This document shows, in pieces, positions 1-51,656 of a stretch of 51,656 bases of DNA. Source of the stretch: Terriglobia bacterium (lineage in GTDB: Bacteria; Acidobacteriota; Vicinamibacteria; Vicinamibacterales; CAVVIG01); the NCBI GenBank assembly GCA_020073005.1, contig JAIQFX010000043.1:1-51656 (forward strand). Direction: 5' to 3'. The notes beneath the pieces were generated by a model. That model worked only from the letters and a program-made list of their open reading frames with translations, made no database searches and was not told the DNA's origin. Each line of letters begins with the position of its first letter. Within the stretch, counting starts at the first letter, position 1. The position numbers and the translations under genes were made by a program.

Positions 1-1838
<1,838 letters not shown>

Positions 1839-1839
<1 letters not shown>

Positions 1840-3032
1840 TACGACACCTTCATCCCGTCGGCCAGCTTCGCGACGTTGGTGGTCGCGACGCGCTCGCCGG
1901 CTTTGAGTCCCTTGGTGATCTCGATCAGTTCGTCAATCGTCTGCCCGGTGGTGACGATCCGTTCCTCGACGTGATCGCCCGTGACCACGTATACGCGGCT
2001 CGTCCCCGCCGTCGTCTGCACGGCGCCCGCCGGCACGAGAATGCCCGGCGTGCGCGCCGGCTGCTCGATGCGCGCCGTCGCGAAGAGTCCCGGCTTCAGC
2101 TCGCCCTTCGGGTTGGGCACCATGGCTTCGATCGTCAGCGCGCGCTGATCGGCCTGCAGGGCGGGCGACACGAACTTCACACGGCCCTCGAAGCTGCGGC
2201 CGGCGTACGCATCGACCTCGAAATTCACCGGCTGGCCGACGCCGACGGCCGACACGAACTGCTCGGGAATCGTCAGCTGCATCCGCAGCGGGTTGATGCG
2301 GACGACGACCGCGACTTTCATGCCCTTGGTCACGTAGTCGCCGACCGAGACGAGCCGCTCGGCGACGACGCCGTCGAACGGCGCTCGCACGACAGTGTCG
2401 GTCGACGCCTTGCGCGCCAGCGCGACGCGCGCGCGCGCCGCCTGCAGCGACTGGAACTGCTGCGCCGCGCTGTTCTTCGACGCCTCCCATTGCTGTCGCG
2501 ACGCTTCCATCTGCGTGCGGCGCTGGTCGTATTCCGATTGCGACACGACGCGTTGATCGAGCAGCGACTTGATCCGGTTGAACTCGCTCTCCGCCAGGTC
2601 GTACGACGCCTTGGCGTTCTGCACTTCGGGCACCGCGTTCACGTCGAGCGCGCCGCCGGACGTCATGCCCAGCCGCGCTTCAATCTGCGCGGCGTTGGCT
2701 TCGGCTTCCTTGAGCTGCGCGTCGGTTTCCGTCGCGGACAGATGGATCAGCGGGCTTCCCGTCGCGATCGGTGTGCCGCGCTCGATCGGCGTCGCGGTCA
2801 CGCGGCCGGAGGTTTCAGCGGCCACGTCGGCGTGCTCGTCGGCCATCAGCGAGCCGGTCGCGCGAATGAAGCGCGCCAGCGGGCGTTCCACGGCGGCCAC
2901 CGGCGCGACCGCGATGGCCGCCGAGCCGTTGGCCTGGTCTTTGGTCTTGGCGTTGCCCGCGCTGCAGCCGGCGGCGGCGATCGCCGCCATGAGCACGGCC
3001 GCGAGCGAGGGAGAGAGGATTGCGCGATTCAT
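1839..3032 (-). CDS. RND efflux periplasmic adaptor, lipoprotein (HlyD/MFP family)
   Basis: This 397-residue membrane-fusion protein links the downstream RND pump to an outer-membrane channel. The N-terminus MNRAILSPSLAAVLMAAIA runs into AAGCSAG, a lipoprotein signal with the lipid-bearing Cys near residue 24. The order is then a lipoyl-like half (RATGSLMADEHADVAAETSG), a long helical hairpin rich in Ala, Gln and Glu, the second lipoyl half (VVRAPFDGVVAERLVSVGDYV), and beta-barrel and membrane-proximal domains ending in ERVATTNVAKLADGMKVS. I chose ATG 3032 because GAGGTG lies six bases upstream. An in-frame ATG at 3053 overlaps the tetR stop and is an alternative. It sits between tetR and the pump and is probably controlled with them. 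Confidence 0.93.
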
Positions 3033-3049
3033 GGACGACACCTCGAGAG

Positions 3050-3727
3050 TCATGAAGCCTTCACGTCCGCCGGGCGATCTGCGAGCGGACAATCGACACT
3101 GCTTGTGGATTTGAGCGTGACGCCGGAGCGCAGGCCCGCGAGCGTCAGGTTGAGGACATCGGTTGCGAGATCGTCCGCGTTCTCGCCCGGCTGCAGACGG
3201 TCCGACAGGCGCGTCACCGCGACGCCGATCAAGCCGACACTGAACGCGCGGAACACCACCGCCGGATTGAGCGTGGCTGGGAGATCGCCGGAGTCGATGC
3301 ACGCCTGGATGATCTGGACGACCTGGCGTTTCTTCTCGCGCGCGAACGCGAACCGCTCGTACTCGCGGCTGATGCGCGGCACCGACTGGTCGACGAACAT
3401 CAGCGTGAAGTACTGCGGGTGCTTGCAGCTGAACTGGTAGAACTGGCCGAACGACGCGCGCAGCCGGTCGAGCGGCGTCGTCGCGGTCTCGTCATGTCCC
3501 GACGGGTCGCCGAGCAGCCGGAAGCCTTCCTCGGCCAGCGCGAAGAAGATGTCGTCCTTGCTGGGGAAGTAGCCGTAGAGCGCTCCGGGGCTGTACTCGA
3601 TGCGCTCGGCGATCTTGCGGATCGACACGTTCTGGAAGCCTTCGCTGACGAACAAATCGCGGGCGGCGTCGAGAATTGCCCGCCGGACCGCCTCCCGATC
3701 CCGTTCCTGACGTTCCTTGATGCCCAT
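3050..3727 (-). CDS. TetR/AcrR family transcriptional regulator
   Basis: The 225-residue protein opens with a typical TetR DNA-binding domain: RRAILDAARDLFVSEGFQNV, SIRKIAERIEYSPGALYGYF and PSKDDIFFALAEEGF (about residues 14-65). The rest is a divergent ligand-binding and dimerisation domain. ATG 3727 is preferred because AGAGGA lies just upstream. A GTG at 3766 in the same frame would place the palindromic operator inside the coding region. Being first in the efflux operon next to a palindrome, it is most likely an autorepressor that releases the pump genes when a substrate binds. The inducer is unknown. Confidence 0.92.
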   Translation of the reverse strand: MGIKERQERDREAVRRAILDAARDLFVSEGFQNVSIRKIAERIEYSPGALYGYFPSKDDIFFALAEEGFRLLGDPSGHDETATTPLDRLRASFGQFYQFSCKHPQYFTLMFVDQSVPRISREYERFAFAREKKRQVVQIIQACIDSGDLPATLNPAVVFRAFSVGLIGVAVTRLSDRLQPGENADDLATDVLNLTLAGLRSGVTLKSTSSVDCPLADRPADVKAS

Positions 3728-3740
3728 GAGTCCTCTGATC

Positions 3741-3768
3741 TGGTGAACTGTGTGAACAGTGTTCACCA
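3741..3768. promoter_or_regulatory. Palindromic operator upstream of the tetR-efflux operon
   Basis: TGGTGAAC (3741-3748) and GTTCACCA (3761-3768) are perfect inverted 8-mers. Inside lies GTGAACAGTGTTCAC (3752-3766), a perfect 7+1+7 palindrome, and GTGAAC also occurs as a direct repeat. The site ends about 14 bases upstream of the tetR start, the usual place for TetR autoregulation. Binding is inferred, not shown. Confidence 0.7.
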
Positions 3769-3858
3769 GAATAACATCGTTAGACTCCGAAACATCGTTC
3801 TGGATTCACGAGTCATTAACCCATTGAAATCATTGGCTATTCCTCAGCTTGTTGTACG

Positions 3859-4371
3859 ATGCCGGCTCATATGAAACGCTGGAGCGCGACTTTGAGATCG
3901 GCGTTCCTAGTGACGTCGGTCGGCTGGACCGCGGTCCTGCCGCTGACGTCCTGGATCGCGGGTCGGGCGCATGCCCCATCCCTGCTGTACGCGGCCGCCG
4001 CAACCGTCTACACGATCGGCGCATTGGTCTGCCATCAACTGCCGGTGCGGTCGTTCCAGCTGTGGGCCGTACAGATGCCGGTGTGCGCGCGCTGTGTGGG
4101 CATCTACGGTGGCGCGGCGATCGCGTCGGTGCTTTCCGGATGTGTGGGGCGAGCCTTTCAGGCGAGCCATGTTCGTTCGGCTGAAAGCCTCGCGCTACGC
4201 GTGAACCGTCTCGCGATCCTCGCGGCCGTCGCGCCGACCGCGCTCACGCTCGTGTACGAATGGTGGTCGGGGCAGATGCCGGCGAACTGGATTCGCGCGG
4301 CATCCGGCGTCCCGATCGGCGTGATGGTGACTGCGCTCGTCGTGGCTGCGACAGGCGATCAGGTAAACTAA
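3859..4371 (+). CDS. DUF2085 family membrane protein carrying an in-frame repeat
   Basis: A 170-residue predicted inner-membrane protein with the family signature: CHQLPVRSFQLW followed by MPVCARCVGIYGG (conserved CHQ and CARC). Function is unknown. There are three to four hydrophobic segments. The start may be ATG 3859 or ATG 3871 (MKRWSATL); neither has a clear ribosome site, and a weak promoter (TTGGCT 3833, TACGAT 3855) lies very close. About residues 98-114 are encoded by a paired inverted repeat (4149-4199) that also occurs elsewhere in the window. It interrupts the region between the second hydrophobic segment and the next helix without breaking the frame. Confidence 0.8.
   Translation: MPAHMKRWSATLRSAFLVTSVGWTAVLPLTSWIAGRAHAPSLLYAAAATVYTIGALVCHQLPVRSFQLWAVQMPVCARCVGIYGGAAIASVLSGCVGRAFQASHVRSAESLALRVNRLAILAAVAPTALTLVYEWWSGQMPANWIRAASGVPIGVMVTALVVAATGDQVN
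4149..4199. repeat. Two-armed GTAGCGC-type hairpin repeat inside the DUF2085 gene
   Basis: The left arm (4149-4167) is GCGAGCCTTTCAGGCGAGC. The right arm (4179-4199), read on the opposite strand, begins GTAGCGCGAGGCTTTCAGCC. The arms can pair with two mismatches, and each also has its own small stem (GCCT-TTC-AGGC and GGCT-TTC-AGCC). The same core occurs at 19442, 41081 and 51525. Confidence 0.85.
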
Positions 4372-4377
4372 CTCCCC

Positions 4378-4770
4378 GTGCGCGCTACTGCCGCTGACGA
4401 CACGCGATCGGGCGGGCTCGTGCTGCTGTGCCTGGCGTCGTGGGCGGTCCCCGGCGCGGGACATTTGTGGCTCGGCCGTCGCGCCAAAGGCCTGATCTTC
4501 CTGGTCGCGCTGCCGCTGATGTTCGCCATCGGCCTCGCGATTCACGGCCGATTGTTTCCGTTCGATCTGTCCGATCCGCTCGTCGCCCTCGAGGCGCTGG
4601 CGGACGTCGGCATCGGACTCACGTATTTCATCGCGCACACGCTCGGCTACGGCGCGGGCGACGTGCGCGCGGTCACCTACGAGTACGGCAACGCGTTTCT
4701 CGTCGTCGCCGGCCTGCTGAACCTGCTCGTCGTCATCGACACGTACGACGTCGCGATGGGCCGCAAATGA
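4378..4770 (+). CDS. Small multi-pass membrane protein, DUF6677-like
   Basis: The 130-residue protein starts at GTG 4378, seven bases after the DUF2085 stop. It begins ASWAVPGAGHLWLGRRAKGL, a pattern seen in small membrane proteins with a conserved PGxGHxxLG turn, followed by three hydrophobic helices ending NAFLVVAGLLNLLVVIDTYD. I assign it to DUF6677 from memory, so the family name is tentative. Its stop overlaps the next start (ATGA), which links it to the downstream small membrane ORF. Confidence 0.72.
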   Translation: MRATAADDTRSGGLVLLCLASWAVPGAGHLWLGRRAKGLIFLVALPLMFAIGLAIHGRLFPFDLSDPLVALEALADVGIGLTYFIAHTLGYGAGDVRAVTYEYGNAFLVVAGLLNLLVVIDTYDVAMGRK

Positions 4771-4943
4771 TGCCGAGTCACCTGCTGCTCCTCGTCCTCT
4801 TTGCGTTCTTCGTCTCGCTGGTTTTCGCGGTCATCGCGAAAGACGATGCGCGCGAGCAACTGCGGCTCGGGGGATTGATGTTCGGCGGATTCCTGGCGAC
4901 CGCGCTCGTCCTCGGCTGGCTGCTGTACCCGTTGCCGCTATAG
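4767..4943 (+). CDS. 58-residue predicted membrane protein
   Basis: The ATG at 4767 overlaps the preceding stop by four bases (ATGA). The product MMPSHLLLLVLFAFFVSLVF has two hydrophobic helices separated by a charged stretch (AKDDAREQLR), and it ends LGWLLYPLPL. The coupling and clean hydrophobic pattern support a real gene. Two-helix hairpin membrane proteins of this size are often partners of a neighbouring membrane protein. I do not recognise a family. Confidence 0.62.
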   Translation: MMPSHLLLLVLFAFFVSLVFAVIAKDDAREQLRLGGLMFGGFLATALVLGWLLYPLPL

Positions 4944-4957
4944 ACACTGATCACGAC

Positions 4958-5740
4958 ATGGATTTCGCCAATCTCCTGCTCGCGCGCGACGGCGCGGTCG
5001 CGATCGTGACGATCAACCGCCCCGGCGTCCTGAACGCCCTCAACACACAGACGCTCGAGGACCTGGGCCGCGCCGCGCTCGATCTGCAGCGTGACGACGC
5101 CGTTCGCGCGATTGTGCTCACGGGCGCCGGAGAGAAGTCGTTCGTCGCCGGCGCGGACATCAAGGAACTGGCCGTGCAGACGCCGACCAGTGGCCGCGAG
5201 CACGCGCTCACCGGCCAGCGCGTGTTCGACACGATCGAGAATCTCGGGAAGCCGGTCATCGCCGCCATCAACGGCTACGCGCTCGGCGGCGGCTGCGAGC
5301 TCGCGATGGCGTGCACGCTGCGGATCGCGGCCGACACGGCGAAGATCGGCCAGCCGGAAATCGCGCTCGGCCTGCTGCCCGGTTACGCGGGCACGCAGCG
5401 CCTGCCGCGTCTGGTGGGCAAGGGGCACGCGATGGCGATGATCCTGAGCGGCGCGCCCATCACGGCTGCGGAAGCGCTGCGGATCGGGCTCGTGAATCGC
5501 GTGGTCGCGGCGGCGGACGTGATGAAGGAAGCGCGCGCGTGGGCCGCGCAACTCGCGGCGAACGCCCCCATCGCGATGCGGTACATCATCAACGCGGTGA
5601 ACAAAGGCATCGAAATGCCGTTCGGCGAGGCATGCCAGTACGAAGCGACGCTCTTCGGCCTCGTCGCGTCCACCGAGGACATGCGCGAGGGGACCTCCGC
5701 GTTTCTCGCGAAGCGCAAAGCCGAGTTCAAAGGAAAGTAA
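4958..5740 (+). CDS. Enoyl-CoA hydratase (crotonase family)
   Basis: The 260-residue protein hydrates a trans-2-enoyl-CoA to the 3-hydroxyacyl-CoA. The oxyanion-hole region reads SFVAGADIKEL. Both catalytic acids of true hydratases are present: Glu114 in GGGCELAMAC and Glu134 in GQPEIALG, followed by LLPGYAGTQRLPRLVGKG. This separates it from crotonase-fold enzymes that lost the acids. Substrate chain length cannot be read; a short-chain crotonase is the closest match. It lies one base upstream of ribH, with no clear metabolic link. ETF genes at the far end of the window suggest that acyl-CoA oxidation is active in this organism. Confidence 0.93.
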   Translation: MDFANLLLARDGAVAIVTINRPGVLNALNTQTLEDLGRAALDLQRDDAVRAIVLTGAGEKSFVAGADIKELAVQTPTSGREHALTGQRVFDTIENLGKPVIAAINGYALGGGCELAMACTLRIAADTAKIGQPEIALGLLPGYAGTQRLPRLVGKGHAMAMILSGAPITAAEALRIGLVNRVVAAADVMKEARAWAAQLAANAPIAMRYIINAVNKGIEMPFGEACQYEATLFGLVASTEDMREGTSAFLAKRKAEFKGK

Positions 5741-5741
5741 G

Positions 5742-6224
5742 GTGCGCACGATCGAGGGATCGAAGACCGCGGCGGGACGACGGGTCGCCGTCGTCGTGTC
5801 GAAGTACAACGACTTCGTCACCGACCGGCTTCAGGCCGGCGCGGTGGCCGCGCTGGCGGGCGCGGGCGTCGCGTCGAGCGACATCACGGTCATCCGCGTG
5901 CCGGGCGCGTTCGAAATCCCGCTCACCGCGCAGCACGCCGCCGAAACCGGCCGCTTCGACGCGATCGTCTGCCTCGGCTGCCTGATCCGGGGAGAGACGC
6001 CGCACTTCGAGTACATCGCGTCCGCCGTCTCGCAGGGACTGACGTCGGCCGCGTCGGCGACGGGCGTGCCGATGGCGTTCGGCGTCCTGACGACGAACTC
6101 GGCGGAGGAGGCGGTGGCGCGCGCGGGCGACGGTCCGGGGAACAAGGGGCACGAAGCCGCGATGGCGGCGCTTGAAATGGCGGACATCATCGCGCAGCTG
6201 ACGCACGCGGCGCCGCGCCCGTGA
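5742..6224 (+). CDS. ribH: 6,7-dimethyl-8-ribityllumazine synthase
   Basis: The 160-residue enzyme condenses the ribityl-aminopyrimidine with a four-carbon phosphate to make lumazine, the last step before riboflavin. VVVSKYNDFVTDRL, VPGAFEIPL and CLIRGETPHFEYIA carry the family motifs, with catalytic His88. GVLTTNSAEEAVARAG and KGHEAA complete the phosphate site. It starts at GTG 5742, one base after the hydratase stop. Its stop overlaps the nusB start (GTGA), giving the common ribH-nusB pair. Confidence 0.97.
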   Translation: MRTIEGSKTAAGRRVAVVVSKYNDFVTDRLQAGAVAALAGAGVASSDITVIRVPGAFEIPLTAQHAAETGRFDAIVCLGCLIRGETPHFEYIASAVSQGLTSAASATGVPMAFGVLTTNSAEEAVARAGDGPGNKGHEAAMAALEMADIIAQLTHAAPRP

Positions 6225-6691
6225 CGAAAGCCGCGCCCGTGAAAAACGTCACGAACGTCAAGAAAAAGGATCCCCGCCGTCGCGCCCGCGAGGCCGCGCT
6301 GCAGATTCTCTATCAGTGGGACGTCGGCCGCGGCGACGTCGATCGCGCGGCCGAGACGTTCTTCACGCTGCAATGGCCGAACGTGGATCCGCCGCCGGAC
6401 GAGCTCCGGCGGTTCGCGTCGGCGCTGTCGCACGACACCGTGGCGCAGCTGCCCGCGATCGATCCGCTGATTGCGGAGACCGCCGAGCGCTGGCGGCCCG
6501 AGCGGATGGCGGTGCTGGATCGGCTGATCCTCCGCATGGCGGTCTGCGAGTTCCTGCGCGACCGGGAAACGCCGGCGGCGGTCGTCATCAACGAAGCGCT
6601 CGAGCTCGCGCGGACGTTCAGCACGGAAGAGTCGGTGAAGTTCATCAACGGGATGCTCGACGCAATCCGCAAGAAGATCGAGCTGAAATGA
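6221..6691 (+). CDS. nusB: Transcription antitermination factor NusB
   Basis: The 156-residue all-helical RNA-binding protein pairs with NusE (S10) at boxA in rRNA leader antitermination. RRRAREAALQILYQWDVGRG is the N-terminal signature; RMAVCEFL, AAVVINEALELARTFSTEES and KFINGMLDAIRKK are the C-terminal ones. It starts at GTG 6221 inside the ribH stop. A basic, lysine-rich extension of about 20 residues precedes the core. The gene is followed by a large inverted repeat (6698-6779) before lysS. Confidence 0.97.
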   Translation: MTKAAPVKNVTNVKKKDPRRRAREAALQILYQWDVGRGDVDRAAETFFTLQWPNVDPPPDELRRFASALSHDTVAQLPAIDPLIAETAERWRPERMAVLDRLILRMAVCEFLRDRETPAAVVINEALELARTFSTEESVKFINGMLDAIRKKIELK

Positions 6692-6697
6692 AATTCA

Positions 6698-6779
6698 CCA
6701 CGGAGGACACAGGGGACACGGAGGGAAGATACACATGACCCAGCATGTCTTCCTCCGTGCCCTCCGTGTCCTCCGTGGT
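6698..6779. repeat. Inverted array of CACGGAGGA-type 9-nt units
   Basis: The left arm is CACGGAGGA CACAGGGGA CACGGAGGG, three 9-nt units. The right arm is the reverse, TCCTCCGTG CCCTCCGTG TCCTCCGTG. The two flank a short centre and could form a long stem. They occupy nearly the whole nusB-lysS gap. The same unit occurs at 36779-36805. The left arm contains GGAGG and the right arm CCTCC, complementary to each other and resembling Shine-Dalgarno and anti-Shine-Dalgarno sequences. Confidence 0.85.
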
Positions 6780-6790
6780 ACATAACGTTC

Positions 6791-8290
6791 ATGTCTTCCC
6801 AAGAAGAGCAAGTCCAACAACGGCGTGCGAACCTCGACGCGCTCGCGAATCTCGGGGTCGAGGTGTATCCGCGGAGGTTCGACCGCCGGCACACGATCTC
6901 CGATCTCGTGGCCGCCTACGGCCAGCGGACGCACGACGAGCTCGAAGCGGATCGCATCGAGACGGTCACGAGCGGACGCATCCTCGCCATTCGCGCGTTC
7001 GGCAAGGCGAACTTCCTCGTCCTGTCCGACGGTCTCGAGAAGATTCAGGTGTACATCCGCCAGGACTCGGTGCCGGAGCTGGATTTCAAGCTGTACAAGC
7101 TGCTCGACTTCGGCGACTGGGTGGGCGTCGAGGGGCGTCTCTTCCGGACGAAGACGAACGAGTTCACGATCTGGGCGTCGCGCCTGCATTTCCTCGCCAA
7201 GTGTCTGCTGCCGCTTCCCGAGAAGTGGCACGGCCTGACCGACGTCGAAATCCGGTACCGCCAGCGCTACCTCGATCTCGTCGTCAATCCCGACTCGCGC
7301 CGCGTCTTCGAGGCGCGCAGCCGCGTGGTCGCGGCGATTCGCGCGTTCATGACCGGCCGGGGGTACCTCGAAGTCGAAACGCCGATGATGCAGCCGATCG
7401 CCGGCGGCGCGCTGGCGCGTCCGTTCATCACGCATCACAACACGCTCGACATGGATCTGTACCTCCGCATCGCGCCCGAGCTGTATCTCAAGCGGCTCAC
7501 CGTCGGGGGGATGGAGAAGGTCTTCGAGATCAATCGGAACTTCCGGAACGAGGGGATCTCGACGCAGCACAACCCCGAGTTCACGATGATGGAGTTCTAC
7601 GAGGCCTACGCCGACTACCAGGCGTTGATGACGATGACGGAGGAGATGATCGCGACGGTCGCGCGGCAGGTGACCGGCAGCGATCAGGTCACCTTCGGCG
7701 ATCACCAGATCTCGCTCGCGCCGCCGTTCGCGCGGGTGTCGCTGCGCGAAGGCGCGCGCGAGGCGGCCTCGCGGCGGCTGGGACGTCCGGTCAGCGAAGG
7801 CGATCTCCGCGTGCGGGAGACCGCCGCGGCGATCGCGCAGCAAGTCGGCGTCGAAGTCGCGGCGGGCGAGGGACCCGGCACGATCGCCACGCACCTCTTC
7901 GAGCGGTTGTGCGAGGATCGACTGGTGCAGCCTACGTTCGTGTACGACTTCCCGACCGAGGTGTCGCCGCTCTCGAAGCAGAAGCCGGACGATCCCGACA
8001 CGGTCGAACGCTTCGAGCTGTACATCGGCGGCTTCGAAGTGGCGAACGCGTTCAGCGAGCTGAACGATCCGGCGGAGCAGCGGCGGCGCTTCGAGGCGCA
8101 GCTCAAGAACCGCGCGCGCGGCGACCTCGAAGCGCACGAGATGGACGAGGACTATATCCGCGCGCTGGAGTACGGCCTGCCGCCGACCGGCGGCGAAGGC
8201 GTCGGCATCGATCGGCTCGTGATGATCCTGACCAATAGCGCGTCCATTCGCGACGTGATCCTGTTTCCGTTGATGCGAAAGCGTGACTAG
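6791..8290 (+). CDS. lysS: Lysyl-tRNA synthetase, class II
   Basis: The 499-residue enzyme charges tRNA-Lys. The N-terminal OB-fold (SGRILAIRAFGKANFLVLSD) binds the anticodon. The class II core follows: YRQRYLDLVVN, then motif 2 (EINRNFRNEGISTQHNPEFTM) and motif 3 (GVGIDRLVMILTNSASIRD). Length and motifs fit bacterial LysS. Its stop overlaps the lolC start by one base (TAGTG). No strong ribosome site precedes the ATG, because the upstream bases belong to the CCTCC arm of the repeat. Confidence 0.97.
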   Translation: MSSQEEQVQQRRANLDALANLGVEVYPRRFDRRHTISDLVAAYGQRTHDELEADRIETVTSGRILAIRAFGKANFLVLSDGLEKIQVYIRQDSVPELDFKLYKLLDFGDWVGVEGRLFRTKTNEFTIWASRLHFLAKCLLPLPEKWHGLTDVEIRYRQRYLDLVVNPDSRRVFEARSRVVAAIRAFMTGRGYLEVETPMMQPIAGGALARPFITHHNTLDMDLYLRIAPELYLKRLTVGGMEKVFEINRNFRNEGISTQHNPEFTMMEFYEAYADYQALMTMTEEMIATVARQVTGSDQVTFGDHQISLAPPFARVSLREGAREAASRRLGRPVSEGDLRVRETAAAIAQQVGVEVAAGEGPGTIATHLFERLCEDRLVQPTFVYDFPTEVSPLSKQKPDDPDTVERFELYIGGFEVANAFSELNDPAEQRRRFEAQLKNRARGDLEAHEMDEDYIRALEYGLPPTGGEGVGIDRLVMILTNSASIRDVILFPLMRKRD

Positions 8291-9525
8291 TGGAGATCCC
8301 CTTCGAGCTGCACATCGCGTTGCGGTACTTGCTCGCGAAGCGCAAGCAGGCGTTCATCTCCGTCATCTCCTTCATCTCCACGCTCGGCGTCACCGTCGGC
8401 GTCATGGCGCTCGTCGTCGCGCTCGCGCTGATGACCGGTCTGCAGCAGGAGCTGCGCGATCGCATCGTCGGCGCGAACCCGCACATCTACGTGTGGAACA
8501 CGCGCGGCATCGCCGACTATCACACCGAGGTCGACACGCTCCGCACAGTGCCGCACGTGATTGGGGCGGCGCCGGCCGTGCTGGGCAAGGCGCTCATCAC
8601 GGCGTCGAAGGGCGAGGAGTTCATCTCGCTGAAGGGCATCGATCCCGCGCTCGAGGGGAGCGTCACGGATCTTCGCGGCGCGATGCAACGCGGCACGATC
8701 GACGACATCCTGCCGAAGGCCGGCGACGAGAGCGCGCTGCCCGGCATCCTGCTGGGCAAGGATCTCGCCGAGCACCTCGGCGTCGAGGTCGGCGACTCGG
8801 TCACGCTGCTGACGCCGCAGGGCACGCTGTCGCCGATGGGCATGATCCCGCACGCGCGGCGGCTGCGCGTCGCCGGCACGTTCGGTCTGGGCCTGTACGA
8901 GATCGACATGACGTTCGGATTCGTGTCGCTCGACATGGCCAGGCGGCTGATGGGCAAGGATCAAGTGGAGCTCATCCAGCTGCGCGTGGACGACATCTAC
9001 CAGGCGCCCGCGATCTCCAAGTCGATTCCGAAGCTGCTCGGCGATCAGTACATGACGCGCGACTGGGCGGAAATGAACACGTCGCTGTTCTCGGCGCTCT
9101 GGCTCGAGAAGGTCGCCATCTCGATGGCGATTGGCCTGATCGTCATGGTCGCGGCGCTGCAGATCGTCGCTTCGCTCATCCTGCTCGTGATGGAGAAGCA
9201 CCGCGACATCGCGATTCTCAAGACCATGGGCGCCAGCGCGCGCAGCATCACGGCGATGTTCATGATGCAGGGGCTGCTCATCGGCCTCGTCGGAACGTTC
9301 GTGGGCGCATCGGCCGGCGTCGGCCTGTCCTACGTCCTCGACCGCTACGAGCTCATCCGCGTGCCGGTCGACGTGTATCAGGTCTCGCACATGCCGTTCA
9401 AAGTCATGCCGTTCGACTTTGCGGTCGTCGTCGTCTCCGCTGTGCTCGTCTGTTTCGTCGCGACGATCTACCCGTCGCGCCAGGCCGCGAGACTCGATCC
9501 CGCGCAGGCGCTGAGATACGAGTAG
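8290..9525 (+). CDS. lolC: Lipoprotein-releasing ABC transporter permease LolC/LolE
   Basis: The 411-residue inner-membrane permease, with LolD, extracts lipoproteins from the inner membrane and passes them to LolA. The architecture is the MacB/LolC type: one N-terminal helix (KQAFISVISFISTLGVTVGV), a large periplasmic domain, then three C-terminal helices beginning at VAISMAIGLIVMVAALQIVA. The cytoplasmic coupling segment (MEKHRDIAILKTMGASARSI) and the ending YPSRQAARLDPAQALRYE are classic. It starts at GTG 8290. A single permease gene suggests a homodimer (the LolF arrangement) instead of a LolC/LolE pair. Confidence 0.94.
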   Translation: MEIPFELHIALRYLLAKRKQAFISVISFISTLGVTVGVMALVVALALMTGLQQELRDRIVGANPHIYVWNTRGIADYHTEVDTLRTVPHVIGAAPAVLGKALITASKGEEFISLKGIDPALEGSVTDLRGAMQRGTIDDILPKAGDESALPGILLGKDLAEHLGVEVGDSVTLLTPQGTLSPMGMIPHARRLRVAGTFGLGLYEIDMTFGFVSLDMARRLMGKDQVELIQLRVDDIYQAPAISKSIPKLLGDQYMTRDWAEMNTSLFSALWLEKVAISMAIGLIVMVAALQIVASLILLVMEKHRDIAILKTMGASARSITAMFMMQGLLIGLVGTFVGASAGVGLSYVLDRYELIRVPVDVYQVSHMPFKVMPFDFAVVVVSAVLVCFVATIYPSRQAARLDPAQALRYE

Positions 9526-9528
9526 GAG

Positions 9529-10215
9529 ATGCCGTTCGTTGACGCCCGCGGGATCACGAAGCGCTATCAGGTCGGCGCATCGACGCTGACGGTGCTGCGC
9601 GATCTCGATCTGCAGGTCGAGGCCGGCGAGATGGTGGCGATCGTCGGCGCGTCAGGCGTGGGGAAGAGCACGCTGCTGCACGTGCTCGGCGGCCTCGATC
9701 GCGCCGACGCCGGATCGGTCAGCATCGGCGACACCGCGCTGACGGCGTTGCCGGACGCCGAGGTCGTCGCGTTCCGCAATCGCCACGTCGGGTTCGTGTT
9801 CCAGTTCCATCACCTGCTGCCCGAATTCAGCGCCCTCGAGAACGCCGAAATGCCAATGCGGATCGCGCGGGTCCCCTTGGCCGAGGCGCGTCCACGCGCC
9901 GAAGAATTGCTCCGGCGCGTCGGTTTGGGCGATCGCCTAACGCATCGGCCGGGGATGCTGTCCGGCGGCGAACAGCAGCGGGTCGCCGTCGCGCGCGCGC
10001 TCGTGATGAAACCTTCGCTCCTCCTGGCGGATGAGCCCACGGGCGACCTCGACGAGGCGACCGCCGACGCCCTGCACGCCCTCCTGCGCGAGATGCACCA
10101 GGCCTACGGGCTGACGTCGATCATCGCCACCCACAATCCCCGTCTGGCCGCCGCCTGCGATCGCATCCTGCGACTCGAGGGCGGGCAGGCACGCGCGTCG
10201 GCCGCGAGCGTCTAA
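9529..10215 (+). CDS. lolD: Lipoprotein-releasing ABC transporter ATPase LolD
   Basis: The 228-residue ATPase has Walker A (GASGVGKST, residues 40-48), Q-loop [19 protein letters not shown], signature [15 protein letters not shown], Walker [13 protein letters not shown] and the switch His in IATHNPRLA. The FHHLLPEF segment is typical of LolD. It begins three bases after lolC and powers that permease. It ends the apparent nusB-lysS-lolCD transcription unit. Confidence 0.95.
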
Positions 10216-10251
10216 ACCTATATAGATAGGGGGCCAAGGCGGCCCATGCCT

Positions 10252-10257
10252 TATAAT
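10252..10257 (+). promoter_or_regulatory. Possible -10 element upstream of clpC
   Basis: TATAAT is a perfect -10 hexamer 55 bases upstream of the clpC start, in an AT-richer 96-base gap. I see no matching TTGACA-like -35 at normal spacing, so the promoter call is weak. The position would suit independent control of clpC. Confidence 0.3.
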
Positions 10258-10311
10258 GTGGTCAACGTGGTTGCGACCCCAATGGCATCGGCTTTCACCT
10301 AGGTAGGCTGG

Positions 10312-12747
<2,436 letters not shown>

Positions 12748-12751
12748 AGAT

Positions 12752-12780
12752 TCTGAGAATTTGCGATTCAAATTCTCAGA
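12752..12780. terminator. Perfect 12-bp hairpin just after clpC
   Basis: TCTGAGAATTTG (12752-12763) and CAAATTCTCAGA (12769-12780) are perfect inverted copies around a 5-base loop, five bases after the clpC stop. The stem is AT-rich and has no downstream T-run, so a simple Rho-independent terminator is doubtful. It could instead protect the mRNA end, or be another intergenic repeat. Confidence 0.5.
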
Positions 12781-12847
12781 TCCTCAAACCCTCACATCCC
12801 TAAATTGACCGGCCAACGGCCTCAGTTCTCAGTCTAAAATCCATTAG

Positions 12848-15532
12848 ATGTCCCTGCGTGTCAGTGTGTTCGCCCCTGTAGTCGTCGCGGTCGCGCTGCC
12901 TTGGCTGGGCGCGCCCGCAGCGGCCCAGGCGCAGCCGGCCCCGGCCTTCCCGGCGGTAACCGTGTGCGGCCAGCAGGTCGTCCCGCGGGCGGAGCCGCCC
13001 GCCGGGTCCGCCCCGGTCATCCTCTTCATCGCGCCGTGCTTCGAGGCGCAGGGCAACCAGTCGATCATCGAATTTCAGACCTACCTCTATTACATCCAGT
13101 TGAAGGCCAGCCTTCCCTCGCAGGGCGTCTGGGCGCCGTACGACGACACGTCCGAGAAGACCATCCTCGACGACTTCCACCGGCTGTGGAACACGAACTT
13201 CCTCGATAACCTCTGGGTCGACACGCGCGACTACACGTTCCCCAACGGGACGATCGGCAAGATCGTCACCTACAACATGGAAGAGCGTCAGCGCGTCAAG
13301 ATCGTCGACTACGTCGGGTCGAAGAAGATCGAGATCTCGAAGATTGACGAGAAGCTGAAGGACGCCAACGCGCAGATTCGGCTGGACACGTTCATCGATC
13401 CCAGTCTCGTCCGCAAAGTGCAGGGCATCGTGCGTGACATGATGCGCGAAAAAGGCTTCCAGTACGCGGACGTGAAGCCGGAAATCCAGGAGATCCCGGG
13501 CGGTCCGAAGCTCGTGCACCTGACGTTCCACATGGACGAGGGGCCGAAGGTCCGCATCCGCAAGATCGAGTTCATCGGCAACAAGGCGATGAGCGACCGC
13601 CAGATCAAGAAGCAGCTCAAGGACAACAAGGAGAACGCCGGGTTCGAGGATTTCTTCCACCTGCCGACCTGGGTCCTCTCGTCGCTCGGCGACGGCGGCA
13701 CGTACCAGGAAACGAAGTTCGACGACGACGCGGAAAAGATCGTGTCGTTCTACCGCGATCACGGCTACATCCGCGCGAACGTCGGCGTGCCGGAGCTCAG
13801 GGTCATCAGTGACTCCGAAGACAAGAAGACGCGCTGGATCGAGCTGCGCGTGCCGATCACGGAAGGGCCGCGCTATAAGGTCGCGTCGTTCGAAGTGGCC
13901 GGGAACAGCGTTGTCAAGACGGACTTCCTGAAGCCGCTCTTCAAGACGAACATCGGCGAGTACTACGGCGAGAAGAACATCCGCAAGGGCCTGGACAAGG
14001 CCCGCGAGGTGTACGGCACCGGCGGCTACATGGATTTCACCGGTTTCCCGGACTACAAGTTCCGCGACGATCCGAATCCGAACGAGCCCGAAGCGCCGGA
14101 CGCCCTGAAGGCTCCGGAGGTCAAGAAGGGCCCACCGCTCGTCGATGTGACGATGCGGATTCAGGAAGGGCAGCAGTTCTTCGTCAATCGCATCACGTTC
14201 ATCGGCAACACGACGACGCGCGACAACGTCATCCGCCGCGAGATCCGGCTCGTCGAGGAAGGCGTGTTCAACACCGAGGCGCTGAAGTACAGCGTCAAGC
14301 GGCTGAACCAGCTCGGCTATTTCAAGGCGCTCGAGGGCAAGCCCGGCGAAGTCGACGTCCAGAAGGTGCCGAACGAAACGAACAAGGTCGACATCAAGCT
14401 GAAGCTCGAGGAGCAGAACCGCAATCAGCTGACGTTCGGCGCCGGCGTCTCCGAGTTTGAAGGCGTGTTCGGACAGATTTCGTTCCAGACCGCGAACTTC
14501 CTGGGCCGCGGCGAGAGTCTCACGCTCTCGGTGTCGGCGGGGTCGCTCGCGCAGAACTACTCGCTGGCCTTCACCGAGCCGTTCCTGTTCGATCGCAACA
14601 TCACCGGCGGCTTCAATCTCTTCCGGACCGACGTCCGGTACATCAGCCAGTTCACGCAGCGTTCGACGGGTGGCGTGCTCACGTTCGGGTTCCCCTTGAG
14701 CGGCTTCACCCGGATGTTCATGAACTACAGCTATCAGAACGTGCAGGTGGCGGACATCAACGAGGTGTACACCGATCCCACTTTGCTGGCGCGCAACCCG
14801 TTCCTGGCCGATTCGCTTCTGATCGGACAAGGCGGCGCACGCCGGATCAGCAAGGTCACGCCGAGCATTGTCTACAACACGGTCGACCAGCCGATCTTCC
14901 CGACGACGGGCAGGCGTCTGAGCATGTCGCTGGATCTTGCGGGGCTCGGCGGCAATACGAACTTCTACAAGCCGATGCTCGAAGGCGTGACGTATCTGCG
15001 GCACGGCAGCCGGCTGACGCTGGGCCTCCGCGGACAGGTCGAGTACCTGCACGCGTTCACGGGCGCCGGCGACCTCCCGATTTTCGAGAAGCTGTTCCTC
15101 GGCGGCGAGTACAGCGTGCGCGGCTTCGACATCCGCAGCATCGGGCCGCAGGATCCGGTCACGGGGCTCGTGCTCGGCGGAAACAAGAGCCTGCTCTTCA
15201 ACGCGGAAGAGCAGATCACGATCGCGGGTCCGGTGCGGGCGATCCTCTTCTACGACGCGGGCCAGGTGCAGCAGGGGCCGGAGCTGGTGGGGCCGGCCGC
15301 GTACGTGCCCGATGGTGGCTCGCTTGCCACGACGGTGAAGCAGGGCGGCAACTTCAACTGGCAGGATTTCAAGACGTCGACCGGCGTCGAGGTCCGCTTC
15401 TTCATGCCCGTGCTGAATGTCCCGTTCCGGCTCATTTTTGCCTACAACCCCCAGCGCAAAGGCGTGCTGGACAACACACTGATACCGCAGTCGGCGTTCC
15501 AGTTCCGCTTCGCCGTGGGGTCGACCTTCTAG
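12848..15532 (+). CDS. bamA: Outer membrane protein assembly factor BamA
   Basis: The 894-residue outer-membrane protein has a cleavable signal peptide (VVVAVALPWLGAPAAAQAQ). It has about five POTRA repeats, with features such as VRIRKIEFIGNKAMSDRQIK, FEVAGNSVVKTDFLK and FVNRITFIGNTTTRDNVIRR. A C-terminal 16-strand barrel starts near LTFGAGVSEFEG. The barrel lid motif VRGF lies near residue 756, and the protein ends in Phe as the barrel signal requires. It folds and inserts other barrels into the outer membrane. It is longer than the E. coli protein because of linkers around the POTRA repeats. It is followed by skp and lipid A genes, the usual envelope cluster. Confidence 0.97.
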   Translation: MSLRVSVFAPVVVAVALPWLGAPAAAQAQPAPAFPAVTVCGQQVVPRAEPPAGSAPVILFIAPCFEAQGNQSIIEFQTYLYYIQLKASLPSQGVWAPYDDTSEKTILDDFHRLWNTNFLDNLWVDTRDYTFPNGTIGKIVTYNMEERQRVKIVDYVGSKKIEISKIDEKLKDANAQIRLDTFIDPSLVRKVQGIVRDMMREKGFQYADVKPEIQEIPGGPKLVHLTFHMDEGPKVRIRKIEFIGNKAMSDRQIKKQLKDNKENAGFEDFFHLPTWVLSSLGDGGTYQETKFDDDAEKIVSFYRDHGYIRANVGVPELRVISDSEDKKTRWIELRVPITEGPRYKVASFEVAGNSVVKTDFLKPLFKTNIGEYYGEKNIRKGLDKAREVYGTGGYMDFTGFPDYKFRDDPNPNEPEAPDALKAPEVKKGPPLVDVTMRIQEGQQFFVNRITFIGNTTTRDNVIRREIRLVEEGVFNTEALKYSVKRLNQLGYFKALEGKPGEVDVQKVPNETNKVDIKLKLEEQNRNQLTFGAGVSEFEGVFGQISFQTANFLGRGESLTLSVSAGSLAQNYSLAFTEPFLFDRNITGGFNLFRTDVRYISQFTQRSTGGVLTFGFPLSGFTRMFMNYSYQNVQVADINEVYTDPTLLARNPFLADSLLIGQGGARRISKVTPSIVYNTVDQPIFPTTGRRLSMSLDLAGLGGNTNFYKPMLEGVTYLRHGSRLTLGLRGQVEYLHAFTGAGDLPIFEKLFLGGEYSVRGFDIRSIGPQDPVTGLVLGGNKSLLFNAEEQITIAGPVRAILFYDAGQVQQGPELVGPAAYVPDGGSLATTVKQGGNFNWQDFKTSTGVEVRFFMPVLNVPFRLIFAYNPQRKGVLDNTLIPQSAFQFRFAVGSTF

Positions 15533-15539
15533 GTTTGAA

Positions 15540-15606
15540 GGGGACGGGAGTCCCCGTTGTTGAAGGGGACGGGAGTCCCAGCTAATATACGGGGACTCCC
15601 GTCCCC
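15540..15606. repeat. GGGGACGGGAGTCCCC repeats between bamA and ompH
   Basis: GGGGACGGGAGTCCCC lies at 15540-15555. A second copy (15565-15579) forms a perfect 15-bp inverted repeat with 15592-15606 around a 12-base AT-rich loop. The three copies fill most of the 98-base gap. They might act as a processing or attenuation hairpin, but they look like a dispersed repeat. Confidence 0.75.
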
Positions 15607-15630
15607 GTTCCTACGAAAGGATTCAGCGTA

Positions 15631-16311
15631 ATGAGAGGTTCTGCCATTCTTGCGGTGCTCGCCCTGTCTTTGACGGCCACGAGCGTGACACCTGTATTCG
15701 CCCAGGCCGCCGGTCAGGCCAAGCCGCCGGCCGCGCCCGCGCCGAAGCCGGCCGTGCCGGCACCCGCGCAGGCTCCCGCGGCGCCGCCCGCGCAAGCCGC
15801 GCCCGCGCCTCCGCCTGCACCGCCCGCGGTGTTCCCGGCCGGCGCGAAGGTCGCCTTCTTCAATCCGCCGCGCGTGTTCCAGGAATCGATGGAAGGCAAG
15901 GTCGCGCTCGCACGCGTCAGCGCGCTGACGCAGAAGAAGCAGAACGAAGGCGCCGAGAAGAACAAGCAGCTGCAGACGAATCAGCAGAAGCTGCAGACCA
16001 GCGGCACGCTGCTGAGCGACGCCGCGCGCACCGCGCTCGAGAAGGAAATCGAGAAGGAGCAGGTCGACATCCAGCGCTTCCAGCAGGACGCGCAGGCCGA
16101 GATCAACGAACTGCAGAACGAAGTGCAGCAGGATTTCGTGAGGAAGGTCACGCCGATTCTTGCGGCGGTCGCGACTGAAAAGAGCCTGCACATGGTCTTC
16201 CAGACCGATGCCGGCCTGGCCTGGTACGATCAGGGCCTCGACCTGACGAACGAAATCATCAAGCGGCTGGACGCCACGACGAGCAAGCCGGCGACGGCGC
16301 CGAAGCAGTAG
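15631..16311 (+). CDS. OmpH/Skp family periplasmic chaperone with Ala/Pro-rich linker
   Basis: A 226-residue secreted protein. The signal peptide (MRGSAILAVLALSLTATSV, cleavage near VFAQAA) is followed by about 45 residues almost wholly Ala and Pro, then the OmpH/Skp core. The core begins GAKVAFFNPPRVFQESMEGK, continues as a long Gln/Lys/Glu-rich coiled coil (residues about 100-175), and ends DFVRKVTPILAAVATEKSLHMVFQTDAGLAWYD. The family holds unfolded outer-membrane proteins for BamA, which is the upstream gene. The Ala/Pro linker is unusual and may anchor to or span peptidoglycan (inference). Confidence 0.9.
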   Translation: MRGSAILAVLALSLTATSVTPVFAQAAGQAKPPAAPAPKPAVPAPAQAPAAPPAQAAPAPPPAPPAVFPAGAKVAFFNPPRVFQESMEGKVALARVSALTQKKQNEGAEKNKQLQTNQQKLQTSGTLLSDAARTALEKEIEKEQVDIQRFQQDAQAEINELQNEVQQDFVRKVTPILAAVATEKSLHMVFQTDAGLAWYDQGLDLTNEIIKRLDATTSKPATAPKQ

Positions 16312-16322
16312 CGAGAAGAGGG

Positions 16323-17576
16323 CTGATCAACATCCCCGTTCTCCTCGACCGGTTCTGCCACCGGTATCCGTCGCCGCTCGTCGACGCGATTGCCGAGCAC
16401 GACGAAGGCAAGCGCCTCGTCGCCTTCAAGAACGTCACGGTCGCGGAAGAATTCTTTCAAGGTCATTTCCCCGGCGCCCCGCTCATGCCGGGCGTGCTGA
16501 TGCTGGAATCGCTCTCGCAGGCGGCGGCGATGCTGCTGCTGCAGCGCGAGGACGCGCCGCCCACCGCGCGCGTGTACCTGCGCGGCGTGAACGACGCCAA
16601 GTTCCGGCGGCAGGTCGTCCCGGGCGATCGCCTTCGGCTGGAAATCTCGCTCGGGCGCCGGCGCTCACGGCTCGCGCGGGCGCAGGCGACCGCGTTCGTG
16701 GGCGATCAGATCGTCGCCGAGGCCGAGCTGCTGCTCGGGCTCGAGCCCGACCGGACCGAGATCGATCCCCGCGCGGTCGTGCATCCGCTCGCGCAGATCG
16801 GCGACGGCACCACGATCGGCCCGCACGCGAGCATCGGTCCCAACGTGCGCATCGGCCGGAACTGCCGGATCGGCGCGTCGGCGGTCGTCGACGGCTGGAC
16901 CGAGATCGGCGACGACACGGAGATCTATCCGTTCGGGTCGATCGGTCTCGCGCCGCAGGACCTCAAGTACCAGGGCGAGCCGACGAAACTCGTGATCGGC
17001 CGGCGCAACATCTTCCGCGAGTTCGTCACGATCAACCGCGGGACGCGCGGCGGCGGCGGCGTGACGACGATCGGCGATCGCAACGTGTTCATGGCCTACG
17101 TGCACGTGGCGCACGACTGCAAGGTCGGCGATAACACGATCTTCGGGCCGCACGCGACGCTCGGCGGCCACGTCGCGGTCGAATCGTTCGCGAACATCAG
17201 CGCGGGCTCGGCCGTGCACCAGTTCTGCCGCGTCGGCCAGCACGGCTTCATCGGCGGCTACTCCGTGATCACGAAGGACGCGCTGCCGTACGCGCGGACG
17301 GTCGGCAGCCGCCCGGCGCGGATCTTCGGCGCCAACACGATCGGTCTCGAGCGCCGCGGCATGTCGCCGGACGTGATCGGCAAGCTCAAGCGCACGTTCC
17401 GGTACCTGCTCCAGTCGAAGCTGAACACGACCAAGGCGCTGCAGCAGATTCAGAAGGACCGCACGCTGGCGTGCGCCGAGGTGGAGCACCTTCTCGACTT
17501 CATCCGCTCGTCGACGCGCGGCGTGATCCTGCGCCGCGCCAGCCGCCGCGCCGAGGAAGTCCTCCTCGACGAGTGA
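16323..17576 (+). CDS. Fusion of FabZ dehydratase and LpxA acyltransferase
   Basis: One open frame encodes a FabZ-like domain (residues 1-140) joined to a complete LpxA (about 145-417). Fab[30 protein letters not shown], with catalytic His48 and Glu62. LpxA: hexapeptide repeats from [20 protein letters not shown], active-site HVAHDC and the helical tail [12 protein letters not shown]. The fused protein would dehydrate 3-hydroxyacyl-ACP and also transfer a 3-hydroxyacyl chain to UDP-GlcNAc, the first step of lipid A. The first ATG is at 16485 (residue 55), after catalytic His48. The frame upstream is open and homologous but has no ATG, GTG or TTG nearby. I place the start at CTG 16323, after AGAAGAGGG; ATC 16326 or 16332 are alternatives. 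It overlaps lpxI by one base. Confidence 0.85.
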
Positions 17577-18400
17577 TGCGGCTCGGGCTGATCGCCGGCA
17601 ACGGTCGATTCCCGTTCCTCGTGCTGGACGCGGCCCGCCGCCTGGGCCACGACGTCACCGTGATCGCCCTCAAGGACGAAACGTTCCCCGAGCTCGCGGA
17701 CGCGGCGGCGCGCCCGCCGGCGGCGGCGCTGCACTGGATCTCGCTCGGCCAGCTCGGCACGTGCATCAGCCTGCTGAAGGACGCCGGCGTCACGCAGGCG
17801 GTGATGGCCGGCCAGGTCAAGCACACCAAGATTTTCGACATCAAGCCCGACATGACGCTGCTCGGCGTCCTGATGCGGCTGCCGTCGAAGAACACCGACG
17901 GGATCATCGGCGGCGTCGCCGACGTGCTGCGCGAGAAGGGCATCGAGCTGCTGGATTCGACGGCGTTCCTCGCGCCGCTGATGGCGCGCGAGGGCGTCCT
18001 GACGCGGCGCGGTCCGACGGCCGACGAGCGCACCGATCTCGAGTTCGGCTATCGCATTGCCGACAGCGTCGCCGGCCTCGACATCGGCCAGACGGTCGTC
18101 GTCAAGTCGGCGGCCGTTGTCGCCGTCGAAGCGATGGAAGGGACCGACGCGGTGATCGCGCGAGCGGGGCAGCTGGCGGGCGCGGGCGCGCGCGTCATCA
18201 AAGTGGCGAAGCCGCACCAGGACATGCGCTTCGACGTCCCGGTCGTCGGGACTTCGACGATCGCGGCGATGAAGGCCGCGGGCGCGACCGCGCTGTCGGT
18301 AGACGCGGGCAAGACGCTGATGATCGACGGCGAGGCGATCATCAAGGCCGCCGACGCCGCCGACATCTGCATCGTGGGTCGATCCGGGCGACAGGAGTGA
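17576..18400 (+). CDS. lpxI: UDP-2,3-diacylglucosamine diphosphatase LpxI
   Basis: The 274-residue enzyme hydrolyses UDP-2,3-diacylglucosamine to lipid X, the fourth step of lipid A synthesis. LpxI replaces LpxH in many non-gammaproteobacteria. Motifs: [20 protein letters not shown] at the start, [26 protein letters not shown], and [14 protein letters not shown], where the Asp corresponds to the residue required in characterised LpxI. ATG 17576 overlaps the previous stop (TGATG), so it is coupled to fabZ-lpxA. Confidence 0.96.
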
Positions 18401-18413
18401 TTCCAGCGCCTAT

Positions 18414-18497
18414 GGCCACGAAGACACGAAAACACGAAGAAGAGATCCACGTGGGGTTTTCTTCGTGTACCTTCGTGCTCTTCGTGTCTTCGTGGCC
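18414..18497. repeat. Inverted array of CACGAAGA-type units
   Basis: The left arm reads GGCCACGAAGACACGAAAAC and continues with another CACGAAG. The right arm is the reverse, built from CTTCGTG units and ending CTTCGTGGCC. The whole lpxI-to-oxidoreductase gap is this element. It is the same style as the CACGGAGG array at 6698, but with a different unit of about 8 bases. Confidence 0.82.
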
Positions 18498-18515
18498 TAC
18501 AGGCCTCGCTCACTA

Positions 18516-19445
18516 ATGGCCCTGCGAATAGCAGTGATTGGCGTCGGACATCTCGGGCGGCACCACGCCCGGATTCTCGCGTCGCTCCCGGGCGTGACGC
18601 TGGTCGCGGTCGCGGACACCAATCGCGCGCGTGCCGACGAGATCGCCGCCACGCACCGCACGCAGGCGGCGTACGATGCGCGCGATCTGCTCGGCCGCGT
18701 CGATGCCGTCACCATCGCGGTCCCGACCGAGCGGCACCTCGAGATCGCCCTTCCGTTTCTTGAATCACGCGTCCCGGTGCTCGTCGAGAAGCCGATGGCG
18801 CGCACGCTTGCCGAAGCCGACGCGATGATCACGGCGGCCGCGAAGGCCGGCGTCGCGCTGGCGGTGGGGCAGACGGAGCGCTTCAATCCCGCGGTGACCG
18901 CGGCGCGGCCGCTGCTGATCAATCCCCGGTTCATCGAAGTCCACCGGCTCGGCACCTTCCCGGAGCGCAGCCTGGACATCGACGTGGTCTTCGACTTGAT
19001 GATTCACGATCTCGACGTCGTGCTGTCGCTCGTGCGCTCCGAGGTCGAGTCCATCGAAGCGGTCGGGGTGCCGGTGCTGACGCCGCGCGTCGACATCGCG
19101 AACGCGCGCGTCCGGTTCGCGAACGGCTGCATCGCGAACCTGACCGCGAGCCGCATCAGCCGGGACCGCGTACGCAAGATCCGGTTCTTCCAGCCCGCGA
19201 GTTATCTCTCGATCGACTACGCCGCGCAGAAAGTGGAAGCCTGGCGGCTCGAGAAGGGGAGCGGGCCCATGCCGTCGATCGAGGGCCGCGATCTCGACGT
19301 GAAGAACGAAGAGCCGCTGAAGCTGGAGCTCGCGGACTTCGTGGACGCGGTCGCCTCGCGCCGCGCGCCGGTGGTGACGGGCGAGCAGGGCCGCCGCGCG
19401 CTCGCCGTCGCGCAGGCGATTACAGATAAGATGTCACAGGTGTAG
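18516..19445 (+). CDS. Gfo/Idh/MocA family oxidoreductase in the lipid A cluster
   Basis: The 309-residue NAD(P)-dependent sugar dehydrogenase has a Rossmann start IAVIGVGHLGRHHARILASL, the EKPMARTLAEAD motif carrying the catalytic Lys, and DLMIHDLDVVLSLV with the active-site His. The family oxidises or reduces sugar hydroxyls. Placement right after lpxI resembles clusters where a relative, GnnA, oxidises UDP-GlcNAc so that lipid A can carry amide-linked chains. No GnnB aminotransferase is adjacent, so this role is only a suggestion. The last codon and TAG stop lie in a GTAGCGC repeat (19442-19465). Confidence 0.88.
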   Translation: MALRIAVIGVGHLGRHHARILASLPGVTLVAVADTNRARADEIAATHRTQAAYDARDLLGRVDAVTIAVPTERHLEIALPFLESRVPVLVEKPMARTLAEADAMITAAAKAGVALAVGQTERFNPAVTAARPLLINPRFIEVHRLGTFPERSLDIDVVFDLMIHDLDVVLSLVRSEVESIEAVGVPVLTPRVDIANARVRFANGCIANLTASRISRDRVRKIRFFQPASYLSIDYAAQKVEAWRLEKGSGPMPSIEGRDLDVKNEEPLKLELADFVDAVASRRAPVVTGEQGRRALAVAQAITDKMSQV

Positions 19446-19465
19446 CGCGAGCCTTTCAGGCGAGC
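19442..19465 (+). repeat. GTAGCGC-type hairpin repeat supplying a stop codon
   Basis: The 24-base element begins GTAGCGCGAGCCTTTCAGGC. Its TAG (19443-19445) is the stop of the oxidoreductase gene. One base after its end comes the ATG of the UbiD gene, so the element forms the whole gap, including the ribosome-binding area. It is identical to the copies at 41081 and 51525. Confidence 0.92.
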
Positions 19466-19466
19466 G

Positions 19467-20915
19467 ATGCCCATGTATTCCGACCTCAACGACTTTCTCG
19501 CTGACCTCGAGAAGAGAGGACTGCTCGCGCGGATCGCGGAGCCGGTCAGCCCGGACCTCGAGATCGCCGCGGTCACCGACCGCGTGTGCAAATCACCGGG
19601 CGGCGGTCCGGCGCTGCTCTTCGACGCGCCTTCCGGCTTCGACATCCCCGTCGCGAGCAACGTCTACGGATCGAACGAACGCATGTGCCTCGCGCTCGGC
19701 GTGAAGACGCTCGACGATCTCGCCAAAGAGATCGACGAGCTGATGACGCCGCAGATGCCCGAAGGGATCATGGACGCGCTGAAGATGCTGCCGATGGTCG
19801 GGCGGCTGCGCGATCTGATGCCGAAGACGGTCAAGGACGCGGCGTGCCAGGAAGTCGTCCAGAAGGACGGCACGCTCGACTCGCTGCCGATTCTGAAATG
19901 CTGGCCGGACGATGGCGGGAAGTACATCACGTTCCCGCTCGTGTTCACGAAAGATCCCGAGACGGGCGTGCGGAACATCGGGACTTACCGCATGCAGGTC
20001 TTCGACGGCCGGACGACGGGCATGCACTGGCAGCGGCACAAAGGCGGCGCGCAGCACTATCGCGTCGCCGAGCGGCTCGGCAAGCGGCTCGAGGTCGCCG
20101 TCGCGTTGAGCGCCGAGCCCGTGCTGCCGTACTGCGCGACCGCGCCGATGCCCGAAGGCCTCGACGAGCTGCTGCTCGGCGGATTTCTCGCGCGACGCCG
20201 CATCGAGCTCGTCAAGTGCGTCACCGTCGATCTCGAAGTGCCGGCGAGCTCGCACATCGTCCTCGAAGGTTACGTCGAGCCCGGCGAGCGGCGCCGTGAA
20301 GGGCCGTTCGGCGATCACACCGGCCTCTATTCGCAGCCCGACGACTTCCCGGTCTTCCATCTCACCTGCCTCACGCGGCGCAAGCAGCCGACCTACCTGA
20401 CGACGGTGGTCGGCGTGCCGCCGATGGAGGACTACTACCTCGGCCTCGCGAGCGAGCGCATTTTCCTGCCGATGATTCGCAAGACGCTGCCGGAAATCGT
20501 CGACATGCATTTCCCGGCCGAGGGCATCTTCCACAATCTGGTGGTCGTGTCGATCGACAAGCGCTATCCCGGCCACGCGCGCAAGATCATGAACGCGTTC
20601 TGGGGGCTCGGCCAGCTGATGTTCTCGAAGACGATCGTCGTCGTCGACAAGGACGTCGACGTGCACGATCTCAGTCAGGTGACGTGGATCGTCGGCACGC
20701 ACATGGATCCGCTGCGCGACATCCAGATGACGAAGGGTCCGGTCGACGATCTCGACGACGCGGCCGAACTTCCCGCGTACGGCGGCAAGATGGGGATCGA
20801 CGCGACGAAGAAGTGGGCGTCGGAAGGCTACAACCGGACCTGGCCGCTCCGGGTGGTGACGACGGAGGCTGCCGGCAGGCGGGCGGCGGACGTGATCGGG
20901 CGCATGAAGATCTAG
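19467..20915 (+). CDS. UbiD family decarboxylase, probably for menaquinone
   Basis: The 482-residue protein is a prenylated-FMN-dependent decarboxylase. It begins MPMYSDLNDFLADLEKRGLL and has GTYRMQVFDGRTTGMHWQRH (cofactor and metal site), EGPFGDHTGLYSQPDDFPVFH (catalytic acid region), and EDYYLGLASERIFLPMIRKT. A UbiX that makes the cofactor is encoded at 36129, and the futalosine genes are nearby. The probable job is decarboxylation of the prenylated naphthoate in that route. Family members also act on other aromatic acids, so the substrate is inferred. Start: ATG 19467 or ATG 19473. Confidence 0.9.
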   Translation: MPMYSDLNDFLADLEKRGLLARIAEPVSPDLEIAAVTDRVCKSPGGGPALLFDAPSGFDIPVASNVYGSNERMCLALGVKTLDDLAKEIDELMTPQMPEGIMDALKMLPMVGRLRDLMPKTVKDAACQEVVQKDGTLDSLPILKCWPDDGGKYITFPLVFTKDPETGVRNIGTYRMQVFDGRTTGMHWQRHKGGAQHYRVAERLGKRLEVAVALSAEPVLPYCATAPMPEGLDELLLGGFLARRRIELVKCVTVDLEVPASSHIVLEGYVEPGERRREGPFGDHTGLYSQPDDFPVFHLTCLTRRKQPTYLTTVVGVPPMEDYYLGLASERIFLPMIRKTLPEIVDMHFPAEGIFHNLVVVSIDKRYPGHARKIMNAFWGLGQLMFSKTIVVVDKDVDVHDLSQVTWIVGTHMDPLRDIQMTKGPVDDLDDAAELPAYGGKMGIDATKKWASEGYNRTWPLRVVTTEAAGRRAADVIGRMKI

Positions 20916-21002
20916 CGGCTCCGGGAGTTGTGCAGACGCCGGCCGTTCCGCGCAAGACTTTGGCCGGATCGTCCGATACGCTTAAGGACGCAGCGCTCGA
21001 TC

Positions 21003-21602
21003 ATGACCCCGATGATCAAACGTCTCGTGCCCGCGGCGGCGGCTCTCCTCTCCCTGAGTGTGCAGCCGGCCGCGCAGTCCCTCGCCGACGCCGCCAGGCG
21101 CGCGGAAGAGCAGCGCAAAGCCGCCGGCGGATCGGCTCCGACCATCACGAACAAGGACCTGCCCGGCGAAGCCGGCGTCGCCAAGCTCCTGAACGAGTAC
21201 TTCCTCACCGACGACCTCTTCACCGCCTACCGCTGGGCGTGGGAGGCCATCATGAAGCTGCGGACGCGCAGCATCCCGATCGACACCTATCTGATGAAAT
21301 GGGAGGTCGAAGCGAAGAGCGCGCTCGACCTCGAGGCGCCGTACGGACAGGAGCCGCAGGTTGCGCGGATCCTCGACGAGCATGAACTGACCCCGAACAA
21401 GTACTTCATGACGGAACTCGCCGTCGGCCGCGCCATGGAGGACAGCCGCCTGACCAAAATCCAGCTGGCGACGCTCCCACAGGCGCGCCAGGACAACGTC
21501 AAGGTGGTGCTCACGCGCAACGAGGGCATCAACTGGCGCTCGCGGCAGGAATCCTCGAAGACCGCCCTCGAAGAGGCCCGCCGCATTCGCCCGCGAAAAT
21601 GA
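21003..21602 (+). CDS. Secreted protein of unknown function, paralogue 1 of 3
   Basis: A 199-residue protein with an N-terminal signal (RLVPAAAALLSLSVQPAAQ). Right after the predicted cleavage comes SLADAARRAEEQRKAAGG (residues 26-43), a charged amphipathic helix shared with the next two genes. The mature part is mostly helical. A second shared block (117-139) has EP at the start, HELTP in the middle and TE at the end. No known domain is recognised and no catalytic pattern is evident. Start ATG 21003 (MTPMIKR) or ATG 21012. Its stop overlaps the next ATG (ATGA). It is the first of four coupled genes, with 87 bases upstream as promoter space. Confidence 0.75.
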   Translation: MTPMIKRLVPAAAALLSLSVQPAAQSLADAARRAEEQRKAAGGSAPTITNKDLPGEAGVAKLLNEYFLTDDLFTAYRWAWEAIMKLRTRSIPIDTYLMKWEVEAKSALDLEAPYGQEPQVARILDEHELTPNKYFMTELAVGRAMEDSRLTKIQLATLPQARQDNVKVVLTRNEGINWRSRQESSKTALEEARRIRPRK

Positions 21603-22195
21603 CGCGCACGATGCTGGCCGTCGCGATGACCCTGGCGCTCGCCGATTGCGCCGCCGGCCAGGCGCTGGCCGACGCAGCCAAGCGAGCAGAAGAGCAGCGA
21701 AAAGGGAACACGACCCCGTCCATCACGCTGCGCCCGCCGACCGAACCGGAAGATGAAAGCCAGCCGCCTCGCCTGACGGCGAAGCTCGTGTCCCATTACG
21801 CCGAGGCTCGCATGGCGCTGCGCGATCGCCGCGCGGCCGATCCCAAGATGCAGCTGCGGCTGCTCGCCGCGACCCGGAACATCCAGGCGTACATCGATCT
21901 GGCGGACATCCTCGCCTCGGAGCCGACCATCGTCAACCTCTTCGACTACTACGAGCTCACGCCGCGCACGTACGTCAGGACGGAGATCATGCTGCTCATC
22001 GCGCAGTCGCGGCACGCGCTGCGGTTCGAGAAGTGGCCCGGGGACCCGCCGTCTGAGCGTGTCCGCGAGAACGTGGCGTTCTACGAGCGCAGCAAGTCGT
22101 CGGTGGATGCGGCGCTGAACGACTGCTTTCAGCATGAGGTGGGCCTCAAGATCTGGGGCTGGGCGCCGCCACCGCTGCCGAAGGTCGCGCCATGA
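21599..22195 (+). CDS. Secreted protein of unknown function, paralogue 2 of 3
   Basis: The 198-residue protein begins MTRTMLAVAMTLALADCAAG, a signal peptide; the Cys could also be a lipidation site, though the context is not a standard lipobox. It is followed by QALADAAKRAEEQRKG (21-36), a Pro-rich linker and helices. The second shared block (108-130) reads EPTIVNLF-DYYELTPRTYV ending in TEI. It aligns without gaps to the same block in its neighbours. Overlaps of four bases on both sides indicate translational coupling. The function is unknown. Confidence 0.75.
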   Translation: MTRTMLAVAMTLALADCAAGQALADAAKRAEEQRKGNTTPSITLRPPTEPEDESQPPRLTAKLVSHYAEARMALRDRRAADPKMQLRLLAATRNIQAYIDLADILASEPTIVNLFDYYELTPRTYVRTEIMLLIAQSRHALRFEKWPGDPPSERVRENVAFYERSKSSVDAALNDCFQHEVGLKIWGWAPPPLPKVAP

Positions 22196-22755
22196 AGGCG
22201 AGTCTCGCGCGCATGTGTGTCGTCGCGGCGGTGCTGGCGATCGCGACAGCCGCGGCCGGCGCGCAGACGCTGGCCGAGGCCGCCAGGCGCGCCGAAGAGC
22301 AGCGCAAAGCCGTCGAAGGCAAGCAGAAGTTCTTGATCACGGTCAAGGACAACACGTTTCACGAGGTGCCGCTGACCGGAGGGCTCGTCGATCGCTACTC
22401 GAAGGCCCGCAGCGGCCTCGCCGCCTTGTGGAAGAAGGATCGTCCGCTCTACGAGCGCGTACGGGATGGCGCCCGGGTGGTCGAGGACTTCCGCGACATC
22501 AAGAACGTTCTCCAGAGCGAGCCGATCGTCGTCGATCTGCTGAAGTTCTACGAGTTCACGCCCGAAGCCTTCGTCGAGACAGAGCTGACCCTCAGGATCG
22601 CGGACCTGCGCGCGAGCAGCGGCTACAGTGGAGGGTACAACGGCACGGTCGAGCGCGAGAACGCGGCCTACGTGCGTGCGAACTCCACGCGTCTTGGCGC
22701 CATTCGCCAGAGCTGGTATCTGCAGGAAGCCGGTCTCTCGATCTTCCCCGAATGA
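22192..22755 (+). CDS. Secreted protein of unknown function, paralogue 3 of 3
   Basis: A 187-residue protein. The signal peptide VVAAVLAIATAAAGAQ is followed by TLAEAARRAEEQRKAVEG (26-43), and the conserved block (110-132) contains EPIVVDLL, FYEFTP and TEL. The C-terminal part has ENAAYVRANS, which parallels ENVAFYERSK in paralogue 2. The protein is predicted periplasmic and mainly helical. It overlaps the genes before and after by four bases (ATGA). I do not recognise the family. Post-signal motifs of this kind (ADAARRAEEQRK) are something I recall seeing in unannotated acidobacterial proteins. Confidence 0.75.
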   Translation: MKASLARMCVVAAVLAIATAAAGAQTLAEAARRAEEQRKAVEGKQKFLITVKDNTFHEVPLTGGLVDRYSKARSGLAALWKKDRPLYERVRDGARVVEDFRDIKNVLQSEPIVVDLLKFYEFTPEAFVETELTLRIADLRASSGYSGGYNGTVERENAAYVRANSTRLGAIRQSWYLQEAGLSIFPE

Positions 22756-24302
22756 GCGCCGGACCGATGCGCGTGGTGCTCATCGATCTGCCGCCGGACG
22801 TTGATGCGCCCGACTTGAACGCCGGCCGGCCGCTCGGCCCGCAGGCGCGCGTGGCCGCGCGCATCGCCGACCTGCTCCCGGGCGCCACCTTCGACGCCGA
22901 CGGACGCGGGACGTTCCGGCGCGGGAACTACGAGCTGGCGTTCGTGCTGAGCGGAGACGAGCCGTTCGCCGTCGACGTCGAGATCGATCGGCCGGAGAGC
23001 ATCACCGCTCTTCAGCGCGTTGTCGAGAAAACAGGCTGGCGCGTGATCGATCCCGACGCGCCGGGCTTCGTTGATCTCGAGGCCAGCCGCCAGGCGGGCG
23101 CCATCGTTCTCGTCGGGCGGCCAGTTGCTCCAGAAGCGATCGCGGGCGACGCCGTCGCGCGCAGGCGGCCCCTGGTCACTGTGGCCGGCGCCGCCGTCGT
23201 GCTCGCCGCCATGTGGGCGGCGTGGCAATGGACCCAGGCGCGTCCGCCGATTCGCACGCCGGAAAGCATCGCCGGCACGCAGGAAGCGTCGGCGAAAGCC
23301 TTCGCGTGGTTCGCCAAACAGATGGCGATGCGAAACGCGCGGATGAAGGTGCTCGCGCCAGCCTTTCGCGACAACCCGATCGTGGCGCAGTTGTTCGATT
23401 TCGCGATCGCCCAGAACGGGTACTGGAACGGGCTGGGCCGCGGCCACTTTGGATCGCCCGAGCGGCTGAGCGACGCGGATCTCTGGCGGCGCTTCGACCG
23501 TGATCCGCTGCTGCCGCCGACGTTCGCCCAGGCGGAGCGGACGGGCTACGTGTTCGAGTACACGGGCAGCGGGAATTGCATCGAGGACGCGCCGGGCGTG
23601 CAGGAGTGCGACACATTCGTCTACAGCGCGCGGCCGCTGCGGCCGGGGAAGGACATCGCCGTCACCTTCGTGCTGATGAGCGAGGACGAAAAGATCCACA
23701 TCCGCAACGACGGACAGATTCCGACGAAAGACGACCCGAACGTGGACAACATGTCGCCATCCACGGCCGAAGAGTACGCGGCGGCGTCCGCGGCGTCCGC
23801 CCGAGAACCGTCCGAGGGACTGTTCGCCGCGATCGGCAAGAGTGTGACCGGCCTCTTCGAGCGATTTGCCGCCCCGAAGCCGACCGCTGCGGCGATCGCG
23901 GCCGCGGAGACGAGCGTGCTGCGCGACCTGCGCGCCGTCGCGCAGGCGGAGTACGCGATGGGGGCGTTGACGTCCGGCACGCCGCGGTATCTGGCGCCCG
24001 AGCAGCTGACGGACACGGCGCTGTGGGCGCAGGCGAAGATGCCGCCGTTGCTGGCCGGGTTCTTCGCGCAGCCGCATCGTCAGGGGTACGAGTTCGAGTT
24101 CATCGGCGATGGCGAGACGGGGATCGACGGCCGGTTCGAGTTCCTCAAGCCGATGTGGGCGTCATTCGTCTACGTGGCGCGGCCGATGGACCCGGGCCCC
24201 GCTGGCCGCCGCACGTTCGCGCTCTATCCCGACGGGCAGGTGTTCGCGACGGACGAGCACCGCACGCCGACGCGCAGCGACGTCCCTCTCGGCGACAAGT
24301 GA
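22752..24302 (+). CDS. Membrane-anchored protein with two copies of a pilin-tail-like domain
   Basis: This 516-residue protein is of unknown function. Residues 1-130 form a predicted cytoplasmic domain (RVAARIADLLPGATFDADG and ALQRVVEKTGWRVIDPDAPG). One membrane helix follows (about 140-160, PLVTVAGAAVVLAAMWAAWQ). Two related extracytoplasmic units come next: A at 239-325 (LSDADLWRRF, TGYVFEYTG, YSARPLRPG, IRNDGQIPT) and B at 419-507 (LTDTALWAQ, QGYEFEFIG, YVARPMDPG, YPDGQVFAT). Unit A has two Cys that may pair (Cys276, Cys286). The units resemble the soluble tails of pseudopilin-like proteins common in Acidobacteriota (inference). The start overlaps the stop of paralogue 3, so the four genes form one coupled cassette. 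Confidence 0.75.
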   Translation: MSAGPMRVVLIDLPPDVDAPDLNAGRPLGPQARVAARIADLLPGATFDADGRGTFRRGNYELAFVLSGDEPFAVDVEIDRPESITALQRVVEKTGWRVIDPDAPGFVDLEASRQAGAIVLVGRPVAPEAIAGDAVARRRPLVTVAGAAVVLAAMWAAWQWTQARPPIRTPESIAGTQEASAKAFAWFAKQMAMRNARMKVLAPAFRDNPIVAQLFDFAIAQNGYWNGLGRGHFGSPERLSDADLWRRFDRDPLLPPTFAQAERTGYVFEYTGSGNCIEDAPGVQECDTFVYSARPLRPGKDIAVTFVLMSEDEKIHIRNDGQIPTKDDPNVDNMSPSTAEEYAAASAASAREPSEGLFAAIGKSVTGLFERFAAPKPTAAAIAAAETSVLRDLRAVAQAEYAMGALTSGTPRYLAPEQLTDTALWAQAKMPPLLAGFFAQPHRQGYEFEFIGDGETGIDGRFEFLKPMWASFVYVARPMDPGPAGRRTFALYPDGQVFATDEHRTPTRSDVPLGDK

Positions 24303-24329
24303 ACGGACCACCGACGCGCGCAGCGACGC

Positions 24330-25274
24330 TCACGCGCGCGCGAAATCGACCGCCGTCGTATTTGCTCCGCTGACGACGACTCCCACTCGCTCGCCCTCGG
24401 CGGGTTGATACGCGCCTGACAGCAGCGCCGCGAACGCCGCCGAGCCGCCCGGCTCCGCCACCAGGCGCAATCCCTCCCACAACGTGCGCTGCGCGTTCAG
24501 AATGGCCTCGTCGCTGACGAGGACGACGCGCGCGACGTGCGCGCGCGCGATCGGGAACATCAGCTCGCCGACGCGCTTCGGCGCGAGCGAATCGGCCGCG
24601 ACGCTGCCGGTTGGCGCGTCGACGGGATGGCTCGCCCTGAGTGCGTCATGCAATGTCGGTGCGCCCTCGGGCTCGACCGCGATGACGCGCGTCCGCGATC
24701 CGTACCACGCCGCGATCCCGCCGATCAGTCCGCCGCCGCCGACGGCCACCAGAACCGTGTCGAGTCCCGGCGCCTGCAGCGACAACTCGAGGCCGAGCGT
24801 GCCTTGTCCGGCGATCGTCTCGACCTGATCGAACGCGTGGACCGGCATCGCGCCGGACGATTGGCTCCACTCGATGCTCGCGGCGAGCGCATCCGCGTAG
24901 CGTTCTCCGACGACCGTCAACTCCGCGCCGTACGAACGTATGCGATCGATCTTCGCGGGCGAGGAGACGGTCGGCACGAAGATGCGCGCGGGCATTCCGA
25001 GCCGCATCGCCGCGTACGCGACCGCCGCGCCATGATTGCCGCCCGACGCCGCCACGACACCCGCGGCCGGCGGATGTCGCGTCAGCAGATTCGCGAACGC
25101 GCCGCGCGTTTTGAACGAGCCGGCGTGCTGCAACTGCTCGAGCTTCAGCGTCAACGGGAACGGCGCCAGCCCGAACTCCGCCCCGCTGACGCGCGCGATC
25201 GGCGTCATGCGGATGTAAGGCGCGATGATGCTGTGCACGCGCTCGATGTCGGCTCGACTGACGGCGAGAGACAT
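24330..25274 (-). CDS. PLP-dependent serine/threonine dehydratase-type enzyme
   Basis: The 314-residue fold-type II PLP enzyme has LKLEQLQHAGSFKTRGAFAN with the Schiff-base Lys55, SGGNHGAAVAYAA as the carboxylate-binding loop, and VAVGGGGLIGGIAAW as the phosphate-binding Gly loop. These fit threonine dehydratase or serine racemase relatives, which deaminate Ser/Thr to 2-oxo acids. There is no C-terminal regulatory ACT domain, so it is the short catabolic-type form. Start ATG 25274 (MSLAVSRADIERV) is taken. An in-frame TTG at 25295 is an alternative. It is convergent with the preceding cassette and divergent from the MBL gene. Confidence 0.88.
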   Translation of the reverse strand: MSLAVSRADIERVHSIIAPYIRMTPIARVSGAEFGLAPFPLTLKLEQLQHAGSFKTRGAFANLLTRHPPAAGVVAASGGNHGAAVAYAAMRLGMPARIFVPTVSSPAKIDRIRSYGAELTVVGERYADALAASIEWSQSSGAMPVHAFDQVETIAGQGTLGLELSLQAPGLDTVLVAVGGGGLIGGIAAWYGSRTRVIAVEPEGAPTLHDALRASHPVDAPTGSVAADSLAPKRVGELMFPIARAHVARVVLVSDEAILNAQRTLWEGLRLVAEPGGSAAFAALLSGAYQPAEGERVGVVVSGANTTAVDFARA

Positions 25275-25303
25275 GGAGAGATTGTTGATCAATACTGTCC
25301 CGT

Positions 25304-26251
25304 ATGACGCGCACCCGCCTCGCCCTGATCCTCGCCGGCCTCGTCGTCTGCACGATCGCGTTCCGCGCGCAGACACCGGCGCCGCCGGCCGCGCACGCGT
25401 TCACGCAGATTGCGCCCGGCGTCTACAGCGCCGTCGGCTCCGGCACGTCGAACGCAGGATCCAACTCGGCGGTCATCGTCACTCAGGACGACGTGGTCGT
25501 CGTCGACTCCCACATGACGCCCGAATCGGGACGCGTGCTGCTGCAGGAAATCAAGACGCTCACGGACAAGCCCGTACGCCTGTTGATCGATACGCACTTT
25601 CATTACGACCACACGGACGGGAACCAGGTCTTCGCGCCGATTGCCGACATCATCGGCCACGAGTACACGCGGTCGCGCCTGGCCGCGCCTGGGTACATGC
25701 AGCGCGGGATGCTCGGCGACCTGCTGCGGCGTGAGACGCCGCTGAGTGAGAGCTTGAAGGGGCTGAAGCCCACGCCGCCGAACATCACGCTCGACGATCG
25801 CATGACGCTCTTTCGCGGCGACCGCGAGATCCGCCTGCTGTATCTCGGCCGCGGCCACACGGGCGGCGACGTCGTCGTCTATCTGCCGAAGGAACGCGTG
25901 CTGTGCAGTGGCGATCTCCTCGTGAACGGCATCGCCAACCTCGTCGATGGCTTCGTCAACGAATGGCCTGATGCACTCGAGAAGCTGAAGCCGATCGATT
26001 TCGTCGACGTCATCCCGGGACACGGCGAGCCGTTCAAGGGCAAGGAGCGCATCGACTGGTTCCAGGCCTACCTGCGGGATCTGTGGACGCAGGCGACGGC
26101 GCTGCACGATCAGAAGGTGGCCGCCGCCGACGCGGCCAAGCGCATCGACATGACCGCGCACAAGGCGCACTACCCGGCGATCAACGGTCCTGGCGTGAAT
26201 CCGGTAGCGGTTTCCCGGATCTACGAGGTCATCGAGAAGCGCGCGGAGTAG
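25304..26251 (+). CDS. Secreted MBL-fold metallo-hydrolase
   Basis: A 315-residue protein with a signal peptide (ALILAGLVVCTIAFRAQ) and a metallo-beta-lactamase fold. Metal ligands are in DTHFHYDHTDGNQ (HxHxDH), LGRGHTGGDVVVYL (His), SGDLLVN (Asp) and VIPGHGEPFKG (His), so the two-zinc site is complete. It hydrolyses an unknown substrate in the periplasm. The family includes lactonases, glyoxalase II-like enzymes and subclass B-like enzymes, and sequence alone does not decide between them. The HFHYDHTDGN pattern is typical of the environmental cyclase/hydrolase group. Confidence 0.88.
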   Translation: MTRTRLALILAGLVVCTIAFRAQTPAPPAAHAFTQIAPGVYSAVGSGTSNAGSNSAVIVTQDDVVVVDSHMTPESGRVLLQEIKTLTDKPVRLLIDTHFHYDHTDGNQVFAPIADIIGHEYTRSRLAAPGYMQRGMLGDLLRRETPLSESLKGLKPTPPNITLDDRMTLFRGDREIRLLYLGRGHTGGDVVVYLPKERVLCSGDLLVNGIANLVDGFVNEWPDALEKLKPIDFVDVIPGHGEPFKGKERIDWFQAYLRDLWTQATALHDQKVAAADAAKRIDMTAHKAHYPAINGPGVNPVAVSRIYEVIEKRAE

Positions 26252-26254
26252 AAA

Positions 26255-26317
26255 GTCCGGCTAAAGCCGGACACCACGATTAGCAGGGTCCTTGCATGAT
26301 TAGCAGGGTCCTTGCAT
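26255..26317. repeat. Hairpin followed by a 20-nt tandem duplication
   Basis: GTCCGGCT (26255-26262) and AGCCGGAC (26265-26272) form a perfect 8-bp stem with an AA loop, beginning four bases after the MBL-hydrolase stop. Next, GATTAGCAGGGTCCTTGCAT occurs twice in perfect tandem (26278-26297 and 26298-26317). The hairpin has the same compact style as the GTAGCGC elements. The duplication is recent-looking because it has no differences. Confidence 0.85.
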
Positions 26318-26328
26318 GGAGGTTGGGT

Positions 26329-26892
26329 ATGGCCACCACTGCCGCTCCGACCACGACGAATACCGGCTTCGCCATGCGGCTGCTCGGCGCGGCTGCGCTC
26401 GACCCCACGACCTACGAGGAAATCGAGGCTGACCGCGGCGCGACGGGCCAGGCGCTTCTGGTCGTCGTGCTGTCGAGCCTCGCCGCCGGCATCGGCGCGC
26501 GCGGGCTCGGCAGCGGCTCGCTGACCAGCGTCGTGTTCCTCAGCGGCATCGCGCTGATCTCGTGGGCCGCGTGGGCGCTCGTCACCTTCGAGATCGGCGC
26601 GCGCATCATGCCGACGCCGGAGACGCGCGTGGACATCGGTGAGCTGCTGCGGACCATCGGCTTCGCAGCCACGCCGGGCATGCTCCAGATCTTTGGAGTC
26701 GTCCCGGGCGCCGCCGTGCCCGCGTTCGTGATCACGTGGATCTGGATGCTGGCCGCGATGGTGGTCGCGGTTCGCCAGGCGCTTGACTTCACCAGCACGG
26801 CCCGCGCCATCGGCGTCTGCGTCCTGGGCTGGGTTCTCGCCCTCGGCATCGCCATCACACTCGGCTTGTTCTTCGGGCCGACGGTGTCGTAA
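26329..26892 (+). CDS. Yip1-family multi-pass membrane protein
   Basis: A 187-residue protein with about five hydrophobic helices (ALLVVVLSSLAAGIGARGLG, SVVFLSGIALISWAAWALVT, AVPAFVITWIWMLAAMVVAV, IGVCVLGWVLALGIAITLGL). The polar N-terminus DPTTYEEIEADRGATGQALL matches a group of small bacterial proteins assigned to the Yip1 domain. The function is unknown. ATG 26329 has GGAGG six bases upstream and is chosen over the in-frame ATG 26296, which lies in the tandem duplication. Confidence 0.75.
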   Translation: MATTAAPTTTNTGFAMRLLGAAALDPTTYEEIEADRGATGQALLVVVLSSLAAGIGARGLGSGSLTSVVFLSGIALISWAAWALVTFEIGARIMPTPETRVDIGELLRTIGFAATPGMLQIFGVVPGAAVPAFVITWIWMLAAMVVAVRQALDFTSTARAIGVCVLGWVLALGIAITLGLFFGPTVS

Positions 26893-26990
26893 CCTTGATC
26901 TAGTGCCAGCCTGGTATCTGCGCTCGCGTGGCCGTGAGCGCTAACACACTTTTGTCACAGGACCGGCGTCTAAGTTGACACTGCCGTTTC

Positions 26991-29900
26991 ATGCACAGAG
27001 ATAGACGTTTGCCCCGGTTCCACCGGTCTGCCGCCGCCGTCCTTCTGGCGTCCGCACTCGCCCTGACCGCCCATCGTATCGACGTCGCCGCGCAGAGCAA
27101 CGCGGGGAAGCTGGCGACGGTGCTGGCCGATCTAGTGCAGGCGCTGCCGCAGGCGGCCGCCGCGCCCGGCCCCGCTCTCAGTGGTACTGGTTCCGGAGCG
27201 CCCGCGCCGCAATCAGCGCTGTCGTACGACGCGTTTCCGCCGTCGGTGCAGGACGCCATCAAGGGACGCTGGCTGCGCATCGATCAGAACAACGCCGCGC
27301 AGCTCTACGTGCTGGTCAACGAGGTCACCGACAGCGTCGTCAGTCAGCTGACGGCCGCCGGCGCGACGATCGAGATTCGCGACGCCGCGCGCCGCCGCGT
27401 GCAGGCGCGCATTCCGCTCGACCGCATCCAGGCCGTCGCGGCGCTCTCGAGCGTCGACGAGATCCGCCTGCCGACGTACGCGCGCCGCCGCGCCGGGACC
27501 GCGGTGAGCGAAGGCGACTCCATTCTTCACACCGACGCCGTGCGTAATCAGTGGTTCCTCGACGGCGCGGGCGTGCGCGTCGGCGTCATCTCGGACGGTC
27601 TCAAGGGCGTGTTCGACACGAACTGCACCACGTGCGGCGGCGTGGCCAACGGCCCGATCGCGTCGGGCGACTTGCCGTCGTCGCAGGGGACGCGCACGGC
27701 GAGCGGCGTGCTGACCTCCTCGATCGGCGGCATCGTCGCGCGATCGTTTCAGGCGAACGGCGATCTCGAAGGGCTGCCGCCCGCGACGCCCGCCTGCGGG
27801 TTCGCCGGCGCCGGCGGGGAAGGGACGGCGCTGCTCGAGATCGTGCACGACCTCGCGCCGTCGGCGAAGCTGTCGTTCGCGAACTTCGACACCGATCTCG
27901 CGTTCACGCAGGCCGTGAATTTCCTGGCGGCGTCGAACGACGTCGTGCTCGACGACATCGGCTTCTACGGCGTGCCGTTCGACGGCACGAGCCTCGTCTC
28001 GACCAACACCGCCGCGGCGCTGAACAATCCGGCCTACCCGATTCGCGCGTACTTCACGGCGGCCGGTAACGACGCCGACGAGCACTACTACGGCGCGTAC
28101 ACGAACTCAGGGGTCGACGGCTCGACGGTGAGCGGCATCACGAACTCCGGCAAGCTGCACCTGTTCCAGCGCACGTCCGACACGACCGACGCGCTCGGGC
28201 TCGGCGCGCAGCCGTACAACGTCATCGCGCTGCCGGCGAACGGCGAAGCGGCGATCTTCCTGAGCTGGGACGACACGTTCGGCGCGTCCGCCAACAACTA
28301 CGATCTGTATCTCGTCCAGCAGAGCACGGGACGCGTGGTGGCGAGCAGCACGACCGTGCAGAGCGGCCGTCAGGATCCCACCGAGTTCATCGACTACGTC
28401 AACCGCGGCAGCCAGGATTTCTTCCGCATCGTCGTGCAGAACGTCCGTGACTCTGCGCAGCCGAGGCACCTGAACCTGTTTTCGTTCCAGCCGGAGTGCG
28501 CGTCCGGCGGTCCGCTGCTGCTCACGGCCGGCCGGCACGAGCGCGTCAACTACAACACGGCGACGCGCAGCATCTCGGCGCAGAGCGACGCGGGCGGCTC
28601 GCCGGTCAGCGTCGTCGCGGTCGGCGCCATCTGCTCGGCGACGGCCGCCGCGGCCGGGCGCTTCGGCGACACGACGCCGAACGAATCGTGCCTGGACGTG
28701 TCGAACTCGACGGCCGAGTTCTACAGCAGCCGCGGGCCGACGCTCGACGGCCGCGTGAAGCCGGACGTCGCCGGCATCGACGGGGTGACGATCACCGGAG
28801 CGGGCAGTTTCAGCAATCCGTTCTTCGGGACGTCGGCCGCGGCGCCGCATCTGGGCGCGATCGCGGCGGTCGTGCTGCAGGGCGCGCCGTGCCTCCTCAG
28901 CCGATCGACGACGACGATTGACGCCGCGTCGGCGCGCAGCACGCTCCGGAATCTGCTGGTCAAGACCGCGGATCGCCTGGGCGATCCGGATCCCAACAAT
29001 CTCTTCGGCTCGGGCCGCGTGAACGCGGTCAACGCCGTGCAGGCGACGCTGCCGACCTGGAACGGCAAGGCGACGATCAACGTGGACGGCAACGTCGCGG
29101 GCGGCGCCAGCCTGACGCCCGCGCAGCTTGGATTCGCCGATCCCACCAACTGCGGGCTGGTGTCGCTGAACTGGACCGGAGGCTGCGGCACGTCGCCGGG
29201 CGCCACGATGACGTGTCCCTTCGGCGGGAGCGCCGTCACGGTGTCGGCCAGCAACAACGGGTACGGCTTCTCCGACGCGCACGACATCAACGTGGTCGTG
29301 TCGAACTTCGCCGCGGCCGTCTCGCCGGCCTCGGCCACGATCGCGGCGGGCCAGTCCGCGAAGTTCACGGTCACGCTGACGCCGCAGGTCGCGCCGTTCC
29401 GCACGCCGATCACCCTGACGTGCGACAGCACCACGCTGCCGCCCAACACCGCGTGCGCCTTCAATCCGCCGACCGTGACGCTCGGCCCGGTCCCCGTGCA
29501 GTCGACGATGACGCTGACGACGACCGCGGCGTCGGGGTTGGGCGCGGTCACGCGGCCACGGAAGGCGGGCCTGGCGTGGCCGCCGATCGATTTCACGCGG
29601 ATGCGTCCGGCGCCGTCGATGGTCCTCTGGCCGTTCGCCGCGCTGCTGGTCTGGGGTGCGATGCGGCGTCCGCGTGTCACGCGGCGCGCGACGGCCGCCG
29701 CGGTCTGCGCGCTGACGCTCGCGGCCGTGCTCGGCCAGGCGATCTTCACGACCGTGCCGGCGCTGGCGGATGCCGGCATCGCGCTGTTCCCGTCGTCGCT
29801 CACGTTCGATTCGCAGATCGTCAGCACGACCGCACCGGCTCAGCTGGTCCATCTCACCAACGTCGGCGCCGACGCGCTGAGCCTCACGACCATCTCCACC

Positions 29901-30179
29901 ACCGGCGACTTCGGCCAGACCAACGACTGCGGTGCGTCGGTCGATCCCGGCAAGAGCTGCACGATTGCCGTCACGTTCGCGCCGGTCACGACGGGCTCGC
30001 GCACCGGCTCGCTGACGATTGCCGACAGCGCCGCCGGGAGCCCGCACACGATCAATCTGGCCGGAACGGGCGGCGTGGTGCCGGCGAGCGGAACGCCGAC
30101 GGGCACCTACGCCATCGGCGTGGGCGGGACGTCAGGATCGCTGCTGAACACCGCCGTCCTGACGCTGACCGTACAATAA
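26991..30179 (+). CDS. Large subtilase (S8-like) surface protein with atypical catalytic site
   Basis: The 1,062-residue protein has a signal peptide (AAVLLASALALTAHRIDVAAQ), a pro-region, and a subtilase domain (about 190-665). The Asp is in VGVISDGLKG (Asp202), the oxyanion Asn in FTAAGND (Asn360), SSRGPTLDGRVKPDVAG precedes the Ser, and the Ser is in FFGTSAAAPHLGAIAAVV (Ser615). The usual HGT His is replaced by Glu277 in GGEGTALLEIVHDLAPSA. The order then is an Ig-like domain (VSPASATIAAGQSAKFTVTL), two hydrophobic segments (WPFAALLVWGAM and TAAAVCALTLAAVLGQAIFT), and an ASH-like 'choice-of-anchor D' domain (FPSSLTFDSQIVSTTAPAQL). It is probably exported and surface-attached. Protease activity is uncertain without the His. 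Confidence 0.85.
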   Translation: MHRDRRLPRFHRSAAAVLLASALALTAHRIDVAAQSNAGKLATVLADLVQALPQAAAAPGPALSGTGSGAPAPQSALSYDAFPPSVQDAIKGRWLRIDQNNAAQLYVLVNEVTDSVVSQLTAAGATIEIRDAARRRVQARIPLDRIQAVAALSSVDEIRLPTYARRRAGTAVSEGDSILHTDAVRNQWFLDGAGVRVGVISDGLKGVFDTNCTTCGGVANGPIASGDLPSSQGTRTASGVLTSSIGGIVARSFQANGDLEGLPPATPACGFAGAGGEGTALLEIVHDLAPSAKLSFANFDTDLAFTQAVNFLAASNDVVLDDIGFYGVPFDGTSLVSTNTAAALNNPAYPIRAYFTAAGNDADEHYYGAYTNSGVDGSTVSGITNSGKLHLFQRTSDTTDALGLGAQPYNVIALPANGEAAIFLSWDDTFGASANNYDLYLVQQSTGRVVASSTTVQSGRQDPTEFIDYVNRGSQDFFRIVVQNVRDSAQPRHLNLFSFQPECASGGPLLLTAGRHERVNYNTATRSISAQSDAGGSPVSVVAVGAICSATAAAAGRFGDTTPNESCLDVSNSTAEFYSSRGPTLDGRVKPDVAGIDGVTITGAGSFSNPFFGTSAAAPHLGAIAAVVLQGAPCLLSRSTTTIDAASARSTLRNLLVKTADRLGDPDPNNLFGSGRVNAVNAVQATLPTWNGKATINVDGNVAGGASLTPAQLGFADPTNCGLVSLNWTGGCGTSPGATMTCPFGGSAVTVSASNNGYGFSDAHDINVVVSNFAAAVSPASATIAAGQSAKFTVTLTPQVAPFRTPITLTCDSTTLPPNTACAFNPPTVTLGPVPVQSTMTLTTTAASGLGAVTRPRKAGLAWPPIDFTRMRPAPSMVLWPFAALLVWGAMRRPRVTRRATAAAVCALTLAAVLGQAIFTTVPALADAGIALFPSSLTFDSQIVSTTAPAQLVHLTNVGADALSLTTISTTGDFGQTNDCGASVDPGKSCTIAVTFAPVTTGSRTGSLTIADSAAGSPHTINLAGTGGVVPASGTPTGTYAIGVGGTSGSLLNTAVLTLTVQ

Positions 30180-30187
30180 AGACCGAG

Positions 30188-30607
30188 ATGAAAAAGATCC
30201 TCGCCGTCGTTCTGAGCGCGACCCTGCTGACGTTGTCGACCGGTGCGTGCAGCGATCCGACGCCGCCCGCCGCGCCCACGCCGGTCCCGCCGACGATCAC
30301 CGATACGTTCACCGGCACGCTCACGCTGGCGGGCAACAACAGTCATCCGTTCACGGTGTCGCAGGTCGGCGGCCTGCGTGTGAGTCTGACGGGCGTGTCG
30401 CCGAGCGCGGCGGTCGGCATCGGCGTCGGCACGCCGAGCACGGCGACGGGCACCTGCACGGTGCTGGCGAACATGACGGCCGTCCTCAATCCCGGCGTCC
30501 AGATGTCCGGCACGGCGACGGTCACCGGCACCTTCTGCATCGCCGTGTTCGACGTCGGCAACCTGGTCGAGTCCGTCAACTACACCATCACGGTGCTCCA
30601 CTCGTGA
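30188..30607 (+). CDS. Putative lipoprotein, PPC-like beta domain, paralogue 1 of 2
   Basis: The 139-residue protein begins MKKILAVVLSATLLTLSTGA followed by Cys, a likely lipoprotein signal, although the lipobox (STGAC) is not ideal. A Pro/Thr linker follows, then a single beta domain: DTFTGTLTLAGNNSHPFTV, GLRVSLTGVSP, GTFCIAVFDVGN, VNYTITVLHS. The pattern resembles the bacterial pre-peptidase C-terminal (PPC) fold, common in secreted peptidases. It lies eight bases after the subtilase-like gene and is coupled to a paralogue by GTGA. Its role is unknown. Confidence 0.75.
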   Translation: MKKILAVVLSATLLTLSTGACSDPTPPAAPTPVPPTITDTFTGTLTLAGNNSHPFTVSQVGGLRVSLTGVSPSAAVGIGVGTPSTATGTCTVLANMTAVLNPGVQMSGTATVTGTFCIAVFDVGNLVESVNYTITVLHS

Positions 30608-31038
30608 CGAGACGATCCGGCGCGACCGCGCTCGCGCTCGCGTTGCTCGCCTCCGCGTGCGGCAGCAGCAGTTCGAGCAGCAGCACTTCGTCGACCACCA
30701 GCACGACGGCGCCGACCACGACGGTCACGACCGACACGTTCAGCGGAACGGTTCCGGTGAAGGGCAGGGACGTGCACGCGTTCACCACGTCCGCGACCGG
30801 CGCGGTCACGGTCGTGCTGACCGCGGCGTCGCCGCCGGCGACGATCGTGATGGGCGTCGGCATCGGCACGCCGAGCGGCTCCAATTGCCCGCCATTAGCT
30901 GGAGCGTCGGTCAACACGGCCGCGGGCGGAGGACCGGCGCCGGGGATTCTCACCGCGGGCTCGTACTGCGTCGTCGTCTCCGACGTCGGGAATCAAACGG
31001 CGCCGGTGGCGTACACGGTCACGGTCAACCATCCGTAA
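30604..31038 (+). CDS. Putative lipoprotein, PPC-like beta domain, paralogue 2 of 2
   Basis: The 144-residue protein starts at GTG 30604 inside the previous stop. Its lipoprotein signal ATALALALLASACGS has a good lipobox (ASAC). A Ser/Thr-rich linker comes next (STSSTTSTTAPTTT), then a domain parallel to its neighbour: DTFSGTVPVKGRDVHAFTT, GAVTVVLTAASP, GSYCVVVSDVGN, VAYTVTVNHP. The shared Cys pair (near NCPPL and GSYC) may form a disulfide. It was probably made by tandem duplication. Confidence 0.75.
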   Translation: MTRRSGATALALALLASACGSSSSSSSTSSTTSTTAPTTTVTTDTFSGTVPVKGRDVHAFTTSATGAVTVVLTAASPPATIVMGVGIGTPSGSNCPPLAGASVNTAAGGGPAPGILTAGSYCVVVSDVGNQTAPVAYTVTVNHP

Positions 31039-31052
31039 CACCCGGACGCCGG

Positions 31053-31916
31053 ATGCCAGTCTCAGATCAAGAGCTCACCAGCCTCGCGGCCACGCACGAC
31101 ATCATCAGCGTCGGCATGCTGGCCGACGACGTGCGGCGGCGCCATCACGGGCTGACGACGACGTTCGTGCGCGTCGCCGACGTGCCGGCGGATATCGGCG
31201 CGCCTGTCTCCATTCCCGCCGCCGCCGGTGAAGTCCGCATTGTCGGCACCCCGACGACCCGCATGGCCGCGGTCGAGCGCGTTCGCGAGGTGGCGGCCGT
31301 CGCCGCCGGCGCGTCGAGCGCCGCGCTGTCGGCCTACTCGCTGAGCGATCTCGAGCAGCTCGCCGCGAGCGAAGCCGTCACGCTGCGCGCGCTGCTCGAG
31401 GAATTGCGCGCGGCCGGACTCGAGCTCGTGGCCGAGGCGCCGGTCGATCGGCTGCGTGACGCGCGACGATCGGTCGAAGAGGTCAACATCGCCGGGCTCG
31501 TGCTCGCGCGGCTCACGGTCGATCAAGCGCCGTCCGCCGATCCGCTGCCCTTCCTCAAGAGCGTGGCCGAGCTGCAGCGCGCGGTCGGCGTCCTTCGCGT
31601 GTTCGCGCCGTTGCCGCGGCGGATCAACCCGGCGGTTCCCACGACCGGGTACGACGATGTGAAGCGCGTGGCGCTCGCGCGGATCGTGGTCGATGCGGTG
31701 CCGTCGATTCAGGTCGACTGGGCGCGCTACGGCCCGAAGCTGGCGCAGGTGGCGCTCACGATGGGCGCCGACGATGTGGATGGCGTGTCGGCGGACGACG
31801 ACGCCTCGGGCGAGGGCCGCCGGCGGTCGCCGCTCGAGGAGATTCGCCGGAACATCCGCGCGGCGGGGCTGGAGCCGGTCGAGCGCAACGGCCGCTTCGA
31901 CGTCGTGACTCGATGA
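31053..31916 (+). CDS. MqnE/CofH-like protein without any cysteine (radical SAM pseudoenzyme?)
   Basis: A 287-residue protein with the frame of aminofutalosine synthase (MqnE) or other CofH-like radical SAM enzymes. The N-terminus reads HDIISVGMLADDVRRRHHGL. The tail PTTGYDDVKRVALARIVVDAV, DWARYGPKLAQVALTMGADD and LEEIRRNIRAAGLEPVERNG is close to MqnE. The cluster-binding CxxxCxxC segment is absent. There is no Cys anywhere, so it cannot hold the [4Fe-4S] cluster. It is also about 80 residues shorter than usual. It overlaps mqnA by four bases and opens the menaquinone block. It may be a scaffold or regulator for the pathway, or an enzyme with new chemistry; a true MqnE should exist elsewhere. 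Confidence 0.78.
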   Translation: MPVSDQELTSLAATHDIISVGMLADDVRRRHHGLTTTFVRVADVPADIGAPVSIPAAAGEVRIVGTPTTRMAAVERVREVAAVAAGASSAALSAYSLSDLEQLAASEAVTLRALLEELRAAGLELVAEAPVDRLRDARRSVEEVNIAGLVLARLTVDQAPSADPLPFLKSVAELQRAVGVLRVFAPLPRRINPAVPTTGYDDVKRVALARIVVDAVPSIQVDWARYGPKLAQVALTMGADDVDGVSADDDASGEGRRRSPLEEIRRNIRAAGLEPVERNGRFDVVTR

Positions 31917-32794
31917 CGGCGCCCGCGCTTCGCCTGGGCGCGGTCGGCTATCTCAACGCGCGCCCGCTGGTCTACGGCCTCGATCGCGTCGGCCGGTTCG
32001 ACCTTCGCTACGACCTCCCGTCGGAGTGCGCGCGCCTGCTGCACGCCGGCGACACCGACCTCGGCCTCATTCCTTCGATCGAGTACCTGCGCGGCGGCCC
32101 GTACGCGATCGTGCCGGATCTCAGCATCGCCTCGCGCGGTCCCGTGGACTCGGTGGCCATCTACACGACCAGGCCGATGGCGGACGTGCGATCGATCGCG
32201 ATGGACACGAGCTCGCGAACGTCCGTCGCGCTGGTCAGCGTGCTGTGCGCGCGGTTGTTCAAAATCAAGCCGCGGCTCGAAGCGCGCGGCCCCGATCTGC
32301 GCGACATGCTGGCCCACGCCGATGCGGCGCTCATCATCGGGGACAACGCGTTGTTGTTGGACGAGGAGAAGCTGTCAGCTGTCAGCTCGCAGCTGTCAGC
32401 CACGAGGCACCAGCCACCAGCCACCGGTCTTCAGCCACCAGCCACCAGCCACCAGCCACCCCGGATTGAAAAGATCGACCTCGGTTCCGCGTGGACCGGG
32501 ATGACGGGTTTGCCCTTCGTCTACGCGTTCTGGGCGGGACGGCCGGACGCGCTGACTGCACGCGACGTCGAGACGCTCACGCGTGCCCGCGACGCGGGCG
32601 TGCGGGCGGCTGACGCCATCGCGCGGGCCTACTTCCCGGACGCGCCGGAGCGCCAGGCCATCGGCGCGCGGTACCTGCGGGATAATATCAAGTACTATCT
32701 CGGCGGCGACGAGCGGGCGGCGCTCGAGATGTTCTATCGGTATGCGGCCGAGACCGGCGTCGTGCCGGACGCCGGCCAGCTTCGGTTCTTCTGA
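31913..32794 (+). CDS. mqnA: Chorismate dehydratase MqnA with a repeat-encoded insertion
   Basis: The 293-residue enzyme converts chorismate to 3-enolpyruvylbenzoate, the entry step of the futalosine route. Motifs: LGAVGYLNARPLVYGL, LPSECARLLHAGDTDLGLIP, MDTSSRTSVALVSVL, and DLGSAWTGMTGLPFVYAFWA. Residues 154-183 (LSAVSSQ through HQPP units) are not part of the family. They are encoded by 13 tandem 7-base units (32371-32461) lying in frame between IIGDNALLLDEEK and IEKIDLGSAW. The flanks join as expected in other MqnA proteins, so the loop is probably tolerated. ATG 31913 overlaps the previous stop, and its own stop overlaps mqnC. Confidence 0.93.
   Translation: MTAPALRLGAVGYLNARPLVYGLDRVGRFDLRYDLPSECARLLHAGDTDLGLIPSIEYLRGGPYAIVPDLSIASRGPVDSVAIYTTRPMADVRSIAMDTSSRTSVALVSVLCARLFKIKPRLEARGPDLRDMLAHADAALIIGDNALLLDEEKLSAVSSQLSATRHQPPATGLQPPATSHQPPRIEKIDLGSAWTGMTGLPFVYAFWAGRPDALTARDVETLTRARDAGVRAADAIARAYFPDAPERQAIGARYLRDNIKYYLGGDERAALEMFYRYAAETGVVPDAGQLRFF
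32371..32461. repeat. Thirteen 7-nt tandem units inside mqnA
   Basis: Read as 7-mers, the units are GCTGTCA, GCTGTCA, GCTCGCA, GCTGTCA, GCCACGA, GGCACCA, then mostly GCCACCA, with one GTCTTCA and a last GCCACCC. All 13 units keep the exact 7-base step. Because 7 is not a multiple of 3, the encoded peptide changes frame every unit and repeats every 21 bases (HQPPAT pattern). The same units occur intergenically at 43004. Confidence 0.93.
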
Positions 32795-33999
32795 TGATCG
32801 AACGTCTTGCGGACAAGGTTCGTGCGGGGGAGCGGGTGAGCGCCGCCGAGGCGCTCGATCTGTACCGTCACGCGCCGACCGCGCTCCTGGGCCGCCTGGC
32901 CGACGGCATCCGCGCGCGCAAGCACCCGGACGGCCTCGTCACGTACATCATCGACCGCAACGTCAACTACACGAACGTCTGCGTCGCCAGGTGCAGCTTC
33001 TGCGCGTTCTACCGGGCCGTCGGCTCGTCCGAAGGGTACGTGCTCGGCTTCGACGAGCTCTTCCGGAAGATCGACGAGACGATCGCGGTCGGCGGCGGCC
33101 AGTTGCTGCTGCAGGGCGGGCACAATCCCGATCTGCCGCTGACGTGGTACGAAGATCTGTTCCGCGCGATCAAGCGGCGCTATCCGTCGTTCAGGCTCCA
33201 TGCGCTGTCGCCGCCGGAAGTGATCCACCTCTCGCGGCTCTCGCAGCTGCCCGTGCCCGCGATCATCGATCGCCTGGTCGCCGCCGGCCTCGACAGCATT
33301 CCCGGCGGCGGCGCGGAGATCCTCGTCGACCGCGTGCGGAAGCTGCTGCACTGCGACGGCAAGGCGACGGCGGACGAGTGGCTCGGCGTCATGCGCCACG
33401 CCCACCGCGCCGGCCTGCGCACGACGGCGACGATGATGTACGGCACCGTGGAGACGGACGAGGAGCGCCTCGACCATCTGCTCCGGTTGCGCGCGCTGCA
33501 GGACGAGACCGGCGGCTTCACCGCGTTCATCGCGTGGAGCTACCAGCCGGAGCACACCGAGCTCGCCGGCCGCGAGGCGACCGGCGTCGAGTACCTCCGC
33601 ACGCTCGCGACCGCCCGCATCGTGCTCGACAACTTCGACAACCTGCAGGCGTCGTGGGTCACGCAGGGCGGCAAGGTGGGGCAGCTGAGCCTCGCGTACG
33701 GCGCGAACGACATGGGCAGCGTGATGATCGAGGAGAACGTCGTCCGCGCCGCCGGCGCCAGCTACTGCATGGACGAGGTCGAGATCGTCCGCAACATCGA
33801 GGACGCCGGGTTCGTGCCCAAGCGCCGCAGCATGCACTACGAGATTCTGGGCGACCCGATCTTCCGCGAGCGCGAGGTGCCGCGCATGCTCGAGCTCGCG
33901 ACGGCGCGCCAGGACGGCGACACGAGCGTGCCGGAGGAGCTCCTCAACTATCCCGCCCGCAGCCGCACCGGCAAACAGCTGCGCATCATTCCGAGTTGA
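32794..33999 (+). CDS. mqnC: Cyclic dehypoxanthinylfutalosine synthase MqnC (radical SAM)
   Basis: The 401-residue radical SAM enzyme cyclises dehypoxanthine futalosine. The cluster motif CVARCSFC (Cys63, Cys67, Cys70) follows YIIDRNVNYTNV. QLLLQGGHNPDLPLTWYED, GLDSIPGGGAEILVDRVRK and AFIAWSYQPEHTEL are characteristic of MqnC as opposed to MqnE. Its ATG overlaps the mqnA stop (TGATG) and its stop overlaps the next start (TTGA). The presence of mqnA and mqnC shows the organism uses the futalosine pathway. Confidence 0.96.
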   Translation: MIERLADKVRAGERVSAAEALDLYRHAPTALLGRLADGIRARKHPDGLVTYIIDRNVNYTNVCVARCSFCAFYRAVGSSEGYVLGFDELFRKIDETIAVGGGQLLLQGGHNPDLPLTWYEDLFRAIKRRYPSFRLHALSPPEVIHLSRLSQLPVPAIIDRLVAAGLDSIPGGGAEILVDRVRKLLHCDGKATADEWLGVMRHAHRAGLRTTATMMYGTVETDEERLDHLLRLRALQDETGGFTAFIAWSYQPEHTELAGREATGVEYLRTLATARIVLDNFDNLQASWVTQGGKVGQLSLAYGANDMGSVMIEENVVRAAGASYCMDEVEIVRNIEDAGFVPKRRSMHYEILGDPIFREREVPRMLELATARQDGDTSVPEELLNYPARSRTGKQLRIIPS

Positions 34000-35207
34000 T
34001 TCACTACCACGCGGCGTGGATCGTTCCGGTGAGCGACCCGCCGATGCGGGACGCCTGGATCGCGGTGGACAGCGGCCGCATCGCCGCGCTGTCGCGCCGC
34101 GGACCGACCGACGGGTCGCTCGAGGTCGACCTCGGCGACGTCGTCGTGCTGCCGGGCCTGGTCAATGCCCACACGCATCTCGAGCTGTCGTACCTGCGCG
34201 AGGAGATTCCCCCCGCGTCGCAGTTCGTCTCGTGGGTGCGGCACCTGATTGAGAACCGCCGGACGCATCCCGACCCGAAAGCGCCGGAGATCCTCGACGC
34301 GATCGATCGCGCGGTGGCGGAGTCCGTCGCGTACGGCACGGCGATCGTCGGCGACATCAGCAACACGCTCGTCACGTTCGACCCGCTGACGAAGAGCGAG
34401 CTGGCGGCCGTCGTCTTCTACGAGTTGATCCGGTTCAAGACCGACGATCCGCAGGGGGTCGTCGACAAGGCGCGCGAAGCACTGGATGCGCTCGTGCCGA
34501 CCGAGCGCGTGCGCGCCAGCATGGCGGCGCACGCGCCGTACTCGGTGGCGCCGCTCGTGCTGCGCGCGATACGGAAGGACGTCGAGCGCGATCCGTTCTC
34601 GCCCTGCAGCGTGCACGTGTCCGAGTCGGTGGAGGAGATGGAGTTCATCCGCCGCGGCAGCGGGCCGTGGCGGACGCTGCTCGAAGAGCTCGGCTCCTGG
34701 GATCCGGCGTGGGTGCCGCCCGGCGGCACGCCCGTGGAATTCCTGGACGCGGCGGGCTTTCTCGACGCGCGCGTGCTCGCCGTCCACGGCGTGCAGATGA
34801 CGCCGTCGGATCTCAGCCGTCTGGCGGCTTGCGGCACGACCGTCGTCACGTGTCCGCGCAGCAACGGCCACACGGGCGCCGGCGCGCCGCCGCTCGTGGA
34901 CTTCTACGAGTCCGGCGTGCCGGTGGCCGTGGGCACCGACAGCCTGGCGAGCGCGCCCGATCTCAACGTGTTCGCGGAACTCGCGACGATGCGCGCGCTC
35001 GCGCCGTCCGTGCCGGCGGCGACACTGATCGAAAGCGCGACGCGCGTCGGCGCGCGGGCGCTCGGCTTCGACGGCGACTACGGGACGATCGAGCCCGGCA
35101 AGGTGGCGCGGCTGCTGACGGTGGCGCTGCCGTCGGCGAGCATCGATGTGGAAGAATACCTGGTCAACGGAATCGGACCGGAACAGATACGATGGATAGA
35201 AAGTTAA
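33996..35207 (+). CDS. Amidohydrolase, likely aminodeoxyfutalosine deaminase
   Basis: The 403-residue metal-dependent amidohydrolase starts at TTG 33996, overlapping the mqnC stop by four bases. No in-frame ATG occurs before the conserved N-terminus HYHAAWIVPVSDPPMRDAWI. Metal-site motifs are VNAHTHLELSYL (His59, His61), AHAPYSVAP, VHVSES and GTDSLASAPDLN. The TRZ/ATZ/chlorohydrolase group includes deaminases. Next to mqnC, the most likely role is deamination of aminofutalosine to futalosine; relatives deaminate adenosine-type or guanine-type substrates. The TAA stop is part of a 7-nt repeat array. Confidence 0.88.
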   Translation: MIHYHAAWIVPVSDPPMRDAWIAVDSGRIAALSRRGPTDGSLEVDLGDVVVLPGLVNAHTHLELSYLREEIPPASQFVSWVRHLIENRRTHPDPKAPEILDAIDRAVAESVAYGTAIVGDISNTLVTFDPLTKSELAAVVFYELIRFKTDDPQGVVDKAREALDALVPTERVRASMAAHAPYSVAPLVLRAIRKDVERDPFSPCSVHVSESVEEMEFIRRGSGPWRTLLEELGSWDPAWVPPGGTPVEFLDAAGFLDARVLAVHGVQMTPSDLSRLAACGTTVVTCPRSNGHTGAGAPPLVDFYESGVPVAVGTDSLASAPDLNVFAELATMRALAPSVPAATLIESATRVGARALGFDGDYGTIEPGKVARLLTVALPSASIDVEEYLVNGIGPEQIRWIES

Positions 35208-35280
35208 AAGTGAAAAGAGAGAACTGAAAAGTTCGGACCTCGAGCTTCAGTTTTCGGTTTTCTGTTTCAGCTTTTCAGTT
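35202..35280. repeat. Seven-base repeat array (AGTTAAA/ACTGAAA type), inverted
   Basis: The units AGTTAAA, AGTGAAA, AGAGAGA, ACTGAAA, AGTTCGG step by exactly seven bases. A reverse arm follows, with units like CAGTTTT and CGGTTTT. The first unit contains the TAA stop (35205-35207) of the amidohydrolase. The array fills the whole gap to ubiA and is AT-rich compared with its surroundings. Confidence 0.82.
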
Positions 35281-35281
35281 T

Positions 35282-36148
35282 ATGTTTCTGTCGCGCCTCA
35301 GTACATACGGCTCTTTCGTCAGATTCAGTCACTCTGTCTTTGCCCTTCCGTTCGCGCTGGCCGGCGCGCTGCTCGCGGCGCGGCACGCGCCGCTGACGTG
35401 GAGCGCGGCGATGTGGATTCTCGTCGCCATGGTGGCGGCGCGCAGCGCGGCGATGGGCTTCAATCGCCTCGCCGACGCGCGGCTCGACGCGCTGAACCCG
35501 CGGACCGCGAATCGCGAGCTCCCGCGCGGCGCCATGACCGCGCGCGAAGCGGCGGTGTTTGTGACGGTCGCATCCGCGGTGTTCATAGCCGCCGCGTGGC
35601 GGCTCAACCCGATCTGTCTTGCGCTGTCGCCGGTCGCGCTGGGGATTGTGTTCTGGTACTCGCTGGCGAAGCGCTTCACGACGTGGACGCAGTTGTTCCT
35701 CGGCCTCGCGATGGCGGTCGCGCCGGTGGGCGGGTGGCTGGCCGTCGGCGGACGCGCAGGATGGGAGCCGTGGCTGCTGGCTGCGGCGATCGGCACGTGG
35801 GTGGGCGGGTTCGACGTCCTGTATGCGTGTCAGGATCTCGATTTCGATCGCGCGCACGGTCTGCGGTCGATTCCGGTCCGGTTCGGCGTTCCCGCGTCGC
35901 TCGCGATCTCGCGGGTGATGCACGTCCTCGCCGTCGGATACCTCATCTCACTGGCGTGGGTCGCGCCGCTCGGCCCTGTGTATTTGCTGGGCGTGGCGCT
36001 CGTCGCGGCGATGCTGGTCTACGAGCAGTCGCTCGTGCGTGCGGACGATCTGTCGCAGGTCAAACGCGCGTTCGATCTGAACGGCTACGTCGGGATTCTG
36101 TACCTCGTCACGCTGGTCCTCGCGCTCTATGGTCCCTGGAAATTCTGA
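35282..36148 (+). CDS. UbiA-family polyprenyltransferase (menaquinone branch)
   Basis: The 288-residue integral membrane prenyltransferase has seven to nine helices. Its two Asp-rich motifs are NRLADARLDALNPRTANREL and YACQDLDFDRAHGLRSIPVR, which bind the polyprenyl diphosphate with Mg. It starts at ATG 35282 right after the repeat array. It is placed between the mqn genes and ubiX/menG, and should attach the isoprenoid tail to the naphthoate acceptor (the MqnP role). A 4-hydroxybenzoate acceptor cannot be excluded on motifs alone. Its end overlaps ubiX by 20 bases. Confidence 0.92.
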   Translation: MFLSRLSTYGSFVRFSHSVFALPFALAGALLAARHAPLTWSAAMWILVAMVAARSAAMGFNRLADARLDALNPRTANRELPRGAMTAREAAVFVTVASAVFIAAAWRLNPICLALSPVALGIVFWYSLAKRFTTWTQLFLGLAMAVAPVGGWLAVGGRAGWEPWLLAAAIGTWVGGFDVLYACQDLDFDRAHGLRSIPVRFGVPASLAISRVMHVLAVGYLISLAWVAPLGPVYLLGVALVAAMLVYEQSLVRADDLSQVKRAFDLNGYVGILYLVTLVLALYGPWKF

Positions 36149-36770
36149 CGCGTCCCGGCGGCCGTCGATCGCCATCGCCATCACCGGCGCGAGCGGCGCG
36201 ATCTACGCGACGCGGACGCTCGCGGCGCTCCTCGAGCGCGGCACGCACGTCGAGCTCATCGTGTCCGACTACGGCCGGCGGCTGCTGCACGACGAGCTGG
36301 GCGACGAGGCGGCCGTGGATCGGCTGATGCCGTTCCTCAAACAAAAGTACGGAGCGGGCGTGGCGGCGGGATCAATCACGCTGCACAACAATCGCGATCA
36401 CGGCGCGACGCTCGCCAGCGGCAGCCACGGCTGCTCGGGGATGGCGATCGTGCCGTGCTCGATGAAGACGCTCGCGGCGGTTGCGCACGGCCTCTCGCGC
36501 AGCCTCATCGAGCGCGCGGCCGACGTGATGCTGAAAGAGCAGCGGCGCCTCGTGATCGTTCCGCGCGAGACACCGATGAGCCTGCCGCAGCTGCGCAACA
36601 TGGTCCTGTGCGCCGAAGCGGGCGCGATGATCCTGCCCGCGATGCCCGCGTTCTACCAGCAGCCGAAGACGCTCGACGACCTCGCGGACTTCATCGCGGG
36701 AAAGGTTCTTTCGGCCCTCGGCTTCGAACACGAGTTGTACCCTGCGTGGACCGGACAAGTGCGTTCTTGA
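36129..36770 (+). CDS. ubiX: Flavin prenyltransferase UbiX
   Basis: The 213-residue enzyme attaches dimethylallyl to FMN to make prenylated FMN, the cofactor of UbiD. Motifs: IAIAITGASGAIYATRTLAAL (FMN phosphate loop), ASGSHGCSGMAIVPCSMKTLA, VPRETPMSLPQLRNMVLCAEAG, and ILPAMPAFYQQPKTLDDLAD. Start ATG 36129 overlaps ubiA by 20 bases. A UbiD candidate is at 19467, about 17 kb upstream, so the cofactor and decarboxylase genes are separated. Confidence 0.95.
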   Translation: MVPGNSDASRRPSIAIAITGASGAIYATRTLAALLERGTHVELIVSDYGRRLLHDELGDEAAVDRLMPFLKQKYGAGVAAGSITLHNNRDHGATLASGSHGCSGMAIVPCSMKTLAAVAHGLSRSLIERAADVMLKEQRRLVIVPRETPMSLPQLRNMVLCAEAGAMILPAMPAFYQQPKTLDDLADFIAGKVLSALGFEHELYPAWTGQVRS

Positions 36771-36778
36771 CGACCTTG

Positions 36779-36805
36779 CTCCGTGTCCTCCGTGTCCTCC
36801 GTGGT
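36779..36805 (-). repeat. CCTCCGTGT 9-nt repeat overlapping the menG start
   Basis: Three units CTCCGTGTC, CTCCGTGTC, CTCCGTGGT are the reverse-strand version of the CACGGAGG repeat at 6698. They provide three in-frame GTG codons (36783, 36792, 36801), any of which could start menG. Confidence 0.8.
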
Positions 36806-37529
36806 TGATCTTTCGAAGTCCCCGGATCGCATCGCGGGCATGTTCGATGCGATCGCCGGGCGGTACGACTTCCTCAACCATCTCCTCAGCGCCGGCATCG
36901 ACGCGCGCTGGCGGACGCGCGCGATCGCCTCGCTGGCACTCACCGGCCGCGAGCGCGTTCTCGACCTGTGCACCGGCACCGGCGACCTCGCCATCGCCGC
37001 GCGGCGCGCCCAACCGCCCGCCGCCCGCGTGGTCGGCATCGACTTCGCGGGCGCGATGCTGCGCGTTGGACACGACAAGCTGCAGCGCGCCGGGCTGACC
37101 GATCGGATCACGCTCGTCCGCGGCGACGCGACCCGGATTCCGGCCGGCGAGTCGACCGTCGACGCCGTGACGATCGCGTTCGGCATCCGCAACGTGCAGG
37201 ACGTCGCGGCCGCCTGCGCGGAGATCCATCGCGTGCTGAAACCGGGCGGACGGCTCGCGATTCTCGAGTTCGCCGTGCCGACCGTGCCCGGCATCAGCGC
37301 AGCGTATCTGTGGTACCTGCGCCACGTGCTTCCGCGCATCGGGCGCCTGATATCACGGCACGACGCCGCGTACGGCTACCTGCCCGCGTCCATCGACGCG
37401 TTCACGGCGCCTAAAGAGTTTGTGAATATCCTGCGGCAGACGGGATTCGTCGATGTCGTGCCCGTCCCTTTGACGTTCGGGAGCGTCGTACTGTACACGG
37501 CACGACGAGGCGAGAAGCCCCGGTCCTGA
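36783..37529 (+). CDS. menG: Menaquinone methyltransferase (UbiE/MenG)
   Basis: The 248-residue SAM-dependent C-methyltransferase makes menaquinone from demethylmenaquinone. The N-terminus KSPDRIAGMFDAIAGRYDFL and the tail FVNILRQTGFVDVVPVPLTFG are UbiE-specific. The SAM loop is VLDLCTGTGDLAIAA; GDATRIPAGESTVDAVTIAF, GIRNVQDV and RVLKPGGRLAILEF complete it. The start is ambiguous: the GTG codons at 36783, 36792 and 36801 all lie in a repeat, and the first residues (SSVSSVV) are repeat-encoded. GTG 36801 gives the most family-like N-terminus. The gene closes the menaquinone block. Confidence 0.93.
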   Translation: MSSVSSVVDLSKSPDRIAGMFDAIAGRYDFLNHLLSAGIDARWRTRAIASLALTGRERVLDLCTGTGDLAIAARRAQPPAARVVGIDFAGAMLRVGHDKLQRAGLTDRITLVRGDATRIPAGESTVDAVTIAFGIRNVQDVAAACAEIHRVLKPGGRLAILEFAVPTVPGISAAYLWYLRHVLPRIGRLISRHDAAYGYLPASIDAFTAPKEFVNILRQTGFVDVVPVPLTFGSVVLYTARRGEKPRS

Positions 37530-37541
37530 GACCGGTTCTTC

Positions 37542-37576
37542 CAGCCTCCAGCCTCCAGCCTCAAGTCTCCGGCTGT
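37542..37576. repeat. Seven-base repeat array (CAGCCTC type)
   Basis: Units CAGCCTC, CAGCCTC, CAGCCTC, AAGTCTC, CGGCTGT step by seven bases. The array at 43004 ends with the same CAGCCTC then AAGTC. It lies between menG and the TonB-like gene. A TATACT (37577-37582) that could serve as a -10 box directly follows, but I see no good -35. Confidence 0.8.
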
Positions 37577-37595
37577 TATACTCGTTAAGTTCTTC

Positions 37596-38558
37596 ATGTA
37601 TTTCGATTTCGAGGATTACCACCCCGACATCACTCCTGTCGGCCGGGCGATTTCCTGGCGCGAAGGCGTGCTTCTGTCGATCATCGTGCACCTCGTGCTG
37701 GTCATCGTGATCCTGATGTTCCCGCGGTGGTTCCCGTTCGACGCCGAAGCGGCACGCCAGCGGATGCACGCGCTCGAAGTGCGACAGGCGCAGCAGCAAC
37801 CGCAGTTCGTGTTCGTGCAGCCGCGGCTCGAGCGCCCGGTGGCCAAGCCGCCGGATCGCGGCGAGGCGTCCGATCGCGATCGCCTCGCACGCGCGCCGGA
37901 GTTCGCGCCCAGCCCGACGAATCCGCTGCCGTTCTCGCGCGGCAACACGCCGGAGCGCGTCGAAGAGCCGCCGAAGCAGATGGCGCGAGGCCGCGGACCC
38001 TCGCCCGATCCCGCCGCCGGTCAGCCGTCGCAGAACCAGCAGCCGTCGAACGCGCAGAAGCTGCCCGAGTCGCAATCGGCGCTGCAGCTGCCGCCGCAGC
38101 AGCAGGCGCCGCAGAGCGGCGTCGGCGGCCGCGCGCCGACCGCGGGTGGATCGCTCGGCGACGCGCTCCGCAACCTGGAGCGGTACACGCGGAACGAAAC
38201 GTTCGACAACCCGGGCGGCGCCGGCGGGCAGTTCGGTCCGGAAATTCAGTTCGACACCAAGGGCGTCGAGTTCGGTCCGTGGATCCGGCGCTTCATCGCG
38301 CAGGTGAAGCGCAACTGGTTCATCCCGTACGCCGCGATGTCGATGAAGGGGCACACCGTCATCACGTTCAACGTGCACAAGGACGGATCGATCACCGACA
38401 TCAACGTCGCGGGGCCGTCGCCGATCGAGCCGTTCAACACGGCGGCGTTCGGCGCTTTGTCCGGATCGAATCCGACGCAGCCGCTGCCGCCTGAATATCC
38501 CGCGGACAAGGCGTTCTTCACGGTCACGTTCTTCTACAACGAAGTGCCGCCGAGATGA
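37596..38558 (+). CDS. TonB-like energy transducer
   Basis: A 320-residue protein: a cytoplasmic stub, one membrane helix (about 23-44, EGVLLSIIVHLVLVIVILMF), a long Pro/Gln-rich periplasmic linker (residues 60-180), and a C-terminal TonB/TolA-type domain. That domain runs from about residue 225 (FGPWIRRFIAQVKRNWFIPY, GHTVITFNVHKDGSITDINV, AFFTVTFFYNEVPPR). Such proteins transmit proton-motive force to outer-membrane transporters. No ExbB/ExbD genes are next to it. Its stop overlaps the start of a 29-residue ORF. Confidence 0.87.
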   Translation: MYFDFEDYHPDITPVGRAISWREGVLLSIIVHLVLVIVILMFPRWFPFDAEAARQRMHALEVRQAQQQPQFVFVQPRLERPVAKPPDRGEASDRDRLARAPEFAPSPTNPLPFSRGNTPERVEEPPKQMARGRGPSPDPAAGQPSQNQQPSNAQKLPESQSALQLPPQQQAPQSGVGGRAPTAGGSLGDALRNLERYTRNETFDNPGGAGGQFGPEIQFDTKGVEFGPWIRRFIAQVKRNWFIPYAAMSMKGHTVITFNVHKDGSITDINVAGPSPIEPFNTAAFGALSGSNPTQPLPPEYPADKAFFTVTFFYNEVPPR

Positions 38559-38644
38559 TCGTGACGCTCACGCGGTCGCAACAGCTCGGGCTCCTCATTC
38601 TCCTCGGTGCTTTCGTCGTTTACGTCCTCATCCGCGTGCGGTGA
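38555..38644 (+). CDS. 29-residue single-helix membrane protein
   Basis: ATG 38555 overlaps the TonB-like stop (ATGA), and the TGA stop overlaps the GTG start of miaA (GTGA). The product MIVTLTRSQQLGLLILLGAF continues VVYVLIRVR. It is one hydrophobic helix with a polar N-terminus and a basic C-terminus. Four-base coupling at both ends argues that it is translated. I recognise no family. It could be a partner of the TonB-like membrane protein. Confidence 0.6.
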   Translation: MIVTLTRSQQLGLLILLGAFVVYVLIRVR

Positions 38645-39582
38645 ACGATGTCATGCCGCGGCCGCTCGTTGCCATCCTCGGTCCGACCGCGACCGGCAAG
38701 AGCGCGCTGGCGCTGGCGATTGCCGGCGCGCGCGGCGGCGAGATCATCAACTGCGATTCGACGGCGGTCTATCGCGGCTTCGACATCGGCACCGACAAGA
38801 TCGCGCTCGCCGATCGGCGCGGCATCCCGCACCACCTGATTGACATCGTCGATCCGACCGAGGAGTACACGGCCGCGCAGTTCGCGCGCGACGCGGCGGC
38901 GGCGATCCGCGACATCCAGTCGCGCGGCAGGCTGCCCATCCTCGCGGGCGGGACGGGCTTCTACTTTCGCGCGCTGACGCGCGGTCTGTTCCCGGGACCC
39001 GGGCGTGACGCCGCGCTGCGCCAGCGCCTCGAGTCGATCGCGGAGCGGCGGGGTGTGACCTTTCTGCATCGTCTGCTCGGCCGCGTGGATCCAGAATCGG
39101 CGAGGCGGATTCAATCGCGCGATCTGAAGCGCCTGGTCCGCGCGCTCGAGGTGTACTTCCTGACCGGCCGGCCCCTCACGTCGCACTTCGCGGAGACCGT
39201 GTCGCCGATTCCAGAGGTGAAGGTCGTGGCGATCGCGGTTCGCCTGCCGGCCGCGCAGATCTCCGAGCGCGTCACGCGCCGCGTGGACGAGCAGTTCCAG
39301 CGGGGTCTGCTCGACGAGATCCGGACGCTGCTCGCGCGTGGGATTCCCGAAACCGCGCGGCCGTTCGGCGGGCTCGTGTATCGACAGGCGCTGGAGCACC
39401 TGCACGGCGTGCGGGACGAGGCGTCGACGCGCGCGCTCATCGCGCAGGAGAACCGCCGCTACGCGCGGCGCCAGTTGATCTGGTTCCGCAAAGAGCCTAA
39501 TCTAGTCTGGCTCGATGGCCCCGGTGAGTCGGCGGCGACGATCGCCGCCGCGCTGCGCGTGATCGATCAGCATCTCGACTAA
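38641..39582 (+). CDS. miaA: tRNA dimethylallyltransferase MiaA
   Basis: The 313-residue enzyme adds an isopentenyl group to A37 of tRNAs reading UNN codons. Motifs: P-loop AILGPTATGKSALALAI, INCDSTAVYRGFDIGTDKI, HHLIDIVDPTEEYTAAQF, ILAGGTGFYFRALTRGLFPG, and RPFGGLVYRQALEHL. The start is GTG 38641, overlapping the small ORF. It is followed by hfq, the widespread miaA-hfq pair. Confidence 0.96.
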   Translation: MNDVMPRPLVAILGPTATGKSALALAIAGARGGEIINCDSTAVYRGFDIGTDKIALADRRGIPHHLIDIVDPTEEYTAAQFARDAAAAIRDIQSRGRLPILAGGTGFYFRALTRGLFPGPGRDAALRQRLESIAERRGVTFLHRLLGRVDPESARRIQSRDLKRLVRALEVYFLTGRPLTSHFAETVSPIPEVKVVAIAVRLPAAQISERVTRRVDEQFQRGLLDEIRTLLARGIPETARPFGGLVYRQALEHLHGVRDEASTRALIAQENRRYARRQLIWFRKEPNLVWLDGPGESAATIAAALRVIDQHLD

Positions 39583-39587
39583 CTCTT

Positions 39588-39839
39588 ATGCCGCCCGCAT
39601 CCGAACCCAAACACGCGCAGGCGAACATCCAGGATGTCTTCCTCAACTACGTGCGCCGCGAAAAGCTCACGGTCACCGTGCGCATGATGGACGGCAGCGA
39701 GTTCGAGGGCCGCATCAAGAACTTCGATCGCTTCGCGCTCGTGCTCGATCACGGCGGCGCCGATCACATGATCTTCAAGCACGCGATCGCCGCCATCAAG
39801 ACGCCGAAGCCCGTCGCCAACTACTTCTCCCACCAGTAG
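39588..39839 (+). CDS. hfq: RNA chaperone Hfq
   Basis: The 83-residue Sm-like protein forms hexamers that pair small RNAs with mRNAs. The Sm1 motif is in LTVTVRMMDGSEFEGRIKNF, and the Sm2 signature FKHAIAAI corresponds to the usual YKHAI. QDVFLNYVRREK is the N-terminal helix. ATG 39588 lies five bases after miaA. A functional Hfq would make the many hairpin and repeat transcripts of this region potential targets (inference). Confidence 0.96.
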   Translation: MPPASEPKHAQANIQDVFLNYVRREKLTVTVRMMDGSEFEGRIKNFDRFALVLDHGGADHMIFKHAIAAIKTPKPVANYFSHQ

Positions 39840-39846
39840 CGCCGGC

Positions 39847-41022
39847 GTGACAGCCTTCAGACGCGTGATCCTGATCGTGATGGACAGCGTCGGCATCGGC
39901 GAGCTGCCGGACGCGGCCGCGTACGGCGATCGCGGCAGCGACACGCTCGGCAACATCGCGAAACGGATCCCGCTGGCGGTTCCGACGCTGCGCGGACTCG
40001 GCCTCGATCGGATCGCGGCGATCGGCGGCGCGCCCGCGGGAGAGCCGCCGGGGGCGGCGATCGGCCGGATGGCGGAGGCGTCGGCGGGGAAGGATTCCGT
40101 CACCGGGCACTGGGAGATGATGGGCATCGTGCTCGACCGCGCCTTCCCGGTCTTTCCGCACGGGTTTGCCAAGGAGACGCTCGCGGAGTTTGCGCGGCTG
40201 ACCGGGCGCGGCGTGCTCGGCAACACGGCCGCGTCGGGGACGCAGATCATCGACGAGCTGGGGCCCGAGCACATGCGGACCGGCGCGCTCATCGTCTACA
40301 CGTCGGCGGACAGCGTCTTCCAGATCGCGGCGCACGAAGAGATCGTCCCGATCCCGGAGCTGTACCGCGCGTGCGAGATCGCCTACACGATCGTCAGCGA
40401 GGGACTCGGCGTCGGCCGCGTGATCGCGCGGCCGTTTGTCGGAGCGCCGGGGAAGTTCACGCGCACGTCGAACCGTCACGACTACGCGCTGCCACCGACG
40501 GCGGAGACGGTCCTCGATCGTGTGAAGGCCGCGTCGCTGCCGGTCGTCTCGATCGGAAAGATCTCCGATCTGTTCGCCGGGCGCGGCGTGACGAGCGCGA
40601 TTCACACCAAGAGCGACGACGACGGCATGGATCACGTCGAGCGGCAGATGGCCGCCGTCGATCGCGGGCTGATCTTCACGAACCTCGTCGACTTCGACGC
40701 GCAGTACGGGCATCGCAACGACGTCGCGGGCTACGCGAAGAATCTGGAGCGATTCGACGCGCGTCTCGCGGCGGTGCTGCCGCGCCTGCGCGAGGACGAT
40801 CTCCTCGTCGTCACCGCCGATCACGGCAACGACCCGACGACGCCGAGCACCGATCACTCGCGCGAGTACGTGCCGCTGCTCGCCGCCGGCCCGCGCGTGC
40901 GCCGCGGCGCGGACCTCGGGACCCGCAAGACATTCGCCGACCTTGGCCAGACGGTGGCGGAGATCTTCGGCGTCGGCCCCATGGTCCACGGCACGAGCTT
41001 CTTGAGGGAACTGGCGAACTGA
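39847..41022 (+). CDS. deoB: Phosphopentomutase DeoB
   Basis: The 391-residue alkaline-phosphatase-superfamily enzyme interconverts ribose 1-phosphate and ribose 5-phosphate (and the deoxy forms). Motifs: VILIVMDSVGIGELPDA with metal-binding Asp, GSDTLGNIAKRI including the catalytic Thr, KDSVTGHWEMMGI, and VVTADHGNDPTTPSTDHSRE for the second metal. The start is GTG 39847. Next to a dGTPase and downstream of miaA-hfq, it fits nucleoside salvage. The stop is followed by a composite repeat. Confidence 0.95.
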   Translation: MTAFRRVILIVMDSVGIGELPDAAAYGDRGSDTLGNIAKRIPLAVPTLRGLGLDRIAAIGGAPAGEPPGAAIGRMAEASAGKDSVTGHWEMMGIVLDRAFPVFPHGFAKETLAEFARLTGRGVLGNTAASGTQIIDELGPEHMRTGALIVYTSADSVFQIAAHEEIVPIPELYRACEIAYTIVSEGLGVGRVIARPFVGAPGKFTRTSNRHDYALPPTAETVLDRVKAASLPVVSIGKISDLFAGRGVTSAIHTKSDDDGMDHVERQMAAVDRGLIFTNLVDFDAQYGHRNDVAGYAKNLERFDARLAAVLPRLREDDLLVVTADHGNDPTTPSTDHSREYVPLLAAGPRVRRGADLGTRKTFADLGQTVAEIFGVGPMVHGTSFLRELAN

Positions 41023-41030
41023 CGACGTTT

Positions 41031-41125
41031 AACCGCGGAGCCCGCGGAGAGCGCAGAGTATGATCTGGTGGCTCGGTCTCGTAGCGCGAGCCTTTCAGGC
41101 GAGCGGCTCTGCGGTCTCCGCGGTT
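41031..41125. repeat. Composite repeat: CCGCGGAGA inverted array with a GTAGCGC hairpin inside
   Basis: The left arm (41031-41058) starts AACCGCGGAGCCCGCGGAGA. The right arm (41107-41125) is CTCTGCGGTCTCCGCGGTT, its reverse with one 9-base unit fewer. Between them, at 41081-41104, lies an exact 24-base copy of the GTAGCGC element. This nesting shows the hairpin element can enter another repeat. Everything lies between deoB and the dGTPase start. Confidence 0.9.
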
Positions 41126-41134
41126 CCTCTTTGT

Positions 41135-42157
41135 ATGGCTACTCTTCGTGAGCAACTCGAAGCGCGCGAGCGCGACATTCTGGCGCCGCAGGCGGCCAAG
41201 AGCGCCGATTCGCGCGGCCGTCTTCGTCCGGAGAAGGAAGATGACGTCCGGCCGGCGTTTCAGCGCGACCGCGACCGCATCATCCACTGCAAGGCGTTCC
41301 GCCGCCTGAAGCACAAGACGCAGGTCTTCTTCGCGCCGACGGGCGATCACTACCGGACGCGCCTCACCCACACGCTCGAGGTCTCGCAGATCGCGCGGAC
41401 GATTGCGAAGGTGCTGCGGCTGCACGAGGAACTGACCGAGGCGATCGCGCTCGGGCACGACCTCGGGCACACGCCGTTCGGGCACGCGGGCGAGCGCGTG
41501 ATCGACACGCTGGTGCCCGGCGGCTTCAACCACTACGAGCAGAGCCTGCGCATCGTCGACGTGCTGGAGAACGACGGCCGCGGCCTCAACCTGACGTGGG
41601 AAGTGCGCGACGGGATTGCGAAGCACTCGAAAGGGAAGTCGGGTGCGCCGGTCGGCCTGACGGGCACGCTGCGCGCGAGCACGATCGAAGGGCAGATCAT
41701 GCGCGTCGCGGATCTCATCGCCTACGTCAATCACGACATCGACGATGCGACGCGCGCCGGGTTGCTGAAGCCGGAGGATCTGCCGACCGAGCCCGTCGCG
41801 ATTCTCGGCGGGTCGTCGTCCGCGCGCATCGCGACGCTCGTGAAGGACGTCGTGACAGAAAGCCTCGCCGGCAATCTGACGGAGATCCGCATGAGCGATC
41901 GCGTGCTGAAGGCGGTCCTCGATCTGCGAAGCTTTCTGTTCGACGCGGTCTACGAGAACACGATCGCGACGGCGGAGTTCAAGAAAGCGACCGGAATTCT
42001 GACCGGACTCTGGGAGAAGGTGCGCGAGCGGCCGGAAGAGTTTCTCGATCTCAAGACGATCGAGAACGAAGGCCATTTTCTCGCCGGCATGACCGATCGT
42101 TACGCCGTCCGGCTGTACGAGCAGCTGTTCATTCCCAAACCTTGGGCGATCGAATAG
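41135..42157 (+). CDS. dGTP triphosphohydrolase-like protein (HD domain)
   Basis: The 340-residue HD-domain enzyme cleaves dNTPs to nucleoside and triphosphate. The motifs are RLKHKTQVFFAPTGDHYRTR, LTHTLEVSQIART (first His), and GHDLGHTPFGHAGE (HD pair), with a later Asp in LIAYVNHDIDDATRAG. The length fits the shorter non-E. coli dGTPase type. Start ATG 41135 (MATLREQLEARE) follows the composite repeat. An upstream in-frame ATG at 41060 would translate the repeat and is unlikely. Confidence 0.92.
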   Translation: MATLREQLEARERDILAPQAAKSADSRGRLRPEKEDDVRPAFQRDRDRIIHCKAFRRLKHKTQVFFAPTGDHYRTRLTHTLEVSQIARTIAKVLRLHEELTEAIALGHDLGHTPFGHAGERVIDTLVPGGFNHYEQSLRIVDVLENDGRGLNLTWEVRDGIAKHSKGKSGAPVGLTGTLRASTIEGQIMRVADLIAYVNHDIDDATRAGLLKPEDLPTEPVAILGGSSSARIATLVKDVVTESLAGNLTEIRMSDRVLKAVLDLRSFLFDAVYENTIATAEFKKATGILTGLWEKVRERPEEFLDLKTIENEGHFLAGMTDRYAVRLYEQLFIPKPWAIE

Positions 42158-42165
42158 GCGAGATC

Positions 42166-42267
42166 ATGTTGAATCACCCGCTGCCCAGCATCGGACTCCC
42201 CGCGTTGCTATTGATCTTCGTAACAGCGCTCATCCTGTTCACCATGAACCGCTCGCGATCGCAATGA
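42166..42267 (+). CDS. 33-residue single-helix membrane protein
   Basis: ATG 42166 lies eight bases after the dGTPase stop. The product MLNHPLPSIGLPALLLIFVT continues ALILFTMNRSRSQ, one hydrophobic helix with a basic tail. Its stop overlaps the ATG of the next small ORF (ATGA). The family is unknown. Support comes from coupling and composition only. Confidence 0.5.
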   Translation: MLNHPLPSIGLPALLLIFVTALILFTMNRSRSQ

Positions 42268-42449
42268 CGAAGAACGGCCTCCGCTTATGGGCGCTCGCGA
42301 ATCTCGTCGTCTTGTTGGTCGCCGTGTTGCCGGGCGCCCTGGATCACCCGTATCCAGCCCTGATCAGACCGTACGTGCAGTGGAGCGGAATTCTGTTCTA
42401 CGTCGTCAGTGGTCTGTGCTTCGTTGTCGTCGCCGGCAGAAAAGAGTGA
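42264..42449 (+). CDS. 61-residue two-helix membrane protein
   Basis: The ATG overlaps the preceding small ORF by four bases. Two hydrophobic segments, LWALANLVVLLVAVLPGALD and WSGILFYVVSGLCFVVVAG, flank a short loop (HPYPALIRPYVQ), and the end is RKE. With the 33-residue ORF it forms a coupled pair of small membrane proteins. No family is recognised. Confidence 0.55.
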   Translation: MTKNGLRLWALANLVVLLVAVLPGALDHPYPALIRPYVQWSGILFYVVSGLCFVVVAGRKE

Positions 42450-42536
42450 CCGACGCCGACACCGCCGCCGCGGCTTGTTGTCGGTCGGCAGGCTCTGCCG
42501 TGGCTACAATAGGTGCGCGGCTGAAAGGGGATCGCG

Positions 42537-42989
42537 ATGGCTCTGACGCGCGCGGTGGCCGTCCTTTTCGTCCTCTTGTTTGTCGCGATCATCTCTTACT
42601 GGGGTCAGGCCGGGCGTCCGCTTCGGGTCGCGTTATGGCCCTTCGGCAGTTCAAGTGCCGCGACACAAAACGCTGAACTTGACGGTTGGGTCTACGAGAA
42701 GTGCGAAGGCGGGCAGCTCGCGCATCCGTTGAGCGGCGTTGTCGTCTCGACGTCGTTGGATGCGACCACTGCAGTCACCGACAGCGACGGACACTTCCGG
42801 TTGGTAACCCACACGCGCGCGTTCAGCAGCGATCAAGTGATCGTGACGTTTCGCTGGGGGAACACGGTCCGCACGCACAGTATCAACGGCGGCGCGCTGA
42901 CACCTGGCGTCCACTCTCGCTGGGCCCAGAGCTTCACGCTGTCCCCGCCATGGAGATTTCCCGACGAACTCTGGCCGAATTGCGAATGA
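42537..42989 (+). CDS. Hypothetical secreted or membrane-anchored protein
   Basis: The 150-residue protein has an N-terminal hydrophobic helix (VAVLFVLLFVAIISYWG) acting as signal or anchor. A beta-rich domain follows: DGWVYEKCEGGQLAHPLSGV, VVSTSLDATTAVTDSDGHFR, TFRWGNTVRTHSI. The GVVV plus TDSDGHFR pattern resembles carboxypeptidase-regulatory-like beta sandwiches. Codon use is less GC-rich than in flanking genes. The function is unknown. It is preceded by an 87-base gap holding a CGGCAG-GCT-CTGCCG hairpin and a TACAAT box. Confidence 0.6.
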   Translation: MALTRAVAVLFVLLFVAIISYWGQAGRPLRVALWPFGSSSAATQNAELDGWVYEKCEGGQLAHPLSGVVVSTSLDATTAVTDSDGHFRLVTHTRAFSSDQVIVTFRWGNTVRTHSINGGALTPGVHSRWAQSFTLSPPWRFPDELWPNCE

Positions 42990-43003
42990 GATTCGTAGGT
43001 TTT

Positions 43004-43045
43004 CAGCCACCAGCCACCAGCCTCAAGTCACCGTTCCGCCCTAGC
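43004..43045. repeat. Seven-base repeat array (CAGCCAC type)
   Basis: Units CAGCCAC, CAGCCAC, CAGCCTC, AAGTCAC, CGTTCCG, CCCTAGC keep a 7-base step. The CAGCCAC unit is the same as in the array inside mqnA (there phased as GCCACCA). The array lies between the hypothetical gene and the DUF177 gene. Confidence 0.8.
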
Positions 43046-43081
43046 CTCCAGCCCCTTTCCCAAGGTATATTGGGAAGTTCC

Positions 43082-43624
43082 ATGTTGCTGGATCTACGCA
43101 AGATAGGGACGCCGCTCGAGCGCTACGAGAAGGTCTACGCGCCCGAGGCGTTCGGGTCCGGCCCGGCCGACGCCGGCAACGAAGCCGATGGCTTTCGCGT
43201 GGCGGCGCCCGTCACGCTGGCGTTCGACATCGTCAAGGACAAGGCAACGTTCCGGCTCGCCGGCCACGTGCAGACGACGCTGGAGCTGCCGTGCGGCCGG
43301 TGTCTGGAACCGTTCGCGCTGCCGGTCGACGCGTCGTTCGATCTTCGGTATCAGCCGCACGCCGACAACACGGGCGAAGGCGAGGTCGAGATCGAAGAAG
43401 ACGACTTGACGACGGCGTTCTACGAGAACGACGAGATCGATCTCGGTCAGTTGATGCGCGAGCAGTTCTATTTGTCGCTGCCGATGAAGCCGCTGTGCCG
43501 GGTGGATTGCAAGGGATTGTGCCCGTCGTGCGGCACGAACCTGAATCGCGCGACGTGCGACTGCAAACGCGAATGGGAAGACCCGCGGTTCGCTGCGCTG
43601 AAGAAACTGAAAATTAAGAACTGA
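43082..43624 (+). CDS. DUF177 (YceD-like) protein
   Basis: A 180-residue protein of the YceD/DUF177 family, which almost always precedes rpmF and has been linked to 23S rRNA metabolism. CGRCLEPFALPVDASFDLRY and DEIDLGQLMREQFYLSLPMK are the family core. The tail CRVDCKGLCPSCGTNLNRAT with CDCK suggests a zinc site. Start ATG 43082. The final TGA (43622-43624) is part of the first unit of a 7-nt repeat array. Confidence 0.92.
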   Translation: MLLDLRKIGTPLERYEKVYAPEAFGSGPADAGNEADGFRVAAPVTLAFDIVKDKATFRLAGHVQTTLELPCGRCLEPFALPVDASFDLRYQPHADNTGEGEVEIEEDDLTTAFYENDEIDLGQLMREQFYLSLPMKPLCRVDCKGLCPSCGTNLNRATCDCKREWEDPRFAALKKLKIKN

Positions 43625-43666
43625 GAACTGAGAACTGAGAGCTGAAAGCTGACAGCTGAGAGCTAA
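43618..43666. repeat. Seven 7-nt units filling the DUF177-rpmF gap
   Basis: The units GAACTGA x3, GAGCTGA, AAGCTGA, CAGCTGA, GAGCTAA run without interruption from the last codons of DUF177 to two bases before the rpmF ATG. The first unit supplies the DUF177 stop. No other sequence is present in the gap, so the ribosome-binding region of rpmF is repeat-derived. Confidence 0.92.
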
Positions 43667-43668
43667 TC

Positions 43669-43851
43669 ATGCCGAATCCCAAACGACGACACTCCAAGAC
43701 CCGCACTGCCAAGCGCCGCACCCACGACGCGCTGAAGGCCACCGGCCTCGGCGAGTGCCCGCACTGTCACGAGCCGAAACCGCCGCACCGCGTGTGCGCC
43801 AACTGCGGCTACTACCGCGGACGGCAGGCGAGGGCGGTCAGCGAAGACTAG
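43669..43851 (+). CDS. rpmF: 50S ribosomal protein L32
   Basis: The 60-residue ribosomal protein begins MPNPKRRHSKTRTAKRRTHD. It has a zinc ribbon with Cys pairs in CPHCHEP and CANCGYYRGR. It is slightly longer at the end (QARAVSED) than most. The DUF177-rpmF-plsX-fab order is widely conserved. Confidence 0.97.
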   Translation: MPNPKRRHSKTRTAKRRTHDALKATGLGECPHCHEPKPPHRVCANCGYYRGRQARAVSED

Positions 43852-43857
43852 CGCCTG

Positions 43858-44000
43858 CTGGTGCTGAGTGCCTGGTGCGGGGTGCCTGGTGCCGTGCGAG
43901 GTGCTGGGTGCCGGAGTGCCCTTCGCACTCGCGGCAGCACCAGGCACCTTGCACCCTGCACGGCACCCGGCACCTAGCACCACGCACCCGGCACCCCGTC
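43858..44000. repeat. Large inverted array of GGTGCCT/GCACCAG 7-nt units
   Basis: The left half (43858 to about 43922) has units such as TGGTGCT, GAGTGCC, TGGTGCG, GGGTGCC, TGGTGCC, then a phase shift to GTGCGAG, GTGCTGG, GTGCCGG, AGTGCCC. The right half is the reverse: GCACCAG, GCACCTT, GCACCCT, one short unit, then GCACCCG, GCACCTA, GCACCAC, GCACCCG, GCACCCC. The centre is about 15 bases. The array fills the entire rpmF-plsX gap and would form a long imperfect stem. Confidence 0.88.
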
Positions 44001-44001
44001 A

Positions 44002-45012
44002 ATGATTTGGGTCGCAGTTGATGCCATGGGCGGCGACGATGGCCCGCGCGACGTCGTGGACGGCGCGCTCGCCGCGACGCGGCACTTCGACCTGGGCGTC
44101 GCGCTCGTCGGATCCACCGCCGCGCTCGAGGCGGAGCTCGCGCGTCACGGCGACGTCGACCGCGGCCGCGTGCGGCTGGTCGACGCCGCCGACGTGGTCA
44201 GGATGGACGAGTCGCCGTCCGCGGCGCTCAAGCGGAAGCCCGGCGCGTCGATCTCGCGCGCGGCGGCGCTCGTGGCGCGGGGCGAGGCGGCGGCGCTGTT
44301 CAGCGCCGGGCACACGGGCGCGACGGTGATGGCGGCGCACGGCGCGTTCGGCATGCTGCCGGGCGTCGATCGGCCCGCGCTCGCCGCGACGATCCCGACC
44401 ATGTCCACGGAGCGTCAGCCGGCGGTGCTCGTCGACGCCGGCGCGAGCGTCGACTGCCGGCCCGCGCACCTGCTGCAGTTCGCCGTGATGGGCTGCATGT
44501 ACGCGCGCGTCGCCTTCGGGATCGAGGCGCCGCGCGTCGGGCTGCTGTCGATCGGCGAGGAGCCGACGAAAGGCAACGAGCTGACGCGCGAGGCGCACAA
44601 GCTCCTGAAGGCCGCGCCGCTGACGTTCATCGGCAACGTCGAAGGGCGCGACGTGTACGCCGGGAAAGCGGACGTGATCGTGTGCGACGGCTTCACCGGG
44701 AACGTCGCCCTGAAGATCAGCGAGGGACTCGTCGACGTGATGCAGGGATTTCTGAACCAGGAACTGTCCGGCACGATCACCGAGCGTCTCGGGTCGATGC
44801 TGACGCGCCGCGCGCACCGGCACTTCCGGATGCGCATGGACTACTCGGAGTACGGCGGCGCGCCGCTGCTCGGCGTCGCGGGCGTGACGATCGTCGGACA
44901 CGGCCGCTCGAGCGCGAAGGCCGTCCGCAACGCCGTCGCGCTGGCATACCGCTTCGCGGCGAACGACTTCATCGGCCGCGTCGAGCGGGAGATTGCCGTG
45001 GCCGCGTCATGA
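44002..45012 (+). CDS. plsX: Phosphate acyltransferase PlsX
   Basis: The 336-residue peripheral membrane enzyme turns acyl-ACP into acyl-phosphate for phospholipid synthesis. WVAVDAMGGDDGPRDVVDGA is the start signature. SAGHTGATVMAAHG, VLVDAGASVDCRP, SIGEEPTKGNEL, VEGRDVYAGKADVIVCDGFT, and GGAPLLGVAGVTIVGHGRSS complete the family motifs. ATG 44002 follows the repeat array directly, and its stop overlaps fabD (ATGA). Confidence 0.97.
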   Translation: MIWVAVDAMGGDDGPRDVVDGALAATRHFDLGVALVGSTAALEAELARHGDVDRGRVRLVDAADVVRMDESPSAALKRKPGASISRAAALVARGEAAALFSAGHTGATVMAAHGAFGMLPGVDRPALAATIPTMSTERQPAVLVDAGASVDCRPAHLLQFAVMGCMYARVAFGIEAPRVGLLSIGEEPTKGNELTREAHKLLKAAPLTFIGNVEGRDVYAGKADVIVCDGFTGNVALKISEGLVDVMQGFLNQELSGTITERLGSMLTRRAHRHFRMRMDYSEYGGAPLLGVAGVTIVGHGRSSAKAVRNAVALAYRFAANDFIGRVEREIAVAAS

Positions 45013-45941
45013 TGGCATTCCTTTTTCCCGGACAAGGCGCGCAGCGCGTCGGCATGGGCAAAGCCCTCGCCGACGCGTTTCCCATCTGCCGCGACACCTT
45101 CGCCGAAGCCGACGCCGCGCTCGGCGAGCCGCTCAGCCGCGTCATCTTCGACGGCCCCGAGGATCAGCTCACGCTGACCGAGAACGCGCAGCCCGCGATT
45201 CTCGCCGTCAGCACGGCCACCTGCCGGCTGCTCGCGTCGCGCGGACTGACGCCGGACTTCGTCGCGGGTCACAGCCTCGGCGAGTACTCGGCCAATGTCG
45301 CGGCAGGCACATTCGGCTTCGCCGACGCGCTGCGGATCGTGCGCCGCCGCGGCCGCTACATGCAGGAAGCCGTCCCGGTCGGCACGGGCGCGATGGCGGC
45401 GATTCTCGGACTCGACGCGGACACAGTCACGCAAGCGTGCGAGGAAGCCGCGCAGGGAGACGTGGTCAGCGCGGCCAATCTGAACGGCGCGGGCCAGATC
45501 GCGATCGCGGGCACGAAGGACGCCGTCGCGCGCGCGGGCGAACGCGCGAAAGCGCTCGGCGCCAAGCGCGTCATTCCGCTCGCCGTGAGCGCGCCGTTCC
45601 ATTGCGCGCTCATGAAGCCGGCCGAAGAACGGCTGGCGCCGGAGCTGCGCGCGCTGCGCGTCAGCGATCCGCGCGTGCCGATCGTCGCCAATGTCGACGC
45701 GGAGCCCAAGCGCGACGGCCGCGCGGCGATCGAGGCGCTCGTGCGCCAGGTGTCCGCGCCCGTGCGCTGGGAAGCCGTCGTCGCGCGTCTTGCGTCGGAA
45801 GGCGTCACAACGTATGTTGAGGTAGGGCCGGGGACGGTGCTCAGCGGGCTGGTGCGCAAGATGCACCGTGACGCGGCCGTGTTCAACGTCGGCGGTCCGG
45901 ACGATCTCGCAGCGATGGCTTCACTGTTGAGGCAGGCCTGA
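45009..45941 (+). CDS. fabD: Malonyl-CoA:ACP transacylase FabD
   Basis: The 310-residue enzyme loads malonate onto ACP for fatty acid synthesis. Motifs: FLFPGQGAQRVGMG, the nucleophile Ser89 in GHSLGEYSA, VSAPFHCALM with the catalytic His, and VEVGPGTVLSGL. Start ATG 45009 overlaps the plsX stop. The last residues LRQA and the TGA lie in a GTAGCGC-type hairpin (45929-45954). Confidence 0.96.
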   Translation: MMAFLFPGQGAQRVGMGKALADAFPICRDTFAEADAALGEPLSRVIFDGPEDQLTLTENAQPAILAVSTATCRLLASRGLTPDFVAGHSLGEYSANVAAGTFGFADALRIVRRRGRYMQEAVPVGTGAMAAILGLDADTVTQACEEAAQGDVVSAANLNGAGQIAIAGTKDAVARAGERAKALGAKRVIPLAVSAPFHCALMKPAEERLAPELRALRVSDPRVPIVANVDAEPKRDGRAAIEALVRQVSAPVRWEAVVARLASEGVTTYVEVGPGTVLSGLVRKMHRDAAVFNVGGPDDLAAMASLLRQA

Positions 45942-45954
45942 AGGCCTGCGCTAC
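45929..45954 (-). repeat. GTAGCGC-type hairpin variant at the fabD stop
   Basis: On the minus strand it reads GTAGCGCAGGCCTTCAGGCC and continues TGCCTC. Compared with the other copies, the tail GTAGCGC is kept and the stem is changed on both sides (AGGCCT and AGGCCT around TC), so pairing is preserved. On the plus strand it supplies the TGA stop of fabD (45939-45941). Confidence 0.85.
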
Positions 45955-45960
45955 CTCTTC

Positions 45961-46701
45961 ATGTTCGAGCTGACCGGAAAAGTCGCGCTTGTGACGGGTG
46001 CGTCGCGCGGCATCGGGCGCGCCATCGCCGAGCGGCTCGCGTCGCGCGGCGCGACGGTGGTGGCCGCGGCGCGCGGCGATCATGCCGCCGCGACCGTCGC
46101 GGCGATTACGGCGGGCGGCGGGCGCGCCGAGGCGATGAGCCTCGACGTCACGGACGCGGCGGGCGTCGACGCCGCGCCCGGCGCGATCGTCGCAACGCAC
46201 GGCCGGCTGGACATTCTGATCAGCAACGCCGGCATCACGCGCGACCAGCTGCTCATGCGCATGAAGCGCGAGGACTGGGATGCGGTGCTGGCGACGAACC
46301 TGACCGCGACGTTCCTCCTGGCCAAGGCCGCCGTGCGGCCGATGGTGAAGCAGAGCAGCGGCCGCATCATCGCCGTCAGCTCCGTCGTCGGGCAGATGGG
46401 GAACGCGGGGCAGACGAACTACGCGGCGTCGAAGGCGGGACTCATCGGTTTCGCCAAGGCGCTGGCCCGCGAAGTGGCCTCGCGGGCGATTACGGTGAAC
46501 GTCATCGCGCCGGGCATGATCGAGACCGACATGACCCGCGCGATTGCGGAAAAGGCCCGGGTGGACTGGGCGGCGCAGATTCCGCTCGGCCGTCTCGGCA
46601 CGGCGGACGATGTGGCCGCGGCGGCGTGCTTTCTTGCGTCCGACGAGGCGTCGTATATTACAGGGCACGTACTGGCGGTCAACGGCGGGATGTACATGTA
46701 G
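45961..46701 (+). CDS. fabG: 3-oxoacyl-ACP reductase FabG
   Basis: The 246-residue short-chain dehydrogenase has VALVTGASRGIGRAIAERLA (NADP loop), ISNAGITRDQLLMRMKREDW, catalytic Ser140/141, Tyr154 and Lys158 in VSSVVGQMGNAGQTNYAASK, and the tail ITGHVLAVNGGMYM. It reduces 3-oxoacyl-ACP in elongation. It sits between fabD and acpP in a standard fab cluster. Confidence 0.96.
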   Translation: MFELTGKVALVTGASRGIGRAIAERLASRGATVVAAARGDHAAATVAAITAGGGRAEAMSLDVTDAAGVDAAPGAIVATHGRLDILISNAGITRDQLLMRMKREDWDAVLATNLTATFLLAKAAVRPMVKQSSGRIIAVSSVVGQMGNAGQTNYAASKAGLIGFAKALAREVASRAITVNVIAPGMIETDMTRAIAEKARVDWAAQIPLGRLGTADDVAAAACFLASDEASYITGHVLAVNGGMYM

Positions 46702-46710
46702 GAGGAGTGA

Positions 46711-46953
46711 ATGGCGGTAGCCGACAAGGTCAAGAGCATCATCGTGGAGCAGCTGGGCGTCGACGAAGAAGAAGTGACGCCGGATGCCTCGTTCGTCGAC
46801 GACCTCGGCGCCGACTCGCTCGACACGGTCGAGCTGGTCATGGCGTTCGAGGAGGAATTCGGCATCGAGATTCCGGACGAGGACGCCGAGAAGATTACGC
46901 GCGTGAAGGAAGCGGTCGAGTACATCGAGTCGCACGCCAAGGGGAAGAAGTAG
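46711..46953 (+). CDS. acpP: Acyl carrier protein
   Basis: The 80-residue acidic protein carries the growing acyl chain on phosphopantetheine attached to Ser36 in [40 protein letters not shown] is the typical second half. A strong ribosome site (AGGAGTGA) precedes ATG 46711. Its TAG leads into a stable hairpin. Confidence 0.98.
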
Positions 46954-46974
46954 GGGCCGAGCTTGCTCGGTCCC
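46953..46974. repeat. GC-rich hairpin after acpP
   Basis: GGGGCCGAGC (46953-46962) pairs with GCTCGGTCCC (46965-46974) around a TT loop, with one G-T pair. It begins at the last base of the acpP stop. There is no T-run, so it may stabilise or partly attenuate the acpP transcript. Its compact form is like the other hairpin repeats. Confidence 0.65.
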
Positions 46975-46992
46975 GGAACCCAAGAATCACAC

Positions 46993-48243
46993 ATGACCAA
47001 TAGACGACGGGTTGTCGTCACGGGCATCGGACTGGTGTCGTCGCTCGGCATCGGCACGGACGCGAACTGGGCGGCGCTGACCGCCGGCCGGAGCGGCATC
47101 GGACCGATCACGAAGTTCGACGCGGCGCAGTTCGCGACGCGCATCGCGGGCGAAGTGCGCGGTTTCGACCCGCTGCGGTTCATCGACAAGAAAGACGTCA
47201 AGAAGATGGACGTCTTCATCCAGTACGCCATCGCGGCGTCGCAGTTCGCGATGGACGATTCGAAGCTGCAGATCACGCCCGACATCGCCGCGAGCGTCGG
47301 TGTCTTCATCGCGTCGGGCATCGGGGGATTCACCACCATCGAGCGCGAGCACAAGGCGCTGCTCGAGGGCGGTCCCCGCAAGATCTCACCCTTTTTCATC
47401 CCGTCGGCCATCATCAACCTGGCGGCCGGGCAGGTGTCGATTCGCTACGGCGCCAAGGGCCCGAACTCCGCGACGTGCACGGCGTGTTCGGCGTCGGCCC
47501 ACGCGATCGGCGACGCGTTCGAGATCATCCGCCGCGAGGACGCGGACGTCATGATCGCCGGCGGATCGGAGGCGGCCATCACGCCGATGGGCGTCGGCGG
47601 CTTCGGCGCGCTGCGCGCGCTGTCCACGCGCAACGACGAGCCGGCGCGCGCCAGCCGGCCCTTCGACAAGGATCGCGACGGCTTCGTCGTCGGCGAGGGC
47701 GCGGGCGTCCTGATTCTCGAGGAGTACGAGTTCGCGAAGCGCCGCGGCGCGCGGATCTACGCGGAGCTGGTCGGGTACGGCATGAACGCGGACGCGTATC
47801 ACATCACGGCACCGTCGGAAGACGGCGACGGCCCGTTCCGCGTCATGGGCACCGCGATCAAACACGCGGGCATTCAGCACCAGCAGGTCGACTACATCAA
47901 CGCGCACGGCACGTCGACGCCGCATGGCGACAAGGTCGAGACGATTGCGATCAAGCGCTGCTTCTCGCCGCACGGACGCGTGCCGCCCGTGTCGTCGACC
48001 AAGTCGATGACCGGGCATCTGCTCGGCGCGGCCGGCGGCCTCGAGGCCGGCATCACCGTGCTCGCCGTGCACCATCAGCTCGCGCCCCCGACGATCAACC
48101 TCGATCATCCCGACGCGGAGTGCGATCTGGACTACGTCCCCAACAAGGCGCGCCAGATGCCGATTACCTACGCGCTGTCGAATTCCTTCGGCTTCGGGGG
48201 GACAAACGCTGCGTTGCTCTTCAAGAGGCTCAGCAACGCATGA
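46993..48243 (+). CDS. fabF: 3-oxoacyl-ACP synthase II FabF
   Basis: The 416-residue condensing enzyme has the active-site Cys165 in NSATCTACSASAHAIGDAFE, His in YINAHGTSTPHGDKVE, and Lys/His in SSTKSMTGHLLGAAGGLEAG. The N-terminus RRRVVVTGIGLVSSLGIGTD is typical. It elongates acyl-ACP with malonyl-ACP. Start ATG 46993 is preferred because the upstream in-frame GTG-type extension lies in the hairpin region. Confidence 0.96.
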   Translation: MTNRRRVVVTGIGLVSSLGIGTDANWAALTAGRSGIGPITKFDAAQFATRIAGEVRGFDPLRFIDKKDVKKMDVFIQYAIAASQFAMDDSKLQITPDIAASVGVFIASGIGGFTTIEREHKALLEGGPRKISPFFIPSAIINLAAGQVSIRYGAKGPNSATCTACSASAHAIGDAFEIIRREDADVMIAGGSEAAITPMGVGGFGALRALSTRNDEPARASRPFDKDRDGFVVGEGAGVLILEEYEFAKRRGARIYAELVGYGMNADAYHITAPSEDGDGPFRVMGTAIKHAGIQHQQVDYINAHGTSTPHGDKVETIAIKRCFSPHGRVPPVSSTKSMTGHLLGAAGGLEAGITVLAVHHQLAPPTINLDHPDAECDLDYVPNKARQMPITYALSNSFGFGGTNAALLFKRLSNA

Positions 48244-48329
48244 CCACCGAATGTGGTCATCGAGTCATCTGGTTGTCGAGTCATTGCCATTCAATGACCA
48301 AACCAATCGACTCGATAACCAGATGACTC
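48241..48329. repeat. 21-bp inverted repeat between fabF and etfB
   Basis: TGACCAC (48241-48247) pairs with GTGGTCA (48253-48259). A longer 21-bp inverted pair then joins 48262-48282 (GAGTCATCTGGTT...) and 48309-48329 (...AACCAGATGACTC), with a single G-U type mismatch and a 26-base loop. The fabF stop TGA is the first three bases. There is no T-run. Confidence 0.85.
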
Positions 48330-48338
48330 AATGATCAA

Positions 48339-49100
48339 ATGAAGATCGCCGTCTGCATAAAACAAGTGCCCACCCGCGAGTGGCAGCCCCGCCTCAACGA
48401 CAGCAAGACCTGGATTCGCGAGCAGGACGCCAGCTTCGAGATGAACGAGCCGGACGCCTACGCGCTCGAGGAAGCGCTGCGGCTGAAGGAGAAGCACGGC
48501 GGGGACGTGGTCGTGTGCTCGGCGGGTCCGTCCCGCGTCGCGCAGGTGATTCGCGAGGCGCTCGCGCGCGGCGCGGACCGCGCGATCCACGTCGAGGACG
48601 ACGGGCTGGCCAGCGCGGATGCGTTCGTCACCGCGGAAGCGCTGGGCGCGGCGATGAAGGACGAGAAGTTCGATCTGATCCTGACCGGCCTGCAGTCCGA
48701 CGACCAGGGCTTCGCGCAGGTCGGCGTGATCCTCGCCGAGCGCCTCGGTCTGGCGCACGCGACGATCATCATGGAAGTGCAAGTGGATGGCGCGCAGCTG
48801 CGCGTGAAGCGTGAATTGGAAGGCGGCTGGTTCCAGTGGGTCGCGATGCCGCTGCCGGCCGTGCTGACGATTCAGAGCGGCATCAACCAGCTGCGCTACG
48901 CGACGCTCAAGGGCATCATGGCGGCGAAGAAGAAAGAAATCCGCAAAGCGTCCGCCGCCGCCACGTCGCCGAAGCAGCGGATTGTGAATCTCTACGTGCC
49001 CGAGAAGGGCAAGAAGACGCAGCTCATCGGCGGAACACCGGCTGAAGCCGCGAAGGAACTCGTGCGCCGGCTGCGCGAGGAAGCGCGGGTGATTTCGTGA
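48339..49100 (+). CDS. etfB: Electron transfer flavoprotein subunit beta
   Basis: The 253-residue subunit holds AMP (or FAD in bifurcating types). Motifs: MKIAVCIKQVPTREWQPRLN, FEMNEPDAYALEEALRLKEK, LILTGLQSDDQGFAQVGVIL and PAVLTIQSGINQLRYATLKG. It accepts electrons from acyl-CoA dehydrogenases with EtfA. It overlaps etfA by four bases (GTGA). Confidence 0.96.
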   Translation: MKIAVCIKQVPTREWQPRLNDSKTWIREQDASFEMNEPDAYALEEALRLKEKHGGDVVVCSAGPSRVAQVIREALARGADRAIHVEDDGLASADAFVTAEALGAAMKDEKFDLILTGLQSDDQGFAQVGVILAERLGLAHATIIMEVQVDGAQLRVKRELEGGWFQWVAMPLPAVLTIQSGINQLRYATLKGIMAAKKKEIRKASAAATSPKQRIVNLYVPEKGKKTQLIGGTPAEAAKELVRRLREEARVIS

Positions 49101-50068
49101 TCCTCGTCATCGCCGAGCAGCAGAACGGCAAGCTCAATCGCGCGACGTGGGAGACCATCGTCGGCGCGCAGATGCTGGCGACGGCGTCGAGCGCACCCAT
49201 CACGGTCCTCGTGCCGGGCGCGAACGGCGCGTCGGTCGCCGCCGAGCTGGCCGCGGCGAAAGTCAGCGACGTCGTCACGCTCGAACACGCGGCCCTCGAG
49301 CCGTACACGCCCGATGGGTTCACCGCGGCGCTGCAGGCGGCGATCGCGCAGCTGTCGCCGGCCTACGTCCTGCTGCCGCACACCTATCAGACCCGCGACT
49401 TCGCGCCGAAGCTCGCCACGCGCCTGGACCGCGCGATCATCACCGATGTGACCGCGGTCAGGACGGGAGGCGCGGGCGTCGCGTTCGTCCGTCCCATGTT
49501 CCAGGGCAAGCTGACCGCCGACGTCATGCCGCAGGGACCGGCGCCGCATTTCGTCACGTTCCAGATCGGCGCCTACCGTGTCGATCAGGTGACGAAGGGT
49601 TCGCAGCCGGCGCCGACGCGCGCGCTCACTGTGACCGTCGATGCGTCCGCGATCAGGCAGAAGCCGGAAGCGCCGTTCCAGCAGGCGAAGCAGGCCGTGG
49701 ACCTGTCGCAGGCCGAGCGCATCGTATCGGTGGGACGCGGCATCAAGGAACAGACCAACATCGCGCTCGCGCAGAAGCTCGCCGACGCGATCGGCGCCGA
49801 AATCGCCGCATCGCGGCCGATCTGCGACGCGGGCTGGCTGCCGATGGAGCGCCAGGTCGGGAGTTCCGGACAGACGGTCGCGCCGAAGCTGTACCTCGCG
49901 CTCGGCATCTCCGGCGCGATTCAGCATCTGGTCGGCATGAAGGGATCGAGCACCGTCGTCGCGATCAACAAGGATCCCGACGCGCCGATCTTCGAGGTCG
50001 CCGACTACGGGATCGTCGGCGACCTGTTCGAGATCGTTCCGGCCATCATAGAAGCGGTCAAAACGTAG
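49097..50068 (+). CDS. etfA: Electron transfer flavoprotein subunit alpha
   Basis: The 323-residue FAD-binding subunit starts at GTG 49097. The C-terminal FAD domain carries VSVGRGIKEQTNIALAQKLA, AASRPICDAGWLPMERQVGS, SGQTVAPKLYLALGISGAIQ and AINKDPDAPIFEVADYGIVG. Its partner EtfB is upstream and the membrane oxidoreductase that probably accepts its electrons is ten bases downstream. Confidence 0.96.
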   Translation: MILVIAEQQNGKLNRATWETIVGAQMLATASSAPITVLVPGANGASVAAELAAAKVSDVVTLEHAALEPYTPDGFTAALQAAIAQLSPAYVLLPHTYQTRDFAPKLATRLDRAIITDVTAVRTGGAGVAFVRPMFQGKLTADVMPQGPAPHFVTFQIGAYRVDQVTKGSQPAPTRALTVTVDASAIRQKPEAPFQQAKQAVDLSQAERIVSVGRGIKEQTNIALAQKLADAIGAEIAASRPICDAGWLPMERQVGSSGQTVAPKLYLALGISGAIQHLVGMKGSSTVVAINKDPDAPIFEVADYGIVGDLFEIVPAIIEAVKT

Positions 50069-50077
50069 ACGGAGCGC

Positions 50078-51656
50078 ATGCAGACGCTCGCGTTCTGGAT
50101 CCTGCTCCTCGCGTTCATGGGCGCGTTCGCGGCGCAGGTGGCGACGCGCGTGCGCCTCATCGCCGCGGCCTCGAATACCTTTTCCTTAGACCAGCTCGGC
50201 TTCCGCGTCCGCCGCTTTCTGGCCGACGTGGTCTTCCAGCGCCAGACGATTCGGGAGCGGCCGGTTCCGGGTCTCGCGCACGCCTTCGTCTTCTGGGGCT
50301 TCGTCGCGTTCGCCGGCTACACGCTGGTCGAGTTCCTCTCCGGCCTCGGCATCGTCGATCTCACGCACACCGGCTGGTTCGGCGCCTACCATCTCATCCT
50401 GACGCCGTTCGCCGTCGCCGTGCTGGCGGGTATCGTCTTCCTGTTCATCCGTCGCGCATTCGTGCGGCCCGTCGCGCTGGGCAAGACCGTGTCGATCGAG
50501 TCGCTCGTGATCGCGGCGTTCATCGCGACGCTGATGATCACGTTCCTGCTGACGTATCGGCTGGACGACACGTCGCTCGCTGGACGCGTGAACTGGTGGG
50601 TGCACGCGCTTGTCATCCTCGCGTTCATGGCGCTGATTCCGGCGTCGAAGCACTTTCACCTCGTGCTCTCGCCGATCACCGTCTTCCTGAAGTCGCCGGA
50701 GCTCGGCAACCTGCCGAACCTCGACTTCGAGAAGGAACAGGTCGGCCTCGAGACGCTGAAGGATCTCGGCAGCAAGAGCGTGCTCGACGCGCTCACGTGC
50801 GTCGAGTGCGGGCGCTGCCAGGTGAACTGCCCCGCGTGGGGCGCGGGCAAGGACCTGAATCCGAAGGAAATCATCCTGCAGACGCAGCACGCGCTGCTCG
50901 CGGGCGAGCCGGGGAAGAAGCTCGGTGAGATCTACAGCGAGAAAGTCCTCTGGCAGTGCACGACGTGCGGCGCCTGCGAGAACCAGTGCCCGGTCGGGAT
51001 CGAGCACCTGCCGATTCTGATCGGATCGCGCCGCGGTCTCGTGTCCAACGGCGACGCGCCCGAGTATCTCGGCGCGGTCTACAACCACCTCGAGCGGCGC
51101 GGCAACATCTGGGGCCTCGGATCCGATCAGCGCCAGAAGTTCGTCGAGTCGGCGCAGCTCGAGACGTTCGATCCGCGGAAGCACGACGTCCTCGTCTGGC
51201 TCGGCTGCGCGGGCGCGTTCGAGGCGGACTTCCAGAAGTCGCTGCGATCGATGTTCGAGATCCTGCGCAAGAAGAACGTCCGGTTCGGCGTCCTCTCGAA
51301 AGAGAAGTGCACGGGCGATCCCGCGAAGCGCACCGGCAACGAGTACATGTTCCAGGAGCTCGCGAACGCCAACATCGAGGATCTGAACGCCGCCGGCCCG
51401 AAGAAGATCGTCACGTCGTGCCCGCACTGCGTGAAGACGATCGGCAACGACTACCGCAAGTTCGGCTACGAGGTGGAGATTGTCCACTCGTCGGTATACG
51501 TCGAAGAGCTGACGCGCGATCTTCGTAGCGCGAGCCTTTCAGGCGAGCGTGATTCCGTGACCTTTCACGATCCCTGCTATCTCGGCCGCTACGCCGGCAA
51601 GGTCGACGAGCCGCGCGCGCTCCTGACGCGCTTCGGCGCCGACATCAGCGAGCCCG
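50078..51656 (+). CDS. Membrane Fe-S oxidoreductase, probable ETF:menaquinone oxidoreductase (partial)
   Basis: An open frame of about 526 residues from ATG 50078 runs off the window. The N-terminal third has about five membrane helices related to nitrate-reductase gamma-type cytochromes. Next are two 4Fe-4S motifs (CVECGRCQVNCP from Cys241 and CTTCGACENQCPVG near residue 295), then a CCG-type domain (VWLGCAGAFEAD, KEKCTGDPAKRTGNEY, VTSCPHC, and a second HDPCYLGRY). This layout, directly after etfBA, matches the family called EMO, which passes electrons from ETF to menaquinone. Residues 483-491 (RSASLSGER) come from an in-frame GTAGCGC repeat in the linker before VTFHDPCYLGR. Confidence 0.93.
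   Translation, partial: MQTLAFWILLLAFMGAFAAQVATRVRLIAAASNTFSLDQLGFRVRRFLADVVFQRQTIRERPVPGLAHAFVFWGFVAFAGYTLVEFLSGLGIVDLTHTGWFGAYHLILTPFAVAVLAGIVFLFIRRAFVRPVALGKTVSIESLVIAAFIATLMITFLLTYRLDDTSLAGRVNWWVHALVILAFMALIPASKHFHLVLSPITVFLKSPELGNLPNLDFEKEQVGLETLKDLGSKSVLDALTCVECGRCQVNCPAWGAGKDLNPKEIILQTQHALLAGEPGKKLGEIYSEKVLWQCTTCGACENQCPVGIEHLPILIGSRRGLVSNGDAPEYLGAVYNHLERRGNIWGLGSDQRQKFVESAQLETFDPRKHDVLVWLGCAGAFEADFQKSLRSMFEILRKKNVRFGVLSKEKCTGDPAKRTGNEYMFQELANANIEDLNAAGPKKIVTSCPHCVKTIGNDYRKFGYEVEIVHSSVYVEELTRDLRSASLSGERDSVTFHDPCYLGRYAGKVDEPRALLTRFGADISEP
51525..51548 (+). repeat. GTAGCGC-type hairpin repeat inside the Fe-S oxidoreductase gene
   Basis: An exact 24-base copy of the elements at 19442 and 41081. 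It is 24 bases (eight codons) long and is read in a different phase from the DUF2085 copy, adding RSASLSGER-like residues without a stop codon. Confidence 0.92.

Follow-up and report, generated by a model that had tools for sequence, protein, structure and literature searches.

A lineage-specific run of three secreted-type paralogues and a membrane protein in a Terriglobia genome, with a possible connection to type IV pili

Four genes encoding P1-P3 (21003-22755) and P4 (22752-24302) stand in one run on the + strand of the window, by which we mean the whole 51,656-nt stretch of Terriglobia bacterium DNA that was analysed. The P-type genes have been expanded in this genome, and the expansion was found in none of the relatives searched. 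We propose, with a probability of roughly 0.5 and on the strength of protein sequence comparisons, that the run arose by tandem expansion in this lineage alone and functions in the cell envelope, perhaps accessory to type IV pilus assembly or to the pilus tip. Table 1 lists the features of the cassette and its flanking genes, which we take to be ubiD and a gene for a threonine dehydratase-like enzyme. The genes are tightly coupled: each of the three junctions (21599, 22192, and 22752) is an ATGA overlap, as the first-pass annotation had noted. P1 has a possible alternative start at a second ATG (21012). A promoter scan found none, and the only terminator-like site lies on the opposite strand, with shuffled sequences giving more. 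The G+C content of the cassette is 0.681, compared with 0.670 in the window and 0.674 and 0.684 in the flanks, so that base composition gives no ground for a foreign origin.

Table 1. Positions of the cassette genes, the repeated element and the flanking genes in the window
Feature	Position	Strand	Description
ubiD-type decarboxylase gene (presumed)	19467..20915	+	Borders the variable site on its upstream (left) side; conserved
P1	21003..21602	+	199 aa, predicted exported helical protein with signal peptide, N-terminal element and helical domain; most diverged of P1-P3
N-terminal element DNA in P1	21071..21126	+	Member of a 56-nt repeat family
P2	21599..22195	+	Paralogue of 198 aa; overlaps P1 at an ATGA
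N-terminal element DNA in P2	21655..21710	+	73% identical to the P1 copy
P3	22192..22755	+	187 aa paralogue, nearest to P2; ATGA overlap with P2
N-terminal element DNA in P3	22260..22315	+	89% identical to the P1 copy
P4	22752..24302	+	516 aa, predicted N-terminal domain, one membrane helix (about 140-162) and two outer domains resembling pilin heads; overlaps P3 at an ATGA
Pyridoxal-enzyme gene like threonine dehydratase (presumed)	24330..25376	-	Right flank; listed ORF extended at its start

Judged from their alignments, P1-P3 are true paralogues with P2 and P3 as the nearest pair, and their resemblance exceeds chance. Local alignment scores stand above those of shuffled sequences by 36 s.d. 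for P2/P3 and by 18 for both P1/P2 and P1/P3; when the first 45 residues are removed the values are 31, 7.7, and 5.2, respectively. Each pair shares 11-12 identical positions out of 13 in the N-terminal helix and 10-11 out of 23 in a second block (P1 117-139, P2 108-130, and P3 110-132), while identity after the helix and outside both blocks is 34/122 for P2/P3, 27/124 for P1/P2, and 21/117 for P1/P3. The first-pass annotation had described three secreted paralogues that share this 23-residue block and differ strongly elsewhere. The alignment scores support the paralogy and the block lies where it had been placed; strong divergence is a fair description of P1 and overstates the case for P2 and P3, which align at 35% over P3 residues 7-185. 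In a 13-row tree P2 and P3 form a group, and the single gene of G013, a genome of another genus, falls outside it (87/85), although no branch reached the program's star and P2 and P3 were flagged as long branches. A further single P-type copy is present on contig C20. The LADC sequence in P2, read by eye, is not a standard lipobox.

In P1-P3 an N-terminal element is followed by a helical domain that belongs to a broader secreted family without a name. Profile-profile comparison of the helical domain with an alignment of eight proteins of that family gave a probability of 98.3 and an E value of 2.3e-14 over 125 columns, where some of the eight had been found with profiles that included P sequences and two with the P family alone. 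The two groups have in common the signal peptide and an LT...EP...TPxxY...NVxFV pattern, but the N-terminal element is missing in all eight. None of seven members scanned has a Pfam family at cut-off, and the helical profile found nothing below 0.26 among solved structures by sequence. P1-P4 themselves gave only matches below the cut-offs in Pfam, NCBIfam, and PHROGs, in agreement with the earlier remark that no described system could be recognised, and in the literature found by search we recognised no description of the N-terminal element or the cassette. Single-chain AlphaFold models were poor (mean pLDDT 48.6 for P2 with a three-row alignment and 41.7 for P4 alone).

The N-terminal element of P1-P3 consists of a signal peptide, the LADAARRAEEQRK helix, and a TNxDL-like strand. 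The first-pass annotation had noted the shared helix in P1-P3; it also occurs outside the cassette and is not special to it. Five such N-termini were found in this genome at E <= 4e-16 (the next match is at 0.2), and the helix, which has no curated family, is present in 57 out of 199 genomes of the phylum. The element is also found at the N-terminus of a protein whose gene belongs to type IV pilus loci in this class. A profile built from seven of these pilus-locus proteins alone recovers P0006 (4.5e-12), P1 (2.3e-11), P2 (3.5e-7), and P3 (2.6e-6); the N-terminal profile of the pilus-locus proteins is matched by P1-P3 and the C20 copy, and weakly by the G013 protein (0.019). Codons shared within the element amount to 15/20 for P1/P3 (10.6 expected), 15/22 for P2/P3 (11.6 expected), and 11/22 for P1/P2 (11.9 expected), numbers that are suggestive at best of gene conversion.

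The gene for the pilus-locus protein has minor pilin genes on one side and a gene for an NtrC-type regulator on the other. Among 27 loci with this protein, the query's own included, 23 have a PilW, PilX, PilY1-tail, or TPR-like match and the regulator adjoins it in 23. Of 17 genomes that have both the N-terminal element and a pilin match, 11 carry the two on the same contig and strand at a distance of 7.9-14.4 kb. The pilus locus of this genome (L046) encodes one such protein beside PilV/PilW/PilX-like genes and the regulator. The labels PilV, PilW, PilY1 tail, TPR, and NtrC-type are presumptive; in one locus Pfam supports PilX, N-terminal methylation motifs, an A24 peptidase, and a sigma-54 regulator, and the PilY1-tail query had no Pfam match. 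Like P1-P3, the pilus-locus protein (N-terminal SLADVARKEEERRK..KVYTNxDL, C-terminal GVPPGWLR) has a signal peptide, a basic helix, and a TNxDL-like stretch. Its body, however, when read by eye, combines a proline-rich linker with a charged helix of coiled-coil-like character instead of the P helical domain; P1-P3 do not have the C-terminal helix ending in GVPPGWLR, and the cassette lies outside the pilus locus. Queries from the pilus locus had no match in the window at E <= 1e-4, nor in the flanking sequence at the G013 locus, six wider-family loci, and the locus of a P4 homologue. As an analogy, the cassette may be set beside the PilY1/minor-pilin priming complex (PMC7541494), in which several small envelope subunits gather around pilin-type domains, but it encodes no PilY1 or minor pilin.

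P4 was described in the first-pass annotation as membrane-anchored with a duplicated outer domain, and both features were recovered: there is one predicted membrane helix (the most hydrophobic 19-residue stretch is 140-158), and self-alignment of the outer part scores 139, whereas shuffles average 30.7 (z = 22). The outer domains appear to resemble pilin heads through a bridging family. The last one aligns with the heads of type IV pilins (PF07963 N-terminus) and of membrane proteins carrying a pilin-like head over most of the head length. With a profile of such heads, P4 is recovered at 6.3e-15 and each of 28 pilins at values from 6e-16 to 4.5e-5, a link that rests on three bridging proteins themselves found with P4. 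Compared directly with the 28 pilins, the P4-family profile did not reach significance (0.55 at best, with shuffles at 1.4); probabilities from profile comparisons of single domains were 0.7-8.5%, and P4 D1 scored below shuffles against one pilin (z -1.6). P4 differs from the pilins in that its sequence has no prepilin leader with N-terminal methylation motif (and no Pfam family), its N-terminal domain of 135 residues precedes the membrane helix, which is therefore internal, and its pilin-head-like domain is doubled. Nothing below 0.19 was found for P4 among solved structures by sequence. Only one full-length homologue was found, on a contig without P-type matches.

The contents of the site behind ubiD vary between relatives. 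A ubiD match is present in 19 further genomes of the family, and 16 sites plus that of G013 were fetched; G020 and G024, where the match runs off the contig, were left out, and G001 was uninformative since only 344 bases of contig follow the match. G013 carries one P-type gene in the corresponding position; of the 16 family genomes besides this one in which the sequence extends far enough, the other 15 have no such gene behind ubiD, and it is often absent genome-wide in the genomes searched. These absences, together with the single copy on C20 and the invariably N-terminal position of the element behind the signal peptide, fit a neutral amplification, in which duplicates of a dispensable exported protein keep the element only as an efficient export signal. 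We consider this explanation doubtful, because all ORFs are intact, the blocks are preserved despite strong divergence, and the TNxDL part, well past the predicted cleavage site, is retained in the proteins of the pilus loci.

The first-pass annotation had proposed a candidate new system and named a recurring cassette as support for it. The four-gene run was not found in 192 other genomes of the class searched with P4 or the P profile, barring unlinked or single homologues; P3, P4, and P-family profiles did not find it in relatives, class, or phylum, and two scans of a genome contig collection gave no relatives, with the limit that the number of candidates scored per genome was capped (e.g., 16, 21, or 7 by search), so that misses are possible and absence is not exhaustive. 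The annotation had named unlinked genes in relatives as evidence against its proposal, and this was largely what we observed (the single G013 gene, 15 sites without a P-type gene, two genomes in which the next gene directly follows ubiD, and the P4 homologue on a contig without P-type matches). Since none of the related genomes searched yielded the cassette, it appears to be a local invention and not a widespread new system. A dedicated new system, in which P4 would hold a periplasmic heteromer made up of P1-P3, accounts for the ATGA coupling, the predicted export and common N-terminal element, the membrane partner with outer domains, and the divergence of P1-P3 from one another, but is rather unlikely given that the run was not found in the searches above and that P4 and P genes are also met with separately. 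Recent acquisition of the run as a mobile or foreign island is very unlikely: G002 and G007 do have the pyridoxal-enzyme gene directly beside ubiD with no cassette, but the G+C content matches the surroundings, G013 carries a related single gene at the same place, no plasmid (P3 as the only query) or viral contig matched, and no integrase-like gene was seen beside the cassette in a reading of the ORF list.

For the preferred reading, a lineage-specific expansion in the envelope, we infer export, topology, docking, and the pilus link as follows. P1-P3 would be exported by Sec, and cleavage near a conserved Q would leave the basic helix as the free mature N-terminus, which may dock the proteins to an envelope partner; three different helical bodies would then give the docked complex different surfaces. 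P4 is predicted to be an inner-membrane protein whose N-terminus faces the cytoplasm, as the positive residues ARRR ahead of the helix suggest, and to show two pilin-head-like domains to the periplasm, where it may serve as a local receptor or anchor. The run probably originated from one ancestral gene that was duplicated, with P4 added. An improbable further step would be a docking code derived from the pilus: the basic helix of the pilus locus would be a portable envelope-docking tag, moved onto three diverged helical proteins that assemble on the membrane-held double pilin head of P4, a side-branch of the pilus machine made in this lineage.

If the pilus link is right, the N-terminal helix would offer pilus loci a docking element open to testing, and the cassette would show the reuse of such an element. 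If it is wrong, the case still shows that coupled and diverged paralogues in one genome, which invite the reading of a conserved machine, can be a local expansion.

Genes of the four-gene run
Gene	Position	Strand	Product
P1	21003-21602	+	ORF, 199 aa
P2	21599-22195	+	ORF, 198 aa
P3	22192-22755	+	ORF, 187 aa
P4	22752-24302	+	ORF, 516 aa

The base composition of the run is like that of its surroundings, and ATGA was read at each of the three junctions, in agreement with the overlaps claimed in the first-pass annotation. The signal peptide that it had reported in P1-P3 is predicted by sequence and is followed by the helix LADAARRAEEQRK, in this or a closely similar form (11-12 of 13 positions identical between pairs); the shared 23-residue block was also recovered, at a pairwise identity of 10-11/23. 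Past the helix, with the block excluded, identity is 34/122 for P2/P3, 27/124 for P1/P2 and 21/117 for P1/P3. Alignment scores lie 36, 18 and 18 s.d. above shuffles for the same pairs, and 31, 7.7 and 5.2 s.d. when the first 45 residues are removed. P2 and P3 form the closest pair in the tree (support 89/85, with long branches flagged and none of the branches starred by the program). P1-P3 are paralogues with a two-part build, an N-terminal element (signal peptide, basic helix and TNxDL-like stretch) and a helical domain. P1-P4 gave no match near a cut-off in Pfam, NCBIfam or PHROGs, a sequence search of solved structures with P4 and the helical profile returned no convincing match, and the AlphaFold models were poor. 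The surroundings (1-51656) read as housekeeping genes for envelope biogenesis and for quinone and fatty acid synthesis.

A further single P-type copy lies on contig C20 of the same genome. In G013, a genome from another genus of the family, the ubiD-type gene that precedes the run in the window is immediately followed by one P-type copy. Hits to the P profile occur in 97 of the 193 class genomes, counting the own genome. They are near full length at four places in the own genome and at one in G013 only; almost all of the others are confined to about positions 6-57, which make up the N-terminal element. With just the helical part, matches came from 8/193 class genomes and 6/396 phylum genomes, own included in both counts. 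Against eight relatives aligned without P sequences the helical domain scored a probability of 98.3 (E 2.3e-14), two of the eight having been found with the P family alone and the others via profiles already holding P or one another's sequences. These relatives (L029/L051, L049, L057, L058, L060, L104-L106) make up a secreted helical family without a name, dispersed across the phylum, and a Pfam scan of seven of them gave no family at its cut-off. Since the element and the helical domain sit on different contigs in G212 and G217, the joined form is seen only in the own genome and G013.

The sequence behind ubiD was compared in 16 family genomes and G013. P1-P4 and the two other copies had no match at E 1e-3 in the 15 family genomes with about 3 kb or more there; G001, with only 344 bases behind ubiD, is uninformative. 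Conservation of the four-gene neighbourhood was not borne out in these relatives. Two genomes, G002 (same genus) and G007, have the following conserved gene right next to ubiD. Elsewhere the first gene encodes an S8-type protease (G022 and G004), a small membrane protein (G012) or a metallo-hydrolase (G019). Across 20915-26991 of the window and loci L086-L100, the gene that comes first codes for a protease, a metallo-hydrolase or a small membrane protein, or is dehydratase-like, depending on the relative. The contents of the site therefore vary; the single gene has probably long been present, and the four-gene run is a local feature. Of the proposed new system, the neat four-gene arrangement without a described family is real, but present evidence makes it a lineage-specific expansion and not a system that recurs, as the run turned up in no other genome searched.

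The outer part of P4 is a duplication (z = 22). One full-length homologue was found (G129:C73:2497-3936; 32% identity over residues 24-509, E 1.6e-25), on a contig where the class searches with the P profile and with its helical part gave no P-type match; the wider-family protein of G129 is on another contig. In 12 of 193 class genomes besides G129, P4 matched through its last outer domain (about 342-508), and these matches are pilins and membrane proteins whose head is pilin-like. Three of these heads, picked because P4 found them, were made into a profile; it scored P4 at 6.3e-15, its homologue at 3.8e-12 and every one of 28 pilins between 6e-16 and 4.5e-5 (best of 560 shuffles, 0.71). Direct comparisons were weaker. 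The P4-family profile reached 0.55 at best against pilins, and the pilin profile gave 0.032 for P4 and 0.0027 for the homologue. Single-domain profile comparisons gave probabilities of 0.7-8.5%, and one pilin aligned with the second outer domain (D2) at z = 9 and with the first (D1) at z = -1.6. We call these domains pilin-head-like, not pilins, because they lack a prepilin leader. At L161, L168, L171, L173 and L174, pilin-like heads also occur on proteins that do not begin with a pilin leader; by reading these have zinc-ribbon-like or multi-membrane N-termini, one with a metallopeptidase-like part.

A profile of seven pilus-locus N-termini matched the C20 copy, P1, P2 and P3 at 4.5e-12 to 2.6e-6 and the G013 protein weakly (0.019); the best of 500 controls keeping the first 25 residues (4.1e-5) came from P2, in which part of the helix already falls within those 25 residues. 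In the own genome the element was found at E 4e-16 or better in five proteins, namely P1-P3, the copy on C20 and a protein of C121 (next match 0.2). Most other carriers in the class belong to a single family, in which a linker leads to a charged helix that ends in GVPPGWLR. Its members, with N-terminal SLADVARKEEERRK..KVYTNxDL and no Pfam family, were seen at L046:3063-3611 (contig C121) and in a set of 27 loci. Throughout the class they are flanked by minor pilin genes and by an NtrC-type regulator, and they could be a pilus accessory that has not been described. At L046, in the own genome, the gene of the C121 protein stands next to PilV-, PilW- and PilX-like genes and the regulator. In 23/27 loci there is a PilW-, PilX-, PilY1-tail- or TPR-like match (absent from four), and in 23/27 an NtrC-type regulator beside the element protein (also absent from four); one of the 27 supplied most queries and two others one each. 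Pfam confirms PilX_N, N-terminal methylation motifs, a prepilin peptidase and a sigma-54 regulator in the locus that supplied most queries. Of 21 genomes searched with a pilin, 17 also have an element match, on one contig and strand with the pilin match and 7.9-14.4 kb apart in 11, and on different contigs in six. The element matched 57/199 genomes of the phylum sample, own included; pilus linkage was examined within the class.

P1-P3 would be exported and P4 would have its N-terminus inside; the basic helix might act as a docking element, with P4 as receptor or anchor, and the cassette might be linked to type IV pili. Counting against this last link, pilus-locus queries had no match in the window or at the G013, wider-family or P4-homologue loci, the sole hit being to the C20 copy, through its N-terminal element. 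As a lead of more general reach, that element in the pilus-locus proteins stands out.
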